Shown here piece after piece: positions 1 through 64,000 of a stretch of 64,000 nucleotides of DNA. Below the pieces are notes generated by a model. That model did no database searches and was not told the DNA's origin. It worked only from the letters and a program-made list of their open reading frames with translations. Both the position numbers and the translations under genes were made by a program. This DNA comes from Bacteroidia bacterium (GTDB lineage: Bacteria > Bacteroidota > Bacteroidia > J057): the NCBI GenBank assembly GCA_033391075.1, contig JAWPMV010000001.1, positions 5,332,001 to 5,396,000 on the forward strand, given 5' to 3'. Numbering within the stretch: position 1 is the first letter of the stretch; each line of letters begins with the position of its first letter.

Positions 1-2535
1 CCCTCCTATTTCCTCTGCCACAAACGACAACCACTCTACCGGCAAGGCAGTTCCACTCAAGGTAAAAGTAAGAGCCGGATTACTTCCATTATGGCTTACA
101 ACGAGCGAACCCTGAATCGGATTAGCACTTTGGGGAGTATATTTTACGGTAAATTCAGCCGTATCATCTACCCCTAACAAAACGGGGAAGTTCAAATTAT
201 GAATAAGCTCATATTCTAAGGGGTTGGCTTGCAGGTCTATTTCCATAAGCAGGATACCTTGCGTTCCTCCGGTATTATAAATTTTCCCTTTGGTAGTTGA
301 GGAATTACCAATAGATACGGGCATGAGGCTCAAACTTAAATCGGGGCTTAATAATTGGCCCTGAGTGAAGGCTGCTTCAGCAGGAGGATTCTCCTTGCTA
401 TAGACTTCCATATTAGTCATATTTCCACTTCCCTGTAAAGGGGAACCACTGGTAATAAAGATTCCATCACCAGCCACAATTGCCTGGGTGCCATGTCGGG
501 CAGCATTCAAGGGATCAAGACTTTGCCAGATATTCGTAGCAGGATCCAAAGATTCTACCGTAGACCAGGCCTGTCCGTTGCCCTCTCCGCCAATCACGAC
601 CAAATTTCCCTTAAAATTGACTGCAGCTGCTCCCGCTCTTTCTGTAGGAAGATTACTGGAGGCAGCAAGAGTTGACCAGGAAGAGCTATTGAAATCATAA
701 ACATCCACCTCAGAAATCATTGGGGCCGTAACTCCTCCGGGACCACCGGAAAGTCTGCCACTTGCCAGGTATAACTTCGAGCCAATGATTACTGCCTGAA
801 AATGGTCTCGTGCGCGGGGGGCATCTGTCAGGCTTGTCCAGGTACCTGTAGCCGGGTCAAATTCATCAAACCAGGCTACATATCCACCGTCATGCCCATT
901 GGCATTGCCTCCAATCAGGTAGATTTTTTCATCATAAACCACAGCCCCTGCCGAACCCCTTCTCCTTGCTATAGGTATTTCAGGGCCAGAAAACCAGGCA
1001 TCAGCACGAGGATCATAAATAAAAACACTGTCCGCTGCAGATTCATTCGGGAAATTATTATCATCAAAAGCTCCGAGTACCCAAATGTATCCTCCTTGTA
1101 TTACCGGTTGAAAATGGTTAAGCTCATAAGGAGCTGGGGTACTGGCCTGAGCCCAACTGCGGTTGATAAAATCGTAAGCTTCTACCAAAAGGGGACTTTC
1201 CCTCCCTCCAAAAAGGTAAAAGCGATTACCCGCTTTGACAAAGGAATTTTCATGCCTCCCTGTATGGCTGGGACTGATTTGTGGTTCCAGCAGTGTCCAG
1301 GCATCTATGACAGCTGTTCCGGATGGAAAGATGTTCCAACTAAAATTGCTCGTCTCAGTATTTACATCTGCCAGGTTGTTATCATCAACGCTAAGGCTAA
1401 CGGCAAAGGGACTTCCCACCGCCGCTGTATTACTTATCGTACCAGAAATCAATCCACTTGAAGAATTGATACTTAATCCCGGAGGAAGGCCAGTGGCTGA
1501 ATAAACCAAAGGCCCATCTCCTCCACTAGCTGTGACTTTTAGATTTATACTTTGGCCTTCTTCATTATATTGATCGGGAAAAGGGGTAATAGCGATGGGA
1601 TAAAGGGCTGGAAGATTACAAGAATCACCACTAATAATTTCTATGCCATTGATCAGAGGGTTAACTATATTGTTTATGAGCTTAATCTCCATAGATCCAT
1701 CATTGATAATGATAGGATAAATAAAAACTCCTCCGACCCTATGCCCAAACTTTCCACTTAGGTCTATATCCTTGAATAAAGTAGGTACAGATCCTTCCAC
1801 AGAAATATCAAAAACCCGTGTACCCGGTGTGGAGGTACTGTTATCCTCATTTCCTATATATACCCTCAATTCATATACTCCATCACTTAAGGGGAAACTA
1901 TATTCTATTTGCGAACCACCCATAAGGTCCCATCTTTCTGATTTGTAGATATCTGTAGGAGTTGTCGAAAGGTCAACCGAGGCTTCATAACTATTCATCC
2001 CTCCATGTATAGAGGCTGTATTCGACCCCCCACTTGAAAGATAGCTAGAGGGACTAGAGCGTTCATCTTTTCCCCAATCCATTCCACCATCAATAGAAGA
2101 GATCAGAGGACCTCCACAATTCACGCGATAAACAACTATTGGCGAATCATATATATCCCAGTCAAAATTGACAGTAATTTTATCGCTGGGATCTCCATCT
2201 GCATCATCTACACTTACACTGCAATTATAGGTGAGTCCTGTAAAGGCTGTATTTGATACACTTCCACTAATTTCTCCTGTAGCCGCATTGATACCTATAC
2301 CCGGAGGAAGATTTGTAGCAGAATAACTGAGTGCACCGTCTCCTCCAGAAGCATTAACCATAAATGCAAGCATATCCCCTTCAGTATTGCATTGATTCGC
2401 AATGGGATCCACACTGATATCGATCCACCTCTTGTCAAGGTCTACCGCTGGCAGAGAAAAAGGAAAAATCAGAATGAAGAATAGTAGATAGACCTGGTAT
2501 TTAGTCTGAGAAATACTCAGAAAGCACGTTTGCAT
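1..2535 (-). CDS. Secreted malectin / kelch-repeat protein, C-terminus cut by window edge
   Basis: A minus-strand reading frame stays open from an ATG at 2535 to base 1, giving 845 visible residues, so the gene is truncated only by the window. The N-terminus is a signal peptide (hydrophobic VYLLFFILIFPFSLPA). Next come a putative-Ig (He_PIG-like) domain at about residues 45-108 (ATNLPPGIGIN), a malectin-like carbohydrate-binding domain at about 125-280 (YELRVYIGNE, TRVFDISVEG) and a second He_PIG domain at about 315-388 (ATGLPPGLSIN). Kelch repeats forming a beta-propeller follow at about 410-700 (FYLFGGRES, IYLIGGNANG, LYLASGRLSG, LVVIGGEGNG). A choice-of-anchor type Ig domain (VSHNGSNPALTFTLSGTA) ends in PVEWLSF, a phrase that in Bacteroidota often precedes a T9SS sorting domain, which would lie outside the window. 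It is probably a cell-surface or secreted glycan-binding protein. No catalytic function can be claimed. Confidence 0.85.
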   Translation of the reverse strand, partial: MQTCFLSISQTKYQVYLLFFILIFPFSLPAVDLDKRWIDISVDPIANQCNTEGDMLAFMVNASGGDGALSYSATNLPPGIGINAATGEISGSVSNTAFTGLTYNCSVSVDDADGDPSDKITVNFDWDIYDSPIVVYRVNCGGPLISSIDGGMDWGKDERSSPSSYLSSGGSNTASIHGGMNSYEASVDLSTTPTDIYKSERWDLMGGSQIEYSFPLSDGVYELRVYIGNEDNSTSTPGTRVFDISVEGSVPTLFKDIDLSGKFGHRVGGVFIYPIIINDGSMEIKLINNIVNPLINGIEIISGDSCNLPALYPIAITPFPDQYNEEGQSINLKVTASGGDGPLVYSATGLPPGLSINSSSGLISGTISNTAAVGSPFAVSLSVDDNNLADVNTETSNFSWNIFPSGTAVIDAWTLLEPQISPSHTGRHENSFVKAGNRFYLFGGRESPLLVEAYDFINRSWAQASTPAPYELNHFQPVIQGGYIWVLGAFDDNNFPNESAADSVFIYDPRADAWFSGPEIPIARRRGSAGAVVYDEKIYLIGGNANGHDGGYVAWFDEFDPATGTWTSLTDAPRARDHFQAVIIGSKLYLASGRLSGGPGGVTAPMISEVDVYDFNSSSWSTLAASSNLPTERAGAAAVNFKGNLVVIGGEGNGQAWSTVESLDPATNIWQSLDPLNAARHGTQAIVAGDGIFITSGSPLQGSGNMTNMEVYSKENPPAEAAFTQGQLLSPDLSLSLMPVSIGNSSTTKGKIYNTGGTQGILLMEIDLQANPLEYELIHNLNFPVLLGVDDTAEFTVKYTPQSANPIQGSLVVSHNGSNPALTFTLSGTALPVEWLSFVAEEIGG

Positions 2536-2668
2536 AGCGAAAAATAATAGCTCGTAGGGTAGTGTCAGGTTTGTGCTTTACTAAAGTTTGGCTTTATTCT
2601 TCGAAAATTGAAGTAATTATTCCTTAACTGTCATTTTTGGGCCTTAAGAAGGGATTTGACCTTATGGA

Positions 2669-2713
2669 TCGAAAAAAAACAAAAAAAATCCTCCCTATCC
2701 TGCGATAGGGAGG
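2669..2713 (-). terminator. Rho-independent terminator after the M57-type protease gene
   Basis: On the minus strand a perfect 10-bp stem CCTCCCTATC/GATAGGGAGG (arms 2704-2713 and 2690-2699) with a 4-nt loop is followed by a T-rich run at 2689-2669. It lies 26 bases downstream of the protease stop codon. Confidence 0.85.
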
Positions 2714-2738
2714 TTGGATGTATTGTAATTTTGGAATT

Positions 2739-3608
2739 TTAGTAGAGATACTCCAGAGCGACAACATCAAAGCTACCGAACTCTCCATCTTCATTGCTAC
2801 TAAAACAAGCTAGCATGATTGAATTTGAATCATAGCCGGTAGGCGTACCAGGTACATGATTCGCGCCTACACCAGCACTACCTTCATTGGTGTTTTGTCC
2901 ACAGCTTTGACGACTGAAATAGTCTGTGTGACGGAAACCAACGGCATGACCAATCTCATGGGTAATTACGTGCTCGTTTACATTGGTGCTGTAAGAATCA
3001 AGGCCTGAGTAAATTTGAATCCACTTGTAAGGATCGCCCCCACTAGGAAAACCAGCAGAACCTCCTGCCTGACCATTTGGTACACGATAAACTACCATAT
3101 CATAGGGCTGATAGTTGGTGCCATAAGTCAGGGTAAAGTTCAAACTGATATTTAGGCGGTTGTAATTGTTTATAGCCCAACTTAAAGCGGTTCTCATTCT
3201 GGAACTCAATCCATATCCGCCTCCACCAGTATAACCAATTACATTAATCGTAGAACCCTGGCTAACCAGTGCATTGGTACTGTATTGCTTTTCCTGATCG
3301 CGAAGGCCACTCATTGTTTGACTAAGTTCTTTGAGTTCATCGCGGGAAACAACAATATCCTTTTCAATTCTGTACTTGCTTTCAGTACTTCCGTCCGGGT
3401 AAACAAATTCGAATTCTTCAACATCCTCGGTGTTTACTCCAATAGTTTTTAGTTGCTCAATTACCGAGGGATCAAATGCTGTCTCAATTTTCGTAGTTGA
3501 CATCTCTGGGTCCTCATCCAGTACATCCGGCTGGCAAGAGGTGAGAAAAAAGCTTCCGAGTGCTACTGCTGTAGCGATTGCAATAGTTCTAAGACGATAG
3601 ATCATCAT
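2739..3608 (-). CDS. M57-type (HEIGH) zinc metalloprotease, lipoprotein
   Basis: This 289-residue protein starts with a lipoprotein signal (hydrophobic segment, then lipobox LTSC near residue 25), so it is probably anchored to the outer membrane or exported. The catalytic motif HEIGHAVGFRH fits the metzincin pattern HExxHxxGxxH and matches the 'dual-action HEIGH' peptidase M57 family. Two His and the Glu bind zinc and activate water, and the third ligand is the final His. The region before it (residues ~30-120) is acidic and may act as a propeptide; this is inferred. The second ATG, one codon inside, is an equally good start. The gene is monocistronic, with a strong terminator downstream. Confidence 0.85.
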   Translation of the reverse strand: MMIYRLRTIAIATAVALGSFFLTSCQPDVLDEDPEMSTTKIETAFDPSVIEQLKTIGVNTEDVEEFEFVYPDGSTESKYRIEKDIVVSRDELKELSQTMSGLRDQEKQYSTNALVSQGSTINVIGYTGGGGYGLSSRMRTALSWAINNYNRLNISLNFTLTYGTNYQPYDMVVYRVPNGQAGGSAGFPSGGDPYKWIQIYSGLDSYSTNVNEHVITHEIGHAVGFRHTDYFSRQSCGQNTNEGSAGVGANHVPGTPTGYDSNSIMLACFSSNEDGEFGSFDVVALEYLY

Positions 3609-3952
3609 AATTAAATGATTTAAAATTAGTGTGTATAAATAGCGTAAGTCGTATGGGGAAAGAACAGCTGTAAATTCTAATATAATATTTTATTTCCATC
3701 ATAGAAATATACAAAGCCTTATTTTTAATAATTTCGCAAAAAATAAACAGCAATTTAAATCATTATAATGTCATTTCATGTATAAAATTGGGCATAAAAT
3801 TCCTGGAAAGCGCCCTCGAATTCCAGCTTTCCAGAGCCCATAACATGATTATGGATAGGATATATAATTTTTATTATATTCTCGAAATATTCAAGAAGTG
3901 AAATACTGCCAAGTAAAGGCAAGACAACATACTACGATACATGGTAGCAGTT
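3609..3952. other. Intergenic region, 344 bases, no gene seen
   Basis: AT-rich spacer between two minus-strand genes. It contains a 9-bp perfect inverted repeat (CTGGAAAGC 3803-3811 / GCTTTCCAG 3826-3834) without a good T-tract. This may be a weak terminator of the permease gene or an mRNA hairpin. I could not identify a convincing consensus promoter for the protease gene. Confidence 0.5.
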
Positions 3953-5050
3953 TTACAAGTCTTTGGTAATGGATTGAACCAACTTAAACTGATCAAAAAA
4001 CTCTTTGGCGATCACCCTCAAAATGGTATAGGCGGGTATGGCTAAAATCATCCCGGCAACTCCGGCAACATTCCCTGCCATCAAAATGACCAAAAAGATT
4101 TCCAGAGGATGAGCCTTTACACTACTGGAATAAATAAAGGGTTGAAGCACAAAGTTGTCGATCATCTGAACCACTGCGAAAACGACCAGAACTTTCAGCG
4201 CCAAAGGAAGGATATAACTATTGAAGTCCATATCCAAGGCCCCCAGAACTGCGAAGAGAATTCCCACAAATCCTCCAATCAAGGGCCCGAGGTATGGGAT
4301 CACATTGAAGAGCCCTGCAAAGAAACCTATCACAAATGCATTTTCTACTCCTAATAATCCCAGCCCAATTGAAATCAGGCCTCCCACGATCAGTACCTCC
4401 AGAATTACCCCAATGAAATACCGGGTAAGGAGTTCCTTGGTATGCTCGAGGACATTGTTTACTTCTTCAGCATATTTAGAAGGGGTAAGAGCCATTACAA
4501 TTCCATGCATAAGTCCCCGCTCTTTCAGGAAAAAGAAGGCGATAAAGAGAATGGAAAAGGAGGCGATCAAAAAATCGCCGGTAAAATCAACAATTGAACT
4601 GAGGATGGTTGATATTTTCGCCCCATTCAGAATCTTGTTGACGTTTGACCGAATATATTCAGGCACACTTTGCTCTTCCGGGATAAAGCCAAATTGATCA
4701 TTGTAGTACTCAATCGATTGAATAGGACCGTTTAGGCCCTGGTTGAGGGTATTGCTATTTGCTACTTGCTGGATTTTGTTGAGTTGACTGACGAGGGGGG
4801 GAATAAAAGTCCCGAAGATCAGGATAATCGTCCCAAGTATTACCAAAAGGCTCACTACCGCCTGCAGGGCCGCTGGCAACTTTTTTCCCTTGATACTAAT
4901 TTTATCCAGTAAACGCAGAATCGGTCTTCCTATAAGGGCGACAACCGCAGCGATCAGAACATAGCCCAGCAGCGCACCAAAAAACCATACAAAGGTCGCT
5001 ATGGCTAATGCCCCCAGGATAAATAGAATATTTCGATTGAGTTTCGACAT
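3953..5050 (-). CDS. AI-2E family transporter (putative permease)
   Basis: A 365-residue polytopic membrane protein of the AI-2E / PerM family (PF01594). Two hydrophobic hairpins at the N-terminus (residues ~8-40 and 60-90) are followed by an amphipathic, largely soluble stretch (95-150) and four to five helices in the C-terminal half. The conserved segment FNVIPYLGPLIGG lies near residue 250, where the family has its P-x-x-G-P signature. Members export small molecules or ions (AI-2 in TqsA, Na+/H+ in some). The substrate cannot be read from sequence. It starts with ATG and is divergent from the YigZ gene, with a short shared upstream region. Confidence 0.9.
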   Translation of the reverse strand: MSKLNRNILFILGALAIATFVWFFGALLGYVLIAAVVALIGRPILRLLDKISIKGKKLPAALQAVVSLLVILGTIILIFGTFIPPLVSQLNKIQQVANSNTLNQGLNGPIQSIEYYNDQFGFIPEEQSVPEYIRSNVNKILNGAKISTILSSIVDFTGDFLIASFSILFIAFFFLKERGLMHGIVMALTPSKYAEEVNNVLEHTKELLTRYFIGVILEVLIVGGLISIGLGLLGVENAFVIGFFAGLFNVIPYLGPLIGGFVGILFAVLGALDMDFNSYILPLALKVLVVFAVVQMIDNFVLQPFIYSSSVKAHPLEIFLVILMAGNVAGVAGMILAIPAYTILRVIAKEFFDQFKLVQSITKDL

Positions 5051-5213
5051 GGATGGAACAAATTAGGGGGAATGAAGAATCTTTCAAACAATAGAATGAT
5101 TTTTATGCTAAAATTGCAGAATCGAAAGAGAAGTTTTTCATAGTATCAAAGAAGAAGGCCAGGGTTTCTTTAAAGACCGGGGTTCAAAATTCTACGCCTA
5201 CGCCTATCCGGTT

Positions 5214-5723
5214 GTGGATATGGATGAAATTGAAAAACATCTCGCGCACTTAAAAAAGAAATACCACGACGCCCGCCATCACTGTTATGCCTATCGATTG
5301 GGGATGAAAGGGGAAAGCAGTTTCAGCAATGATGATGGAGAGCCCTCGCATAGTGCTGGTACTCCTATTCTCTCTGCTATCCGATCTGCAGAACTAAGCA
5401 ATGTTTTCATTGTGGTTGTCAGGTATTTCGGAGGAACAAAGCTGGGCATACGAGGCTTGATAGAAGCCTATAGAAGCGCGGCCGAGGATGCAATTGCTGA
5501 TCTGGAGAAATTCCCCCTTATTATCAAGGTCCGCTTTCTCCTGAAATTTCGCTACGAGCAAACCGCAGAACTCAATAAACTGTTGCACCCCTTTAGCTTT
5601 ACCATAGAAGAAAGCAACTATACCGATAGCTGTGAACATCGGATTTCTATGCCCGAGGAAAACTTCCCTCCTCTTCAAAATAGTCTTGAAAAAGCAGGTT
5701 ATAATATCGAAATATTGACCTGA
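5214..5723 (+). CDS. YigZ / IMPACT family protein (UPF0029), start uncertain
   Basis: The segment KKYHDARHHCYAYRLG, then FSNDDGEPSHSAGTPIL and VVRYFGGTKLGIRGL, are hallmarks of the YigZ/IMPACT fold. This family is linked to translation regulation, and its biochemical role in bacteria is unsettled. The listed start is the in-frame GTG at 5214. However, the same frame stays open back to 5112 and encodes a typical family N-terminus upstream (SIKEEGQGFFKDRGSKFYAY), with no ATG, GTG or TTG before it. The true protein therefore probably starts near 5121, at a rare codon such as ATC, or a base was changed there. An ATG at 5105 lies in another frame and stops after 12 codons. The N-terminal ~30 residues are part of the conserved fold, so starting at 5214 would remove a beta strand. 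Confidence 0.8.
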   Translation: MDMDEIEKHLAHLKKKYHDARHHCYAYRLGMKGESSFSNDDGEPSHSAGTPILSAIRSAELSNVFIVVVRYFGGTKLGIRGLIEAYRSAAEDAIADLEKFPLIIKVRFLLKFRYEQTAELNKLLHPFSFTIEESNYTDSCEHRISMPEENFPPLQNSLEKAGYNIEILT

Positions 5724-5750
5724 GACTAAACAGAGCAGTTATTATATTTG
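5715..5750 (+). promoter_or_regulatory. Bacteroidota-type promoter for the T9SS metallopeptidase
   Basis: TATATTTG at 5743-5750 fits the -7 element TAnnTTTG. A TTG at 5715-5717 could be the -33 element, but the 25-base spacing is longer than usual. Transcription would start near 5756, so the upstream TTG at 5748 could not be the translation start. Confidence 0.45.
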
Positions 5751-5813
5751 TTGCTATTAGGGGTACAAAATTTTGGGATGGGGAAAAGCCATCATAAATA
5801 CGAGATTCAAGCT

Positions 5814-7616
5814 ATGAGAAATAGAAGCTTTTCTGTGTTTTTACTGATTTGTTTTTGGGGGATTAGTCTTCCCGCTTTTGCACAGGAGCTTGCATTACTC
5901 AAAAAAACGAAAGTCAGGAGTCTCCAGGATTTAGAACTTTTGCTTGAGCAGCATGTTCCTGAATTAGGAACAGAGGCTTCTCACTTAGAACTCCTACACT
6001 TCAAAGAAAGCCCTGCTGCTTATCACTATCTTTTTCGTCAGCTCTTTAAAGAAATACCGATAAACGGTTCAGAGCTATCTGTTCACATAGATAAGCAAGG
6101 CCAAATTCGAAGTTTCTCAAAACAACTATATTCCCTAAGAGGCCAGAAACTACCTTCCTTTAGCTTTCCAAAATCAAAGCTCCACACAAGCATGAGCAAT
6201 ATCTATGGGGCATATAGCAGCCAGATCGAAGCTCAGCTCTTATGGGATAAAGGGAAACTCATTCCGATTTACAGGCTTCACAATTTCAGCCACGGAAGTG
6301 TCTATCAATTTGAAGTATTGGTAGATGCTGAAAAAGGAAAGGAAATTAGCTGGAAAGACCTGGGCCTTTATCATACAGAAACTACTGGAGATACGACGGG
6401 ACGGGCGAGGGTATTCAAGCCCAATCCCTGTACAAAAGCCAATGTCAATTATGGGGACCTCTTCATTGACAGCATGGATTTTCATAAGACCATCTTTGAG
6501 TCTTTGATGGATAGTGTAGTACTGGAGGGTTTGTGCATCGAAGGAGACAGTTTTTTATTGAAAGGCCCTTATGTAGAAATCACAGACCTTGAGGCTCCGG
6601 CTGTTCCTAGTGTAAAAAGCATAGATGGAGATTTCTATTTCCGAAGAGATGAGTCGGGTTTTGAGCAGGTGATGGCCTATTACCATATCGACCGCATGCA
6701 GCGCTGGGTCAGAAGCATCGGCTTTGGCAACATTCAAACCATCCCCATAAAAGTAGATGCACAGGGAACCGAAAGCGACAACTCGGTAACTGTCATCAAA
6801 GACAGCGTCCCTAATATCCTTTTCGGGCGGGGGGGAGTTGATGATGCCGAAGACGCGGATGTGATCATTCATGAGTATGGTCATGCCTTGTCCTATTTTG
6901 CCAGTGGGGTTATCGCCAAAAGAGGAAGCAGAGAACGATTGGGCCTTGATGAAGGCATCGGAGATTATCTTGCAGCCATTTATAGCCAGGATCTTGGCTT
7001 TGACAATTATCGGATTCTCTTTAACTGGGATGGGCACAATGAATTTTGGCCAGGCAGACAGGTTTCGGCAAGTGATAATTATCCCCCGCAGGATTCATCC
7101 ATTCATGACTTTGGGGGAATATGGGCAAGCACGCTTCTGGATCTTCGCAACCAAATTGGTAAAGGACTTATTGATTCCCTCTTTTTTCAATCCTTATTTT
7201 TCAATGACCTGAATACAGATCTTCCCACGGCTGCTCAACATTTTCTGATGGCAGATAGCCTCTTGTTTGAGGGTGCACATACAGAAGCGATTAGTTTTAC
7301 CTTCTGTCAAAAGGGATTGCTTCCAGACCTAAATGGAGATTGTTCTGTGGTTTCCGTAGGGGAAAGTCTGAAAGATTTTCGGCCAAAAGTTTTTCCCAAT
7401 CCGAATTCAGGCATATTTTTCCTGGAGCTGAATCCTTCAACAAATCCTGAAGCCAGACTGGAAGTGTTCAATGAACTTGGGCAAATCATCTTTAGACAAG
7501 AAATAAATCAACGAAGAATGAAGGTAGACCTGGCCGGAAATTCTCCGGGTTTATATTTCCTGAAAATTCAGGCAACAAACGGCCAGATATACGCACAAAA
7601 AGTGATTCTGGAGTAA
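5814..7616 (+). CDS. T9SS-secreted zinc metallopeptidase (fungalysin/thermolysin-like, gluzincin)
   Basis: This 600-residue protein is counted from the ATG at 5814, chosen because it directly begins a clean signal peptide (FLLICFWGISLPAFAQ) and because a promoter element lies at 5743-5750. Residues ~25-190 look like an inhibitory propeptide. The active site is HEYGHA (His353, Glu354, His357), followed by LDEGIGDYLA with Glu380 as third zinc ligand. The spacing fits M36/M4-type gluzincins. The C-terminal ~80 residues are a T9SS type-A sorting domain (VFPNPNSG ... GLYFLKIQ ... KVILE). It should be exported by Sec, moved across the outer membrane by T9SS and released or anchored at the surface. 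The exact peptidase family is a motif-level assignment. Confidence 0.85.
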   Translation: MRNRSFSVFLLICFWGISLPAFAQELALLKKTKVRSLQDLELLLEQHVPELGTEASHLELLHFKESPAAYHYLFRQLFKEIPINGSELSVHIDKQGQIRSFSKQLYSLRGQKLPSFSFPKSKLHTSMSNIYGAYSSQIEAQLLWDKGKLIPIYRLHNFSHGSVYQFEVLVDAEKGKEISWKDLGLYHTETTGDTTGRARVFKPNPCTKANVNYGDLFIDSMDFHKTIFESLMDSVVLEGLCIEGDSFLLKGPYVEITDLEAPAVPSVKSIDGDFYFRRDESGFEQVMAYYHIDRMQRWVRSIGFGNIQTIPIKVDAQGTESDNSVTVIKDSVPNILFGRGGVDDAEDADVIIHEYGHALSYFASGVIAKRGSRERLGLDEGIGDYLAAIYSQDLGFDNYRILFNWDGHNEFWPGRQVSASDNYPPQDSSIHDFGGIWASTLLDLRNQIGKGLIDSLFFQSLFFNDLNTDLPTAAQHFLMADSLLFEGAHTEAISFTFCQKGLLPDLNGDCSVVSVGESLKDFRPKVFPNPNSGIFFLELNPSTNPEARLEVFNELGQIIFRQEINQRRMKVDLAGNSPGLYFLKIQATNGQIYAQKVILE

Positions 7617-7925
7617 AATAAGACAGCTCTTGGGAAATTCTTTCCCCCATTTTAGCGCATTGAAAAGGTCACAACTTATGTAAGGTTTCTCAAGAAAAAA
7701 CAATAAAACAGCCTTTTCCATCGTCAATTTTCCATAAATATATGTTTTTACCTGCCTAAAAAGTTCAAGAAGGGCAATTTTTACTTAATGTGCATTTGTA
7801 ACCCTTGCCTATGAATAGTAGGCCTTATGAGCTTAGATTTGGCTACTATTGTAAAAATAGAACACGATTTGTAAAACCATTTCATTATTTTCTTTCAACC
7901 CTTAATAACGGATAAGAAACCTGGC
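7617..7925. other. Intergenic region, 309 bases, no gene seen
   Basis: A short hairpin (GGGAAA 7632-7637 / TTTCCC 7641-7646) lies just after the metallopeptidase stop but lacks a T-tract. TAGATTTG at 7834-7841 fits a -7 element for the Nudix gene, though no well-spaced -33 TTTG is present. No small gene is evident. Confidence 0.4.
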
Positions 7926-8378
7926 GTGCAAGTAAAATCACTAGTCCAAAACCAGCATACCAAGCCAATCACCCGCTGTATATTCAGAAAAGGGGATAGT
8001 ATACTGGTGGCGAAGGGATTTGACAGCCAAAAAGGTGAAACATTTTACAGACCACCTGGAGGAAAAATTCAATTTGGAGAGTACAGTTGGGCCACCGTAA
8101 GAAGACAAATTAAAGAAGTTATTGGGGAAGAGATAAAAAACCTTACCTTTGTGGGCCCTTTAGAAAGTATTTTTCAATATGAGGGTAATGAGTGCCACGA
8201 AATCGTCTTTGTATTTGAAGGCGAATTCGTAAATAAACAAATGTATACTCAAAGCCAGATAATCACCCAGGGGACTGATGGCAAAGCAATGACCATCGAA
8301 TGGAAACCCTTGAGTGATTTCCACCGTAAGAAAGCAATGCTATATCCTGATGGATTAATAGACATGCTTGAACGTTAG
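7926..8378 (+). CDS. Nudix-fold hydrolase-like protein with a degenerate Nudix box
   Basis: This 150-residue protein starts with GTG; no ATG lies near the N-terminus. It has the Nudix fold layout: a strand with ITRCIFRKGDSILVAKG, then PPGGKIQFGEYSWATVRRQIKEVIGEE in the Nudix-box position. The canonical box ends RExxEExG; here it reads R-Q-I-K-E-V-I-G, so two of the conserved acidic residues are replaced (Gln and Val). One of these normally helps coordinate Mg2+. The downstream strand CHEIVFVFEGEF is typical of the family. The protein may have altered chemistry or be a non-catalytic binder. Substrate unknown. Confidence 0.75.
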   Translation: MQVKSLVQNQHTKPITRCIFRKGDSILVAKGFDSQKGETFYRPPGGKIQFGEYSWATVRRQIKEVIGEEIKNLTFVGPLESIFQYEGNECHEIVFVFEGEFVNKQMYTQSQIITQGTDGKAMTIEWKPLSDFHRKKAMLYPDGLIDMLER

Positions 8379-8446
8379 TTAACCATGAGAACCTTTTAAT
8401 TTTCCTTCCAAATTCACCTTGTATTTTCACTTTTTTATTTTTTCAT

Positions 8447-8755
8447 ATGAACATTTATGTTGGAAATCTTGCTTACTCTGTGGGTGAGCAGGATCTCGAA
8501 AGAGTCTTCTCTGAATTCGGAGAAGTTGTTTCTGTCAAAATTATCACAGACAGAGACACCGGACACTCGAAGGGATTTGCTTTTGTAGAAATGGGGGACG
8601 AAGATTCCGGATCAGCTGCAATTGATGGTCTTCACGACCAAGAGCTTTCTGGCCGCAATATGAAGGTTAGCAAAGCTAGACCCAGAACGAATAATTTCGG
8701 TAACGACCGCCGTGGTGGTGGTGGCGGAGGATTTCGCAACAACAACCGCTGGTAG
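8447..8755 (+). CDS. RRM-type RNA-binding protein with Gly-rich tail
   Basis: A 102-residue protein with a single RNA recognition motif. RNP2 is IYVGNL (residues 3-8) and RNP1 is KGFAFVEM (42-49), including the two aromatic residues that stack on RNA bases. A Gly/Arg/Asn tail (about 87-102, RRGGGGGGFRNNNRW) follows. This architecture matches small bacterial RRM proteins, often cold-induced and thought to act on mRNA structure. It starts with ATG, has an AT-rich leader and is followed by a strong terminator, so it is transcribed alone. Confidence 0.93.
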   Translation: MNIYVGNLAYSVGEQDLERVFSEFGEVVSVKIITDRDTGHSKGFAFVEMGDEDSGSAAIDGLHDQELSGRNMKVSKARPRTNNFGNDRRGGGGGGFRNNNRW

Positions 8756-8779
8756 TACTTTAGATAAGTATTCGAAGAA

Positions 8780-8814
8780 AAAAAGGGCCGCTTTGTGCGG
8801 CCCTTTTTTGTTTA
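8780..8814 (+). terminator. Rho-independent terminator after the RRM gene
   Basis: Stem AAGGGCCGC (8783-8791) / GCGGCCCTT (8797-8805) with a 5-nt loop, preceded by A's and followed by a T-rich run. The A/T symmetry could let it work in both directions. Confidence 0.92.
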
Positions 8815-9014
8815 TATACATTTTTAAGGCTCGTCATAAACCCCAATACGATTTGAAAAAAATCTGCCAATAAAATTTATTAAACAGGATAATTTCTTAA
8901 TTTTTGCATTACATTCAGTTAAAACCCCCGCAATAATGCCTGCCTGTCGTGAAATGGACAGGCCCAGTTAAAATTGTTGGTGAATTTAACGTCCTGGAAT
9001 ACGAAAATCTAATT

Positions 9015-11660
9015 ATGCGCACATTCAAAAAAGTTACAGTACTCATATGTTTGATACTGGCTGGCATTACTTCATCATTTTCGCAAAGCATTATCGTTTC
9101 TACAGAAGAAGATAGTGTGGTAGTGATAGGAGGTGATTATGCATCCAAAAGCTTCTATAATACCTTCTTTGGAGAACATTACAGAAGTGCATGGCTCGCC
9201 AAAATCAAGGTCCCTTATATTGACCTGAAAGAAGAGCAACTAACTCCCATCAAGCAAGGAGGAGGATTTCAAACAACTTCACTCAGACTTAGCCGACCCG
9301 ACGGTTCTCAATGGGTCTTTAGGTCTATCGCGAAAAATGTAGAAAAAATCTTGCCGGAAGATGTAAGGGGTACCCTGACCCAGGATATCCTTCAGGACCA
9401 AATTTCGGCAGCTCACCCTTATGCCGCCTGGGTAGTTCCCGGTTTGGCAAAAGCAGCTGGGGTAGCTCATGCGATTCCCACGATCGGGGTTGTAAAGGAT
9501 AGTCCCGAACTGGGAGAATTCAGAGAGACCTTCAAAAACCTGCTGGTTCTATATGAGCAAAGGCCTTACAAGGATATGACCAAATGGGACAATTACTACA
9601 ATGCCAAAGATGTAGAGAATACTCCTACAGTCATTGAAAAAACCCTTGAGACCCCGAAACACAGAGTTGATGAAAACAACCTGGTCAGGGCTCGCATATT
9701 TGACTTGCTTATTGGAGATATCGACCGCCATGATGACCAGTGGCGCTGGGGGAAATTTAAAGGTAAAAACGGAACGGTTTACAGACCTTATCCCAGAGAT
9801 CGCGACTTTGCATTTTTGAAAGCTGATGGGTTTTTCCCCTGGTTAGTTGACCGAAAATGGGGAAACAGAAGGGTCAGTAATTTTGACTATAAAACAGAGG
9901 ACCCCGTAGGATTAGCGAGTGGGGGTAATCCACTTGACAGGCATTGGATCACTCAATTGGAGTGGGATGACTGGTCGGCAATCGTAGACTCGATGAAAGC
10001 AGGTCTGACAGATAAGGCTATCGAAGATGCCTTTCTCCGCTGGCCCAAGGAATTGAGAGTCCTTCATGCTGACGAATTGATCGGAAAGCTGAAAGCCAGA
10101 AGGGATAAACTACACGAAACAGCTGAAATCTACTATAAAAGCCTCGCAGAATTTGTTGACATCAAAGGAACCAGCAAAAGGGATCTCTTTGAAATCAGAA
10201 GATTCAGCGATGATGAAACCATTGTCAAAGTCTATAAACTCAAGGAAAAGAGCGGCAAAAAAGATTATGAGTATTATTCTCGAACTTTTAAAACTTCGGA
10301 AACAAAAGAATTAAGAATTTTTGGTTTTGGAGCGAATGACGTCTTTGATATAGACGGAAAAGTCAACTCTGCCATTTTGATTAGAATCATTGGAGGAGAA
10401 GGAGATGATCAGGTCTTGAATAAGTCTATTGTGAGTGGGGGAAAGAAAACCATTATATACGATACCAAGGATGGCAATAGCTTTGATTTCGGTAAAGACA
10501 GTAAAAACCGCACCTCCAATGACACCATTTCTAATAATTTTAACAGAAAAGAAAGAAAATTCAATATAACAGCTCCTTTGATCACCTTCGGTTTCAATGC
10601 CGATGATGGAATTTTCCTTGGAGGAGGCTTTTCTTTTAAAAAATATGGATTCCGCAAAATACCATATGCAGAGAAACATACGCTCTCAGGTACTTTTGCT
10701 ATCGGAGCAGATGCTTTTATCCTCAAATATGGAGGAGAGTGGACGGACGTAGCCAAGAAGTGGGACTTTGTGATCGACGCAAGTGCATCCATTCCCGGAT
10801 ATAATAGCAATTTCTATGGCCTGGGAAATGATACTGAACGCCTGAGGACAGAAGAAAGGTTCTACCATGTCATGCGTTTCAACCAAATCCTATTTGAACC
10901 CGCATTGCGCTGGGCTGATGCAGAAAGCCCTCACCAAATTTCTATAGGGCCATATTTCCAATATTTCTCTGTACAGGAGGAGGCTGATGCAGAAGTTACT
11001 GACCGCTTTGTATTCAACGAAGCCACCGATATGAACCTGATTCCAGCAGAGGATTTTGAGGGAAAGCTGTTTGGGGGATTAAAACTCGGTTATCACTTCA
11101 ATACCACCGATCATGATTTCGCACCCAGAACCGGTGTCAAGATAAATGCAACCGCAACTTATTTTGCCAGGTTTTCAGAATCCAACTTCTATAACAATCG
11201 CAACTTCTTGAGATTGAGAGGAAATATCAGTGCATATCTTGATATGAAACCAATAGCCAGTGTGCTTGCAGTTAGAGTGGGAGGTGCCACCCTTGTTGGG
11301 GATGGATTTGAGTTCTACCAGGCAAATAGCCTCGGAGGATTGAGTATGTTGCTCAATGATCCTAACCTAAGAGGATATAGAAGAAACCGTTTTGCGGGTC
11401 GAAGTACATTATACCAAAATATTGAGCTCCGCACGGCCCTGGTCAAAGTCCCTAACTATGTTGCCACTTTCCGTTTGGGCATCATGGGTACCTTCGACAA
11501 TGGACGTGTTTGGTTGGATGGTGAAGATTCCAGTACCTGGCACCAGGGATATGGAGCAGGGATATGGATAGCTCCCCTCGATGCGATGGTTCTTGCGATC
11601 CAGATGACCTGGTCCGATGAAGACCAACTGCTCGCTTTCAACTACGGATTTAGATTCTAG
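9015..11660 (+). CDS. Omp85-like outer-membrane barrel protein with N-terminal kinase-like domain
   Basis: This 881-residue protein is counted from ATG 9015, which opens a clear signal peptide (VTVLICLILAGITSSFSQ); the in-frame GTG at 8949 only adds a non-signal extension. Residues ~80-300 carry a kinase-like pattern. There is a Gly-rich loop GGGFQTTSLRL at ~82, a strand WVFRSIAK with candidate Lys107, the loop FDLLIGDIDRHDDQW (Asp235, Asp237, Arg238, His239) and PRDRDFAF (Asp262, Asp264). These resemble the catalytic and metal-binding loops of Fam20C/HipA-like atypical kinases. Residues ~510-881 form a beta-barrel of the surface antigen/Omp85 type, with the L6 signature LRGY (Arg786-Tyr788) and a terminal Phe. 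No POTRA domains are seen. The barrel call is solid; the kinase-like call is inference from motifs. The next gene is a paralogue. Confidence 0.82.
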   Translation: MRTFKKVTVLICLILAGITSSFSQSIIVSTEEDSVVVIGGDYASKSFYNTFFGEHYRSAWLAKIKVPYIDLKEEQLTPIKQGGGFQTTSLRLSRPDGSQWVFRSIAKNVEKILPEDVRGTLTQDILQDQISAAHPYAAWVVPGLAKAAGVAHAIPTIGVVKDSPELGEFRETFKNLLVLYEQRPYKDMTKWDNYYNAKDVENTPTVIEKTLETPKHRVDENNLVRARIFDLLIGDIDRHDDQWRWGKFKGKNGTVYRPYPRDRDFAFLKADGFFPWLVDRKWGNRRVSNFDYKTEDPVGLASGGNPLDRHWITQLEWDDWSAIVDSMKAGLTDKAIEDAFLRWPKELRVLHADELIGKLKARRDKLHETAEIYYKSLAEFVDIKGTSKRDLFEIRRFSDDETIVKVYKLKEKSGKKDYEYYSRTFKTSETKELRIFGFGANDVFDIDGKVNSAILIRIIGGEGDDQVLNKSIVSGGKKTIIYDTKDGNSFDFGKDSKNRTSNDTISNNFNRKERKFNITAPLITFGFNADDGIFLGGGFSFKKYGFRKIPYAEKHTLSGTFAIGADAFILKYGGEWTDVAKKWDFVIDASASIPGYNSNFYGLGNDTERLRTEERFYHVMRFNQILFEPALRWADAESPHQISIGPYFQYFSVQEEADAEVTDRFVFNEATDMNLIPAEDFEGKLFGGLKLGYHFNTTDHDFAPRTGVKINATATYFARFSESNFYNNRNFLRLRGNISAYLDMKPIASVLAVRVGGATLVGDGFEFYQANSLGGLSMLLNDPNLRGYRRNRFAGRSTLYQNIELRTALVKVPNYVATFRLGIMGTFDNGRVWLDGEDSSTWHQGYGAGIWIAPLDAMVLAIQMTWSDEDQLLAFNYGFRF

Positions 11661-11667
11661 CAATAGA

Positions 11668-11690
11668 AAAAAGGGTTCTCCCTTTTTGCA
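11668..11690 (+). terminator. Short terminator-like hairpin between the two barrel genes
   Basis: AAAAAGGG (11668-11675), loop TTCT, CCCTTTTT (11680-11687). The stem is A/T-heavy, so termination may be partial and the next gene may still be reached by read-through. Confidence 0.65.
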
Positions 11691-11766
11691 TATAAAATTC
11701 TTCAAATTGGTGGCATAATAACCATCGATTTGAAGAATTTCATTCCCGCCCTGCCCTCCTTCACCT

Positions 11767-14700
11767 ATGAAAAAGAGTCTGTTAAGTATTTTCCTTCTCA
11801 CCCTATGTTGTGTAAAGATTTTTTCACAAGGAGAGAATCAGATACATCGCGTTTTCGTGATAGGAAATACTGCAGATATTCCGGATGAAGAACTCCTTAG
11901 CTACTCTGAGGCTCTTCATCAAATGCTCCTGAAGGTTAGCGATCCTTTTACCCTAATCTATACCGGGGATCTGAGCAGGCAGAAAAAATACGACCAAAAC
12001 GCCCTCAATTACGACTCCATCAGAATCAGCACCCTGCTTCGTGCAGCCCATTTCCCCAATAGCAGACAAATCCTTATTCCCGGAGATGGAGACTGGTTGA
12101 GTTCCGGAGAAGACGGCTGGAAGTATTTTCAGAAATTGGAAAAGATTATAGAAAAATCCTTTGATCGGGTAAACTGGATACCTGGAAAAGGATGTCCGGG
12201 CCCCAAAGATATCCTTTTGGATGATCATCTGATGCTCCTGGGAATAAATACCCAGTTTTGGAATCATCCCTACGAAAGACCGACGCCTACAGAAGCAGAA
12301 TGTGAGATTTCTCGGGATGGGGATTTCGTCGAAGCCCTGGAAGATAAAATAGATGATGCAGGAAATAAGAACATCATCATCGCAGGCCACTACCCTTTAC
12401 TCTCCAATGGCATCTATGGAGGACGCACTTCCTTAAAACGACATATTTTTCCCTTATCTGATAAGAAGAAAAACCTATTCATTCCCCTCCCCATCATCGG
12501 TAGCCTCTATGCCGCTTATCGTCAAAATATTGGCAATAAACTGGACCTGATCAACGAGCGTTTCAATCCCATGAGAGAAACCCTCCTCAATATCATGGCA
12601 GAGAATCGCAGCATGGTGTATTTGTCCGGTCATGAAAAGAACATCCAGATTCTGAAATTCAAAGACAATTTTTTCATCAATAGTGGTTCTGCCTATGAAA
12701 GTAGTTTTGCGAGAAAAGACCCCAAATCTCTGCTGATTTCCAAGGTTCCCGGTTTACTTGAATTGAGATATTATAAAGACGGAAGGGTAAATAGCCAGAT
12801 ATACCGCTATGGAGATAATGGTTTTCAGACAATCAGCCCCCTCAACCTGCTCAACAGTCCTTGTGAAGAAGGACCTCAATTGGAGCTGGAGAATGTAAAT
12901 CTCGCCTATGTCCCTTGCCAGGAACAAGTACCTTTAAATCTTTTCGACTTCCCATTTAGCGGCATATGTACTGCTCAGGGAGGAAAAGAATACCAGGCAA
13001 GTGGGCTGAAACAAGTATTTCTGGGGAAACTTTATCGGGACACCTGGACAAGGAGCATTATGGCTCCCTTTCTGTCTTTAGGAGAAGTCCATGGAGGATT
13101 GAATGTCCTGGAAAGAGGAGGAGGTATCCAGACCCAGTCTCTCAAGTTTCTTGCTGAGAACGGTAGAGAATATGTCTTTCGTTCCACCAATAAAAACCCT
13201 ACCCGAGCTCTGCCCCTGGAGTTTCGAACAAATTTCTTTGTCTCCCTGGTAAAACAGGCAACAGCTACCCAGCATCCCTATGGAGCGCTGGCTGTAGACA
13301 AATTGCTCAACCATACTGACATCCTCCACGTTCATCCCGAACTCTTCCTCATGCCCGATGATCCCCGTCTGGGTCCCTTCCGGCAAGAGTTTGCAGGTCT
13401 ACTCGGTATGCTGGAAGAAAAGCCCAAAGCTGGCCCCAAAATTCCCTCAAGCTTTGATGCCGATGATATTGTAAGGAGTTATGAACTCTTTAAACTCATG
13501 TATGAGCATCACAACCATCGGATAGATGTAAACTCTTTTTTGAAATCCCGAATTTTTGATATTTGGATTGGAGATCGAGGTAGGCATGAGGACAACTTTA
13601 CCTGGGCCATGTTCAAACAAGGGGAGATGTCCATTTTCAAACCGATTCCCAGAGATCGGGATCATGCATTCAGCATCCTCGATGGCGTACTGCCCTGGTT
13701 GATCGACAGGCCCTGGGCCCTGCCCTTTTTTGAAGATTTTGACTACGAAATCAAAGACCTCAAAAGTCTCAACTACTCTGCCAGACATCTGGATCGCTTT
13801 ATTTTGGGAGCAGCTGCAAAAAAAGACTGGGAGATTCTTTGTCAGGAACTCAAAGAAACCTTTGACGAAGAAAAGATTACGGAAGCCATACTCTCCATGC
13901 CTCCAGAGATCTTTGCTATCTCCGGACAGGAAATCATCGCCAAGCTTCAATCCCGCCTCAAAAACATCGACAGTTTTGTCCTCCAATATTATCAGGTTCT
14001 TGCCAAAGAAGTCGACATCATAGGTTCTAATGAGCGGGAATATTTTGAAGTAATCCGAAATCCCGACGGCAGTGTTCAAGTTAAGATGTACGATCTACTT
14101 TCTTTCGAGGAGAGAACGAGGGGCCAAAAGCTCTTTTTCGAGCGCACTTTTTATCCGGAAGAAACCCAGGAAATCAGGCTATATGGACTGGGGAGTAAGG
14201 ACATTATCTTCATTCATGGGGAATCAAAGAACTCCATCAAGGTACGTGCGCTGGGAGGTGATGGAGAAGACCAAATCATAGACCAATCCAAAGTCAGAGG
14301 CTTGGGCAAGAAGACCCTGGTTTATGAGAAAAACCACCGTAGCATACTTGAACTGGGTAAAGAAGCTCGACAATTGAAGCCCAGAGAAGCCATGCTTTAT
14401 GATTATCGCAGGAAAGCTTTCGCCTACCATAGCTATTATCCTGTACCTGTAGTCTCCTACTCTTCGGCAGAAGGCTTAAAAGGAGGATGGGGCTATCTCT
14501 TTACCCGTCGTTCTTTTGGGAAAGAAGATTATGCACACAAACATTTGATTTCTGCATATATCTCTACCCAAAATAACTTTGGCATAAACTATAGCAGCAA
14601 ATTTCGACAAGTATTTAGAGAGTGGGATCTTCAACTCGCCTCAGAATGGGCAAGACCTGATAGGTATAACAATTTCTTTGGACTGGGTAATGAGACCGTC

Positions 14701-15471
14701 CTCAATGACTCACTCTTTGTCGCCAATTTTTACCGCAGTCGAAACCAGACCTTCAATATGAGTGTAGGCCTGCACAGGAGTTTTTGGAGAAAAAGCCTCT
14801 TCAGTTTTGACCTAAGGCTGGAGAAAAATGACAGACAGGAGATAGAGAATAATATTCTTTCACTCGATAAATTTGAGAATCTATTGGGTACTGATGACCT
14901 AATCATTCTTCAAGCTCAGGCAGCCTTAAATCTCGACCTTCGGGATCACGATATTTTACCGGAAAGGGGCATGCAATTGTATCTCTCTCACAAAAATGGC
15001 TACATCCATACTCAGAAAAGTAATTATGGCCTTTCAGAAGGATTTCTCGCCTGGTATGGAACCAATCATAGTATTAATAATCCTCTTACCCTGGGCATCA
15101 AGATCGGAGCGGGAGATGGCTATGGAGAAATTCCATTCTACAATAAATTTGTGCTGGGTCAAAGGGAAAACCTTCACGGATTTCGGAGAAGGAGGTTTAC
15201 CGGAGATGCAATGGCGTATTTAAATTCAGAAGTACGTTTAAAACTGGGGCAGGGAAAGGCACTTATTCCCGTAACCTATGGACTAACTGCTTTTTTTGAC
15301 CAGGGTCGTGTATTTCTGGATGGTGAGGATTCCCAAAAGTGGCATAAAGGATATGGCATTGGCATGTACATCATTCCTGCCAGCCGCAAACTCACCCTGA
15401 ATATGGCCTTCGGATTCTCAGAAGAATCAAAAGCTCTATTCCTCTTTAATCTAGGCTCCTTTCTTCGCTAG
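11767..15471 (+). CDS. Fusion: degenerate calcineurin-like phosphoesterase + kinase-like domain + outer-membrane barrel
   Basis: A 1234-residue protein with signal peptide LLSIFLLTLCCVKIFSQ. Residues ~26-345 match the stand-alone phosphoesterase encoded just downstream (shared HIFPL, IPLP..GS.Y), but metal ligands are altered. Motif I has Asn34 where the neighbour has Asp. GNHDW is GDGDW (106-110). GHEH is GHEK (288-291). Asp68 and His208 remain. Residues ~450-740 match the kinase-like region of the upstream paralogue: GGGIQTQSL, VFRSTNK (Lys476), IGDRGRHEDN (Asp603, Gly605 replacing Asp) and PRDRDHAF (Asp630, Asp632). Residues ~890-1234 form the barrel; the L6 signature reads LHGF (1137-1139) instead of LRGY. 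Both enzymatic parts therefore look eroded, suggesting a regulatory or binding role. Its end is 3 bases from the convergent phosphoesterase gene. Confidence 0.85.
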   Translation: MKKSLLSIFLLTLCCVKIFSQGENQIHRVFVIGNTADIPDEELLSYSEALHQMLLKVSDPFTLIYTGDLSRQKKYDQNALNYDSIRISTLLRAAHFPNSRQILIPGDGDWLSSGEDGWKYFQKLEKIIEKSFDRVNWIPGKGCPGPKDILLDDHLMLLGINTQFWNHPYERPTPTEAECEISRDGDFVEALEDKIDDAGNKNIIIAGHYPLLSNGIYGGRTSLKRHIFPLSDKKKNLFIPLPIIGSLYAAYRQNIGNKLDLINERFNPMRETLLNIMAENRSMVYLSGHEKNIQILKFKDNFFINSGSAYESSFARKDPKSLLISKVPGLLELRYYKDGRVNSQIYRYGDNGFQTISPLNLLNSPCEEGPQLELENVNLAYVPCQEQVPLNLFDFPFSGICTAQGGKEYQASGLKQVFLGKLYRDTWTRSIMAPFLSLGEVHGGLNVLERGGGIQTQSLKFLAENGREYVFRSTNKNPTRALPLEFRTNFFVSLVKQATATQHPYGALAVDKLLNHTDILHVHPELFLMPDDPRLGPFRQEFAGLLGMLEEKPKAGPKIPSSFDADDIVRSYELFKLMYEHHNHRIDVNSFLKSRIFDIWIGDRGRHEDNFTWAMFKQGEMSIFKPIPRDRDHAFSILDGVLPWLIDRPWALPFFEDFDYEIKDLKSLNYSARHLDRFILGAAAKKDWEILCQELKETFDEEKITEAILSMPPEIFAISGQEIIAKLQSRLKNIDSFVLQYYQVLAKEVDIIGSNEREYFEVIRNPDGSVQVKMYDLLSFEERTRGQKLFFERTFYPEETQEIRLYGLGSKDIIFIHGESKNSIKVRALGGDGEDQIIDQSKVRGLGKKTLVYEKNHRSILELGKEARQLKPREAMLYDYRRKAFAYHSYYPVPVVSYSSAEGLKGGWGYLFTRRSFGKEDYAHKHLISAYISTQNNFGINYSSKFRQVFREWDLQLASEWARPDRYNNFFGLGNETVLNDSLFVANFYRSRNQTFNMSVGLHRSFWRKSLFSFDLRLEKNDRQEIENNILSLDKFENLLGTDDLIILQAQAALNLDLRDHDILPERGMQLYLSHKNGYIHTQKSNYGLSEGFLAWYGTNHSINNPLTLGIKIGAGDGYGEIPFYNKFVLGQRENLHGFRRRRFTGDAMAYLNSEVRLKLGQGKALIPVTYGLTAFFDQGRVFLDGEDSQKWHKGYGIGMYIIPASRKLTLNMAFGFSEESKALFLFNLGSFLR

Positions 15472-15474
15472 CGC

Positions 15475-16650
15475 TTAGTGATTCGGACCGTATAGCTTTT
15501 CCCGAAACACCACAACTCCCTCTTTATTTTCTCCCAGCGGTTCCCAGTACTCTACCCAGGCCGAACCATCTGTATAAAAATTCACTCGGGCATAACCTCT
15601 TTCCATGTGCACAAAAGCAGCCCCTTTGCCTGTTCTCCCATAACTCACTTTTGCACCTGTTCCACTAAGAATATGATGCACATTTTTGACTTTATTGTAT
15701 TGGAGAATGTGTTCGTGTCCGGCCGAAATCACAACATTCTTTTCACCCGAAACCGCTTCCATCATTGCAGCTTTCAATTCCTGATAGGGTTCGCCGGATA
15801 AGTCTTCAGGTGAAATCCCTGATTTTCGTGCACCAACATAGATAGAACCCAGTACCGGCAAAGGGATATAGAGATTGTCTACCAAAGCTGTGAGAGGAAA
15901 AATGTGATCCCAAAAGCGATACCTCCCACCATGATTCCCATTGGTAAAAAAGGGATGATGTTGGGTAATCACGATATGTTTATCCTGATTTTCTGCGACC
16001 ACCTCTTTTAACGCCTGGATAAAGCCTTCTTTGGTGTAGGCTTTACACCCATCTTCTGCAGCAATCGGTTTTTCATATTTATGCAACCACCACTCCGTAT
16101 CCACCAATACCAAAGCTAAATTGGGATGGGGATGGATAACCACAGGACCGGGGCATCCATTTTGCGGATAAAAGGAAGTATCCGAATCCATATAGGTACG
16201 TACATAATCAGCCTGCCTTTGGATCCCTTCCAATCCCCCTTCTCCCTGATCATTCCAATCATGATTTCCGGGAATAAATACTGACCATGCAGCCGCTCCT
16301 TTGACGGCATCCATTTGACCTTCCAATCTCTTTTCCGATTGCTTGCGCAATTTATGCCCCTCTTCCGGCAGGCCAGCCGGGTAAATATTGTCCCCCATAA
16401 AGACGACCGCATTTCCGGGATTATTGGCTTCATCCAACTGCTTGCGAAGCATTGTCATCACCTTATCTCCCGTATAAACTTTGCCTGCATCCCCTACCAG
16501 AAATACAGAATGTTCTATTTCTGATTCAGGAGGAGCCGCTTTGTTCTTCCAATCTGCATAAGATTCATCATACCAGGGCTTCCTGGCCGCGCAGGAAACA
16601 ATAAATAGAGAAAGAAATAAAAGAGATAATAGGTTTATGGTGGACTTCAT
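15475..16650 (-). CDS. Calcineurin-like metallophosphoesterase, lipoprotein
   Basis: This 391-residue protein is read from ATG 16650, which gives a 20-residue lipoprotein signal with lipobox IVSC; in-frame ATGs at 16671 and 16734 are alternatives. All phosphoesterase motifs are present: LVGDAG (Asp54), FMGDN (Asp87), IPGNHDW (Asn129, His130), QHHPFF and AGHEHIL. Together they build a two-metal site. Substrate is unknown: the family includes phosphoprotein, nucleotide and phospholipid phosphatases. It is homologous to the N-terminal domain of the convergent barrel fusion gene, and unlike that domain it keeps the metal ligands. Lipidation would place it on the periplasmic or outer face of the envelope, close to the barrel proteins. 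Confidence 0.88.
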   Translation of the reverse strand: MKSTINLLSLLFLSLFIVSCAARKPWYDESYADWKNKAAPPESEIEHSVFLVGDAGKVYTGDKVMTMLRKQLDEANNPGNAVVFMGDNIYPAGLPEEGHKLRKQSEKRLEGQMDAVKGAAAWSVFIPGNHDWNDQGEGGLEGIQRQADYVRTYMDSDTSFYPQNGCPGPVVIHPHPNLALVLVDTEWWLHKYEKPIAAEDGCKAYTKEGFIQALKEVVAENQDKHIVITQHHPFFTNGNHGGRYRFWDHIFPLTALVDNLYIPLPVLGSIYVGARKSGISPEDLSGEPYQELKAAMMEAVSGEKNVVISAGHEHILQYNKVKNVHHILSGTGAKVSYGRTGKGAAFVHMERGYARVNFYTDGSAWVEYWEPLGENKEGVVVFREKLYGPNH

Positions 16651-17060
16651 TGATTTCCGTTTGATCAGCATTACAAACTCACCCTCAAAAAAAGGAAAGT
16701 TCAAGTTTACAATTAAAAACTCATTTTCTCCCATCCTTGTTTCAAATACGACATTGACTTATATCTTCAGTTTCCATGATCTTTTATACATCCTCATTTT
16801 CTTTGAAAAAGGCCTTAATAGAATCACCCTTTCCTGTCAAATCAGAAAAAAGATTACCTTTTTAAGGAAAATCCTACATATCTCTCTTTTTTAGGCTGAT
16901 AATTCGTGCATAGAAGAAACTAATCGCATATTTTTGCCGTTAATAGAACATACAAACAAACAAGCATGGTTCCTTTTTCAGGCTACCACTTCTTGTAAAA
17001 ACAAACCTAACAAACCACTTTTTATTAGAACACGAGTACTTTAAACCTGGAATTTCACTA
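16651..17060. other. Intergenic region, 410 bases, no gene seen
   Basis: AT-rich divergent promoter region between the phosphoesterase gene (minus) and a small membrane protein gene (plus). TATTTTTG at 16929-16936 fits a -7 element for the plus-strand gene; no clear -33 element was found. If the phosphoesterase starts at 16671 or 16734, part of this is coding. Confidence 0.4.
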
Positions 17061-17465
17061 ATGTCTTTATCCCCCAACCTGAAAACGACACTTCTGTACG
17101 TAGCTAGTCTATGTGTATTCAGCCTGTTCCTTTTCGCGATACTACAAGGTTGGTATGCCACTAGAAATGTCGATCAATTTGAACAAACCGAGAAAAATCT
17201 GACACAGGAAATCTCTGATTTGGAGATATCTTTGGCTGAACTCGAACAAAATCTTTTGATGAAAAATCAGCAATTGATCATGAGGGATCAATTGTTAGAA
17301 GAGAAAAATATTGAATTGGATTACCTCAATCATGAGGTAAGTAAATGGAAGTCCCTTTACTTTCGACAGAAGAAAGCAAATCCTGAAGCCAGCAATCCTG
17401 TGATTGTCAATGCCAGTATAAAGGAGAATCAGGCTTCTTCTTTATCTTCTTTTAAAATGCGATAG
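17061..17465 (+). CDS. Small single-pass membrane protein with coiled coil
   Basis: 134 residues, not a family I recognise. One transmembrane helix at about residues 9-30 (TLLYVASLCVFSLFLFAILQG) is followed by a long charged helix (about 35-105) with heptad-like leucines and glutamates, expected to form a coiled coil. A short Ser/Asn-rich tail ends the protein. This layout resembles small accessory proteins of cell division or envelope complexes, but no function is claimed. Its last 37 bases overlap the 3' end of the convergent sigma-54 response regulator gene. Confidence 0.6.
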   Translation: MSLSPNLKTTLLYVASLCVFSLFLFAILQGWYATRNVDQFEQTEKNLTQEISDLEISLAELEQNLLMKNQQLIMRDQLLEEKNIELDYLNHEVSKWKSLYFRQKKANPEASNPVIVNASIKENQASSLSSFKMR

Positions 17466-18787
17466 ATCGTAGAGACTCCGATATCCAATTTTTCAGCGAC
17501 AAGTTTGATATTATCATCATACTTCTTCAGGTACAACTGAATGATGCGGTTGCTGTATTCCTTGAGGGTCATTTCCTCTGCCAATACATCCGGCAAAGCA
17601 TCATAGGTACTGAAAGTAATTACATCTTCGTCGATCTCATTCCCGTTTGTCATTACAGCCGATAATTCAACTATGGATTTCAGCTCACGAATATTCCCCG
17701 GGTATTTGTAAGAGAGAAGTTTTTTCTGCGCAGAAGGAGTCAGGGTATAAGTCGGTAGTTCATTATCCCTGGCAAAATTCGAAAGAAAAAAGCGGGAAAG
17801 CTGAATGATATCTTTTCCTCTTTCTCTCAAAGGAGGAAGCTCAATCGGTAGGCCAAAGAGTCTGTAATACAAATCTTCTCGGAAATTCCCATTTTTCACT
17901 TCTTCAATAAGATTACGGTTGGTCGCTACGATAATTCGACAATCCGTTTTTACGATTTTATTAGAGCCGATCCGTATGATTTCCTTTTCCTGCAAAGCCC
18001 TTAGAAGTTTTGCCTGGAAAGTGATATCCATTTCTCCGATCTCATCTAAAAAGAGGGTTCCTTCATGTGCCTCCTCAAATTTTCCGATTCTTCTGTTATT
18101 CGCTCCTGTAAACGCGCCTTTCTCATGCCCAAACAATTCAGCTTCGATAAGTTCAGAAGGAATGGCAGCCATATTGACCGGAACGAAAGGTTTATCCTTT
18201 CTACGGGAATTGAAATGAACGGCTTTAGCTACCACTTCTTTCCCGGTACCTGTCTCTCCGGTGATGGTAACTGTAATATTGGTTTTGATGGCTTTTTCCA
18301 TCATACCAAAGACCTTCTTGATTGCAGGACTGCTTCCGATGATGGTATTGCCAAATTCGTATTTCTTCTGGACTTCTCGTTCGAGGCTGACGATCCGTGA
18401 TTTCAGCGAGCTATTTTTACGAACATTATGGACCGTATTCATCAGACGATCCTGTATATCCTCAGCCTTTGTCATATAATCAAAGGCTCCCATCTTCAAT
18501 AATTGTACTGCTGTATCTATGCTTCCTTGTTCAGAAATAACAATCACCTCGATATCCGGATTGACATCTTTGATCTTGGCAAAGGCCTCTTCCCCTTTCA
18601 TATCGGGCAAATTATAATCAAGGGTGATCAAATCGGGATTTTCATGCAGACGGCTCAGGCAAGCAGTTGCAGATTCAAATTTATGTACCTCGTAATCTGG
18701 ATTGGACTCTAAATTGAATCCCAATAGTTCCCGGTACCATTCATCATCTTCTACAACGAATATTTTAAACTTGGATCCTTCTTGCAT
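17429..18787 (-). CDS. NtrC-family sigma-54-dependent response regulator
   Basis: A 452-residue protein with three standard domains. The receiver (1-125) has the acidic pocket at Glu13-Asp15 and phosphoacceptor Asp57 in LITLDYNLPD. The AAA+ domain (about 145-385) has Walker A GETGTGKE and the sigma-54 contact loop GAFTGA. A C-terminal Fis-type helix-turn-helix (VAEKLDIGVSTIYRILK) binds DNA. Phosphorylation of Asp57 is expected to trigger ring assembly and activation of sigma-54 promoters. No cognate histidine kinase lies beside it, so its sensor is encoded elsewhere. The gene ends inside the convergent coiled-coil protein gene. Confidence 0.95.
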   Translation of the reverse strand: MQEGSKFKIFVVEDDEWYRELLGFNLESNPDYEVHKFESATACLSRLHENPDLITLDYNLPDMKGEEAFAKIKDVNPDIEVIVISEQGSIDTAVQLLKMGAFDYMTKAEDIQDRLMNTVHNVRKNSSLKSRIVSLEREVQKKYEFGNTIIGSSPAIKKVFGMMEKAIKTNITVTITGETGTGKEVVAKAVHFNSRRKDKPFVPVNMAAIPSELIEAELFGHEKGAFTGANNRRIGKFEEAHEGTLFLDEIGEMDITFQAKLLRALQEKEIIRIGSNKIVKTDCRIIVATNRNLIEEVKNGNFREDLYYRLFGLPIELPPLRERGKDIIQLSRFFLSNFARDNELPTYTLTPSAQKKLLSYKYPGNIRELKSIVELSAVMTNGNEIDEDVITFSTYDALPDVLAEEMTLKEYSNRIIQLYLKKYDDNIKLVAEKLDIGVSTIYRILKEDKEEA

Positions 18788-18894
18788 AGGGAAAAGATGC
18801 TAATGTGTTACTAAAGATAAAATAAAATCCCCAATCATAGATAAATTGTATGGACACTTAATGTTAAGCATAAAATCAGGAGTTTCCCATTTCT

Positions 18895-20301
18895 CTAGAC
18901 GTCATCTCCCAAAAGCTCGTCCAATTCTACTACCTCAATCTCCCTGCCAATCATATCATCCAAATCCATTACATAATACTCCCATTTCTGCTCCCGCCAT
19001 ACACATATCCGATAACCTGCATTTTTTTTCTTTCTCAGGTCTTCTCGATCAAATATATAGGGACCAAAGTAAAAGTTTGAACCTTCCTTTTTGAAATGTC
19101 TTGCTTCCGCATCATAGGTCCAATTGGGATCACGGGTATTGACCCAGGGTATCTCGATCATCAGCAAGGTCTTTTGTTCAGGTAGAAAACGGTTTACGGC
19201 TTTTTTCATCCGCTGCATATGTTCTCGCTTATCAAGATTTTGCCAGCTATACCCTTTTTTAAAATAGGGTTTCAAACTCCTTTGCCCACTTTCGCCACCT
19301 TTCAATTCTACAATAAACAGATTGCTGAGGATAATCATAGCGAGAAAGTATGGGAGCAATTGGGGGCGAAAGTATTTATGGATTAAATAAAGTAAAGAAG
19401 GATACAGGGGCAATAGATAAGAACTTTCGTCCGGCAGCAATAGAAATAAGAGTGCATATATCAGCAAAACAGAAGCATGAAATCCTTCTGAGGCTGATAG
19501 GCGAAAATGAAATTGGTAGTTCCTTTTCCTCAGGTCCCACAGAAAAAGAAAACTTCCTATTAGTAAAAGTAAAAGCGGAAGGACTCCCAAAAAGGAAATC
19601 CCGTGATAAGTAGCTACTTGAATTCGGTAAGAAAGAGATAGAACCGATTTATCGAGAGGCAATTCGAATCCAGGTCCCAAAAAAACGGGCAAGAAAGCCA
19701 CAAAAGCTGCAAGCAGAGAAGTCAGGCCAAACGCTCCTATTTCCCGAAAGGATCTTTGTTTTAGAAAAAGGAAAAGGATGGAGGCTGGAATAAAACTGAG
19801 GGCAGTCAGACGAAAGCCTGCAGCCATTCCTAAAACAAAGGCACTCAGATAGAGTCCGTGAGGATTGCCATCTTTTTCGCAAGCCGTATACAATAGAAAA
19901 AAGCTTATCCATTGCAAAGACAGGGCAGGCAAATAATCAATAGTTGAACTTGCGCCAATGATATAAAGAGGTAAAGTCAAAAGGGAATACACTGCGATCT
20001 CCGCTTGAGGAATTCCTTCTTTTCTCAACTGTAAAAAAAAACAAAGAGCCAGGACAAGGGCTGCAAAAAGGGAGAATAAATTGGAGGCGAAAAAGGATCC
20101 CAGTGGAATCAGGAAACAAAGGATGAGTTCATACAAGGGGAATCCGGGAGAGCGGGAAGCAAAATAAGTTCCTCGCTCCAGCATTCGATCCGTATTCTGC
20201 ACCAAATACCAGCTATCCACATCTGCCCCATAGTCCTGAAAGCTCATAAACAGGAGGAGCCCTACATAAGAGAATAGAAATATTGCAAGTCGCTGATACA
20301 T
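18895..20301 (-). CDS. Polytopic membrane protein, GT-C glycosyltransferase-like
   Basis: 468 residues with about ten hydrophobic helices up to residue ~330, then a soluble C-terminal part rich in charged residues. The first extracytoplasmic loop holds an acidic motif (YGADVDSW) and SRSPGFPLYE. Acidic loop residues followed by R-x-P-G-x-P are seen in PMT/ArnT-type GT-C enzymes that use polyprenyl-phosphate sugars. This is a fold-level guess; donor and acceptor are unknown. It is monocistronic on the minus strand and divergent from rpsO, with about 100 bases between the start codons. Confidence 0.65.
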   Translation of the reverse strand: MYQRLAIFLFSYVGLLLFMSFQDYGADVDSWYLVQNTDRMLERGTYFASRSPGFPLYELILCFLIPLGSFFASNLFSLFAALVLALCFFLQLRKEGIPQAEIAVYSLLTLPLYIIGASSTIDYLPALSLQWISFFLLYTACEKDGNPHGLYLSAFVLGMAAGFRLTALSFIPASILFLFLKQRSFREIGAFGLTSLLAAFVAFLPVFLGPGFELPLDKSVLSLSYRIQVATYHGISFLGVLPLLLLLIGSFLFLWDLRKRNYQFHFRLSASEGFHASVLLIYALLFLLLPDESSYLLPLYPSLLYLIHKYFRPQLLPYFLAMIILSNLFIVELKGGESGQRSLKPYFKKGYSWQNLDKREHMQRMKKAVNRFLPEQKTLLMIEIPWVNTRDPNWTYDAEARHFKKEGSNFYFGPYIFDREDLRKKKNAGYRICVWREQKWEYYVMDLDDMIGREIEVVELDELLGDDV

Positions 20302-20337
20302 AAGGCAATTTTCCTAAGAAAAGATAAAGATGCAGCT

Positions 20338-20368
20338 TTTGTTTCTCGGAAATTAATCTCTATATTTG
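20338..20368 (+). promoter_or_regulatory. Bacteroidota sigma-ABfr type promoter for rpsO-pnp
   Basis: TTTG at 20338-20341 and TATATTTG at 20361-20368, spaced by 19 bases, match the -33 TTTG and -7 TAnnTTTG consensus very well. Transcription is predicted to start near 20374, leaving a leader of about 33 bases before rpsO. Confidence 0.75.
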
Positions 20369-20406
20369 CGTGTTCAAAAAAATAATGATTTAAACGAACG
20401 AAATAG

Positions 20407-20682
20407 ATGTATCTATACAAGGAACTGAAGCAGGAGATTTTCAAAAAATACGGGAATGGAAAAAGCGATGCTGATACGGGTTCTCCCGAGTCCCAGATAG
20501 CTCTTTTCACCTACCGCATTAAGCACTTGACCGAGCACCTCAAGCAAAACAAAAAAGATGCATCCACCCGGATGGGACTTCAGAGGCTTGTAGGTAAGCG
20601 CCGCAGAATGCTAGATTACTTAAAGCGCTCTGACATCGAACGTTACAGAGCAGTAATCAAAGAATTGGGAATTAGAAAATAA
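20407..20682 (+). CDS. rpsO: 30S ribosomal protein S15
   Basis: 91 residues, close to the usual length (about 88-91). The signature DTGSPESQIALFTYRI and the basic segment LVGKRRRMLDYLKRSD are the conserved rRNA-binding parts of S15. It binds the 16S rRNA central domain early in 30S assembly. It is followed by pnp after 78 bases, the widespread rpsO-pnp order, and a consensus promoter lies just upstream. Confidence 0.98.
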   Translation: MYLYKELKQEIFKKYGNGKSDADTGSPESQIALFTYRIKHLTEHLKQNKKDASTRMGLQRLVGKRRRMLDYLKRSDIERYRAVIKELGIRK

Positions 20683-20760
20683 TTCCCATTTTCTTTATAT
20701 ACCCAAGCCAAAAAAACGGAACAGGCAATCCGGTCTCTTCCGCGCTGATTAATAATTCAT

Positions 20761-22986
20761 ATGAACGTAATACGGAAAACGACAACCTTACCCGATGGCC
20801 GGGAAATTTCTATTGAAACTGGTGCACTAGCAAAACAAGCTGACGGAGCAGTAGTGCTGACTTGTGGAGAAACGATGCTGCTGGCAACAGCAGTAGCTAA
20901 GAAAGACGTGAATGTGGAAGTGGATTTTTTACCACTTTCTGTAGACTACATGGAAAAATACGCTGCTTCCGGTCGTTTTCCAGGTGGATTCTTCAAGCGT
21001 GATGGAAGAATGGGAGAACATGAAATTCTTGTTTCCCGTTTGATCGACCGCGCCATTCGTCCCCTATTCCCGGATGATTACCATGGTGACACACAGGTTA
21101 TGGTAGAATTGCTCTCTACAGATTCTGAAGAGCAATCAGATGCCCTTGCCTGTTTAGCCGCATCTGCAGCACTATGTGTTTCAGATATTCCTTTCCCAGA
21201 CCCTGTAGCAGAAGTACGGGTTGTGAGAAAAGACGGTGAATTCCTCATCAACCCTCCTCGTTCCATTATGGAAGAATGTGATTTGGATCTTATGGTAGCT
21301 GCTACCTCGGATTCCATCAACATGGTAGAGGGAGAAATGAAAGAAGTGAGTGAAGAAGTTATGCTGGAGGCTTTGAAAGTCGCCCATGAAAGCATCAGAA
21401 TTCTTTGTGCACTTCAGGAAGAATTGAGAGCCGAAGCTGGAAAAGAAACCCGCGAATATGATATCCTGGAGTTTGACGAAGGTCTTTACAATGAGATCGA
21501 TGGACAAGCTCAGGAAACTATTGGAAAAGTAGCCAGAGGTTCTATGGGAAAAGAGGAACGTGGTACGATCCTCAGTGATCTCAAAAAAGAGATCAAAGAA
21601 AGCCTGACAGAGAAATATGGTGAAGAAGAGTATTTCGACGCTCGCTTCCAACAGTACTTCAAAAAGATTCAAAAGAAAATCGTTCGCGGTGTAGTCGTGA
21701 ATGAGACACAGAGACTCGATGGTCGTAAGCTTGATGAGATTCGTCCTATTTGGGGCAAAGTCAGCTATATGCCACGTACACATGGTTCTGCAGTCTTCAC
21801 ACGTGGAGAAACTCAGGCATTGTGTAATGTAACTCTGGGTACCAAGCTCGATGAGCAAACCATTGATACGGTTACTTACAGAGGATCTAAAAGATTCCTC
21901 CTGCAATATACTTTCCCTGGCTACTCTACCGGTGAAGTAAAATTCAACCGCGGACCTGCAAGAAGGGAAATTGGACATGGTAATCTGGCTGAAAGAGCTT
22001 TGAAGCCCATGGTCCCAACCGATCTTGATTATACCGTAAGGGTAGTATCCAACATTCTCGAATCCAATGGTTCCAGTTCTATGGCTTCCGTATGCGGAGG
22101 TTGTATGGCCCTTATGGATGCCGGTATCAATATCCGCCGTCCTGTATCAGGAATCGCGATGGGATTGATCACTACAGAGGATGGTTTTGCAGTTCTTTCA
22201 GATATCCTTGGAGACGAGGACTTCCTAGGAGATATGGACTTTAAAGTTGCTGGAACAACTGAAGGTCTTACTGCTTGCCAGATGGATATCAAAATCAGAG
22301 GCCTTTCCTATGAGATAATCGAAAAGGCTCTTCAGCAATCCAAAGCAGGTCGTCTACATATCCTGGACGAAATGTTGAAGGTAATTCCTGAAGTTGCTTC
22401 TGAGATGTCCAGATATGCACCTCGTTTCTTCACCATGGATATTCCTCACGAATTCTTCGGAATGGTGATTGGACCAGGTGGGAAAATCATCAAAGAAATT
22501 CAGGCTCAGACTGGTTCTGTAATTAACCTGGAAGAAGGTGAGAATAACATTGGTAAAGCAACGATCTCTGCTGACAATGCTGATAGCATCACTGCTGCAG
22601 TTCAGCAAATCCGCGCACTCATCCAAATGCCTGAAGTAGGAGAAACTTACAAAGCAAAAGTTAAATCCATCATGGATTACGGTGCTTTCGTTGAGTTCCT
22701 TCCTGGAAAAGAAGGCCTTCTGCATATTTCTGAGATTTCCTGGGAGCGTCTGCCAAGCATGGATGGCGTTTTCGAAATCGGTCAGGATATTGAGATCAAA
22801 CTTACAGGGGTTGACCAAAAATCAGGTAAGTTTAGATTGAGTAGAAAAGTGCTTTTGGAAAAACCTGAAGGCTATGTGGAAAGACCTCCAAGAGAAAGAA
22901 GAGATAGAGGAGACAGAGGAGATCGCAGAGGCGGAGACCGCAGAGGAGGAGGAGATCGCGACCGCAGAGGTCCAAGACGACATTAA
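20761..22986 (+). CDS. pnp: Polyribonucleotide nucleotidyltransferase (PNPase)
   Basis: 741 residues. Two RNase PH-like domains (about 1-230 and 310-545) are joined by an all-helical linker. Next come a KH domain (FFGMVIGPGGKIIKEI, about 560-620) and an S1 domain (VKSIMDYGAFVEFLPGKEGLLHIS, about 625-700). The last ~35 residues form an Arg/Asp/Gly-rich tail with repeated RGDRR and RRGG units, which probably adds RNA affinity. The enzyme degrades RNA 3' to 5' by phosphorolysis and can add tails. It follows rpsO in one transcription unit and ends before a terminator. Confidence 0.98.
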   Translation: MNVIRKTTTLPDGREISIETGALAKQADGAVVLTCGETMLLATAVAKKDVNVEVDFLPLSVDYMEKYAASGRFPGGFFKRDGRMGEHEILVSRLIDRAIRPLFPDDYHGDTQVMVELLSTDSEEQSDALACLAASAALCVSDIPFPDPVAEVRVVRKDGEFLINPPRSIMEECDLDLMVAATSDSINMVEGEMKEVSEEVMLEALKVAHESIRILCALQEELRAEAGKETREYDILEFDEGLYNEIDGQAQETIGKVARGSMGKEERGTILSDLKKEIKESLTEKYGEEEYFDARFQQYFKKIQKKIVRGVVVNETQRLDGRKLDEIRPIWGKVSYMPRTHGSAVFTRGETQALCNVTLGTKLDEQTIDTVTYRGSKRFLLQYTFPGYSTGEVKFNRGPARREIGHGNLAERALKPMVPTDLDYTVRVVSNILESNGSSSMASVCGGCMALMDAGINIRRPVSGIAMGLITTEDGFAVLSDILGDEDFLGDMDFKVAGTTEGLTACQMDIKIRGLSYEIIEKALQQSKAGRLHILDEMLKVIPEVASEMSRYAPRFFTMDIPHEFFGMVIGPGGKIIKEIQAQTGSVINLEEGENNIGKATISADNADSITAAVQQIRALIQMPEVGETYKAKVKSIMDYGAFVEFLPGKEGLLHISEISWERLPSMDGVFEIGQDIEIKLTGVDQKSGKFRLSRKVLLEKPEGYVERPPRERRDRGDRGDRRGGDRRGGGDRDRRGPRRH

Positions 22987-23002
22987 AAATCGTACCTAGT
23001 AT

Positions 23003-23033
23003 AAAAAACCTGCTTTTACAGCAGGTTTTTTTA
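23003..23033 (+). terminator. Rho-independent terminator after pnp
   Basis: AACCTGC (23007-23013) / GCAGGTT (23021-23027) with a 7-nt loop and seven T's after the stem; the A-run upstream makes it potentially bidirectional. Confidence 0.9.
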
Positions 23034-23184
23034 TGTCCAGATTTTTGCCTCCGATCCTTTTTCAGGCGAAAATAATTCTTGATTCCAGAAATTGCCTGTG
23101 TAGGAAATTCTTCTTCTTTGCAGTTTGAATGATAAAAAATTAGCAGTTTCTTTGGAAAACAAAACATCCAAGCAAAAACCTCTC

Positions 23185-24177
23185 ATGAAGATATTAATCA
23201 CCGGCGGCGCTGGTTTTATCGGATCTACCACCACAGATCTCCTCCTTTCCAAAGGTTATGAAATAAAAGTCATTGACAACCTCAGTACCGGACGCATAGA
23301 AAACCTTCAACAAGCTTTGCAATCGGATAAATTTGAGTTTGTCCAGGGTTCTGTGACTGACAAAGACCTCATAGACGAATACGTTGCCTGGTGCGATCAC
23401 TGCTATCATTTTGGCGCGCCCGTTGGAGTACAACTGGTCATGGATCATCCCGTCCGCACCATCCTCGACAACATCAGGGGAGCAGACAATGTCATGGCCG
23501 CAGTCCACAGACACAAGAAAAGAGTCTTGATTGCTTCTACTTCAGAGATATATGGCAAAAGCCTGGATTTGCTGGATGCAACTCACAAAAGAAAACTCAC
23601 CGAGGCTGACTATAGAGTAGAAGGAAGTACCCGAAATCACCGCTGGGCCTATGCAAATACCAAGGCCATGGATGAATTCCTCGCCTTCGCCTACCATAAA
23701 GAATTTGGGACAGAAGTAGTCATTGCAAGATTTTTTAATACGGTTGGGCCTCGTCAGTTATTCAATTATGGCATGGTCATTCCAAATTTTGTCAAGCGAG
23801 CCCTGATCAATGAAGATGTGCCCGTCTTTGGAACAGGAGAGCAAAAAAGAAGCTTCATGCATGTCAAAGATGCAGTAAGAGCAGTGACCAAACTCATGAT
23901 CAGTGGAAAAGGCGTGGGGCATGAATTCAATGTGGGGAATCCTATAGAGATCACCATGAATCAATTGGCTGAGCGGGTAATCCAAAGAGTGGGAAGTTCC
24001 TCCAAAATCATCCATAAGTCCTATGAAGAGGTATATGGAAAAGGATTTGAAGATATGAATCGACGCACAGCAGATATCTCCAAACTCGTTGAGTACCTCG
24101 ACTTCGAAATGAAGTACGATCTGGACGATATTCTGGATGATGTGATTGCCTATTATAAAAATAGAGTCGAAGCCTAA
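23185..24177 (+). CDS. NAD-dependent epimerase/dehydratase (extended SDR), sugar-nucleotide type
   Basis: 330 residues from ATG 23185; this start places the Rossmann motif GGAGFIG at residues ~7-13, while the in-frame TTG at 23125 adds an unusual 20-residue extension. Active-site elements are STSEIYG (Ser/Thr) and YANTK (Tyr-x-x-x-Lys). The later segments RFFNTVGPRQ and FMHVKDAVRA are typical of UDP-glucuronate decarboxylase and dTDP-glucose dehydratase relatives. It probably converts a UDP-sugar, but the substrate is uncertain. It overlaps the convergent subtilisin gene by 4 bases. Confidence 0.88.
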   Translation: MKILITGGAGFIGSTTTDLLLSKGYEIKVIDNLSTGRIENLQQALQSDKFEFVQGSVTDKDLIDEYVAWCDHCYHFGAPVGVQLVMDHPVRTILDNIRGADNVMAAVHRHKKRVLIASTSEIYGKSLDLLDATHKRKLTEADYRVEGSTRNHRWAYANTKAMDEFLAFAYHKEFGTEVVIARFFNTVGPRQLFNYGMVIPNFVKRALINEDVPVFGTGEQKRSFMHVKDAVRAVTKLMISGKGVGHEFNVGNPIEITMNQLAERVIQRVGSSSKIIHKSYEEVYGKGFEDMNRRTADISKLVEYLDFEMKYDLDDILDDVIAYYKNRVEA

Positions 24178-27100
24178 TCGACCCAGTTAATCTTCCGGCT
24201 AATCTGAAAATCTTTATGTCGGAGAGTAAGGGCATAAATCCCGGCGGGAAGAGAGCCACGATCTACAGAAAGGGTATATATTTGAGCAGCTTCGGCTGTA
24301 CGGGTATATACCCTTTTGCCGTCTATTCCATACATCTCTATCTGAATTTCCCCTTGCCAGGATCCCTCCAGTTTTAACAGAAAGTTCTCCCTGGCAGGAT
24401 TGGGGAAAATGCTCAGGCGGGCAAGTTCAGGGTCAGGCTCTGTGGAAACATTATTCCTTACCAGAATTTTCTGTTTATAATCTCGGCTACAAACCCCATC
24501 TGAAACCCTGAGATTTACCTCATAGGACCCAGCACTGCTATAAACATGAATGGGGTTCTTACTCATGGCGCTGTTGCCATCTCCAAAATCCCAGCTCCAG
24601 GTATTTGCATTGGCATTCTGGTCGCTAAATAAAATTTCTCTTGCCTGACTGACTTCTGCGAAAAGGAAATCTTCATTGGGTCCTCGATCAAGCACTCTAC
24701 AGAAATAATTGGACTTTGCGGCATCTGCATGTCCTTGCAATCCTGCAAGATCATCCGCAGCCAAAATCGCAAAGGCCAGGGTGTCTTTTGCCCCAATTGC
24801 CATAGAGAAAGGACCACCAGAAATAAATTGGGCAATATCTCTCCCCTGCGTTCCCAGGCCGGCAGTAGCAGTTGCGGTATCCGGCTCATTGCTCAAGGCA
24901 ATAAATTTGGCTGTATTGCTAAAATTGAAACCCGGACTGGGTAAAGAAGCCGCATAGGCCTTGAAGTCTTGATCTGTCAACAGGGTCATGCCGTAGTGTC
25001 GGGGATCAATCCCCTGGGCATCTTTAGCATAGACCATTGTATTGCTTCTGTCAAAAAGGGCAAAATTTCGGTTAAAATTTCCAGCAAAAATGTCCCAATC
25101 CGCGAATAGACCCGCATAGAGGTCTGCGATCATTTGTCCCGAAATATTCTCTACCTCAAACTGGAAAATCACATAATCATCATGCGCCGTATCCGAAAAT
25201 GCATACGTATGCTGAGAAATAGCCAGCCCCAGGGGATTTAAAGAAGTCGCATCATCAAATTTACTCAAGGCCTGAAAATCGCTGCGTTCAGGATTTTCTA
25301 TTTCCTTCACCAATTGAGAGAAGGCAAAGTCCTGATCTGCTGAAAAAAGATTATTCCGGATTCGGTCAGAAACAGCTGAGCTATTCCCAATCAAAAAACC
25401 TCCTTCAAATAAGGCATTCTCTCCCTCCTCATATCGAACCCCTAAACCCTCGGTCAATTGTCCCAGTGCATTGAAACCGAAATTACCCTGGCTGTTTACA
25501 GAAGTGGAGAGAAGGTTTTCCTCAATATCCAACCAGGTTTTATTCACCCGAAACTCCAAATATTCAAAATCCTCATAGCTATTTGCATCATCTGAATAAT
25601 TCAACTTCAGGGCAAGTGGGACATTGTAAGGCAAAGAGCTACTTAGCACCACTTTAAATCCTGTACCATTATCAAAACGATCCCACATATTCACCTGCCC
25701 TTTCACCAAATCTCCTTCTAAAACATTCACGAAACTTTGTAAACTGTTGGGAACTGACAATTGAATGTAAAGGTCATTGGATGGATGTAGATAATTGATA
25801 AAATCGACCGAAATCAATAAAGTATCCCCTGATAAAAAGCGACTATCCCCATCGAGATCTTTTATTTCAAAAGTTTCTGTTCGGATGGAGGGTTTTAAAG
25901 GATCGGTAAGTGCCCGGTACAGATTTACACGTCCATTCCCCAAGCGATCCTCATAAATACTACTATCATTGACCGTGTAAATCTCATCAGCCGTTACCCG
26001 CATTCGCTGGGCGGCCTGGAAACCTGTCAATTGATCAAAGTGTGCCAGGACAATTCCCAATGCACCTGCAGCCATAGGAGCCGCAGCAGATGTTCCTCCG
26101 AAAAAAGCATAAGTATCCTGAAAAGTACTGAGGACACTGCCCCCTGGAGCTGCTATGTCTACTGAATAATTGAAAGTGGAATTGGGGAAAATCACATCCT
26201 GGTAAAAGGAATTGGCAACAGAAATACACTGAGGATAGGCTGCCGGATAAAATTTCTCATCCCGCCTACTATTCCCTGCAGCTACAATCAAGGCTGCGGA
26301 TCTATTTACGGTAGCATACTGTACTACATCCTGTCCAAATCTCGAATTATCGCGTCCTCCCCAGGAACAATTTACGATTTGTGCCCCTTGATCTACCGCA
26401 TAAACAATTCCTTCATATCCATAAAAAACAGCCGTGATGGAATCATCGGGAGCAGCTTTAATCGGTAAATAGCGACAATTGAAACTGGATCCGGCTATAC
26501 CGATACCATTATCTGTGGTGGCTCCCAAAATGCCCGCAACAAAAAAACCATGTACATTTCCCACATTGGGGTCATTATCGCCTTGTCCATCCAGGGTATT
26601 CCCTCCAAAATCCCAACCTGCATAATTATCAACAAAGCCATCCAGATCATTGTCGATCCCATCAATGGGATCATCCACATTCAGTCCCAAATTATCCTGC
26701 ATATCTTCATGCTGGCCCTTATGTCCCGAATCCACAACTCCTATGAGTATGCTGGAATCTCCTCTTTGGATATCCCAGGCTTCATAGGCACGGATTTGCC
26801 CGAGTCCCCATTGCCAGGGAATATTGGAAGATGAAGTTTCAGTAGAATCAGCAAAAGGATCGTCTGGTGTATAAAAAAGCTGATGTATATAAGCGGGTTC
26901 AGCATAAGAAATTTCTGTCAATCCATCCAGACGGGCAACTGCTGACAAAAGCTCTTGTCCTTTATCAAAACTAAGCCGATAGATCAGACTAAGATCAGCC
27001 AGCTCACCGGCTTTCGATTTGCTTTGTGCAGGAGGAGTGTGATGAGGAAAAATCTTCTGTATCTCAAGCCCTCCAATTTCTGCGAAGGCCTCCTGAACAG

Positions 27101-27290
27101 CAGCTATATTGATCTGATCATTTTTGCATCGGTCACGGTATTCATCCTTCACTTTCAGGATCAATTGACCATTTATGAAATTCTTTTCCCCTACTCCAAA
27201 ACCATCTTTCAGGCTCTGCGCATGGAGGCCCGAAAATCCTATCAATAGAACAAGGATCAGGTATTGTGCTGATGTAAGTGTTAGACGCAT
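24174..27290 (-). CDS. Subtilisin-like serine protease with PKD and T9SS sorting domain
   Basis: 1038 residues from ATG 27290, which begins the signal peptide (LILVLLIGFSGLHAQ); an upstream in-frame start would add 24 hydrophilic residues. A propeptide (about 25-150) precedes the S8 catalytic domain with Asp187 (VVDSGHKG), His247 (GNVHGFFVAG) and Ser401 (GGTSAAAPM). A large beta-rich region (about 500-860) follows. Then comes a PKD domain with WSWDFGDGN and a C-terminal T9SS type-A sorting domain (IFPNPAREN ... GIYALTLRHKD). It should be secreted across the outer membrane by T9SS and act extracellularly on proteins. Confidence 0.93.
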   Translation of the reverse strand: MRLTLTSAQYLILVLLIGFSGLHAQSLKDGFGVGEKNFINGQLILKVKDEYRDRCKNDQINIAAVQEAFAEIGGLEIQKIFPHHTPPAQSKSKAGELADLSLIYRLSFDKGQELLSAVARLDGLTEISYAEPAYIHQLFYTPDDPFADSTETSSSNIPWQWGLGQIRAYEAWDIQRGDSSILIGVVDSGHKGQHEDMQDNLGLNVDDPIDGIDNDLDGFVDNYAGWDFGGNTLDGQGDNDPNVGNVHGFFVAGILGATTDNGIGIAGSSFNCRYLPIKAAPDDSITAVFYGYEGIVYAVDQGAQIVNCSWGGRDNSRFGQDVVQYATVNRSAALIVAAGNSRRDEKFYPAAYPQCISVANSFYQDVIFPNSTFNYSVDIAAPGGSVLSTFQDTYAFFGGTSAAAPMAAGALGIVLAHFDQLTGFQAAQRMRVTADEIYTVNDSSIYEDRLGNGRVNLYRALTDPLKPSIRTETFEIKDLDGDSRFLSGDTLLISVDFINYLHPSNDLYIQLSVPNSLQSFVNVLEGDLVKGQVNMWDRFDNGTGFKVVLSSSLPYNVPLALKLNYSDDANSYEDFEYLEFRVNKTWLDIEENLLSTSVNSQGNFGFNALGQLTEGLGVRYEEGENALFEGGFLIGNSSAVSDRIRNNLFSADQDFAFSQLVKEIENPERSDFQALSKFDDATSLNPLGLAISQHTYAFSDTAHDDYVIFQFEVENISGQMIADLYAGLFADWDIFAGNFNRNFALFDRSNTMVYAKDAQGIDPRHYGMTLLTDQDFKAYAASLPSPGFNFSNTAKFIALSNEPDTATATAGLGTQGRDIAQFISGGPFSMAIGAKDTLAFAILAADDLAGLQGHADAAKSNYFCRVLDRGPNEDFLFAEVSQAREILFSDQNANANTWSWDFGDGNSAMSKNPIHVYSSAGSYEVNLRVSDGVCSRDYKQKILVRNNVSTEPDPELARLSIFPNPARENFLLKLEGSWQGEIQIEMYGIDGKRVYTRTAEAAQIYTLSVDRGSLPAGIYALTLRHKDFQISRKINWVD

Positions 27291-27509
27291 TTTTAAACAA
27301 AAAAAGGAGGGTATGACGCGATCTTTTTGCTTCCCCAGTTGATATATGTACCAAATTAACAATTCAGCTACAGAAAAGGTCTAATAAGTGTCACGATTTC
27401 TTACTCAGGCGTGTTTATAGAGAAGAAAAAAAGGAAAAAACCACAAAGGCCTGAGATTTTTCTTTAATCAATTATTGTCTAACTTTAACTTTTCAATTTC
27501 AAATTATTT

Positions 27510-28214
27510 ATGAATCCACAAGATTTTCAAAAATACGCAACCCAACATCAGCGGATAAACAGCCTTGTTATGCACGACTATGTGAGCCATGTGAATGGTG
27601 CAGCAGGAAGTGCGGGTAATATCTATGGACTTACCCCAAATATCATTGAGGAGCGTCAGATGAACGCCGTAGCGATGGACGTATTCTCCCGTCTTATGAT
27701 GGATAGAATCATATTTCTAGGGACAGGAATCAATGATCAGGTAGCAAATATTGTGAGTGCACAGCTCCTTTGGATGCAGTCTGTTGATGCGAAAAAAGAC
27801 GTAAATATCTATATCAACTCCCCAGGTGGAAGTGTTTATGCCGGTCTAGGCATCTATGACACCATGCAACTCGTTAGTCCAGATGTAGCAACTATCTGTA
27901 CAGGCATGGCTGCATCTATGGGAGCAGTTCTTCTTTGTGCAGGTGCTGCAGGTAAGCGTTCGGGGCTACCTCATTCACGTGTGATGATTCACCAACCAAT
28001 GGGCGGAGCACAAGGACAGGCTTCTGATATTGAAATTGTACACCAGCAGATCCAGTTGTTGAAAAAGGAATTGTATGAAATCCTTGCTAAGCATTCTGGA
28101 CAGACTTATGAAAAAATCTGGGAAGACTCTGATCGCGACAAGTGGATGAAAGCTGATGAGGCCAAAGCCTACGGTCTGATTGACGATGTCCTCGCACCTG
28201 ATCAAGAAGCCTAG
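27510..28214 (+). CDS. clpP: ATP-dependent Clp protease proteolytic subunit
   Basis: 234 residues with the ClpP catalytic triad: Ser136 in GMAASMG, His161 in HQPMGG and Asp210 in DRDKWM. The first ~35 residues are an N-terminal extension or propeptide that is usually removed. Fourteen subunits form the proteolytic barrel that partners with ClpX. The clpX gene follows after 19 bases on the same strand, so the two are co-transcribed and made in concert. Confidence 0.97.
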   Translation: MNPQDFQKYATQHQRINSLVMHDYVSHVNGAAGSAGNIYGLTPNIIEERQMNAVAMDVFSRLMMDRIIFLGTGINDQVANIVSAQLLWMQSVDAKKDVNIYINSPGGSVYAGLGIYDTMQLVSPDVATICTGMAASMGAVLLCAGAAGKRSGLPHSRVMIHQPMGGAQGQASDIEIVHQQIQLLKKELYEILAKHSGQTYEKIWEDSDRDKWMKADEAKAYGLIDDVLAPDQEA

Positions 28215-28233
28215 ATTATAAAGAATTTTGAGT

Positions 28234-29463
28234 ATGCAGATGAGAAATGAAAGTTGTTCTTTTTGCGGGCGGTCAAAGAGAGAAGTTCAAATACTACTTG
28301 CGGGATATGGAGGTGCACATATTTGCGAAAATTGTGTAGCTCATGCTTCTACCATTATTGAGGAGGAGTTTAAGGAAAAACCTATAACTCGCATCACTCG
28401 GGTACCGAAACCCCGTGAGATTACTGAGCACCTCAATAAATATGTCATAGGGCAGGAAGAAGCCAAGAAAGTATTGTCCGTTGCTGTATATAATCACTAC
28501 AAGCGGATCATGGATTCTGAATCCCGTACAGACGATGATGTAGAACTCGAAAAGAGCAATGTACTCATGGTGGGAAAAACCGGTACCGGAAAAACCCTCA
28601 TGGCTAGAAGTATCGCTCGTCTGCTCAATGTTCCTTTTTGTATCGCAGATGCAACTGTACTTACCGAAGCGGGTTATGTGGGTGAGGACGTAGAAAGTGT
28701 GTTGGTGAGATTGCTGCAGGAAGCGGATTATGATGTAGATGCAACCGAAAGAGGTATCGTGTACATCGATGAGATCGATAAGATTTCCCGCAAGTCCGAC
28801 AATCCTTCCATCACCCGTGATGTAAGTGGAGAAGGCGTACAACAAGCCCTTCTTAAGCTGCTCGAAGGCTCTGTTGCCAATGTTCCCCCCAAAGGAGGAA
28901 GAAAGCATCCGGAACAAAGTCTGGTACAAATAGATACAACCAATATTCTCTTCATCTGCGGAGGCGCTTTCGAAGGAATAGAGAAAAATATATCCAAGCG
29001 GATTTCCGTACAAGAGATCGGATTTACGTCTACCAATGGTAAAGATATTGAAGGAGAAAACCTCTACAGATATATCCAGCCTGCTGACTTAAGATCTTTC
29101 GGTCTCATCCCGGAAATCATTGGTCGACTTCCCGTACTCACCTATCTCAATCCTCTTGACGAGAAAGCCCTGAGAAGGATTCTCGTTGAACCCAAAAACT
29201 CTATCATTCGTCAATATAAGCGCATGTTTGAGTTGGAAGGCAAAACCCTGAGTTTTGAGGATGATGTCCTGGATACAGTTGTGAACAGGGCCAGTGAACT
29301 GAAACTGGGAGCTCGTGGTCTAAGATCAATTATCGAAGCAATCATGCTGGACGTCATGTATGATATGCCGGAGTCTGATGTCGAGCATTACCATATTACG
29401 ATGGATATTGCCCGTGAGAAACTGGTCGAAGCAAACCTGATCAATTTCCGCCAGGCGGGATAA
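28234..29463 (+). CDS. clpX: ATP-dependent Clp protease ATP-binding subunit ClpX
   Basis: 409 residues from ATG 28234; an in-frame TTG six bases upstream is less likely. The N-terminal zinc-binding domain has Cys8, Cys11, Cys31 and Cys34. The AAA+ module has Walker A GKTGTGKT (from Gly114), the pore loop GYVGED and Walker [10 protein letters not shown]. The sensor and small C-terminal domain follow ([10 protein letters not shown]-like [25 protein letters not shown]). It unfolds tagged proteins and feeds them to ClpP, encoded immediately upstream. The pair ends at a terminator. Confidence 0.97.
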
Positions 29464-29485
29464 AACAATATTTTTAGAACAAAAT

Positions 29486-29524
29486 TGCCATTCCTGATTT
29501 ATATTAGGGATGGCATATTTTTTA
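29486..29524 (+). terminator. Rho-independent terminator after clpPX
   Basis: TGCCATTCCT (29486-29495) pairs with AGGGATGGCA (29506-29515) with one G-T pair, followed by TATTTTTTT. Confidence 0.85.
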
Positions 29525-29564
29525 GCCCATTAGCCTAAAAGCAGTAAGCAAACAGGCCTTATCT

Positions 29565-30371
29565 ATGAATTACCCCGACCTATCCGATCCAATCATTTTT
29601 CTGGGAGCTTCGATCATGGTTTCGCTGGTTGTATTTTTCCGCTATGTTCTCATTGCCGGTGGATTCTATCTTTTCTTTTATGTTTTCAGAATCAAACAAT
29701 ACGAACAGCGTAAACTGAGCAAAAGACTTCGGGAGAAAAATCAATCCCGCAAGGAAATCCTTTGGTCCTTCTGGACTTCTCTGGTATTTGGAGTTAGCGG
29801 GGCATTTATGCTCTGGGCCTGGCAAAAAGGCTATACGCAAATATATTTTGACATTTCCGAGCATCCTCTCTACCTGCTACCCCTGAGCTTTTTTGGAACC
29901 ATGCTTATCCATGAAACCTATTACTACTGGTTGCACAGGTGGATGCATAAACCTAGCGTCTATAAACTGATTCATCGTGTTCATCATGATAGCATCGTTA
30001 CCTCTCCCTGGACCTCCTTTTCTTTTCACCCCTGGGAATCTGTCCTACAATCCATCGTAGTGCCTTCACTTGTATTTATCTATCCCATGCATGTGTCCGT
30101 AGTGCTGCTACTCCTGACAACCATGACGCTTACCTCCTGTATTAATCACCTCGACATAGAAATTTATCCCAAAGGCTTTGACAAGCATTGGTTAGGAAAA
30201 TGGCTTATAGGGGCTACCCATCACAGCTTGCATCACTCCCAGTTTCGCTTTAATTATGGCCTCTATTTCACCTTTTGGGACAAATGGATGGACACAGAAA
30301 GTCCGCATTATCATAAAAGGTTTAAGGAGAAAACCGAGGAAGGCAGTAAGGAAAAGCTTGCAAAAGTATAG
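29565..30371 (+). CDS. Fatty acid hydroxylase / sterol desaturase superfamily protein
   Basis: 268 residues, membrane protein with four to five hydrophobic segments. The di-iron histidine motifs of the superfamily (PF04116) are all present: HETYYYWLHRWMH (about 112-124), HRVHH (about 131-135) and HHSLHH (about 220-225). Members hydroxylate or desaturate lipids at a non-haem di-iron centre with O2. Whether the substrate is a fatty acid, a hopanoid/sterol or a carotenoid cannot be told. It stands alone between clpX and an NlpC/P60 gene. Confidence 0.9.
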   Translation: MNYPDLSDPIIFLGASIMVSLVVFFRYVLIAGGFYLFFYVFRIKQYEQRKLSKRLREKNQSRKEILWSFWTSLVFGVSGAFMLWAWQKGYTQIYFDISEHPLYLLPLSFFGTMLIHETYYYWLHRWMHKPSVYKLIHRVHHDSIVTSPWTSFSFHPWESVLQSIVVPSLVFIYPMHVSVVLLLLTTMTLTSCINHLDIEIYPKGFDKHWLGKWLIGATHHSLHHSQFRFNYGLYFTFWDKWMDTESPHYHKRFKEKTEEGSKEKLAKV

Positions 30372-30514
30372 GGAATCCTAAAACTTTGTTGTAAAAAGGG
30401 GTGCGAAAGCACGATTGATAAAACAACATGCACTTTAGTGTTTTTATTGTCTATAAGATGCATCCATAGCATGCATTTTATTGTTATTAATAATGAACCT
30501 ATAATCTCGCGGAC

Positions 30515-31402
30515 ATGAGTACTTACAGACACATCCAGTTTTGGCTGCTCCTTGGTCTATTTATGATATTCAGTAATGCATTTGCTGATGGAGAAAAATC
30601 CATTCAGGCAAAGATCAATAAAGTGGTCCGCACCGCTGAGTCATATATAGGTACTCCTCATGTCTGGGGAGGGATGAGTAAAAAAGGCATAGACTGTTCT
30701 GCATTGATGAAAGTGAGTTTTGCTGCTGGAGGAATTGAACTTCCTCGAAATTCGCGTCAACAAGCCACCGTTGGTAAAGCTGTAAGGCGTAGAGACCTCC
30801 GTAGAGGGGATTTAATCTTCTTCAAGATCAATGGAGCTAAAATCAGTCATACAGGTCTTGTAACCAAACGTATAGGCAATGATGTAGAGTTTATTCATAC
30901 CTCCTCTTCGAGGGGTGTAATGAAATCCCGGCTCAATGAAAAATACTGGACCCGACGCTACTCAAATGGACGCAGGGTATGGAAAGGTAGAGAGAGAAGG
31001 CAGCAACGTCCGCCTATCGCATCCACGCCGCCACCCAGAAAAGCAGACAAAGCTGCTCCACAGACTGATCCTGTGATAGTCGAAGAACCCAGAGAAGAAA
31101 GACCTCCAAGCGCGATTGGTGCCGGTCAATTCCCTCAGGGATCCAGTCACGAGTTGAAAAGAAAAACCCTCAAGCGTATGAGTGATAGTGAGCTTACACT
31201 CGTAAGTATGGAAATATATGCCCGAAACGGCTATATTTTCCCCACACCAAAAGCACGCAAGATGTTTGAAGACCTGGATTGGTACCAGGCCATTCCCAAT
31301 AAGACTTCCAACAGACGTAAGCTCAATAGACGTCTGAGTCTACTTGAGAAATCCAATCTGAAACGAATCCGGAAAGAATTGTCCAAAAGGATCGGGAGCT
31401 GA
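30515..31402 (+). CDS. NlpC/P60 cell-wall peptidase with C-terminal YARHG domain
   Basis: 295 residues. A signal peptide (FWLLLGLFMIFSNAFA) precedes an NlpC/P60 (C40) domain with Cys61 in GIDCSALM, His112 in ISHTGLV and a third polar residue His128. The start of the domain reads TPHVWGG, as usual. A linker rich in Pro, Arg and Lys (about 160-215) leads to a YARHG domain (EIYARNGYIF ... WY). C40 enzymes cleave gamma-D-glutamyl-diamino acid bonds in peptidoglycan stems. YARHG domains are thought to bind cell-envelope components. The protein should act in the periplasm during wall remodelling. Confidence 0.9.
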   Translation: MSTYRHIQFWLLLGLFMIFSNAFADGEKSIQAKINKVVRTAESYIGTPHVWGGMSKKGIDCSALMKVSFAAGGIELPRNSRQQATVGKAVRRRDLRRGDLIFFKINGAKISHTGLVTKRIGNDVEFIHTSSSRGVMKSRLNEKYWTRRYSNGRRVWKGRERRQQRPPIASTPPPRKADKAAPQTDPVIVEEPREERPPSAIGAGQFPQGSSHELKRKTLKRMSDSELTLVSMEIYARNGYIFPTPKARKMFEDLDWYQAIPNKTSNRRKLNRRLSLLEKSNLKRIRKELSKRIGS

Positions 31403-31493
31403 AACCGCTGAGAGCCTATTGCCTCATAGCCGCACTCCCTGATTCGTGCAGAATAATAGCGTGCATACAAAGCCAAAAATATGTAAAGATTGC

Positions 31494-31529
31494 AAAGCTC
31501 CCTTTTCTTACAAAAGAAAGGGGAGCTTT
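31494..31529. terminator. Long hairpin between convergent genes, likely bidirectional terminator
   Basis: AAAGCTCCCTTTTCTT (31494-31509) pairs with AAGAAAGGGGAGCTTT (31514-31529) over 16 bases with one T-G pair. T-runs on either side are weak, so termination strength is uncertain. Confidence 0.6.
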
Positions 31530-31557
31530 GATTTAGGCGGAGGGCTTACAGATAGCT

Positions 31558-32061
31558 TTACTTAACGATCACATCTGTAGTAATCGTCACAAAATCTCCC
31601 GATCCCAGTTCTCCAAAAGCGATACGCGTGGATTCGGTATGATCATCATTGGTCAGGAAGTTGTTTTGATTAAAAGCTTCTACTCTGACGTAGATAGGGT
31701 TGGGACGATAAACCCATTGGGTTCCACTGGCAAATCCATTGCCTTGCAAATCCATAGCAGGGAAAGACAATCTTCCATTGGCATCGGTTGTCCCGATATT
31801 ATTGTTCGCTACATTGGGAGATCCTGTATACAAGCCATCACGATTGTTGTCTTTGTGCTCATTGTAGGAAGATTGGAAAGGAAACAGGATCACCGTAGCA
31901 TCAGCGATGGGGTTTCCAGCTTCATCTTCTACAAAAAAGATAAGCTCCGCCATGGGAGTAATATTGGGTTCAATTTCTTCTGCACAGGATGCTAGTCCCA
32001 AAATCAGGAATACACCCAACGTAATTTTCCAAACCCAACTATATTTGTTCTGAATCATCAT
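31558..32061 (-). CDS. Small lipoprotein with carboxypeptidase-regulatory-like fold
   Basis: 167 residues. A lipoprotein signal ends in lipobox LASC (Cys near residue 26). The remainder reads as one beta-sandwich domain: FVEDEAGNPIADATVILF and GTTDANGRLSFPAMDL match the pattern of transthyretin/CarboxypepD_reg-like domains, with a central insertion rich in Asn and Asp. Such lipoproteins are common surface or periplasmic components in Bacteroidota; no enzymatic role is suggested. It faces the NlpC/P60 gene across a hairpin. Confidence 0.75.
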   Translation of the reverse strand: MMIQNKYSWVWKITLGVFLILGLASCAEEIEPNITPMAELIFFVEDEAGNPIADATVILFPFQSSYNEHKDNNRDGLYTGSPNVANNNIGTTDANGRLSFPAMDLQGNGFASGTQWVYRPNPIYVRVEAFNQNNFLTNDDHTESTRIAFGELGSGDFVTITTDVIVK

Positions 32062-32247
32062 TACCTATTTTCTGCAATTTTCTAGAATAACGAATAAAAA
32101 ATCAATCCATTATCAGACATTTTGCGCTTATTTGGGCAAGAATATCAGATAGATCTTTTATTAATAACGGTCAATTACTCATTTCTGCTGCAAGATCAGC
32201 TTTTCCTCCGAAAAAAGAGCTTAAAAATAAAGATACTAGCTTAGGAC

Positions 32248-32613
32248 ATGCGAAAGATATTCATAGCCATAAGCCTCCTATTGAGCATTCTCTTTATACT
32301 TGCCCTCCGGCCTGTACCTATGCTTAAGGAAAATGAATGTAAAGAGGTAATCGGAACGTTGGAGCGACTGCAAGAAGGGCCGGGATATGACCTGGTATTC
32401 AAATTGGCTGAGGATTCCAGGCACTTCTATATCAATAGAGCCCTGGAACAGGGATTGAATCTCGCGGAATTGAAAGCCCAACTTATCGGAAAAGAGATAA
32501 GCCTAAAATATCCCGAACACTGGACGCCTCTGGATCCCTTTAATGAAAGTATTCATGTTTCCATACTCGAATTTGAAGGAAAAAAACTCTATGACGAAAC
32601 CCCTCAGGAATAA
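32248..32613 (+). CDS. Small membrane-anchored or secreted protein of unknown function
   Basis: 121 residues with one N-terminal hydrophobic segment (IFIAISLLLSILFILAL) that could be a signal anchor. The rest (about 28-118) alternates strands and helices, with GTLERLQEG, YINRALEQGL and ISLKYPEHWTPLDP. That order suggests a small OB-like beta-barrel as seen in hypothetical Bacteroidota proteins. I do not recognise the family. It ends 4 bases before the convergent end of the DUF4910 gene. Confidence 0.65.
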   Translation: MRKIFIAISLLLSILFILALRPVPMLKENECKEVIGTLERLQEGPGYDLVFKLAEDSRHFYINRALEQGLNLAELKAQLIGKEISLKYPEHWTPLDPFNESIHVSILEFEGKKLYDETPQE

Positions 32614-32617
32614 AGGC

Positions 32618-33907
32618 CTATTTTTTCTCTGCCAATAAGTCTTTCTCGATTAGGGTTGCGGCAATTTTGGCTATCAGCTCAAAAGGAATTCCGGATCTTT
32701 TAGCCATATCCAGCAAAGAATATTCTCCATCAGCAAGATTCAATACCCAAAGCATAGCCATCTGCAAGGCCTTGCTATCACTATTTCCTCCAATAGCATC
32801 GTACAAGCCTCTCTTTCCTAATTGAGGTTCGCATTTGGGGGAAAGGTTAACATAGGTCTTATTGGCTTCCAGAAGCTCAACTACTTTTCGGTACATCTCC
32901 AGAGATTCCTCGATATATTCGGGCCGAACCAGTTCAAGATTATCTCCGGAAGTATGATACTCCGGATATTGTCCAAATTGGGTACGGGTAAAATTGCCTA
33001 CTGCCAGATTGAAAGCAGGAGAACAGAATTGGCGTTCATCATATCCATAGGGAAAGAAGTCTATCACTTTATGAGCTTTGCCCGATTGCTCCAGTACATA
33101 CTCAGCAATTTGGTCAATTTCAGCATCTCCTCTTCGACTTCGTTTATAGGTAAAATTGCCGGGGTCTCCCAATAAAGAAGCTACCAGGCCGTGTTTGATG
33201 TAGGGGATTCTCTCCTCATTTTCAGCTAACCAGGTAATCGATCCAATAGTACCCGGAATGAACAAAAAGCGATACGAATACCGATTGCTGGAAGTCAATA
33301 GTCCTTTCGCCAATTCCGTCACCACAGCTATACCAGTCAGATTATCATTAGCCAAAGAGGGATGGCAGATATGCGCCGAAAAAATCACTTCATCGGAACT
33401 TTCCCCTGGAATATACAATTCTCCATAAGTCAGAGATCCTGCTTCAAGACTTGAATCAATAAATACCTCGTATTCTCCATTCTCCAATTTCTGTAAATCC
33501 TCATGCCGCATACAAAAGCCCCATTGTTCCCGATAGTAACTGGTTCTATAGGGAATAAGATCCGGCTGATCCGGAAGGCTATACACATGCTTTTTCAGTG
33601 CCTCAAGATCCATTTTTTGATGGACAGGCGTACTATAATTGAGGATATGGAGATTATGCTCGGCAAAATCAATCACCTTATTTCCCGCTGCGTCCTTCAC
33701 CCAGGCTTCACGGATATTCCATTCCTTGGGTACAGTCCAGTCAAAGACCTGCTTTCCACTCGGAACCTCAAAAATATCCAGGGGGATTTCTTCCTGGAGC
33801 ATGCGGAGGCTTTCTCTTACTCCATTTCCAGTGATGCTACGGCAAATTGGATAGAGGCGCTGAGCAAGCTGATGCATGCTTTCGCCAATACGGGATTCTG
33901 TAATCAT
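32618..33907 (-). CDS. DUF4910 aminopeptidase-like protein (polysaccharide-locus type)
   Basis: 429 residues. The opening LYPICRSITGNGVRESL and WNIREAWVKDAAGNKVIDF are characteristic of DUF4910/DUF2172 proteins found in capsule and O-antigen loci. The core has an M28-like zinc peptidase fold with candidate ligands in FSAHICHPSLANDNLTG. A winged-helix segment ends the protein (LLDMAKRSGIPFELI). The reaction is unknown; an aminoacyl-amide or amide hydrolase acting on a modified sugar has been proposed on structure alone. It is the last gene of the eight-gene minus-strand glycan operon. Confidence 0.85.
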   Translation of the reverse strand: MITESRIGESMHQLAQRLYPICRSITGNGVRESLRMLQEEIPLDIFEVPSGKQVFDWTVPKEWNIREAWVKDAAGNKVIDFAEHNLHILNYSTPVHQKMDLEALKKHVYSLPDQPDLIPYRTSYYREQWGFCMRHEDLQKLENGEYEVFIDSSLEAGSLTYGELYIPGESSDEVIFSAHICHPSLANDNLTGIAVVTELAKGLLTSSNRYSYRFLFIPGTIGSITWLAENEERIPYIKHGLVASLLGDPGNFTYKRSRRGDAEIDQIAEYVLEQSGKAHKVIDFFPYGYDERQFCSPAFNLAVGNFTRTQFGQYPEYHTSGDNLELVRPEYIEESLEMYRKVVELLEANKTYVNLSPKCEPQLGKRGLYDAIGGNSDSKALQMAMLWVLNLADGEYSLLDMAKRSGIPFELIAKIAATLIEKDLLAEKK

Positions 33908-33962
33908 GTCAATAAAGGTAGGCGATTAAGCCCAAAAATCAGACGAAAATTACGGGAAGATA

Positions 33963-34919
33963 TTAGGCTGCTTCCTTTTCAAACTGAAGGACTTCCCGAT
34001 TCCTCGCTGCCATTCTTTTTTCACGTGGTGTACGGATATTAAATTTCCGCATAAGTTTACCCGCCCAAACCCGAGGTTTGATGATCAGGTAATAATGTAC
34101 CATGATGGAAATTGCAGCATATAGTGCCGATAAAATCCTAATGGGAAAGAAAACCTCACGAAAAGCTTTTTCTCTAAAGCTAATCTCCTTGAAAGCATCT
34201 ATGCTAATTTTAAAGAAAGGCATAAATCCCCAGATAAAATTCTCTCCCATGGTTCTCACATATTTGTGGAAATCACTGGAGGTTCCATCCATAGACTTAT
34301 AGTAACCATCCAATTCTAACTGCCGCAATTTTCCTTTAAATGCGAGTCCAGCCAAAAAATGCCAGTCATTGCCCAAAACAGACCTCAATCTGAGTTTCTT
34401 ACCCCAATCCAATCTGAACATACCATGAATCAGTCCCGCCATCTTGGAAGTCTGATAAAGTTTCAGGGAACGTAGTAAGGGAACATTACCATCAATGGTT
34501 TGTCCTTCTTCACAATCTTCCACGCGTCCATCAACCATGTAGTTTACCTTTCCACATACCAGCGCATATTCTCTGTTATTTTCCAGATAGTCTACATATG
34601 TACTGAGGATACCAGGAGGAAAATAATCATCATCAGATAGGTAGATAAAATATTTTCCATTCGCAACATGGAGGAGGTATTCGAAATTGGGCATCAAACC
34701 CAAATTTCTCGACTGCCTGTGATAATTGATGCGATGATCCATGCGTGCATATTTTTCACACAATTCTCGAGTCCCATCAATCGAGGCATTATCAGATATG
34801 ATAATCTCCAGATTGGGATAATCCTGAGCAAGTAAAGAGGACAAGGCTTTTTCTACACGGTTGGCTCCATTAAAAGTAGGAATTCCAACACTTACTAGCG
34901 GTCTAGGGTTTTCCGACAT
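33963..34919 (-). CDS. GT2 family glycosyltransferase
   Basis: 318 residues with a GT-A fold: SVGIPTFNGANRVEKAL at the N-terminus, IIISDNASIDGT and the metal-binding acidic motif SDDDY near residue 95. The C-terminal third has a hydrophobic or amphipathic stretch (about 265-290) that may attach it to the inner membrane. It transfers a sugar from a nucleotide donor to a growing glycan. It is a clear full-length paralogue of the GT2 at 53929 (shared RSV(L/I)GNDWH and Q(L)E-x-(D/E)GY segments). Confidence 0.92.
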   Translation of the reverse strand: MSENPRPLVSVGIPTFNGANRVEKALSSLLAQDYPNLEIIISDNASIDGTRELCEKYARMDHRINYHRQSRNLGLMPNFEYLLHVANGKYFIYLSDDDYFPPGILSTYVDYLENNREYALVCGKVNYMVDGRVEDCEEGQTIDGNVPLLRSLKLYQTSKMAGLIHGMFRLDWGKKLRLRSVLGNDWHFLAGLAFKGKLRQLELDGYYKSMDGTSSDFHKYVRTMGENFIWGFMPFFKISIDAFKEISFREKAFREVFFPIRILSALYAAISIMVHYYLIIKPRVWAGKLMRKFNIRTPREKRMAARNREVLQFEKEAA

Positions 34920-34931
34920 GGCATCGGCTTT

Positions 34932-36269
34932 TTAAATGGTTTTCAACATCCGGTTTTGCTTCCGGTAAACTGGTTGTACAGATCGTCCTATAAGGTATTT
35001 ATTCACCCCTTCCTCAATGGCTTTTTTATAAACATTGAGGGCTTCGTGGAAGACCTCTACGGTACGGTCAGTATCTTTATCTGTATGAGAGAAACTATTG
35101 ACAAGATTGGGGGCAATGATCCCTCTTTTCATGATTTCCTGCAGAAAGAGAGTTCGATACGGTTGCGAGGGTAGTTTGTCCTGCCCTTTCGTACCAAATA
35201 CCAGACATGCTGGATGCCCAATAATAGAGAAATACTCTCCAATCCCATATTCATCAATAGATTTCTGGATACCTGCGCGGAGTCTTTCTCCCTGGTAATC
35301 CAGATATTCAATCACATTATGCTTTTTATATTCGTCAACAATGGACATATACGCGGCCAGGGCATGATTTTCTGCACCATGTGTAGTCGATAAGAGGAAT
35401 ACTCTCTCTTTATCGTGATGCAATCCCCCCAGTTCCATCAATTCTCTTTTCCCTGCCAAAGCGGAAACAGCAAAACCATTTCCCATCGCTTTTCCGAAAG
35501 TTGTCAAATCAGGTACAACTCCATATTTGGTTTGAGCTCCCCCTAAGTGCCAACGATATCCGGTGATCATTTCATCCAGAATAAATACGGTTCCATGTGC
35601 TTTACAAAGTGACATAAATTCGCACAGGAAATCCTGATCTACCGGCGTGTATTTCTCTGTTTCCATGATAACACAGGCAATATCATCCGGATATGCCTCA
35701 AACATCGCCTTTACAGATTCAAGGTCATTGAACTTGAATTTGAGGGTTTGGTTGATCACGTTTTGAGGAATGCCTGCATTGATAGCAGTCGCCCCAATAA
35801 ACCAATCATCAATGGAAAAGAAAGGATGATCACCACAAATGGCAATTAGGTCCCTTCCGGTATAGGCTCTGGATAGTTTAATCGCCGCTGTAGTGGCGTC
35901 TGAGCCATTTTTGCAAAACTTCACCATTTCCATTCCAGGAGTAACTTCCAGGAATTTCTCGGCGGCTTTCAGCTCTATGTGAGCAGGTCTTGCATAATTA
36001 TTTCCCAATTGCATCTGCTTGTAAGCAGCTTCTATGGGTGCTTCGTATCCATGTCCAAGACTAATTGCCCGCAGGCCCATTCCATACTCAATAAACTCAT
36101 TACCATCCACATCCCATACATGGCATCCTTTACCTCGCTCAATAATGGGAGGCATAAATTCCGGATACTGGTCATCCCCCTTGGCGTAAGTATGCGCGCC
36201 GCCAGGAATTAGTTCATGAAATTTGGGTTGAAGTGCTAAGGAGTTGCTAAAGTCTGTAATCTTATCCAT
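34932..36269 (-). CDS. Class III aminotransferase (glutamate-1-semialdehyde aminomutase-like)
   Basis: 445 residues. PLP-binding features are seen: FCKNGSDATTAAIKLSRAYTG, ILDEMITGYRWHLGG and TTFGKAMGNGFAVSAL with the presumed Schiff-base lysine. It resembles HemL in the N-terminal part (IPGGAHTYAKGDDQYP), but the length, C-terminus and operon context argue against tetrapyrrole synthesis. It lies 12 bases upstream of the GT2 and within a sugar-modification operon. It probably aminates a keto intermediate or loads an amino acid-like group for glycan decoration; this is inferred. Confidence 0.85.
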   Translation of the reverse strand: MDKITDFSNSLALQPKFHELIPGGAHTYAKGDDQYPEFMPPIIERGKGCHVWDVDGNEFIEYGMGLRAISLGHGYEAPIEAAYKQMQLGNNYARPAHIELKAAEKFLEVTPGMEMVKFCKNGSDATTAAIKLSRAYTGRDLIAICGDHPFFSIDDWFIGATAINAGIPQNVINQTLKFKFNDLESVKAMFEAYPDDIACVIMETEKYTPVDQDFLCEFMSLCKAHGTVFILDEMITGYRWHLGGAQTKYGVVPDLTTFGKAMGNGFAVSALAGKRELMELGGLHHDKERVFLLSTTHGAENHALAAYMSIVDEYKKHNVIEYLDYQGERLRAGIQKSIDEYGIGEYFSIIGHPACLVFGTKGQDKLPSQPYRTLFLQEIMKRGIIAPNLVNSFSHTDKDTDRTVEVFHEALNVYKKAIEEGVNKYLIGRSVQPVYRKQNRMLKTI

Positions 36270-36434
36270 GAAAAATCGAAAAAAGTATCATATCATGTGT
36301 GCCTGCCTGTAGTTTAGCTTCTACTATTCAAAAAAAAGAAAAGGAAGCAGTATCTAAAGGAAAAGCTACTGAATGGATACATTTGTCTATTGAATGGCAA
36401 AAATATATCCATTTAAAGATATGAGTCTTCTCAC

Positions 36435-37085
36435 CTAACGTGAGAAGACCATTTTTCTTGCATGGAAAGCTTCAGCATATCGGCTGGGGCTGGCGGATTC
36501 AAGACCTCGTACCCGCATCAGAGAAATGAAGGTTTCTCTGTCAAACCAGTGTTTACCTGCCTGGGTAGGAAATGCCTCAAGCAGGATTTCAATCTTCCGT
36601 TCGGCATCTTCCTCATCTATATGGAAGAAACAATTCGGAATTCCCAGATCTCCGTCATATTTGGGGATTTCATACTCAAGGATCATATGGTTCCGGAAAG
36701 TGTTCCAGGCCAGATCTGATAGGAGTCTATGATCCTGATGTCTATCTGAACGATAATGGGTAAATACCACATCCGGCTCAAATCCTTTTTTGATTTCCTC
36801 AAATTTTTCCTTGATCTCCAGGGCTGAAAACTGGAGGAAGGCATCCCTGAAGCTAAATACGCTAACTTCAGCAGGGACGCCTTCCAGAAATTTGGCAGCG
36901 CTTGCCTCCGCCTCATTTTTTCGCGTTTCATTGGAGGCGAAAACGACCCAACGAACTTTGGCGATTTTATAGTTTCTAAATAAATGAAGCAAGGTTCCTC
37001 CGGCTCCAATCTCAATATCATCGCTATGAGCTCCCAGGCACAAGACATTGAGGCCTTCGGATTTATCAAAGGTCAAAAACTGCAT
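36435..37085 (-). CDS. PIG-L family deacetylase
   Basis: 216 residues. LGAHSDDIEIGAGG (His20, Asp22, Asp23) and HYRSDRHQDHR form the zinc site of PIG-L/LmbE enzymes. Members remove N-acetyl or other acyl groups from amino sugars or related molecules. It lies 9 bases from rfbF, in the middle of the operon. A 165-base gap separates it from the aminotransferase gene downstream and shows no other gene. Confidence 0.9.
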   Translation of the reverse strand: MQFLTFDKSEGLNVLCLGAHSDDIEIGAGGTLLHLFRNYKIAKVRWVVFASNETRKNEAEASAAKFLEGVPAEVSVFSFRDAFLQFSALEIKEKFEEIKKGFEPDVVFTHYRSDRHQDHRLLSDLAWNTFRNHMILEYEIPKYDGDLGIPNCFFHIDEEDAERKIEILLEAFPTQAGKHWFDRETFISLMRVRGLESASPSRYAEAFHARKMVFSR

Positions 37086-37094
37086 ATTTCTTTA

Positions 37095-37907
37095 TTACAA
37101 CTGTATCAACTCTTTTGGATTGACATCTTTTTCCTGCCAGACAGTCCAGGGAGTATTTCCTTTCGCCTCCATTTCATCCAACTTCATTTTATCCTTGAAG
37201 GTATCCATCGCTTCCCAGAATCCATTATGGTGATAGGTGGTCAGTTTTTTATTTTCGATCAGCCTTTGGAAAGGTTCTGCTACCAATTCGTCTCCATACT
37301 CCATATAATCGAAAATCTGAGGTCTGAAGGCAAAGTAGCCCACATTTAACCACAATTTTGCATTAGAAATAGGAGAAATTGAAGTAACCAGACCATCTTC
37401 CTCTGACTTGATGACATGAAAACTGGCCGTCGGTTTGTAGCTGGCAAAGCTGGCTACCTTATCCGGTTGCTCTTTGAAATGGTCGATCAAAGAAGGGAGG
37501 TGAATATCAGATAAACCATCTGAATAATTCGCCAGAAACATTTCCTCTCCTTCGAGGTATTGTCTGACTTTCATCAGACGCATTCCAATATTAGAATTGA
37601 TACCGGTATCAACAAAGGTGATATTCCAGTCTTCTATGTCAGAATTGATCAGTTCTATGTTCTTGCCCCCTTTCGAATAGACAAAGTCATTGGAAATGGT
37701 CTCATCGTAGTTGACAAAATAATCTTTGATATAATCCCCTCTATATCCCAGGGCCAGAATAAAATCTTTATGACCGAAATGTGCATAATATTTCATCACA
37801 TTCCAGAGGATGGGTCTGTATCCAACCCGTACCATAGGTTTCGGAATGGTTTCAGAGTAGTCTCGCAAGCGAGTTCCAAGGCCACCGCAGAAAAGTACAA
37901 CTTTCAT
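37095..37907 (-). CDS. rfbF: Glucose-1-phosphate cytidylyltransferase
   Basis: 270 residues. The N-terminal nucleotidyltransferase motif is FCGGLGTRLRDYSETIPKPM, followed by GYRPILWNVMKYYAHFG and LALGYRGDYIKDYF. This is the pattern of RfbF rather than RmlA or GalU. The reaction is CTP + glucose-1-phosphate to CDP-glucose + PPi, the entry step to CDP-linked deoxysugars. No CDP-glucose 4,6-dehydratase (RfbG) lies next to it, so that step needs either another locus or one of the SDR enzymes present. Confidence 0.94.
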   Translation of the reverse strand: MKVVLFCGGLGTRLRDYSETIPKPMVRVGYRPILWNVMKYYAHFGHKDFILALGYRGDYIKDYFVNYDETISNDFVYSKGGKNIELINSDIEDWNITFVDTGINSNIGMRLMKVRQYLEGEEMFLANYSDGLSDIHLPSLIDHFKEQPDKVASFASYKPTASFHVIKSEEDGLVTSISPISNAKLWLNVGYFAFRPQIFDYMEYGDELVAEPFQRLIENKKLTTYHHNGFWEAMDTFKDKMKLDEMEAKGNTPWTVWQEKDVNPKELIQL

Positions 37908-37934
37908 TAAATGGGTAATTAAAGGTTAAGTTTA

Positions 37935-39224
37935 TTAAGGTGTTAGCACGGGTGGATCAAAAACAATGGTCTCCGGAATCGGAACAACAAATTTAGCTCC
38001 CCACTCTCCAATAAAGGCCATCTGCCTGATGATTTCATCTTTGATGTTCCAGGGGAGAATCAATACATAATCAGGTTTTGTTTCTGCGATTTTATCCGGA
38101 TGGTGGATAGGGATATGGGTCCCTGGCAGAAATTTGCCTTGTTTATAGTCACTCCTGTCAACCACATAATCCAGAAAATCTTCCCTGATTCCACAATAGT
38201 TGAGCAAGGTATTTCCTTTACCAGGCGCTCCGTATCCAACTACTGTTTTTCCAGATCTTTTAGCATCTATCAAAAAACTCAGCAATTTCCGCTTGGTCTC
38301 TTTTACTTTTTCTTCGAAGTCTGCATAGAACTCAAAGCTGTCCATCCCCAAATCTTTTTCCCTTTGTAGCAGAGCTTGTGCTCGCTCTGTGACAGGAAGG
38401 TCTGTGTTCTCTGTATGTCTCCCATAAATTCTTAAGGAGCCTCCATGAGTAGGAATTTCTTCTACATCAAATAAGGTCAGACCTGCCTTGGCAAATATTT
38501 GGGTTACCGACAGAAAAGAAAGGTAACAGAAATGCTCATGATATATCGTATCAAACTGATTTTCTTCTACCAGGCGTTGCAAATGAGGAAATTCCATCGT
38601 TATCACGCCTTTTTCTCCCAGCATTACCTTCATTCCCTCTACAAAGTCATTGATATCCGGAACGTGAGCCAGCACATTATTTCCCAATAGAAGGTCCGCA
38701 GAACCGTATTGATCTTTGAGTTTTTTGGCTGATTCTACCCCAAAATACACAACCTCTGTCCGCACTCCTTTTTCTATAGCGACAGCCGAGCAGTTTTCAG
38801 AAGGTTCTACCCCCAATACGGGTATTCCTTTTTCGACAAACCATTGTAGCAGATATCCATCATTACTGGCAATTTCTACCATCAGATTATCCTGTTTAAA
38901 TCCAAATCGCTCGACCATCAAATCTGTATAGTCTTTTGCATGCTGGACCCAACTGGTAGAATAAGAAGAGAAGTAGGCATATTCCCCTCCAAAGATTTCT
39001 TCGCCACTCACATACTCATCTAATTGAACCAACCAACAATCTCCGCAAACAAAAGTATGCAGGGGATAGAAAGGTTCCATCGAGTTCATCTTTTCGGGGT
39101 AAATGTAGCTTTCACAGAGCGGGGACATACCCAGATTTACCATGCTACTCAAGTTTGTTGAGTTGCAAAATCTACAGCTGCGATCCTGGGCAGATTCTGC
39201 AGCGCTATGGGAATGATTAGCCAT
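37935..39224 (-). CDS. Sugar C-methyltransferase (zinc-binding, SAM-dependent)
   Basis: 429 residues in the order expected of sugar C-methyltransferases such as TylC3/NovU. An N-terminal zinc-finger-like domain has CRFCNSTN ... CGDCWLVQL. A Rossmann methyltransferase follows, with MVEIASNDGYLL at the SAM site. The C-terminal domain contains VGYGAPGKGNTLLNYCG. Members add a methyl group to a ketosugar carbon, giving branched sugars. The context (RfbF, RmlC-like epimerase) suggests a CDP- or dTDP-4-keto-6-deoxyhexose as substrate. Confidence 0.92.
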   Translation of the reverse strand: MANHSHSAAESAQDRSCRFCNSTNLSSMVNLGMSPLCESYIYPEKMNSMEPFYPLHTFVCGDCWLVQLDEYVSGEEIFGGEYAYFSSYSTSWVQHAKDYTDLMVERFGFKQDNLMVEIASNDGYLLQWFVEKGIPVLGVEPSENCSAVAIEKGVRTEVVYFGVESAKKLKDQYGSADLLLGNNVLAHVPDINDFVEGMKVMLGEKGVITMEFPHLQRLVEENQFDTIYHEHFCYLSFLSVTQIFAKAGLTLFDVEEIPTHGGSLRIYGRHTENTDLPVTERAQALLQREKDLGMDSFEFYADFEEKVKETKRKLLSFLIDAKRSGKTVVGYGAPGKGNTLLNYCGIREDFLDYVVDRSDYKQGKFLPGTHIPIHHPDKIAETKPDYVLILPWNIKDEIIRQMAFIGEWGAKFVVPIPETIVFDPPVLTP

Positions 39225-39246
39225 AAGAGAAATGTTTTAGAATAGC

Positions 39247-39798
39247 CTAGAGGGCTAATCCAGTAAAAGAATCGGTTAAGTATGGATAATTTTGATCTTT
39301 TTCGGAAAGAATCGTTGCTTCGAGCGGCCACTCAATACCTATACGAGGATCGTCAAACCTGATACCTCCTTCATGACCGGGAGTATAAAAGGCCGTATGA
39401 TGATAAATCAAATGTGTATCCTCTTCCAGGGTTTGAAAGCCATGGGCAAAACCTTCCGGTATATATATCATTCGTTTATTTTCAGCAGATAGCTCTACAC
39501 CTATCCATTGGAGGAAGCTGGGAGAATCTTTTCTTATATCTACCAAAACATCGAAGACCTTACCTTTAATGCATCGGATCAGTTTGATCTCAGCAAAAGG
39601 GGGATTTTGATAGTGAACGCCCCGAATACTGGCTTTGGTTCGGGTTTCAGAATGATTGAATTGGACAAACTCTTTCGAATGTCCAATTCCTTCAAATTCA
39701 TTTTTACAATAGGTGCGGGCGAAAAGGCCTCTTTCATCTTTGAAAGCTTCCAAATCGATTATATAAGCATCCTTGAGCTTCGTTTCAGTAAATATCAT
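39247..39798 (-). CDS. rfbC: dTDP-4-dehydrorhamnose 3,5-epimerase-like protein
   Basis: 183 residues with a cupin fold typical of RmlC. Conserved pieces are DERGLFARTYC, SIRGVHYQNPP (active-site His) and FYTPGHEGGIRFDDP. It epimerises C3 and/or C5 of a 4-keto-6-deoxysugar nucleotide. In this operon the donor may be CDP rather than dTDP, as in ascarylose-type pathways; that is inferred from the adjacent rfbF. Its ATG directly abuts the stop codon of the upstream epimerase gene, so translation is likely coupled. Confidence 0.9.
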   Translation of the reverse strand: MIFTETKLKDAYIIDLEAFKDERGLFARTYCKNEFEGIGHSKEFVQFNHSETRTKASIRGVHYQNPPFAEIKLIRCIKGKVFDVLVDIRKDSPSFLQWIGVELSAENKRMIYIPEGFAHGFQTLEEDTHLIYHHTAFYTPGHEGGIRFDDPRIGIEWPLEATILSEKDQNYPYLTDSFTGLAL

Positions 39799-40842
39799 TT
39801 ACACCAGACTTAATGACTCATCGATCTCTTTGTTGTCGAGCAAGTCATTAACCACTACCAATCTCATCAAACGGGATTTTCTGAAATCTGCATCCTTAAA
39901 TCCGATACCTCTCAATCCCTCGATCAATCCTTCAATAGAAGTTTTGAGTGTAAATTCTGGTTGATGATCTGGAGCCAGCTCTTTAAAGAGATCAAAATTA
40001 ACGCGGTAAGATCGTTTATCGGGCTCGGCATTTTCATTAACAGAAACGTCAATATTCGGCAAAAGACGTTGCACTTCATAAGCCAACTCTTTAACCTGGT
40101 AGTTCCATTCATTACTACCGGTATTAACAACGAGGAAATTCCCTCCATTTTCATTGCTTCTTCCATTGGACCAGCGAATAGCTCTAGCCATATCCAACAC
40201 ATTGATCAGGGGTCTCCAGGGAGTACCATCACTGAGAATGTCAATCTTACCGGAAGTCAGTGCTCCAGCAACAAAGTCATTTACTACCAGATCCAGGCGA
40301 GTTCTTTCACTCATTCCACAGGCAGTAGCAAATCTGTGACAAGTAATCTGAAAGTCATCACTTGCCAGTGGCTCAAGATCTATTTCAGATTGAATCTTTG
40401 ATTTTGCATAAGCCGTAAGTGGATTCAGGGTAGAAGATTCAGTTCGGGGAGCATCTTCTGCAGCACCGTATACACTACAACTAGAAGCGAAAATAAATTT
40501 TTTGACCCCATTTCTTTTGGCCATTTTGGCAATTTCTACATTAGCTTTGTAGTTTATATCCATAGTGGGTTTCTCAAAGCGATTACCAATGGGGTCATTG
40601 GAGATAGCAGCAAGACTTACGACCGTATCAACTCCTTCGAGCAAATGTTCCGGGAATCGACGTACATCACCATAATGCTGGACGTCCAAATATGCTTCCG
40701 GGGCAATTTTGGTACTTGTCAAATGTTTGGCAAAATAGCCGGAGTCAAAACCGATAAGCGTCGCATCTGGATGATGCTTGCGAAATTCTTTAATGAGCCC
40801 GGGTCCTACATATCCTTGGTTTCCTGTAATGAGTACCTTCAT
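39799..40842 (-). CDS. NAD-dependent sugar-nucleotide epimerase/dehydratase (extended SDR)
   Basis: 347 residues. Rossmann motif GNQGYVG at the N-terminus, SSCSVYGAA and YAKSK form the cofactor site and catalytic triad of extended SDRs. It resembles UDP-glucose 4-epimerase and related dehydratases or reductases. It is the first gene of the operon that holds rfbC, the C-methyltransferase and rfbF, so it probably acts on the same nucleotide sugar as an epimerase, dehydratase or 4-ketoreductase. The exact step is open. Confidence 0.9.
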   Translation of the reverse strand: MKVLITGNQGYVGPGLIKEFRKHHPDATLIGFDSGYFAKHLTSTKIAPEAYLDVQHYGDVRRFPEHLLEGVDTVVSLAAISNDPIGNRFEKPTMDINYKANVEIAKMAKRNGVKKFIFASSCSVYGAAEDAPRTESSTLNPLTAYAKSKIQSEIDLEPLASDDFQITCHRFATACGMSERTRLDLVVNDFVAGALTSGKIDILSDGTPWRPLINVLDMARAIRWSNGRSNENGGNFLVVNTGSNEWNYQVKELAYEVQRLLPNIDVSVNENAEPDKRSYRVNFDLFKELAPDHQPEFTLKTSIEGLIEGLRGIGFKDADFRKSRLMRLVVVNDLLDNKEIDESLSLV

Positions 40843-41009
40843 TGTGCGTTTTTACTTTGTGATTAATGGTGATATATCTAATGTATAATTAATAATTGTG
40901 CCAATAATTAAGAATGCGGAATCATGTATAATATGACATCCATTCAGATTCTTAATAGCTTTACAACATGGCGTTAAGATCGCCCCAAATTGAGGTGGGT
41001 TAGATTTCC

Positions 41010-41040
41010 CAAATATAGATGCCTTTGACGAAATTACCAA
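41010..41040 (-). promoter_or_regulatory. Putative promoter of the minus-strand glycan operon
   Basis: On the minus strand TTG (41040-41038) and TATATTTG (41017-41010) are spaced 20 bases apart, fitting the Bacteroidota consensus. Transcription would start near 41004, with a leader of about 160 bases. The element overlaps the start codon of the divergent kinase gene. Confidence 0.5.
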
Positions 41041-43397
41041 TGGACTGGAAAAATTTTAGGATAGAGAAACTATTGAGCTGGTTGGAACAATCTTTTCCAT
41101 CGCTCAAATCAAAACGCCCCCTACAAACCCTGATCCTGGTAGCTTTTGCTATCGTTATCCTCTCACTGGGGATAATGGGATACTTTGCCTATTCAAATGT
41201 GAGTCAACTTAATGATTCGCTCAAAGAGGCTTCCAAGCCCTATGGCTATGTAGAACAACTGAGTATAGCGATTGGTGCTCAGGAAGAAGCGGATAATCTG
41301 GTACTGAATTTTTTGATTAGAAAGAGCAGTACCCGTCTCATGAATAATTATTTCCTAAATATTAGGGATATTTCAAATGCATTAGTCCAATTGGATACCT
41401 TGCCCCCTCCTAGTGATCTGGACAATGAAAGAAGGGAACGCATAGAGGGCTACTTCGGCCAAATGCTTTGGAACCATACACGTATCATCCGAATTGTGGG
41501 AGATTCTACCCTATCGGCCGACTTTTCCAAGGTAGCCTCTCAGTTTACCCGCTTTAAAGGTCTTGAGGTGCATGAGCAAGAAAAAGATTCTCTCTTTGCC
41601 CTCGGCTTCCTGCTAAATGATGATGTGCTGATAAGGAGAAAGATGCGTGGCAGGCTAGAGAGAATGGAAAAACGCTACCGAATAGAAAGGGAAGAACGCA
41701 TACAGGAGGCGGAGCAAGAAACCTCAGGAGCCCTGCGATTTACTGCTTTATTCTCTCTTTTTGTCCTGACAATTTCTACCATTCTACTTTCTGTTATATT
41801 CAATGACCTCAACCGAAATCGAGAACTTCAGGAACGATTGCGGAGGGAGAAAGGAAGGGCTGAAAAATTGGCACGGGTGAAAGAAGATTTCCTCGCCAAT
41901 ATGAGCCATGAAATACGGACACCCATGAATGCGCTTATGGGTTTTGCGGGTCAATTGGCTGAAACACCGCTGAATCAGAAGCAAATTAAACTGCTTCAAC
42001 CTATTCAAAATTCAGCTAAATATTTGCTCGCTCTGCTCAATGATGTCCTGGATTATTCTAAACTGGAATCTCAACAATTCAGCCTGGAAAAAATTGGCTT
42101 TAAGCCACTCAAAGTATTGAATGATGTTCACACCACTTTTGAACGGGTGGCAGCAAAAAAGGGAATTGAATTAGAATTTAACATAGATAAAAACAGTCCG
42201 GAAGTTCTGATAGGAGATCCCATCAGATTGAAACAAATGTTATTCAATTTGGTCAGCAACTCTCTCAAGTTCACTGAGGAGGGCTCCGTTTCAGTCAAGC
42301 TCGAAATGGCTGAGCTAAAAAACGGACAAATCTGGATGGATTTTATCGTAGAAGATACCGGCATTGGAATTCCTCAGGAAAAGCTATCGGAGATTTTCTC
42401 AGAGTTTAGCCAGGCAGATACCAGCATCAGCAGACGCTATGGAGGTACAGGATTGGGGCTTTCCATTACGCGAAAACTAGCCTTGATGCATGGCGGTAAT
42501 ATCCAATTGAATAGTGAAGAAGGTAAGGGAACACGAGCAGTCCTTCATTTGGGGTATCAGGTTGGAACTGTAGAGGATGTAATTGAGGAAAAACAGTACA
42601 CCTCCATACAGCCAGACTTACTCAAAGGACATAAAATTCTGGCTGCGGATGATGAACCCTACAACCGACTTCTTATCAAGAGTATTTTGGGGAAATGGGG
42701 GCTGGAACTTTGCCTTTGTGAAAATGGTCGGGATTTGTTAAATGAATTGGAAAAGGATAGTTATAGTCTAATCCTAATGGACCTCCAAATGCCAGAAATG
42801 GATGGAATCGTTACTACCCATCAGATCAGAAACAAATTGAACAATGACATACCAATCATTGCCCTCACCGCAACTTCTACACCTGATGAGATCAATCGAG
42901 CGATGAAAGCCGGTATGCAGGGACACCTCATCAAACCTTTCGAAGAAGGCCAGCTCTTCAACATGATGTGCCAATTATTACAAATAGAAATTGAAGATAT
43001 CCCAGAAGAAAAAGAAGAAAAAACAGATATACAGCAAGAAGATATGAATCCTTCAGATGCACCCTTTGATTTGGACAAACTCGCTCGCCTCTCAAATCAA
43101 AACAAAGCTTTCATGCAAAATATGCTGGGAATTTTTGTAAATGGTACCCGGGAAAACCTTCAGGGTGTTCAGGAGGCGCAGGCCAAAGGAGACTGGTTAG
43201 AGGTTTCGCAAAGATTTCACAAAATTATTCCTCCCTGCCGACACCTGGGTATGTATGAGTTGGTGGGCAGGTTAAAAGTATTGGAGTTGGAGTTGAAAAA
43301 AGAAAATCCCGATAAGGAATTCAAGGACAAAGTTGCTCCGATCAGTAAAGAATTACAGAAGGTGGTAGAATTAGTCGAAGCTGAAATGGAAAGCTAG
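41019..43397 (+). CDS. Hybrid sensor histidine kinase with receiver and Hpt domains
   Basis: 792 residues. Two transmembrane helices (about 33-60 and 245-265) enclose a helical periplasmic sensor region. HisKA has the phosphoacceptor His297 in NMSHEIRTPMN. HATPase_c has NLVSNSLKFTEEG, DTGIGIP and GGTGLGLS. A receiver domain follows with Asp588 (LILMDLQMPEMDG), then a C-terminal Hpt-like domain with His734 (FHKIIPPCRHLG). The complete His-Asp-His relay is on one chain, so a separate response regulator with a final Asp is expected. None is adjacent; the sigma-54 regulator at 17429 is one candidate only by presence in the window. It is divergent from the glycan operon. Confidence 0.94.
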   Translation: MPLTKLPMDWKNFRIEKLLSWLEQSFPSLKSKRPLQTLILVAFAIVILSLGIMGYFAYSNVSQLNDSLKEASKPYGYVEQLSIAIGAQEEADNLVLNFLIRKSSTRLMNNYFLNIRDISNALVQLDTLPPPSDLDNERRERIEGYFGQMLWNHTRIIRIVGDSTLSADFSKVASQFTRFKGLEVHEQEKDSLFALGFLLNDDVLIRRKMRGRLERMEKRYRIEREERIQEAEQETSGALRFTALFSLFVLTISTILLSVIFNDLNRNRELQERLRREKGRAEKLARVKEDFLANMSHEIRTPMNALMGFAGQLAETPLNQKQIKLLQPIQNSAKYLLALLNDVLDYSKLESQQFSLEKIGFKPLKVLNDVHTTFERVAAKKGIELEFNIDKNSPEVLIGDPIRLKQMLFNLVSNSLKFTEEGSVSVKLEMAELKNGQIWMDFIVEDTGIGIPQEKLSEIFSEFSQADTSISRRYGGTGLGLSITRKLALMHGGNIQLNSEEGKGTRAVLHLGYQVGTVEDVIEEKQYTSIQPDLLKGHKILAADDEPYNRLLIKSILGKWGLELCLCENGRDLLNELEKDSYSLILMDLQMPEMDGIVTTHQIRNKLNNDIPIIALTATSTPDEINRAMKAGMQGHLIKPFEEGQLFNMMCQLLQIEIEDIPEEKEEKTDIQQEDMNPSDAPFDLDKLARLSNQNKAFMQNMLGIFVNGTRENLQGVQEAQAKGDWLEVSQRFHKIIPPCRHLGMYELVGRLKVLELELKKENPDKEFKDKVAPISKELQKVVELVEAEMES

Positions 43398-43400
43398 GAG

Positions 43401-44651
43401 TTACTCCTTTTTATTAGCCTCTGCTGATCGCTTGTTTTTTATTTCCCTTCCGTAGAAATCAAGTAATCGCCGGGTAAGTTTGTTGTTGTCAAAACGGCTT
43501 TCTACAAACTTCTTGGCATGGGTGGCAATGGTATCAAAGAAGCTCCTTTTCTCCAGCAATACAGAAACACAATCAGCAAAGTCCCGTGGGTCATCAGCTA
43601 TCAGAATTTGATTTCCATGAAAGGCTCCCAGACCTTCAGAAGCGATTCGGGTTGCCACAACTGCCTTTCCATAGGCCATGGCCTCGACTATTTTGATCCT
43701 CAACCCACTCCCGGAAAGTAAGGGGACCACCATGACTGCATGAGACTTGATAAAGGGTTCTGATTCATCTACTTCCCCCATCAGGACAACATTTTCCATG
43801 GGTTTCTTCAGGAAATCAGGAGCCATTCTCCGACCGGCTATATAAAATTTAACCTCCGGATAATTTGCCTGAATTAAGGGCCATACATATTTCAGAAACC
43901 ACCTTAATCCTTCAACATTTGGGCCCCAGTCCAATGCTCCAATATAGAAAATAGAAGGAAACTCAAACTCTTTTTCTGTCCGATCGATCGTCTCCAAATC
44001 TACCCCTGTATTGATAAACATAAAGGGTTCTTTGGCTCCTAACTCTCTGGCTTTCCCCAGATCCACATTCGTAATGGGAATCAGCGCATCATAGGCATTG
44101 CTTTTATATACCAACTCCTCATAAGCTTTCATCCGGCTGGAGGTTACTTCGAATAACAATTTCTTAATAGGATTGTCCTCATTTTCAGCTCTTCTCTGCC
44201 AAATGATGTGCTCGATATTGTGGATTCTGAGTGAAACAAATGCCTTGGGATTCATCTCACGAATCGTATCGATATAAGGAGCCATAAACAAGGTCTCCAA
44301 CTGGACGATGTCATATTTATTCGAGCGAAGCAGCTTTTGTAACTCTTCCCGAAAACGTCGGGAATTGAAACGCTGTACATGATAGGATTGCTTGCTAAAA
44401 AGGAAGTTGGCCAGCATATCTGTCAGCTTCACATTAGTGTCTACATCAACCGCATAGAATTCTGCTGACATCCTAACCGCCTCGGGCAGGGTTCTCAAAA
44501 TAACATAATGCTTGGGCGTATTCATGGTAAGTACCGTCACCTCATGCCCGGCCTTGTGAAAACCCTGAATCATGGCTTGCATAGCTCTTGTACCTCCATC
44601 TTTGGGAGGATAGGGAAACTTGCTGCACAGTACCAAAATCTTATAAGCCAT
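43401..44651 (-). CDS. GT4 family glycosyltransferase
   Basis: 416 residues with a GT-B fold. The N-terminal KFPYPPKDGGTRAMQAMI and the C-terminal donor-binding segment LLSGSGLRIKIVEAMAYGKAVVAT (with the conserved Glu) identify family GT4. The predicted role is transfer of a sugar from a nucleotide donor in surface glycan assembly. The gene ends 3 bases from the convergent end of the histidine kinase gene and stands apart from both glycan operons. Confidence 0.9.
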   Translation of the reverse strand: MAYKILVLCSKFPYPPKDGGTRAMQAMIQGFHKAGHEVTVLTMNTPKHYVILRTLPEAVRMSAEFYAVDVDTNVKLTDMLANFLFSKQSYHVQRFNSRRFREELQKLLRSNKYDIVQLETLFMAPYIDTIREMNPKAFVSLRIHNIEHIIWQRRAENEDNPIKKLLFEVTSSRMKAYEELVYKSNAYDALIPITNVDLGKARELGAKEPFMFINTGVDLETIDRTEKEFEFPSIFYIGALDWGPNVEGLRWFLKYVWPLIQANYPEVKFYIAGRRMAPDFLKKPMENVVLMGEVDESEPFIKSHAVMVVPLLSGSGLRIKIVEAMAYGKAVVATRIASEGLGAFHGNQILIADDPRDFADCVSVLLEKRSFFDTIATHAKKFVESRFDNNKLTRRLLDFYGREIKNKRSAEANKKE

Positions 44652-44725
44652 AATGCCCCAAAGCTACACGCAACAACAGCAATCTCAAAATCATGACTAA
44701 TTGGGAATTAGAGATTTTTCGCAAA

Positions 44726-44758
44726 TTGCTAATGTTCAAGCAAAATTATTTATCTTTG
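44726..44758 (+). promoter_or_regulatory. Bacteroidota-type promoter for the SGNH hydrolase gene
   Basis: TTG at 44726-44728 and TATCTTTG at 44751-44758 with 22 bases between them. Transcription would begin near 44764, about 18 bases before the ATG. Confidence 0.6.
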
Positions 44759-44781
44759 CTTTATACCTAGTTAATTAAGCT

Positions 44782-46050
44782 ATGAATATTTTGGCGTCCT
44801 CAGCAAAGAACGTCCTTGCCTCAATTCTCGTCATTTCATTCCTCCTAATTTTTACTAGTGGTTATTCTCAAACCAAAATTCTGTTAATCGGAGATTCCAT
44901 TACAGAAGCCTGGGGAGAAAGTACTCCTCAGCGACCTACCTGGCGCCGCAATCTGGACCTTTTGCTTACGGCAGATGGGATCAGTTTTGATTTTATTGGT
45001 AACAAAACCAATAAATTCAACAATAAAGTCCCAACAAATAATGATTACGACTGGAACCATGAAGCTTATTGGGGCCAGAAAGTCAGCTATTTCCTGGCTA
45101 ACGGCAGGATGAACGCATGGATCAATCAACCGGGCTATGATTTCGATATCGTACTCATGCACCTGGGGACCAATAATGCCTTTGATGGAGATCCGGTAGC
45201 AAACACCATCGCTGATCTGGGTACCTTGATCGATTTGTTACGTACAGATAATCCTAATGTGACGATTCTAATCGCTCAGGTTATCCCAAGTAGTAGTGCC
45301 AGCCGAAATGCAAACATAATGCTGTTGAATGCAGAGATTCCTGTGCTAGCTGCTAATAAAACGAATGCAAATTCTGAAGTAATCGTTGTTGATCAGTTTA
45401 CCGGCTTTGATCCTAATACTGATAATTATGACGGTACACATCCCGACGATTCAGGAGTGGTAAAGATGGCGCAGAAATGGTACGATGCCCTGACAAATTT
45501 TGTATTTGACGTAAGCTGGGGGGATATAAATCATGTAGTTGAGGAACAAAGATTACAGCTCAATTGGGAAACGCTTTCAGAGAGAAATAATAAAGGCTTT
45601 ACCGTCCAATTCAAAACCCTGGATGAATTTGAAGACCTCGGATTCATTCAAGGAAATGGAGATTCAGAAAGTGTGAATAGCTATGAATTTCACAGCGGAA
45701 TTCTTCCAGAAGGAAATTATATATTCCGCATACAGCAAGAAGATTTTGATGGCCAGGTCAGCTACAGCCCTCAATTTGAAGTTCGTGTTGACAGGAGCCT
45801 GAATCTTTCTTCCTGGGCATATCCCAATCCTGCGAAAGAACAGATCTATCTTGAGATTCCCGAAGATTATAGAAAACAGCTTCAAATCAATTTTTACAAC
45901 CTACAGGGAAGTAAAGTACTGGAAAGAAATTTTGAAGAGGCTTCGGGAAGAGAGCGTATTGAATTTCCAGAGGGACTGGCTGAAGGATATTACCATATTG
46001 AATTGAAAAGCAGTGGTAAAAGAGAAAGCCTTCTGCTCAGAATTGAGTAA
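44782..46050 (+). CDS. T9SS-secreted SGNH/GDSL hydrolase
   Basis: 422 residues. A signal peptide (residues 10-30) leads to an SGNH hydrolase domain: Ser39 in LLIGDSITEAWG, the Asn block HLGTNNAFDGDP and the DxxH motif in DNYDGTHPDDSG. Residues ~240-330 form a beta-sandwich spacer (NWETLSERNNKGFTVQF), common before sorting domains. The end is a T9SS type-A domain (AYPNPAKEQ ... GYYHIELKSSG). It likely removes acetyl or other acyl esters from extracellular polysaccharides. Confidence 0.9.
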   Translation: MNILASSAKNVLASILVISFLLIFTSGYSQTKILLIGDSITEAWGESTPQRPTWRRNLDLLLTADGISFDFIGNKTNKFNNKVPTNNDYDWNHEAYWGQKVSYFLANGRMNAWINQPGYDFDIVLMHLGTNNAFDGDPVANTIADLGTLIDLLRTDNPNVTILIAQVIPSSSASRNANIMLLNAEIPVLAANKTNANSEVIVVDQFTGFDPNTDNYDGTHPDDSGVVKMAQKWYDALTNFVFDVSWGDINHVVEEQRLQLNWETLSERNNKGFTVQFKTLDEFEDLGFIQGNGDSESVNSYEFHSGILPEGNYIFRIQQEDFDGQVSYSPQFEVRVDRSLNLSSWAYPNPAKEQIYLEIPEDYRKQLQINFYNLQGSKVLERNFEEASGRERIEFPEGLAEGYYHIELKSSGKRESLLLRIE

Positions 46051-46347
46051 GCAAGAAGCAGGCCTGCATTCCATATCATTCTTTGGATTTATTATTGGCC
46101 CGAATTATCTTTAATGCTAGATTTTATCAAAAATCTTCTTTTCTATTCTGGGTACAAGGGGAAGTCTGATGCTTCATAGAGTTTCTATTGGACTCTATGC
46201 AGTAGCAAATTGAATGCAAACAAGGCCCATTGGTAAAATAGGCTTATCTAAGCTAAACAAAAACGAAGCTAATAGAGAGATCCTTTTTACCAAAGGTCCA
46301 ATTATATTTATCGTGCTCAGATCTTCTATCACAAAAGCCATGTCATC

Positions 46348-49300
46348 ATGAGAGATATTTCACTATCCTTATTTAACAGACCAAATAGACTAAAATTTAG
46401 ACTTTTTGTCATAGCATTATTCTTTTCAGGAGCGGCCTTTGTTCCCTTATTTATGCCTCCTCCGGGTCTTTCAACCCCAGAACCCATAGGCGCATTTCTC
46501 AATGGCAGCCTTCCAGATATCACACCCGGCGGCGGAGAAGCTTCCTGGGGGGTTGCTCCTGTTTATCCCAATTTGACTTTCAGAGATCCTATGGCCATTG
46601 TGCCTTCCTTCTGGACCAATCGAATTTTTGTTGCTTCGCGACAGGGTAAAATTGAATCTTTTGTAGACAATCCGAATGTAAATACCAAAACAACCGTTCT
46701 GGATCTTACTCAAAAAGTAGGCGTCGTCCCTGATGGAGGTTTTATGGGAATGGCGCTCCACCCAGATTTTGGAAGGCCAGGAAATCCGAACAGAAGGCAT
46801 TTTTATGTCTACTATGTAGCAAAAGGAGATAATGGAGATTTTGGACCTACAACCTGTGGTGCTGGATGTTTTAGCTGTTTCGACAATGCAAACTGGTATG
46901 GAAGCTATCTAAGACTTTCTCGTTTTTCCGTTGATGAAAACACCCTGATTGCCGACCCCAATTCTGAGGTAATCATGTTTAATATTCGTCAGTATAATGG
47001 TACCCATAGAGGAGGCGGAATGATTTTCGGAAATGATAATTACCTATATGTAACCATAGGGGACCAGGCACGCTATGAAGGGTCCCAAAACATCGTAGAT
47101 AATTTCGAAGGTGGCCTGGTTCGCCTTGATATAAATAAGCTAGGAGGAAATACCAGCCATGCTCCTCGCAGGAAAATGGGGGTAGAGACAGGCAATCCAG
47201 ATGAATTTTCAGGTGTCGGCTACTTCATTCCGAACGATAATCCATGGCAAAGTCCCAATAATACCGAGTTCGAAGAGTTTTATGCAATCGGCTTGAGAAA
47301 TCCCTTTAAGATTGGAGCCGACAGACAGACCGGCGAATTGTGGATCGGAGATGTGGGACAGGACAGCAGAGAAGAGATAGACCTTGTGAAAAAGGGGGGT
47401 AATTATGGTTGGCCCGTTTACGAAGGCAATATCGGACCTGCCAGCAATTGGTGTAGCTTTGGTACTACGCTAGGAATAGGAACCTACGAACCCCCTGTAA
47501 CCGATTTCCTCCGAACAGAAATGAATTCAATCACTGGAGGTCATGTATATCGTGGAGCTTTATTCCCCAGCCTCCAAGGGAAATATATATGCGGAGGCTA
47601 TGCGCAAAAGAGAATTTTTGCTGTTGAGAAAAATGGGACAAAGACCGTTTTGACCAGTTTTACTCCGGGATCAATGATCAGCATTGGACTTGACACAAAT
47701 AGTGAACTTATCATGGGGAGACAGGGATTTAGTTCTAATCTCTATAAGTTGACCACAACAGCAAACAATCCACCGGCTCCTTCTTTGCTTTCTCAGACGG
47801 GTGCTTTTAAAAACCTCAGTACGCTTGAGCCCTCTGATGGAGTGATTCCTTATGATATGATTGAATCTTTCTGGTCGGATGGTGCCTCCAAACAAAGATG
47901 GCTGGCAGTCCCCAATGATGGTAGCCATGATACCCCTCAAGAGCAAATCCAATTTAGTGAGCAAGGCGATTGGAAACTTCCTCAGGGAGCCGTTCTGATC
48001 AAACATTTTGAACTATTCGGCAAGCGTCTGGAGACCCGTTTTGAAGTACTGGGGACAGATGACATACATTATTTCCTTACTTATAAATGGAATGCACAAG
48101 GTACAGATGCCAGTTTACTTAATGGAGCCCTGGACGAAACCGTAACTGGAAATGGGCAGAGCCAGGTTTGGCATTATCCCAGTCAGAGTGAATGTATCAA
48201 TTGTCACCAGGAAAGTGCAGGAAGTGTATTGGGCTTAAAAACCCGCTACCTAAACAAAGACATTCTTTATCCTAAAACTGGAAATACAGGTAATCAGTTA
48301 GTTACCCTGAGTCATTTGGGAATTTTGGATGAAACCATCGTTGATTCGGATCTCAGCACGCTTTTGACTGCTTCTGCCAGTAGCAGCTCAGCTTCGCTTG
48401 AGAAAAGAGCTCGATCCTACCTGGATCTGAACTGTTCTTATTGCCACAGACCAGGTACAGGAAACCGGGCAGCATTTGATGCTCGCTTGTCAACTCCTCT
48501 GACGCAACAAAACCTCATTAATGGTTCTGTTGTAAATACCCTGGGCAATAGTGATGCACGTGTGATTGTGCCTCAAAGCCTCCCAAATTCTATTCTCTAC
48601 CAAAGAATCAACTCTCTCGCAGATGGAGTGGCTATGCCTCCCCTCGCAAAAGGCAAAATTGATGTGCCAGGAGTTCAGGTAGTAGCAGACTGGATCAATA
48701 GCCTCGTTCCGGCTGATACCCGTGATTTAGTACGTGTGGGTTCTGCAACAGAAATCACAGGTGGATGCTACGAAATCACTCCCAAAAGTGCTAATCAGAT
48801 AGGAGCTGTATGGTATCCGGATTCTTTGGATTTGAATGAAGATTTCAACATTACCTTTGGATTAAATCTCGGAGATGAAGACCAGGGAGCAGAAGGAGTT
48901 GCTTTCGTACTGCAAAATCAAGGAAAAAATATCATCGGAACGGGTGGTCCTGGACATGGAGCTACGGGTATTACACCTTCAGTAGCTATTTCTTTCGATA
49001 CACATGGACAAAACGAAGATGAAATGTTTATCTGGAAGAATGGAGATCGGAGAGACTTTCTGGCTAACAGAACCTGCCTGGATGAAGATTGTGAGAATGT
49101 AGAGAATGATAATTCCTACAGTGTGGAAATTGACTGGAATTCGACCACTCAAACCCTGGACGTTTACTTTGGAGGTTCTCTTAGAAGAAGTTATACCGGA
49201 GATCTGATCAATGATATTTTTGGAGGCAATCCGCTGATTTATGTAGGCTTAACTGCTGCTACCAATAGCGGGCCTCGTATCAATTCTCATAAAGTCTGTA

Positions 49301-49593
49301 ATTTCAATTTGAATTCCGAAACAAATGTCAGCAGGACTCCCTTCATCAGCGACAACTTTGTAGAGGTATATCCCAATCCTGCCAGCTCGAGAATTCGCGT
49401 CAGCTATAAAGATGGAATCAAACACATACGCGGAATCCGCATGCTGGATATGGCAGGAAGAACTGTTCGAAACTACGAGGACATCAATGCATTTGAATTT
49501 GAAATCAGAAGGTATAATCTAAATTCAGGCATGTACATTCTTCAAGTAGAATTGGATGCGGGAATTGTAAATAAAAAGATCCTTTTCGATTAG
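46348..49593 (+). CDS. T9SS-secreted dehydrogenase-like propeller / dihaem cytochrome / L-type lectin protein
   Basis: 1081 residues. A signal segment (LFVIALFFSGAAFVPLF) is followed by a glucose/sorbosone dehydrogenase-type beta-propeller (about 50-480: GGFMGMALHPDF, GTHRGGGMIFGND, GLRNPFKIGAD, WIGDVGQDSREEIDLV). Next is a dihaem cytochrome region of the SO2930/TIGR03806 type (about 485-795) with CINCH (616-620), CSYCH (696-700) and a possible axial Met763 in AMPPL. An L-type lectin domain (about 810-985: GAEGVAFVLQ, AISFDTHGQ) and a T9SS sorting domain (VYPNPASSR ... GMYILQVELD) complete it. It could oxidise a sugar bound by the lectin and pass electrons to haem. PQQ use is inferred from the family. 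Confidence 0.9.
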   Translation: MRDISLSLFNRPNRLKFRLFVIALFFSGAAFVPLFMPPPGLSTPEPIGAFLNGSLPDITPGGGEASWGVAPVYPNLTFRDPMAIVPSFWTNRIFVASRQGKIESFVDNPNVNTKTTVLDLTQKVGVVPDGGFMGMALHPDFGRPGNPNRRHFYVYYVAKGDNGDFGPTTCGAGCFSCFDNANWYGSYLRLSRFSVDENTLIADPNSEVIMFNIRQYNGTHRGGGMIFGNDNYLYVTIGDQARYEGSQNIVDNFEGGLVRLDINKLGGNTSHAPRRKMGVETGNPDEFSGVGYFIPNDNPWQSPNNTEFEEFYAIGLRNPFKIGADRQTGELWIGDVGQDSREEIDLVKKGGNYGWPVYEGNIGPASNWCSFGTTLGIGTYEPPVTDFLRTEMNSITGGHVYRGALFPSLQGKYICGGYAQKRIFAVEKNGTKTVLTSFTPGSMISIGLDTNSELIMGRQGFSSNLYKLTTTANNPPAPSLLSQTGAFKNLSTLEPSDGVIPYDMIESFWSDGASKQRWLAVPNDGSHDTPQEQIQFSEQGDWKLPQGAVLIKHFELFGKRLETRFEVLGTDDIHYFLTYKWNAQGTDASLLNGALDETVTGNGQSQVWHYPSQSECINCHQESAGSVLGLKTRYLNKDILYPKTGNTGNQLVTLSHLGILDETIVDSDLSTLLTASASSSSASLEKRARSYLDLNCSYCHRPGTGNRAAFDARLSTPLTQQNLINGSVVNTLGNSDARVIVPQSLPNSILYQRINSLADGVAMPPLAKGKIDVPGVQVVADWINSLVPADTRDLVRVGSATEITGGCYEITPKSANQIGAVWYPDSLDLNEDFNITFGLNLGDEDQGAEGVAFVLQNQGKNIIGTGGPGHGATGITPSVAISFDTHGQNEDEMFIWKNGDRRDFLANRTCLDEDCENVENDNSYSVEIDWNSTTQTLDVYFGGSLRRSYTGDLINDIFGGNPLIYVGLTAATNSGPRINSHKVCNFNLNSETNVSRTPFISDNFVEVYPNPASSRIRVSYKDGIKHIRGIRMLDMAGRTVRNYEDINAFEFEIRRYNLNSGMYILQVELDAGIVNKKILFD

Positions 49594-49617
49594 CATTCAA
49601 TCTAAAAATCAGCTTCC

Positions 49618-49650
49618 AAAAAGTCCCTCAATCTATTGGGGGACTTTTTC
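49618..49650 (+). terminator. Rho-independent terminator after the dehydrogenase-lectin gene
   Basis: AAAGTCCCTCAAT (49620-49632) pairs with ATTGGGGGACTTT (49635-49647), one T-G pair, followed by T's. Confidence 0.85.
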
Positions 49651-49743
49651 ATTTTCAGCAAAAAGGAAGCCCAGGCTTTGGGTTCCTGGGCTCCAAGGTA
49701 TTTGACTTTGAATGCTTATGTTTGGTGTTTTATAATATTTTTA

Positions 49744-51993
49744 TCAACGGAGTTCTATCATTTTGGCATGTTTGGAGAAGTCCTGATCAGAAGAAAGCAG
49801 GTAATATAAACCTTTGCTAAGTTGGCTGGTATTAAATTCGATCGTAGAAGTCCCAGCGGTTATCGATGCGCTGAAAGCATCGATCTTGTTTCCATAGATC
49901 GAGTATAAACCCAGGTCTACACTTTGGTCTATCTCCGAAACGATTCTGACCTTCAGACTTTCGCCTACTGAAACGGGATTAGGATATGGGAAAAAATCGA
50001 ATTGAGCGACAGGATCGAAATTTACTTCTACCCGATTCGAATGGGTAAAACTTCCATCTATATCCACCTGCTTGATTCGGTAATAACTTCTTCCTGGTTC
50101 TGGCATTTGGTCTTGTGCAAAATATCGCTGCACATTTCTCGAATCTCCCAGAGAGTTTATTTCCTCAATACCTGTATAGGCCAATCCATCAACAGATTTT
50201 TCAATAACGAAATAATCATTGTTGGTTTCACTGGCAGTCTCCCATTTTAGCACAACCTGATTATTTGCATAATCTGGTAAAGCATCGAAGCTGAGAAACT
50301 CTACCGGGAAAGTTCCGATAACCACATTCTCAGCACACATCTGAGTCTCATTGATCCCATTTCCTTCTGCAGGGCTACCTTGCCCAAGCAAATACTGATA
50401 GGTCTGCATACCTTCCCATATAGGGTCGCCATGTAGTCCGTTTTGCTCCAGACCTTCATTATTAGCCAGAGAATTCAGATCCCGGTAATTGATATTGTAC
50501 CCATTTCCAGTCACCACTCCTACTCGGATAGTAGATCTGGCAGTACTTCCTTCAGCAGAGACACCTGTCACGTAAAAGTTATCATCAATCTGATTATTAC
50601 CTGTTCTATCACCCTTGTAAAGGATAAGATCCCCAACGCTCCCTCCATGGATGATATTATTTTTAACTACATTATTCTTCAAGCTGTAAAAAGAACGTGG
50701 CATTCCATGTAAAACGATACCCGCCCAACAATTTACCACCGTATTATTTTGAACTGTAACATCACTGGAAGCTGCTACATATATCCCTTGCTGAATACTT
50801 CCAATTACCAGGTTGTTACAAATTACGGCCCCATAAGGCACAGTAGTAACCGGTTCGCCAATCTCATAGAAGATTCCTTTCAGGTTACCAATGACCGTAT
50901 TTCCTTCAATAATATTTTCACCCAGAGGTCTATCAAACCATATTCCCGGACCATCATTGTGTTCTACCAGGTTATTACGAATCGTCACTTTTCTGATTGC
51001 AGGAATAATCTTCAATCCTCCTGTATGCCAGTGCGCATAAAATCCCCGATAGTTGTTATAGCTGATCCTATTGTTTTCGACCAGCGTATTCTGAGCGGGT
51101 CGGGTATCGCTAAAGGGACCATTGTTCATATCCACTCCCAAATCACCTGCATAGAGGATCTCATTATTGCGGATGGTATGATTCAAGCCACTAGCGTTAA
51201 GATTTACGAAATCACCGTAGGTCATTCGGCAATTTTCTATGATATAATTTCGAGGCCCTAAATCGACCAGTTTACTTCTGGCCCCTGTATGGGTTCCATT
51301 ACAATGCATGAAGCCCAGGTCTCTAATGGTCACATAGGAAGACTCTCCACTAAAGACAAAATCTTCTGTACTCAACTCTACCAATTGATCATTGGGATTC
51401 ATCTGAGAAGGTACTTTGATAAACATCTCATCGGAAGAAGAATTGTAATAGAAGGAATTGGTAACCAAATCCCCATATCCTGATCCAACGGGTGGCAGAA
51501 GGGGGACCCCTCCATAATCGTTTGTATGCCATCCATTTTGAACACCGATCTGCTGATAGGGCTCTCCATTTACAAATACCTGTTGAGAATTGGTACTCCA
51601 GTTGGAGATTTTCCAAATTGAATTGCCTACTGAAGTCCAGTTATTGACAACCTTCGAACCTTTAATAATGGATTTGGTGGGGCCTGCACCCTTGATGGTC
51701 AGATGTCTTGAGGATGTACCTCCGGTTCTTAGGATCAATTCTCCTTCATAATATACCCCTTCGGCGATTTCTATCGTGCCACTTTGCTGGACACGTTCGA
51801 ATGCTTTCCGAATGGTTTTAAGAGGACTGGACTGACTCCCACTGTTTGAGTCATTTCCATTGGGACTTACATATACAGTCCCTTGAGCAAATAAAGATGT
51901 ATGGGGAGAGAATAGATTTGTACCACTAAATAGTAAGAAAAAACAAGGCCACAAGAGCAAGGAAACAATTTTTACAAATTGATTCTGATTCAT
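49744..51993 (-). CDS. T9SS-secreted right-handed parallel beta-helix protein
   Basis: 749 residues. A signal peptide (LLLWPCFFLLFSGTNLF) leads to VYVSPNGNDSNSGSQSSPLKTI, the usual start of pectate-lyase-like beta-helix proteins. Asn-rich repeats of about 22 residues follow to residue ~540 (NYIIENCRM, NTLVENNRISYNN, VTIRNNLVEHN, VTVQNNTVVNC). A fibronectin-like spacer (LKWETASETNNDYFVIEKS) and T9SS type-A sorting domain (PYPNPVSVG ... GLYYLLSSDQD) close the protein. Polysaccharide lyase or epimerase activity is possible; catalytic residues cannot be assigned. Its helix part is paralogous to the protein at 57421-59169. Confidence 0.9.
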   Translation of the reverse strand: MNQNQFVKIVSLLLWPCFFLLFSGTNLFSPHTSLFAQGTVYVSPNGNDSNSGSQSSPLKTIRKAFERVQQSGTIEIAEGVYYEGELILRTGGTSSRHLTIKGAGPTKSIIKGSKVVNNWTSVGNSIWKISNWSTNSQQVFVNGEPYQQIGVQNGWHTNDYGGVPLLPPVGSGYGDLVTNSFYYNSSSDEMFIKVPSQMNPNDQLVELSTEDFVFSGESSYVTIRDLGFMHCNGTHTGARSKLVDLGPRNYIIENCRMTYGDFVNLNASGLNHTIRNNEILYAGDLGVDMNNGPFSDTRPAQNTLVENNRISYNNYRGFYAHWHTGGLKIIPAIRKVTIRNNLVEHNDGPGIWFDRPLGENIIEGNTVIGNLKGIFYEIGEPVTTVPYGAVICNNLVIGSIQQGIYVAASSDVTVQNNTVVNCWAGIVLHGMPRSFYSLKNNVVKNNIIHGGSVGDLILYKGDRTGNNQIDDNFYVTGVSAEGSTARSTIRVGVVTGNGYNINYRDLNSLANNEGLEQNGLHGDPIWEGMQTYQYLLGQGSPAEGNGINETQMCAENVVIGTFPVEFLSFDALPDYANNQVVLKWETASETNNDYFVIEKSVDGLAYTGIEEINSLGDSRNVQRYFAQDQMPEPGRSYYRIKQVDIDGSFTHSNRVEVNFDPVAQFDFFPYPNPVSVGESLKVRIVSEIDQSVDLGLYSIYGNKIDAFSASITAGTSTIEFNTSQLSKGLYYLLSSDQDFSKHAKMIELR

Positions 51994-53928
51994 AGAATTA
52001 CTCGTTTTTTTAAAAAGCTACCCTAAACCTGAGCGTGAAAGCATAAACCAGCAGACGTTTTTCGGGCTAGCGAAATAATCCTGGAAATTGTCAACATATG
52101 TTTGATCCCCGAAAAAGCGCATAAAAGCTTCAGCAGTTCGGCTCCATATCCTTAACAGAAATTTGGTTTAGAGGTACGTGCTAAGCACGATTCTTCTTTA
52201 ATCCCGAAAATGAATAGTTCGGATTGTTATCACAAAAAATGAATGAAAGAACATGGACTCTTTGCCCCCGGGCAAAGAGAAGATAGAGAACGATTCACTC
52301 CTTCCTTCTTTTTCCGATCCGGTAGAGGGGTTGGAATTGAAGCGTATAAGCCTCTTCGGTCTGAAAGAATCTCGGGAAGTGTAAAAAAAGGCGTAATTGA
52401 ATGATAGGTTACAGAAACCTTTTCAGCAACAAGGCGTGGAATATTTATGGGATGGGTAGATACGGGTTCAGAAAGCTGGCAATAAGCCGGATTTTCTGGC
52501 TGGCCAGCTGAAGGTCTCCTCAAGAGATTGAAACAAATTTGTTCCCGTTTTGAGCAGGAGACAGCAGGTGTCCGTTCAGACCTATAGACAAGGAGGGTAG
52601 AGTTTTTTCGGTTCGAATCATCGAACGTAATATTTGGTTTGGCGTTCAGTTTAGCAGGTCTGCATGCTTTTTCTGATACGTTTAAACCAACTCTACAGGA
52701 AAACAGGGAATTCCGGTACTCCGGAAACCTGGAGACAGATTGTAAAGACGGCATAGCTATTTTGGTGTTTTTCAAGAATGAAAAAGCGCGGTTTGGACCG
52801 CTTGTCCACTAAATAGTGATTTATAACCCCAGAGCAAACATAGGAGGAAGCATGTACGAATTGGCTACCAAAAGTCAATTCATTCTAACATTACGTGAAT
52901 AGTAAATCAGGAAAGCTTCTTTTTAAGGGAATAATGACAATTTCTTTAAAAACAGGAGATAGAGGCTTATGAAAGAAATGAGATAATAGGGAGAATAATC
53001 TGTAAAAAAACGATAAAAAGACTAAATCCTTACTTCCAGCAATGCTTACTAATCAGCACAATAAGGTGCAAAAAGTGCAGGATCATTTGACTCCGGAAAC
53101 ATTTTCATACACAAAAGCATTTGCTCAAAAGAAATATTCGCACCTAATCTCATATTTGACAGTTGTCTTCCGGGAAGATATTATCTACGAATTGCTCTAT
53201 TTCCTTCAATGAATCCGCTACCTAAGAGCAGAAAAATATGGGAATCCAATTTCTTCCTCCAGAATGAGCAAAAGCGAAAATCTTTTAGTCCATAGTACAG
53301 GAATTTTAAAGAATAAAGCGTAAATTTAAGCGTTGTTTTTACGAAAAGTGAAATTCACTTTTTGGGGTAAATTTGAGAGAAAATCCTATCCTACAACGGA
53401 CAAAAAAATTTTCTGTCAGATTTCAGTTAAATAGTTTTTCTACGGAGTCAGGGAGTAAGAAGAATCAATTTTACTAAATTCTTAGTATTTCTGATCGTGG
53501 TATGTTAAGGCAAAAGGTACTATTATCAGCTTCTTTGATGTCTGATAATTTAAGGTTTAGACAAATAAAAAGGCATGAGAACACCGATAAAAACTCTTTT
53601 TGACCATCCAAACCTAAAATTTCGCCAACCAATTGGGTTCCAGTATCATTCACGCAAATTAATACTAAATATGTAATGAGGTAGGAAGAAGATTATGCAT
53701 ACATTTTTCCAAGGCTACAAAAAATATCCAGGTCTAGGCATACTATATATGTGCGGTCTTCTTGTCAACGTTATAAATACTATTTTGAGACAAAGATTCA
53801 ATACATGATGGGGAGAGCCTAAAGATTTTGTGGTAAGAAGCTTAACATTATTCTGAAAAAGTCTATCTACACACCTTTATTCCCCTCTAAGAAACACCCT
53901 AATTCTGTCAACCAAAGCTGGTTATTTC
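51994..53928. other. Long non-coding or degraded stretch, 1935 bases
   Basis: No convincing gene is seen on either strand. The longest frame (52230-52775, minus, 181 codons) has a Ser/Pro/Arg-rich, low-plausibility composition and no family features. A 56-codon frame at 53042-53212 (plus) is more protein-like but unsupported. Several perfect inverted repeats occur: CGTGCTAAGCACG near 52174, CTCTTTGCCC/GGGCAAAGAG at 52258-52279, GCTGGCCAGC at 52499-52508 and AAAAGTGAA/TTCACTTTT at 53344-53362. This may be a large regulatory region, an RNA gene or a decayed gene; I see no transposase remnant. Confidence 0.5.
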
Positions 53929-54843
53929 ATGAGCGCAATGTCAACAGCACCCTTGATCTCGATTGGTATACCGACTTATAATCGGGCCCATGCTATTTCG
54001 GATGCTATTGTTTCTATTCAGAAGCAGGATTTTGAAAACTGGGAGCTTATCATCTCTGATAACGCCTCTCCAGACAATACCGAAGAGGTAGTACGAGCTT
54101 TTGCCAAAGATGACTCCAGAATCAAGTACTACAAACAGGCAATGAACGTGGGCCCACGGTCCAATTTCACCTTCACCAGAGATAAAGCCAATGGAAAATA
54201 CTTCATGTGGATCTCTGATGATGATGAGCTTGTCCCTGGCCTTCTAAATCAGTATTTTGAGTTTATGGAAAGCAATCCCGAATTCGTCCTGGTTTCGGGG
54301 GAAATAAAATACTGGATAAAAGAAAAGTTAGTCATGGTCGAAACGGATCTGGGCAGGGAGGAAAAGCTTCCTTTGCTTCGGTCATTTTTATATTATTTCA
54401 AAGTCAGGCATGGAGCATTTCTTCATGGCCTGCAACGTTTATCCGTTTCATCCAAGGTCCCCCTTCGTTCGGTGATTGGCAATGATTGGCATTATGTAGC
54501 CAGCCTTGCACATTTGGGCAAGGTCAAACAATTGAAAATTGAAGGGTATAACAAGGATTTTGAAGGAGGTTCGCGAAGCTTCATCAATTATGCCCGAACC
54601 TATGGAGAACGAAAGATTTGGGGTTACCTGCCCTATTGCAAGATTGCATTTGATGTATTTAGAGAGTATTTGTATAAATCTCCAGTCCTACGCAAAAGCC
54701 ATTTTTTGATGCGTTTCCTGGCAGGTAGTACATTAGCTATTTGGATAATTGCCCGTGCATATCTCTATGTTTATCCAAAAGTACTCCTTCAAAATTATAA
54801 GAAGGTCCCAGGATTGATCATATCAAAATTAACAACACGTTAA
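53929..54843 (+). CDS. GT2 family glycosyltransferase
   Basis: 304 residues. The GT-A motifs are SIGIPTYNRAHAI, LIISDNASPDNTEE and SDDDE near residue 97. The C-terminal part has a hydrophobic segment (about 262-282) that may contact the membrane. It is alignable end to end with the GT2 at 33963 (RSVIGNDWHYVASLAH versus RSVLGNDWHFLAGLAF), so the two arose by duplication. It is the first gene of a plus-strand set with the MBOAT and SGNH-like genes, 32 and 6 bases apart. Confidence 0.92.
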   Translation: MSAMSTAPLISIGIPTYNRAHAISDAIVSIQKQDFENWELIISDNASPDNTEEVVRAFAKDDSRIKYYKQAMNVGPRSNFTFTRDKANGKYFMWISDDDELVPGLLNQYFEFMESNPEFVLVSGEIKYWIKEKLVMVETDLGREEKLPLLRSFLYYFKVRHGAFLHGLQRLSVSSKVPLRSVIGNDWHYVASLAHLGKVKQLKIEGYNKDFEGGSRSFINYARTYGERKIWGYLPYCKIAFDVFREYLYKSPVLRKSHFLMRFLAGSTLAIWIIARAYLYVYPKVLLQNYKKVPGLIISKLTTR

Positions 54844-54875
54844 TGACATAACACAAAGATTGGAGCCCAGATTAT

Positions 54876-56414
54876 ATGTTATTTAATTCATTCGAATTTT
54901 TAGTTTTCTTTCCAGTTGTAATTGTTCTGTATTTTTCATTGCAGACCAAAAACCGCTGGTGGCTATTACTGATAGCAAGCTATGTTTTTTACATGGCCTG
55001 GAAACCTGCATATATAATTCTGATTATACTCTCGACCTTTGTTGATTATTTTTGTGGGCTTAAAATGGGGAGTTTGGATGAAAAGGCGAAACGAAAGCCT
55101 TTCCTTTATATCAGTCTCCTTTCCAATTTAGGTTTGCTATTTTTCTTTAAGTACTATGGTTTCTTTGCAGATTCGGTGGACAGCTTCTTTGCCTTTATGG
55201 CGCTTGATTTCACATCGCCTGCACTGGATCTGATTCTTCCCATGGGTATATCTTTTTATACCTTCCAGACCATGAGTTATTCTATTGATATCTACAATGG
55301 GAAACTCAAACCGGAAAAGCATTTTGGGATATTTGCCCTTTTTGTCTCTTTTTTCCCGCAATTGGTAGCTGGGCCGATCGAAAGAGCCAGCAACCTCCTG
55401 CCTCAATTTGGCAGGATGACAGAAATAAAGTTTAATTCGGAGAGAGCTACCAGGGGATTGCAACAGATGCTTTGGGGTATGTTTAAGAAGGTAGTCATTG
55501 CAGACCGATTGGGGGTATTGGTAAACTCGGTATATGACCAGCCGGAATACTTTGAAGGTAGCAGCTTATTATTGGCAACTGTATTCTTTTCCTTCCAGAT
55601 TTATTGTGACTTTTCCGGCTATTCGGATATTGCTATTGGAGCTGCAAAGATTATGGGCTTTGACCTTATGAAGAACTTCGATACCCCTTATGCATCCAAA
55701 ACTATATCAGAATTCTGGAAACGCTGGCATATCTCCTTATCAACCTGGTTCAGAGACTATGTGTACATCCCTATGGGGGGAAATCGAGTGGTGAAATGGC
55801 GCTGGTATTACAATTTGTTTATCACTTTCCTCGTAAGTGGATTGTGGCATGGAGCAAATTGGACCTTTGTGATTTGGGGAGCTCTACATGGCGTCTACCT
55901 GATCGGTGCCATATTGTTGATGCCGGCTAAAAACAACTTCAACCGCCTCAGTGGGTTAGATAAGTTTCCACAGCTTAAATCATTCATGGATGTAGGAATT
56001 ACTTTTGGTTTGGTGATGATAGGCTGGGTCTTTTTCCGTGCCAATCATATCACAGATGCCATTTACATCATCGGAGGGTTTTTTGATGGAAAAACAGCAG
56101 ACTTGACAAACTTACTCTCCGCAGTAGGAGGAGTATTTATAGGAGCAGGAACCCTCGATAATATTGGTCTGGGTTCTGACTTAATGTCCGCCTCAGGTTA
56201 TAGCCTGGGACTTACAGTATTTGACTTTATCCTTGCAGTTGGAAGTATCATTTTCATGACGATCATGGAAAGTAATTTTCGCATGGAAAGTTTTCGTCTC
56301 AAGTGGAAATCTCGTCCGGTTTATGTAAAATGGGGTACATATGCAATGTTGATTTATGTCCTTCTGTTTTTCAGGAATTTCGAGAGTAGTGAATTTATTT
56401 ATTTTCAATTCTAG
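54876..56414 (+). CDS. MBOAT family O-acyltransferase (AlgI-like)
   Basis: 512 residues with about ten to twelve transmembrane helices. The hallmark VSGLWHGANWTFVIWG holds the conserved His325. SFFPQLVAGPIERASNLLPQ and FWKRWHISLSTWFRDYVYIPMGG are typical of AlgI/DltB-type enzymes. It moves acyl groups across the inner membrane onto periplasmic polysaccharides. The neighbouring SGNH-like gene, 6 bases downstream, is the usual partner that completes transfer. Confidence 0.95.
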   Translation: MLFNSFEFLVFFPVVIVLYFSLQTKNRWWLLLIASYVFYMAWKPAYIILIILSTFVDYFCGLKMGSLDEKAKRKPFLYISLLSNLGLLFFFKYYGFFADSVDSFFAFMALDFTSPALDLILPMGISFYTFQTMSYSIDIYNGKLKPEKHFGIFALFVSFFPQLVAGPIERASNLLPQFGRMTEIKFNSERATRGLQQMLWGMFKKVVIADRLGVLVNSVYDQPEYFEGSSLLLATVFFSFQIYCDFSGYSDIAIGAAKIMGFDLMKNFDTPYASKTISEFWKRWHISLSTWFRDYVYIPMGGNRVVKWRWYYNLFITFLVSGLWHGANWTFVIWGALHGVYLIGAILLMPAKNNFNRLSGLDKFPQLKSFMDVGITFGLVMIGWVFFRANHITDAIYIIGGFFDGKTADLTNLLSAVGGVFIGAGTLDNIGLGSDLMSASGYSLGLTVFDFILAVGSIIFMTIMESNFRMESFRLKWKSRPVYVKWGTYAMLIYVLLFFRNFESSEFIYFQF

Positions 56415-56420
56415 CGAGAA

Positions 56421-57377
56421 ATGAAAAAGTATGTAACAAAATTAGGATTGTTTTTGGGACTGGTATCTTTCCTACCAGTCATGCTTGTTACATTGCTGAG
56501 TATTAACTCTTATCAACCTATTCTAACCAATAGCCTGAGTTTTGATACCAAGCTCCACCATATCTTAGATAATGACATACAAAAAGTTGATGTCATGGTT
56601 CATGGCTCTTCTATTGCGTTGAATAACTTCCATTCAGAAACCTTCAGCTCCTATCTTTCCGATGAGTTGAGTTTTTATAATTTTTCTTCCTGGAACCTGA
56701 ATATGGAAAACAATTACCTGATCCTGGACGTCTTCACCGAAAGATTTGAGCCAAAGACGGTGATTTTACCCTCTTGCTACGAAGATTTTCAGCAAGCAGT
56801 AGTTCAGTTGTGTAGCAAATCTGATTTGAACCTCTTTCTGGACGATTATGCCAAGCCCTTTTTCTACTTAAAGCATCTAGACCTCTTTAATATTCTAAGG
56901 AGGAAGAAAAATGTAGATGAATTTCGGCGTGAAAGCGTAAAGAATACCCAGAAGCAATACTTCCTGGATGAAAATGGAGGTGTATCACTTACCGTTTCCA
57001 AACAAAACCTCAACCTAAAAAGATGGAACAAAGAGTTGATTGCCAAAATTGATACAAATCAATACACTTACCTGGAAAAGATTTGTGAGACTATGCAGGA
57101 GAGAAACATCAAGCTAGTCTATGTCCAAACGCCTATGAAAAAAGACAATTGCAAAACAAAGGAATGCCAGGATTTTCAAAAGGCCCATCAGAAATTGGTC
57201 AAAGACATTGTCGAAAAATACGGTCATACTTATGAAGATTTTTATACTGACAATCCGTATCCTGATTCCATGTTTTGCGATGAAATCCACCTTAATCTTG
57301 ATGGCCCCAGTTATTTCACCAAACAATTGGTCTCAAAACTGGATAATGGTGAGATTATCACTCGGGTAAAGAATTGA
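56421..57377 (+). CDS. SGNH-like acyltransferase partner (AlgJ/AlgX/DltD-like)
   Basis: 318 residues with one N-terminal membrane anchor (LGLFLGLVSFLPVMLVTLL). The nucleophile region MVHGSSIAL (Ser63/Ser64) and the later DEIHLN (Asp287, His290) fit the GxS and DxxH motifs of SGNH-fold acyltransferases. It probably accepts an acetyl group delivered by the adjacent MBOAT protein and places it on a polysaccharide in the periplasm. Sequence similarity to a named family is weak, so the role rests on motifs and gene order. Confidence 0.8.
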   Translation: MKKYVTKLGLFLGLVSFLPVMLVTLLSINSYQPILTNSLSFDTKLHHILDNDIQKVDVMVHGSSIALNNFHSETFSSYLSDELSFYNFSSWNLNMENNYLILDVFTERFEPKTVILPSCYEDFQQAVVQLCSKSDLNLFLDDYAKPFFYLKHLDLFNILRRKKNVDEFRRESVKNTQKQYFLDENGGVSLTVSKQNLNLKRWNKELIAKIDTNQYTYLEKICETMQERNIKLVYVQTPMKKDNCKTKECQDFQKAHQKLVKDIVEKYGHTYEDFYTDNPYPDSMFCDEIHLNLDGPSYFTKQLVSKLDNGEIITRVKN

Positions 57378-57420
57378 TCTGATTAAGAATACAGCCTGAA
57401 AAAAGGCCTGAAATATCGTC

Positions 57421-59169
57421 TTATTTTTTAATTACTCCATATCCATAGGCCGGATGATTTTCCGGAATCTCGAGATCCAGCTTTTCAGGATACCCCCACT
57501 TAATTGGGCCGACTTTTCCCTTAAGTTCAAAGCCGCTGCCCTCCCGTACTTCTTCCAAATCAGAAAATCCTGATGTATAGGCCTTTTCTTTCGTACAACT
57601 AAAGCTTAGTCTCCCCTGATCAGATAAATCCAGATAGAAATTCTCATCTATACTATTTTCAGAAGAGCCTTCACCGGTATAAAGAATCATGTCCGACTTA
57701 TCCGAATATCCAATGAGGTTTTTCCTAACGATATTTTCTTCCAGGCTATGATTTTTCCTGGGCATTCCGTGCAATACAATGCCCACCCATGCATGCAGAA
57801 CTGTATTATTTTCTACGAGGGTATTGCAGGAACCGGCTATGTAAATGCCTTGCTGTTGGCAGTTGATTACGTAATTATTTCGGATGCGAACCCCGTACTC
57901 CAGGATTTCTTTATCAATAGGAGGAGCAATTTCATACATGATTCCTACGCGATTGTTGATCACCCAATTTCCTTCGATATCATTTTCTCCTAAATCGTGA
58001 TCAAACCATATACCCTGCCCGTAGTTCTCACAAACTATATTTTCTATAATCTTCAAGCCTCGAATGGCGGGAATTACCTTGATTCCTCCTGCATGCCAGA
58101 ATGGATCAAATTTACGGTAGTTATTAGCCTCTATTTTGCAATGTTTGATTACGATATCCATATAGGTAGCATCGTCCCGGAAAGGGCCGTTATTACCATC
58201 CAATCCCAAAGCTCCATTTTTACGAATCAAGCTATTCTGAATCCGATGTTTGGTCCCTCCAAATTTTATCCCACTAAAATCTCCATAGGCAATATCTACC
58301 TGATCCAGCAACCAGGCATTTCCTCCTATCCGCAAAACATTGGAACGAATACCTCTATACGTTCCATTGGTATGCAACAGTCCCAAATCCAATAGGTGTA
58401 CGTTGTCTATTTTTTGCCCATCCAGCACAAAATCATCGGTACTCGCCTCAACCAAGGCCTGATTCGGATCAACATCCGTCATGATCAAAAGTCGCTGTTC
58501 CAGGCTGTCATAATAAAAGGAATGAAGTCCCATGTCCTCTATCCCCTCTCCTACGGGAGGCAAAGTCTGCTTATTATCCCATAACTTGCGTCTGTTCCAG
58601 GGAGAAAGGCTCCCAATCTGCTGCAAAGCCTCTCCATTTACAAAGACTTGCTGGCTATTGACAATCCAATTATTTCTTTGCCATACCTGCTCCCCAATCT
58701 TTTCCCAATTGTCCACTTTCGCCGAACCCTTAATCTGAGTCTTATTATAACCTTTGCCCTGTATAATCAGAGGTCTGTCCGCAGAACCTCCCCTGTAAAG
58801 CATCAGAGAGCCTTCATAATAGCTTCCCTCTGCCAATAAGATCCGGATCCCTTCACCAGCCTCCTTCAATGCTCTTTTCAAGCTTCTAAAGGGTTTACTT
58901 TGACTTCCATCTTCCGCATCATTGCCTGAGGGATCGACATAAAAAGTCTGATAACTGGCATCAGCTATGCTTTCTATCAAATTTTGGGGATGCGGACCTG
59001 CTTTCAGAGGTATTTCGCCACAAGAGATATCAGCCTGTGGTGAACAGGTAGCGGCAGATAGCAGAAGCCAGGATATAAGACTTGACAAAAAAATGAAATG
59101 CTTCAATTCTTGTCGCTTTGACCACAGTCCCTCAGGCCATTTGTTGACTTTTCTGTAGGATAGATTCAT
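57421..59169 (-). CDS. Parallel beta-helix protein, secreted, without T9SS domain
   Basis: 582 residues from ATG 59169, chosen because the hydrophobic export segment (HFIFLSSLISWLLLSAATC) follows about 25 residues later and because it keeps overlap with the upstream gene small (38 bases). The segment ends at Cys but with Thr before it, so lipidation is doubtful. The body (FYVDPSGNDAEDGSQSKPFRSLKRAL, then Asn-rich coils such as TLVENNTVLHAWVGIVLHGMPRKNHS) matches the beta-helix protein at 49744 in order and wording. The sorting domain and spacer of that paralogue are missing, so this copy may stay periplasmic or surface-bound. Confidence 0.85.
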   Translation of the reverse strand: MNLSYRKVNKWPEGLWSKRQELKHFIFLSSLISWLLLSAATCSPQADISCGEIPLKAGPHPQNLIESIADASYQTFYVDPSGNDAEDGSQSKPFRSLKRALKEAGEGIRILLAEGSYYEGSLMLYRGGSADRPLIIQGKGYNKTQIKGSAKVDNWEKIGEQVWQRNNWIVNSQQVFVNGEALQQIGSLSPWNRRKLWDNKQTLPPVGEGIEDMGLHSFYYDSLEQRLLIMTDVDPNQALVEASTDDFVLDGQKIDNVHLLDLGLLHTNGTYRGIRSNVLRIGGNAWLLDQVDIAYGDFSGIKFGGTKHRIQNSLIRKNGALGLDGNNGPFRDDATYMDIVIKHCKIEANNYRKFDPFWHAGGIKVIPAIRGLKIIENIVCENYGQGIWFDHDLGENDIEGNWVINNRVGIMYEIAPPIDKEILEYGVRIRNNYVINCQQQGIYIAGSCNTLVENNTVLHAWVGIVLHGMPRKNHSLEENIVRKNLIGYSDKSDMILYTGEGSSENSIDENFYLDLSDQGRLSFSCTKEKAYTSGFSDLEEVREGSGFELKGKVGPIKWGYPEKLDLEIPENHPAYGYGVIKK

Positions 59170-60313
59170 AGACGGAGAGTAAGGTTTCATAGTTTTCCTC
59201 AGGGGTATATTTCTTTTCGTAGATTTCGCGGGCCCCTTTGACGAGTTCGTTCTGCAATTCGACTGAGGCATCAAGCCTGGCAATTTTGTCAAGCAAGCTT
59301 TCAGCATTATTAGGTTCAAAGTGCAACCCACTTTTTCTGTCTTCGATCATTCGACCGGGATTACCCAAATCGGAAACAATGATGGGAGTTCCGGTAGCCA
59401 GGGCCTCCAGAATAACCATGGGCATTCCTTCATACCAAATAGAAGGAAAAATCAATGCTCTACAGGATTTCAATTTCTGGACAATTTCTTCTTTCGGAAG
59501 AAAGCCGGGATAGGAAACCCGCTCATTCTTATCTACAGTGGCTTCTACCGCATCCTTTAGAGGTCCATCTCCCAGAATTTCCAAACGAAATTCTCCTTTA
59601 TTTGCAGCTTCCAGCAAAACCTCAATTCCTTTCTCCTCTGACAAGCGACCTATAAAAAGATAAAAATCCTCTCTATTTTCCAGATTGCAACCATTGTCTT
59701 CCGTGAAATTCGGTTTTATATAAAATTTGTGATCCGGCACTTTGATGGAAGAGCCAACAAATTTGCTTTTTGCAAATTCCGTAAACACAATGTAGCCATC
59801 TATGAGATTGCTCCAGGTGTTGAGGTATTTGTGGAAAGAAGTAATCAGGGTGATCAGAGCCGTTAAGCCAAGATTATTATTCCAAACTTTCTGAAAAATG
59901 GCTTTGACCGGGAATGTTTTATGGATGTTGTCTTCGTAAATTCTTCCCTTATGGTAGAGATAAACACTCGGACAGATGAGCCGATAATTGTGTAACGTCA
60001 TAACAACGGGCACCTTCATTTTCCGAGCAGCATATAAAACCGATGGCGAAGCCAGGTAGAATAAATTGTGTATGTGAATTACATCTGGTTTAAATGTCTG
60101 AATTTTTTCCCGGACCTGCCGATAAGTCTTCCTATTATAAAGCCCTTTCCAGAACATCGAAATTTTTCCCCAGCCTGAATCTATATCCTTGTTGTGAAAA
60201 CTCAGTTGTTCCACCTCATGACCATGGCTTTTGAGCAATTCTGTCTCAGAGCGAAAAACGGTATCTTCCCCTCCTTTTTGCAGATAATAATTATGGATCA
60301 ATAAAATCCTCAT
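59132..60313 (-). CDS. GT4 family glycosyltransferase
   Basis: 393 residues, GT-B fold. N-terminal HNYYLQKGGEDTVFRSE and VIHIHNLFYLASP, then the donor site FIGRLSEEKGIEVLLEAA and FPSIWYEGMPMVILEALATGTPII with the conserved E-x7-E arrangement, identify GT4. It adds a sugar to the polysaccharide assembled by this locus. Its 3' end overlaps the start of the beta-helix gene, and the GT4 gene upstream ends 4 bases before it; all run on the minus strand. Confidence 0.94.
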   Translation of the reverse strand: MRILLIHNYYLQKGGEDTVFRSETELLKSHGHEVEQLSFHNKDIDSGWGKISMFWKGLYNRKTYRQVREKIQTFKPDVIHIHNLFYLASPSVLYAARKMKVPVVMTLHNYRLICPSVYLYHKGRIYEDNIHKTFPVKAIFQKVWNNNLGLTALITLITSFHKYLNTWSNLIDGYIVFTEFAKSKFVGSSIKVPDHKFYIKPNFTEDNGCNLENREDFYLFIGRLSEEKGIEVLLEAANKGEFRLEILGDGPLKDAVEATVDKNERVSYPGFLPKEEIVQKLKSCRALIFPSIWYEGMPMVILEALATGTPIIVSDLGNPGRMIEDRKSGLHFEPNNAESLLDKIARLDASVELQNELVKGAREIYEKKYTPEENYETLLSVYESILQKSQQMA

Positions 60314-60317
60314 GATT

Positions 60318-61568
60318 TTATGATACTTCTTGTGGTTTCGGTAAAACAGTTCTCAGCTTTTCATAAAGGGTTCTCACCTGATTTTCCCAGGTGTAAGAAG
60401 TGATCCTTTCGCAGGTTTGTTCAGATTTCGCTGCATAGATCTCTGGATTTTGGATCAAATCCAGGATTTCCTGAGCCAAATCTTCTACAATCTTGTCCAC
60501 ACTTTTCCCTTCGACTTTTACCAGGGAACCACTTTGTTCATCTACCATCACGCCTGGTCCTCCCAGATCCAGAGCTATGACCGGTAAACCATAAGACATC
60601 GCTTCCAAAACAACCGATCCTCCTGAATCATGAAGGCTTGGGAAGAGAAATAAATCATGGTCTTTATATTTTTCAAAGACTTCATTTTGCGGAATATTTT
60701 CTATCCATTCCACACCAGAACCCACTCCCAGCTCTGTTGCATATGATTGGAGGGCTGCTTTATTCTTTCCACTCCCAATCAGACTAAAAGATAAATGAGG
60801 GTACTGTTCCCGAGCCAACTTAAAGGCTCGCAAAGCCAAATGAATGCCCTTCCAGTATAAAATACGCCCCACGAAGAGGAGCTTTATATGTTCTTTGCCT
60901 TCGATACGCTGTGGTTCCGGCGAACGATCTCGGAGATGTATGCCTATATCCACATGATTGAAGCATTTCTCTCTGAATTTCTGAGGCACTTCCTGACGGG
61001 TATCCTCGGTTCTACTGAAAATGAGTTCAGCATGCTCAAAGCAGCGATACAGGCTTTTATTTTGTCTTGCCAGAAAGTTGGAGAAATCTCTGAGTCTTTC
61101 CGCAATTCTCGCTTTGAAAGGAATACTTTTGGTAAGAGCTTCTGTAGCATGTTCGCCTCCTCCAAGGGGACCAAAAACAAAAGGCAAAGGAAGTTTCCAT
61201 AAATGACTTGGAATTCGATGAACCCCAAAGGTGATGTGATGCACGACATCAAAGCTACTTAGATCCAGCTTCGCCTTGATAAAAGGATAAACTGCTTTTT
61301 GCCAGTTACGATAATACCAGTATACGCCAATGAAGCCCAACTTTTTCTTTAGACGAAAGGAAAGGCCCTTATGATCGAAATAGATAAAATGAAGATTGGG
61401 CAATTCCTGTGCTTCCGGATTGCTACTCAGCACTCCTTCATTATTTGCACGAGTCAGTACATGGACCTCATGCCCAAGACGGGCAAGTTCCAGGGCCCAG
61501 TTCCAGCCTATCCCGGGTTCACTTCCCCGATTAGGTTCGCAAGCATATGCTGATAAGAGTATTTTCAA
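60318..61568 (-). CDS. GT4 family glycosyltransferase
   Basis: 416 residues, GT-B fold. SAYACEPNRGSEPGIGWNWALELARLGH at the N-terminus and LFVGRILYWKGIHLALRAF, FPSLHDSGGSVVLEAMSYGLPVIALDLGGPG in the donor domain are typical of GT4. The start codon is TTG, read as TTGA together with the TGA stop of the upstream kinase-like gene, a 4-base overlap that points to translational coupling. Donor and acceptor sugars are unknown. Confidence 0.93.
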   Translation of the reverse strand: MKILLSAYACEPNRGSEPGIGWNWALELARLGHEVHVLTRANNEGVLSSNPEAQELPNLHFIYFDHKGLSFRLKKKLGFIGVYWYYRNWQKAVYPFIKAKLDLSSFDVVHHITFGVHRIPSHLWKLPLPFVFGPLGGGEHATEALTKSIPFKARIAERLRDFSNFLARQNKSLYRCFEHAELIFSRTEDTRQEVPQKFREKCFNHVDIGIHLRDRSPEPQRIEGKEHIKLLFVGRILYWKGIHLALRAFKLAREQYPHLSFSLIGSGKNKAALQSYATELGVGSGVEWIENIPQNEVFEKYKDHDLFLFPSLHDSGGSVVLEAMSYGLPVIALDLGGPGVMVDEQSGSLVKVEGKSVDKIVEDLAQEILDLIQNPEIYAAKSEQTCERITSYTWENQVRTLYEKLRTVLPKPQEVS

Positions 61569-62560
61569 AATTTCTGTCTTAGCAAAGCTTCTATATCCAC
61601 CATATGGGTTCTTCCCAGGGTGTAGGTTTCCATCACTTCCTTTAGCAGAAAGAGTTTAAAAAGGACTTCTGCTTCAGAAGAAGCGAGCTCTTTTTTTATA
61701 TAGTCAAAAAGTTCGGTACCATCCATGCCTTGTAAGTGGGTCGCTACCCGAAAATGGTAAGCAATCAAATCAAAGCTTTCGATTCCGTCTTTTTCAAAGT
61801 ATTCTAAATCAAACAGCCGGACCTCATCTCCATTCTGTAACACATTCCAGGGACAAAAATCCCCGTGTTCATAAGCCAGGGCATAAGATTGGGTACTTTT
61901 TTGCACCAAATCATCCAATAGCTCTCCGTATTGGGCCAGCTTTTTCTCCTGAAAAAATAGTCTTAATTGCTCAATTCTTGGATGGCTTGAAAGGGGGTAT
62001 TCCCGCTCTCTTTTCAGTTTGTTCAGGTAAGGATTGAAATCAAGCTTTTGCAGCTCGGTTTTACTCTCTTCGACCTCTTCTGAAACAAAAAAAGGAAATC
62101 CTTTATAAGTCCCTTTCCAAAGTACTTCCAGGGATTTTATGCCACATTGAGCAAAAACTTCCATGCCTTCCAATTCTCGCTCAAGTTTCTCTCTTCCCGC
62201 CTCATTGAGCGCATATTTCAAATAGCCGATAACTCCTTTCGCTCCCTGTATTTGAAAAATTACTTTATCTCCATCAGTCGCCAAATACTTTGACAGCACC
62301 AATGGTCCTTCTTCACTTTTGAAGTTCTGCTCTAGAAAATCCGCAAACTCGCTTTGGACTGATTTTTTACTAAAAAGGGAGATAAGTCCTATGGAGGAAA
62401 GGAGTTTTATAAGTTTTTTGAGGAATATAGCTTTAGCAGAATATACCCGGTATAATTTCAGGCTATTGAGAGCCATACGCGGATTATCAACAGCCAGGAG
62501 AACCTTGGGCTGAGAAAAAGGCGGCAGGGAAATATATTTGTTGCTGCTAAGCAAATCCAC
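61565..62560 (-). CDS. APH/choline-kinase-like phosphotransferase
   Basis: 331 residues, starting with GTG; no ATG precedes the conserved start. The C-terminal half holds the Brenner motif YEHGDFCPWNVL and the following LFDLEYF, the catalytic and Mg-binding loops of the aminoglycoside phosphotransferase fold. The N-terminal part shows IFQIQGAKGVIGYLKYAL where the nucleotide-binding strands and Lys are expected. In a glycosyltransferase operon it is more likely to phosphorylate a sugar, polyol or lipid-linked glycan than a drug. Confidence 0.8.
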   Translation of the reverse strand: MDLLSSNKYISLPPFSQPKVLLAVDNPRMALNSLKLYRVYSAKAIFLKKLIKLLSSIGLISLFSKKSVQSEFADFLEQNFKSEEGPLVLSKYLATDGDKVIFQIQGAKGVIGYLKYALNEAGREKLERELEGMEVFAQCGIKSLEVLWKGTYKGFPFFVSEEVEESKTELQKLDFNPYLNKLKREREYPLSSHPRIEQLRLFFQEKKLAQYGELLDDLVQKSTQSYALAYEHGDFCPWNVLQNGDEVRLFDLEYFEKDGIESFDLIAYHFRVATHLQGMDGTELFDYIKKELASSEAEVLFKLFLLKEVMETYTLGRTHMVDIEALLRQKF

Positions 62561-62567
62561 AACTATA

Positions 62568-63878
62568 TCAATAAGATTTTCTTTCCATCACCTGCATAAT
62601 CGATTCCCGAACCTGAAGCTCAACTTTGGGAAGGTCCTGATCAGAGTTGACCACAACCCCACGATCACAACTCCGCATAAATTCCAGGTATCTTTCCCGT
62701 GCATTTTTGCTTTCCTGCAAAGTCACTTCCTGTTTTCTGGCCTGCAAGACTTCTGCAGGCGCATCCAGGAGGATAAACATGTCCGGTTTGGGAATTAGTT
62801 TTCCGATCAAATTTGCCAGGAATTTACCTCCTCCATATCGATACCGAATTGGGTCTATCAGAATATCATGATAGTATCGATCAAATATCACCAAATGCGT
62901 CCGAATCAACCGCGGCTTTACCTTCATGATCCAACCCAGAGAATACTCAATCAATAGGTAAAATACTTTCAGGCTTGAAAATAGGAAGGAGCGTTTACTC
63001 TTTCCATGCGGATTGGATGCCTGTTCTGCAGGGCCTCCTTTATATATAAGCTTTGGACTTAAATGGAAATAGGTATTCTTGCGAAAGGCAGGAGAATCAT
63101 CCTGGAGTTTTTTGATAATGGTAGATTTTCCAGAACCATCTGCACCCAGAAATGCGATACTCAAACCCGTAGGCCGGAATATTCTCCCCAATCTATTCAG
63201 GTAAAACTTAAACATGAGGCCGGGATTAAAGTTCAAATGATCCAGCAGATCTTCCTTTAAACCACCCAATACTTTTTGCACCCCAATCAGTTCCTTCTTC
63301 CCTTCCATTGCCAGGCAGATAAAGCCCTGATTTGATTTATTAAAGAATCTTTCCAGAACTAGCGAAGAGGCATCCGGAGATTCGGCAAATTTATCCTTTA
63401 GATACTCAAACTGCTCTTCATTCATTTCTTTCTTAACCACTTTTTTGAGCAGATAATAGAGAAATTCATTCGCCACTGATGGTACCCAGAATTTCAGCTT
63501 CCCATCCGATCCTGTGATCAGTCTCCTCCCATCCAGCAATTGTTTCCCGGAAAGCAACATATGCCGACCCTGGCTATAGGCACTGGCAAAATCAAATTGC
63601 ACAGAAACCATTTTACCTTCGTGACTTTTTTGAAGAAAGAAAGCCTTTGCCAAAGGTTCATAGGGAATAACCTGCACCATATGTAGATTTTCATCCTTGC
63701 AGAAAGCCTGCATCAAGGGGATGATTCGTACAAAAGAAGTAGGATCGACTATAAAATCGACATCATTTTCCACCTCATAGGGTATTCGGCTCGCATTGGC
63801 TCCTACGATCACATATTTTAATCGAGCTCTTTCAAAAAACTCAACAAGTGCAACAATTATCCGGCTTCGGGCCTCCAT
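62568..63878 (-). CDS. Nucleotidyltransferase-like / thymidylate-kinase-like fusion protein
   Basis: 436 residues. The N-terminal part (about 1-180) has YVIVGANASRIPYEVENDVDFIVD, resembling the G-S...D-x-D pattern of polymerase-beta-like nucleotidyltransferases. The first acidic pair is present. The C-terminal part (about 235-436) is a P-loop kinase: Walker A GADGSGKST (245-253), FDRYYHDIL and FILLDAPAEVL are as in thymidylate kinases. A real dTMP kinase is usually about 210 residues, so this is not the housekeeping enzyme. With the APH-like kinase it may phosphorylate or cap a glycan; that is inferred. Confidence 0.82.
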   Translation of the reverse strand: MEARSRIIVALVEFFERARLKYVIVGANASRIPYEVENDVDFIVDPTSFVRIIPLMQAFCKDENLHMVQVIPYEPLAKAFFLQKSHEGKMVSVQFDFASAYSQGRHMLLSGKQLLDGRRLITGSDGKLKFWVPSVANEFLYYLLKKVVKKEMNEEQFEYLKDKFAESPDASSLVLERFFNKSNQGFICLAMEGKKELIGVQKVLGGLKEDLLDHLNFNPGLMFKFYLNRLGRIFRPTGLSIAFLGADGSGKSTIIKKLQDDSPAFRKNTYFHLSPKLIYKGGPAEQASNPHGKSKRSFLFSSLKVFYLLIEYSLGWIMKVKPRLIRTHLVIFDRYYHDILIDPIRYRYGGGKFLANLIGKLIPKPDMFILLDAPAEVLQARKQEVTLQESKNARERYLEFMRSCDRGVVVNSDQDLPKVELQVRESIMQVMERKSY

Positions 63879-63883
63879 GGTTT

Positions 63884-64000
63884 TTAATTGGTCAGCTGCT
63901 CAAAGGTATATTTATGGTTTTGCATCTTGAGGATCTTTCTTACCACCTTCAATCCTCCCAGTAGATTTTTATACAGGGAAATAGAAAAATTCCCATTCCC
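63884..64000 (-). CDS. C-terminal fragment of the next operon gene, cut by window edge
   Basis: The last 38 codons and TAA stop (63886-63884) of a minus-strand frame that is open to the right edge. The tail reads LYKNLLGGLKVVRKILKM then HKYTFEQLTN. Basic and amphipathic, it is too short to identify. It sits 5 bases upstream of the kinase-like gene, so the operon continues beyond the window. Confidence 0.6.
   Translation of the reverse strand, partial: GNGNFSISLYKNLLGGLKVVRKILKMQNHKYTFEQLTN

Follow-up and report, generated by a model that had tools for sequence, protein, structure and literature searches.

A kinase-like domain (KIN) joined to an Omp85-type barrel is encoded by two adjacent genes of the window, that is, the whole 64,000-nucleotide stretch of Bacteroidia DNA that was analysed, and we see an even chance that such proteins form a family, spread across Bacteroidota, of Omp85 proteins with enzyme domains, in which KIN and a calcineurin-like phosphoesterase (MPE) act at the outer membrane. 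The combination of a barrel with a kinase-shaped domain, often accompanied by a phosphatase-like domain, hints that phosphate may serve regulation in the cell envelope. The original prediction described two neighbouring paralogues with a conserved domain ahead of an Omp85 barrel, and P0001 and P0002 (Table 1) are indeed 29% identical across 859 amino acids (E 1e-123). It also described a convergent lipoprotein phosphoesterase homologous to the N-terminus of P0002, and this relationship was recovered between residues 86-339 of P0002 and 109-363 of P0003 (30%, E 6e-42), the stop codons of the two convergent genes lying 3 bases apart. The signal peptides and the lipobox of P0003 (...FIVSC-AARK) were called by eye, with no predictor.

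Table 1. Genes and features of the locus, in window positions
Feature	Positions	Strand	Description
P0001	9015-11660	+	881 aa; alternative upstream GTG start possible at 8949; signal peptide (by eye), KIN, strand-rich linker, 16-strand Omp85 barrel
P0001 KIN	9210-10145	+	kinase-like domain; residues 66-377, the stretch aligned to PI4KII
P0001 glycine-rich loop GGG	9258-9266	+	residues 82-84; invariant
P0001 catalytic-loop motif IGDIDRHDDQWRW	9711-9749	+	residues 233-245; D237 presumed catalytic Asp
P0001 PRDRD	9792-9806	+	residues 260-264; presumed metal-binding motif; D-R-D invariant in 85 sequences
P0001 Omp85-type barrel	10566-11645	+	residues 518-877; L6-type motif LRGYRRNRF
P0002	11767-15471	+	1234 aa; signal peptide (by eye), degenerate MPE, altered KIN, Omp85 barrel
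P0002 N-terminal phosphoesterase-like domain	11848-12846	+	residues ~28-360; metal residues partly gone
P0002 KIN	13063-14001	+	residues ~433-745
P0002 G605	13579-13581	+	occupies the presumed catalytic Asp position
P0002 Omp85 barrel	14569-15426	+	PF01103, E 7.3e-14
P0003	15475-16650	-	calcineurin-like phosphoesterase (MPE), lipoprotein by eye; complete metal-binding set

Residues 25-490 of P0001 were modelled with AF2 (pLDDT 92.8, pTM 0.92). Foldseek matched the KIN model best to CtkA (E 1.8e-6), PI4KIIalpha and HipA/HipT, and it also returned Fam20C (5yh0, E 4.7e-4) and CotH, likewise under E 1e-3. VIA alignment placed KIN on PI4KIIbeta (Z 15.3, 258 aligned, rmsd 4.5), CotH (5jd9; Z 14.0, 243 aligned, rmsd 4.1), CtkA (Z 13.3, 233 aligned, rmsd 4.6) and HipA (Z 11.4). 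As modelled, KIN is a member of the HipA/CtkA/PI4KII/CotH/Fam20C branch of the kinase fold; the fold predicted by AF2, Foldseek and VIA was thus the kinase type that had been supposed, and not an unrelated one. Kinase identity could not be derived from sequence: P0001 had no Pfam match at E<=10, none of the 17 Pfam families matched across 31 members is a kinase family, and NCBIfam gave no sufficient sequence proof. Searched against PDB profiles, a profile of 31 sequences (from 31 of 33 loci, as L004 repeats L001 and L027 was omitted) found CtkA as its best match, at a weak E of 0.062 over the whole, with IGDIDRHDDQWRW gaplessly aligned to CtkA LLGNFDRHNGNW and D237 of P0001 falling on the Asp of the CtkA DRH; with a profile of 85 sequences nothing appeared at E<=10 and the CtkA match was gone. 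We therefore take kinase identity from the predicted structure. The weak sequence link to kinases counts against our preferred explanation, as does an Arg at the position usually held by the strand Lys. PADLOC gave weak PDC-M03A matches for P0001 (E 0.0013) and P0002 (E 0.0012).

Besides the motifs in Table 1, KIN of P0001 contains E181 and reads IGDIDRHDDQW at 233-243, and P0002 has IGDRGRH starting at 601 and PRDRD starting at 628, in agreement with the IGD-x-(D/G)-RH and PRDRD loops first read from the two proteins. KIN proteins share 28 invariant columns among 31 sequences and 22 among 85, more than chance would give. The claimed strand Lys holds only approximately, since the residue on the predicted strand itself is an invariant Arg (R103) and an invariant Lys (K107) follows four residues on. 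Of 87 KIN proteins, a set made up of 84 proteins from 80 loci, P0001, P0002 and a protein on another contig (C3) of the same genome, 80 retain the D-x-D-R-H and DRD motifs; alignments of 85 and 81 sequences exclude L078, whose frame is broken, and the smaller one also four barrel-less KIN proteins. In P0002, G605 stands where P0001 has D237, and the metal set of its MPE domain reads NDLDGDHHK against a complete DDNNHDHHH in P0003, part of the set having been lost. PF00149 was matched by P0003 (24.1 bits, cut-off 21.5), and a Pfam search found no PF00149 match in the MPE domain of P0002. With changes in its two active sites, P0002 is probably a double pseudoenzyme.

The Arg that stands where the strand usually has a Lys hints that nucleotides are used differently, and the kinase fold might serve AMPylation or another NMP transfer, or the sensing of nucleotides or polyphosphate, with an MPE phosphodiesterase reversing the modification or destroying the ligand. 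Kinase folds with a different activity exist, SelO being an example, and MPEs include phosphodiesterases. We nevertheless find this alternative doubtful, for the Asp, His and metal motifs match those of the HipA/CtkA kinases, which phosphorylate proteins or lipids, and nothing points specifically to AMPylation.

In the full model of P0001 the barrel has 16 strands (494-853 in model numbering) and resembles known structures of the BamA/TamA type (8xnb, Z 25.5; TamA 4n74, Z 25.2). NCBIfam supports an Omp85 barrel in P0001 (NF047779, E 6.4e-26) and in P0002, in both under the model's own cut-off, and Pfam matched PF01103 in P0002 only, so that the barrels foreseen for the two proteins are backed by structure in the one and by Pfam in the other. 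The L6 motif of the Omp85 superfamily, of the (V/I/L)RG(F/Y) type, takes the variant form LHGFRRRRF in P0002 and the consensus NLRGxRxxRF among 81 sequences. Residues 356-490, read within the full P0001 model, are all strands except for a short helix (480-483), and no POTRA order is visible. The absence of such order between KIN and a barrel nearest BamA/TamA would suit assembly or secretion factors in which KIN, as a non-catalytic binding domain, takes the place of POTRA domains. This seems to us quite unlikely, because catalytic-type residues rank with the best conserved of the protein, KIN proteins without a barrel occur (L047, L049 and L101; G166 and G072), and KIN is fused to a phosphatase-type domain and not to a chaperone.

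Of the 296 Bacteroidota genomes sampled, 112 encode KIN: 75 hold both KIN and MPE and 37 KIN alone (MPE family absent at E<=1e-10), while 4 further genomes hold MPE alone and 180 neither. The 80 loci were taken from the top of at least 580 relatives and are hence a non-random sample. At least 67 of the 87 proteins are single MPE-KIN-barrel chains, a lower bound because some proteins scored as unfused are incomplete: among these 20, a partial MPE is present in L037, whose frame is interrupted, and in L105, at a contig edge; L039 begins at a contig edge and the frame of L078 is broken. At one locus (L148, genome G166) a P0003 homologue is present, though missed by the gene caller. The expected co-occurrence of phosphoesterase and barrel was thus observed, mostly within the same chain. 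In the window the parts are split: the KIN-barrel protein and MPE are intact and separate, while the paralogue is changed in each of its two sites. The C3 protein of the same genome is an intact fused MPE-KIN-barrel copy. Among the 67 fused proteins the metal set of MPE is intact in 42 and degenerate in 25, whereas 80 of all 87 proteins keep an intact KIN, so strict on/off pairing does not hold throughout. Of the phosphorylation-dephosphorylation pair on an outer-membrane barrel proposed in the original prediction, the fold and the MPE co-occurrence stand, but the probable double pseudoenzyme P0002 and the degenerate MPE domains limit it; the latter, with the 37 KIN genomes lacking MPE, also count against our preferred explanation.

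In 3 of the 4 MPE-only genomes, MPE lies beside separate genes for an Omp85 protein and a lipoprotein with kinase motifs seen by eye. This 558-residue lipoprotein family (KIN2), found beside separate Omp85/MPE genes, has the by-eye motifs GANSGFF, NDTDRRDANT and QDFGNT, altered in the member from genome G147. We treat KIN2 as no more than a candidate kinase: aligned by hhalign, the KIN profile and a four-sequence KIN2 profile gave a probability of 0.7%, Pfam had no match, and a PDB search of one member was also blank.

Seventeen clusters of neighbouring genes occur in at least 5 of the 80 loci; the neighbour families were chosen after inspection of these clusters, PycTM being the one taken on to a test in the 296 genomes. 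Of the 95 genomes carrying both KIN and a PycTM-domain gene, 75 have the two within 10 kb of each other; against a constant neighbourhood, 17 KIN genomes have no PycTM and 14 PycTM genomes no KIN. The genome studied here has no KIN-PycTM adjacency, its nearest PycTM being 1.49 Mb away. At some loci a class III cyclase and PycTM occur together, with PADLOC matches to the Pycsar components PycC and PycTM. PPK1 is near KIN at 17/80 loci and a class III cyclase at 20/80 (a genome-level search for the cyclase took in 78 of the 112 KIN genomes), which makes nucleotide or polyphosphate ligands plausible and favours the NMP-transfer or sensing alternative. Since PPK1 occurs in at least 267 of the 296 genomes, its phylum-wide co-occurrence is uninformative and only adjacency in the 80 loci was used. 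The neighbours also include a short-chain dehydrogenase cluster and, at some loci, a beta-propeller gene (SdiA-regulated/phytase-like); also against a constant neighbourhood, 24/80 loci have none of six named neighbour families, some being cut by contig ends. A few relatives adjoin an ATP/ADP-type transporter, found in just 12 of 296 genomes. One would not ordinarily expect ATP in the periplasm, and this, with the rarity of the transporter, counts against our preferred explanation.

Two further alternatives draw on these neighbours. A PI4K-like lipid or envelope-glycan kinase and phosphatase could edit the phosphates of outer-membrane lipids or lipid A, and not of proteins: PI4KII is the top VIA match, 1.3 in Z over CotH, PAP2 phosphatase genes occur at some loci (6/80 in that cluster), and loss of the patatin-Omp85 protein PlpD is reported to raise phospholipid levels (PMC11116518). 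However, CotH and CtkA, which are protein kinases, follow closely in Z, and the named ones of the 17 clusters, a short-chain dehydrogenase of unassigned role aside, include no lipid-synthesis enzyme; we regard this explanation as unlikely. Phosphate scavenging, with MPE as the working part and KIN merely binding organic phosphates, would fit the phosphate-chemistry neighbours PPK1, PAP2 and the propeller, but it is very unlikely, as a conserved KIN next to an often degenerate MPE, itself absent from other KIN proteins, is the opposite of what it predicts.

Our preferred explanation remains an enzyme-bearing Omp85 family in which KIN and MPE act at the outer membrane. The BamA/TamA-like barrel would tether KIN to that membrane, anchoring and positioning the site, and the phosphoesterase would mostly be part of the same chain or, as in the window, come from the gene next door. 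By analogy with PlpD, we infer export and enzymatic domains facing the periplasm, where KIN would catalyse the transfer of phosphate from a putative donor onto an outer-membrane or periplasmic acceptor, and the phosphoesterase, working on the same substrate, would then remove or edit it in a presumably regulatory role. In this genome P0001 and P0003 would be the split working pair, the C3 protein the fused version, and P0002 a pseudoenzyme paralogue. Speculatively, and with low confidence, we propose trans-envelope phospho-signalling, in which this outer-membrane-anchored periplasmic kinase-phosphatase, supplied by the ATP/ADP-type transporter in some lineages or by PPK1 polyphosphate in others, would be coupled to inner-membrane HD-PycTM and a class III cyclase, through which the state of the outer membrane would be read out as a cyclic-nucleotide signal. 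Should outer-membrane barrels indeed bear an intact kinase fold, with KIN in over a third of the genomes sampled, phosphorylation would be under regulation in a compartment presumed to be ATP-free; this would help explain an Omp85 subfamily that is known yet uncharacterised, and would place HD-PycTM proteins, currently catalogued under a phage-defence name, in a physiological context.

The original prediction knew of no description of such a system, which holds for part of it. Heinz and Lithgow (2014, PMC4104836) list a 'Metallo' subfamily of Omp85 with an N-terminal PF00149 domain, termed a metalloprotease domain there, and a barrel; these are probably the same proteins as our fused form. As words starting with 'kinase' or 'phosph' do not occur in the main text of that paper, the middle kinase-fold domain went unrecognised there, and only the kinase part and the gene neighbourhood look new. 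Among the literature matches listed, mainly open-access papers and few preprints, there was no Omp85 protein with a kinase domain. CtkA (3akj) and HipA/HipT resemble KIN as its best Foldseek matches, and CtkA also shares a G-x-[D/N]-x-D-R-H-type loop followed by [N/Q]-W; unlike KIN proteins, these soluble proteins have no barrel and no phosphoesterase, and the sequence similarity is not significant. PI4KII, CotH and Fam20C differ in being eukaryotic or spore proteins with no outer-membrane tie, Fam20C being described as a Golgi kinase and CotH as acting on the spore coat. Compared by description only, a Riemerella metallophosphoesterase, reportedly described by Niu et al. in 2021, is an exported phosphoesterase of a Bacteroidota species, as MPE is predicted to be, but is listed in a review table as a phosphatase and type IX secretion effector. 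PlpD, although a patatin-like lipase with a POTRA domain that is described with no kinase fold and no phosphoesterase, likewise carries an enzyme domain on a 16-strand Omp85 barrel, and that domain is reported to be periplasmic (PMC11116518).

The window (G000:C1:5332001-5396000) is part of a genome of 9.49 Mb in 5 contigs, which belongs to the phylum Bacteroidota, judging from its named relatives. The adjacent paralogues P0001 and P0002 share 29% identity across 859 amino acids, and P0003 is homologous to the N-terminal domain of P0002 (30%, E 6e-42). Pfam identified Omp85 in P0002 and Metallophos in P0003 and returned zero matches for P0001, even at E 10; NCBIfam placed an Omp85 barrel in both paralogues, each time under the model's own cut-off.

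Barrel paralogues and convergent phosphoesterase gene (window positions; export signals read by eye)
Product	Position	Strand	Feature
P0001	9015-11660	+	exported (signal peptide), paralogue of P0002
P0002	11767-15471	+	exported (signal peptide), paralogue of P0001
P0003	15475-16650	-	lipoprotein (lipobox)

The original prediction expected a kinase fold in the domain ahead of the barrel (KIN), and structure modelling bore this out. An AlphaFold model of P0001 residues 25-490, built from 85 sequences, reached a pLDDT of 92.8 and a pTM of 0.92, and a Foldseek search of this model against the PDB gave H. pylori CtkA as the top match (1.8e-6), followed by PI4KII, HipA, HipT and PI3K and later by Fam20C (4.7e-4) and CotH (6.2e-4). 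VIA-align superposed KIN on PI4KIIbeta with a Z of 15.3 (258 residues, rmsd 4.5), on CotH with 14.0 (243), on CtkA with 13.3 (233) and on HipA with 11.4; by title, all 50 matches listed were kinases or HipA, the 'MDT protein' entries being what we take to be HipA. At the sequence level the link is weak, since a 31-sequence profile reached CtkA at E 0.062, with the catalytic loop ungapped, and an 85-sequence profile found no match in the PDB, CtkA included. The residues conserved in P0001 (GGG 82-84, R103/K107, E181, D235-x-D237-R-H239 and D262-R-D264) are of the kind expected of kinases, and a kinase fold is very likely on the evidence of the models. D237 is taken as the putative catalytic Asp from its alignment with CtkA and from what is known of CtkA biochemistry. 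We compared 87 KIN proteins, drawn from 80 loci (best matches in a species-level genome collection, not a random sample) and from the window genome, which contributes three. The D-x-D-R-H and DRD motifs were intact in 80 of them, and D237 was replaced by Gly or Ser in seven (P0002, L070, L081, L086, L099, L109 and L110). Barrel-less KIN proteins of about 520-580 amino acids also occur (L047:4669-6414:-, L049:4676-6310:-, L101:9785-11398:+, and in G166 (L148) and G072 (L157), the last two genomes carrying two or three such genes in tandem).

The full-length model of P0001 (pLDDT 89.4) contains 16 barrel strands, and its barrel, also searched with Foldseek, matched BamA (Z 25.5) and TamA (Z 25.2). 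Together with an L6-type motif, LRGYRRNRF, the model makes an outer-membrane barrel very likely. The stretch joining KIN to the barrel was modelled nearly entirely as strand, and no obvious POTRA was seen in it.

Co-occurrence of the calcineurin-like phosphoesterase (MPE) with these barrels in other genomes, likewise predicted, was confirmed. Among 296 genomes drawn from the whole of Bacteroidota, 112 had KIN, 79 had the P0003 family (counted at E<=1e-10) and 75 had both (Fisher p 1e-36, the genomes being non-independent). An MPE-type N-terminal domain lay on the same chain in 67 of the 87 KIN proteins, with MPE homology verified for all 65 from the loci; this fusion makes a functional link between kinase, phosphatase and barrel likely. 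The metal set of the fused MPE was intact in 42 of the 67 and altered in 25, whereas KIN was nearly always intact. In the tree, P0001 grouped with the unfused L034 (support 1.0) and with L039 (0.897; start missing), and P0002 grouped with L081, L086, L109 and L110 (support 1.0), in each of which both sites are changed; deeper branches around the P0002 group were weakly supported. A third paralogue in the window genome (G000:C3:80586-84323) is fused, with both KIN and MPE sites intact. Taken together, these results show the window to hold a split KIN/MPE pair and a likely pseudoenzyme, P0002. Two further arrangements were seen. G152 (L155) carries MPE as a free-standing gene, with PPK1 2.7 kb away, PycTM and HD genes at a distance of about 5 kb, and the KIN-barrel gene on a different contig. 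In G280 (L163:1-1985), where the contig ends, MPE and KIN are encoded by neighbouring frames that overlap slightly, which would fit either a split module or a frameshift.

When the genes of the 80 loci were clustered and representatives named by Pfam, an HD-PycTM cluster emerged in 40 loci; its gene lay no more than 200 bases from the KIN gene in 22 of these and no more than 2 kb from it in 36, and was upstream and divergent in 27. Less frequent were an SdiA-regulated/phytase-like propeller (29 loci), class III cyclase (20), PPK1 (17), PycTM without HD (7), SixA-like phosphatase (7) and PAP2 (6); 24 loci had none of HD-PycTM, PycTM, propeller, class III cyclase, PPK1 or SixA-like phosphatase. 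Where at least 7 kb was available on both sides, 37 of 52 loci had an HD-PycTM or PycTM gene. Across the 296 genomes PycTM (PF18967) was found in 109, 95 of them with KIN (Fisher p 1e-43), leaving 17 with KIN only and 14 with PycTM only; at genus level, the two occurred in 62 and 64 of 140 genera, 56 being shared (p 3e-23). In the 95 genomes the two lay within 10 kb in 75, against about 0.5 expected by chance (our estimate, for single copies in 4 Mb), within 20 kb in 80, farther apart on one contig in 4 and on separate contigs in 11; of the 55 genera with a genome that carries both, 41 include one or more genomes in which they are 10 kb or less apart. The window genome departs from this pattern, as the closest PycTM gene lies at a distance of 1.49 Mb; of its two PPK1 genes, the one among the matches listed (C1:5453305) is separated from P0003 by about 105 kb. 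PF18967 'Pycsar effector' proteins are often HD-fused (examples of the family are L034:5575-6783, L054:6704-7324 and L054:7306-7920), and in PADLOC the PycC label went to three of their neighbours and the PycTM label to both PycTM proteins tested. Since 80 of the 95 genomes have a single PycTM gene and most have PycTM near KIN-barrel genes, the defence annotation may mislead there. The window genome (9.5 Mb) also has 37 class III cyclase matches, the second-highest count among 78 genomes searched being 11.

Four genomes have MPE but no KIN. In three of them (G081, G151 and G250, the fourth, G002, having no such arrangement), MPE adjoins a separate Omp85 gene, a TLC-type ATP/ADP transporter with HEAT repeats and KIN2, a 558-amino-acid lipoprotein and tentative candidate kinase with kinase-like motifs seen by eye. 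KIN2 (e.g. L151:10518-12191:-) occurs in 7 of the 296 genomes. Transporter, barrel and KIN2 stand together with no recognised MPE alongside in G195, G199 and a second G286 locus, and G147 has barrel and KIN2. At another G286 locus (L177) a TLC gene (PF03219, E 3.8e-26) precedes a fused MPE-KIN-barrel gene in the same orientation, with 76 bases between the end of the former and the start of the latter. TLC genes beside Omp85 and KIN2, with or without MPE, or beside the fused gene, were seen at L149, L150, L151, L177, L178, L179 and L184. Few genomes have TLC (12 of 296); it adjoins such a module in six, all from just two genera (g77 and g97), and no module was recognised within the 20 kb examined in the other six. 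This suggests TLC as a possible route for ATP to a periplasmic kinase, although most KIN genomes have no TLC.

Among the open-access literature matches listed, a part of the whole, none described an Omp85 protein with a kinase fold. In the text available, a Bacteroidota BAM structure paper (PMC12611786) had no matches for kinase, phosphatase or metallophosph, and a Bacteroidota phosphate starvation study (PMC8115612) had none for Omp85, metallophosph, BamA or surface antigen. The available main text of Heinz and Lithgow 2014 (PMC4104836) describes two related Omp85 subfamilies, 'noNterm' and 'Metallo', the latter with PF00149, which is interpreted there as a metalloprotease domain, and has no word beginning 'kinase' or 'phosph'. 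For the proteins described here, we give about even odds that the kinase is catalytic and paired with a matching phosphatase in the periplasm, the compartment in which the enzyme domain of the Omp85 protein PlpD is located, according to the available text on that protein (PMC11116518).
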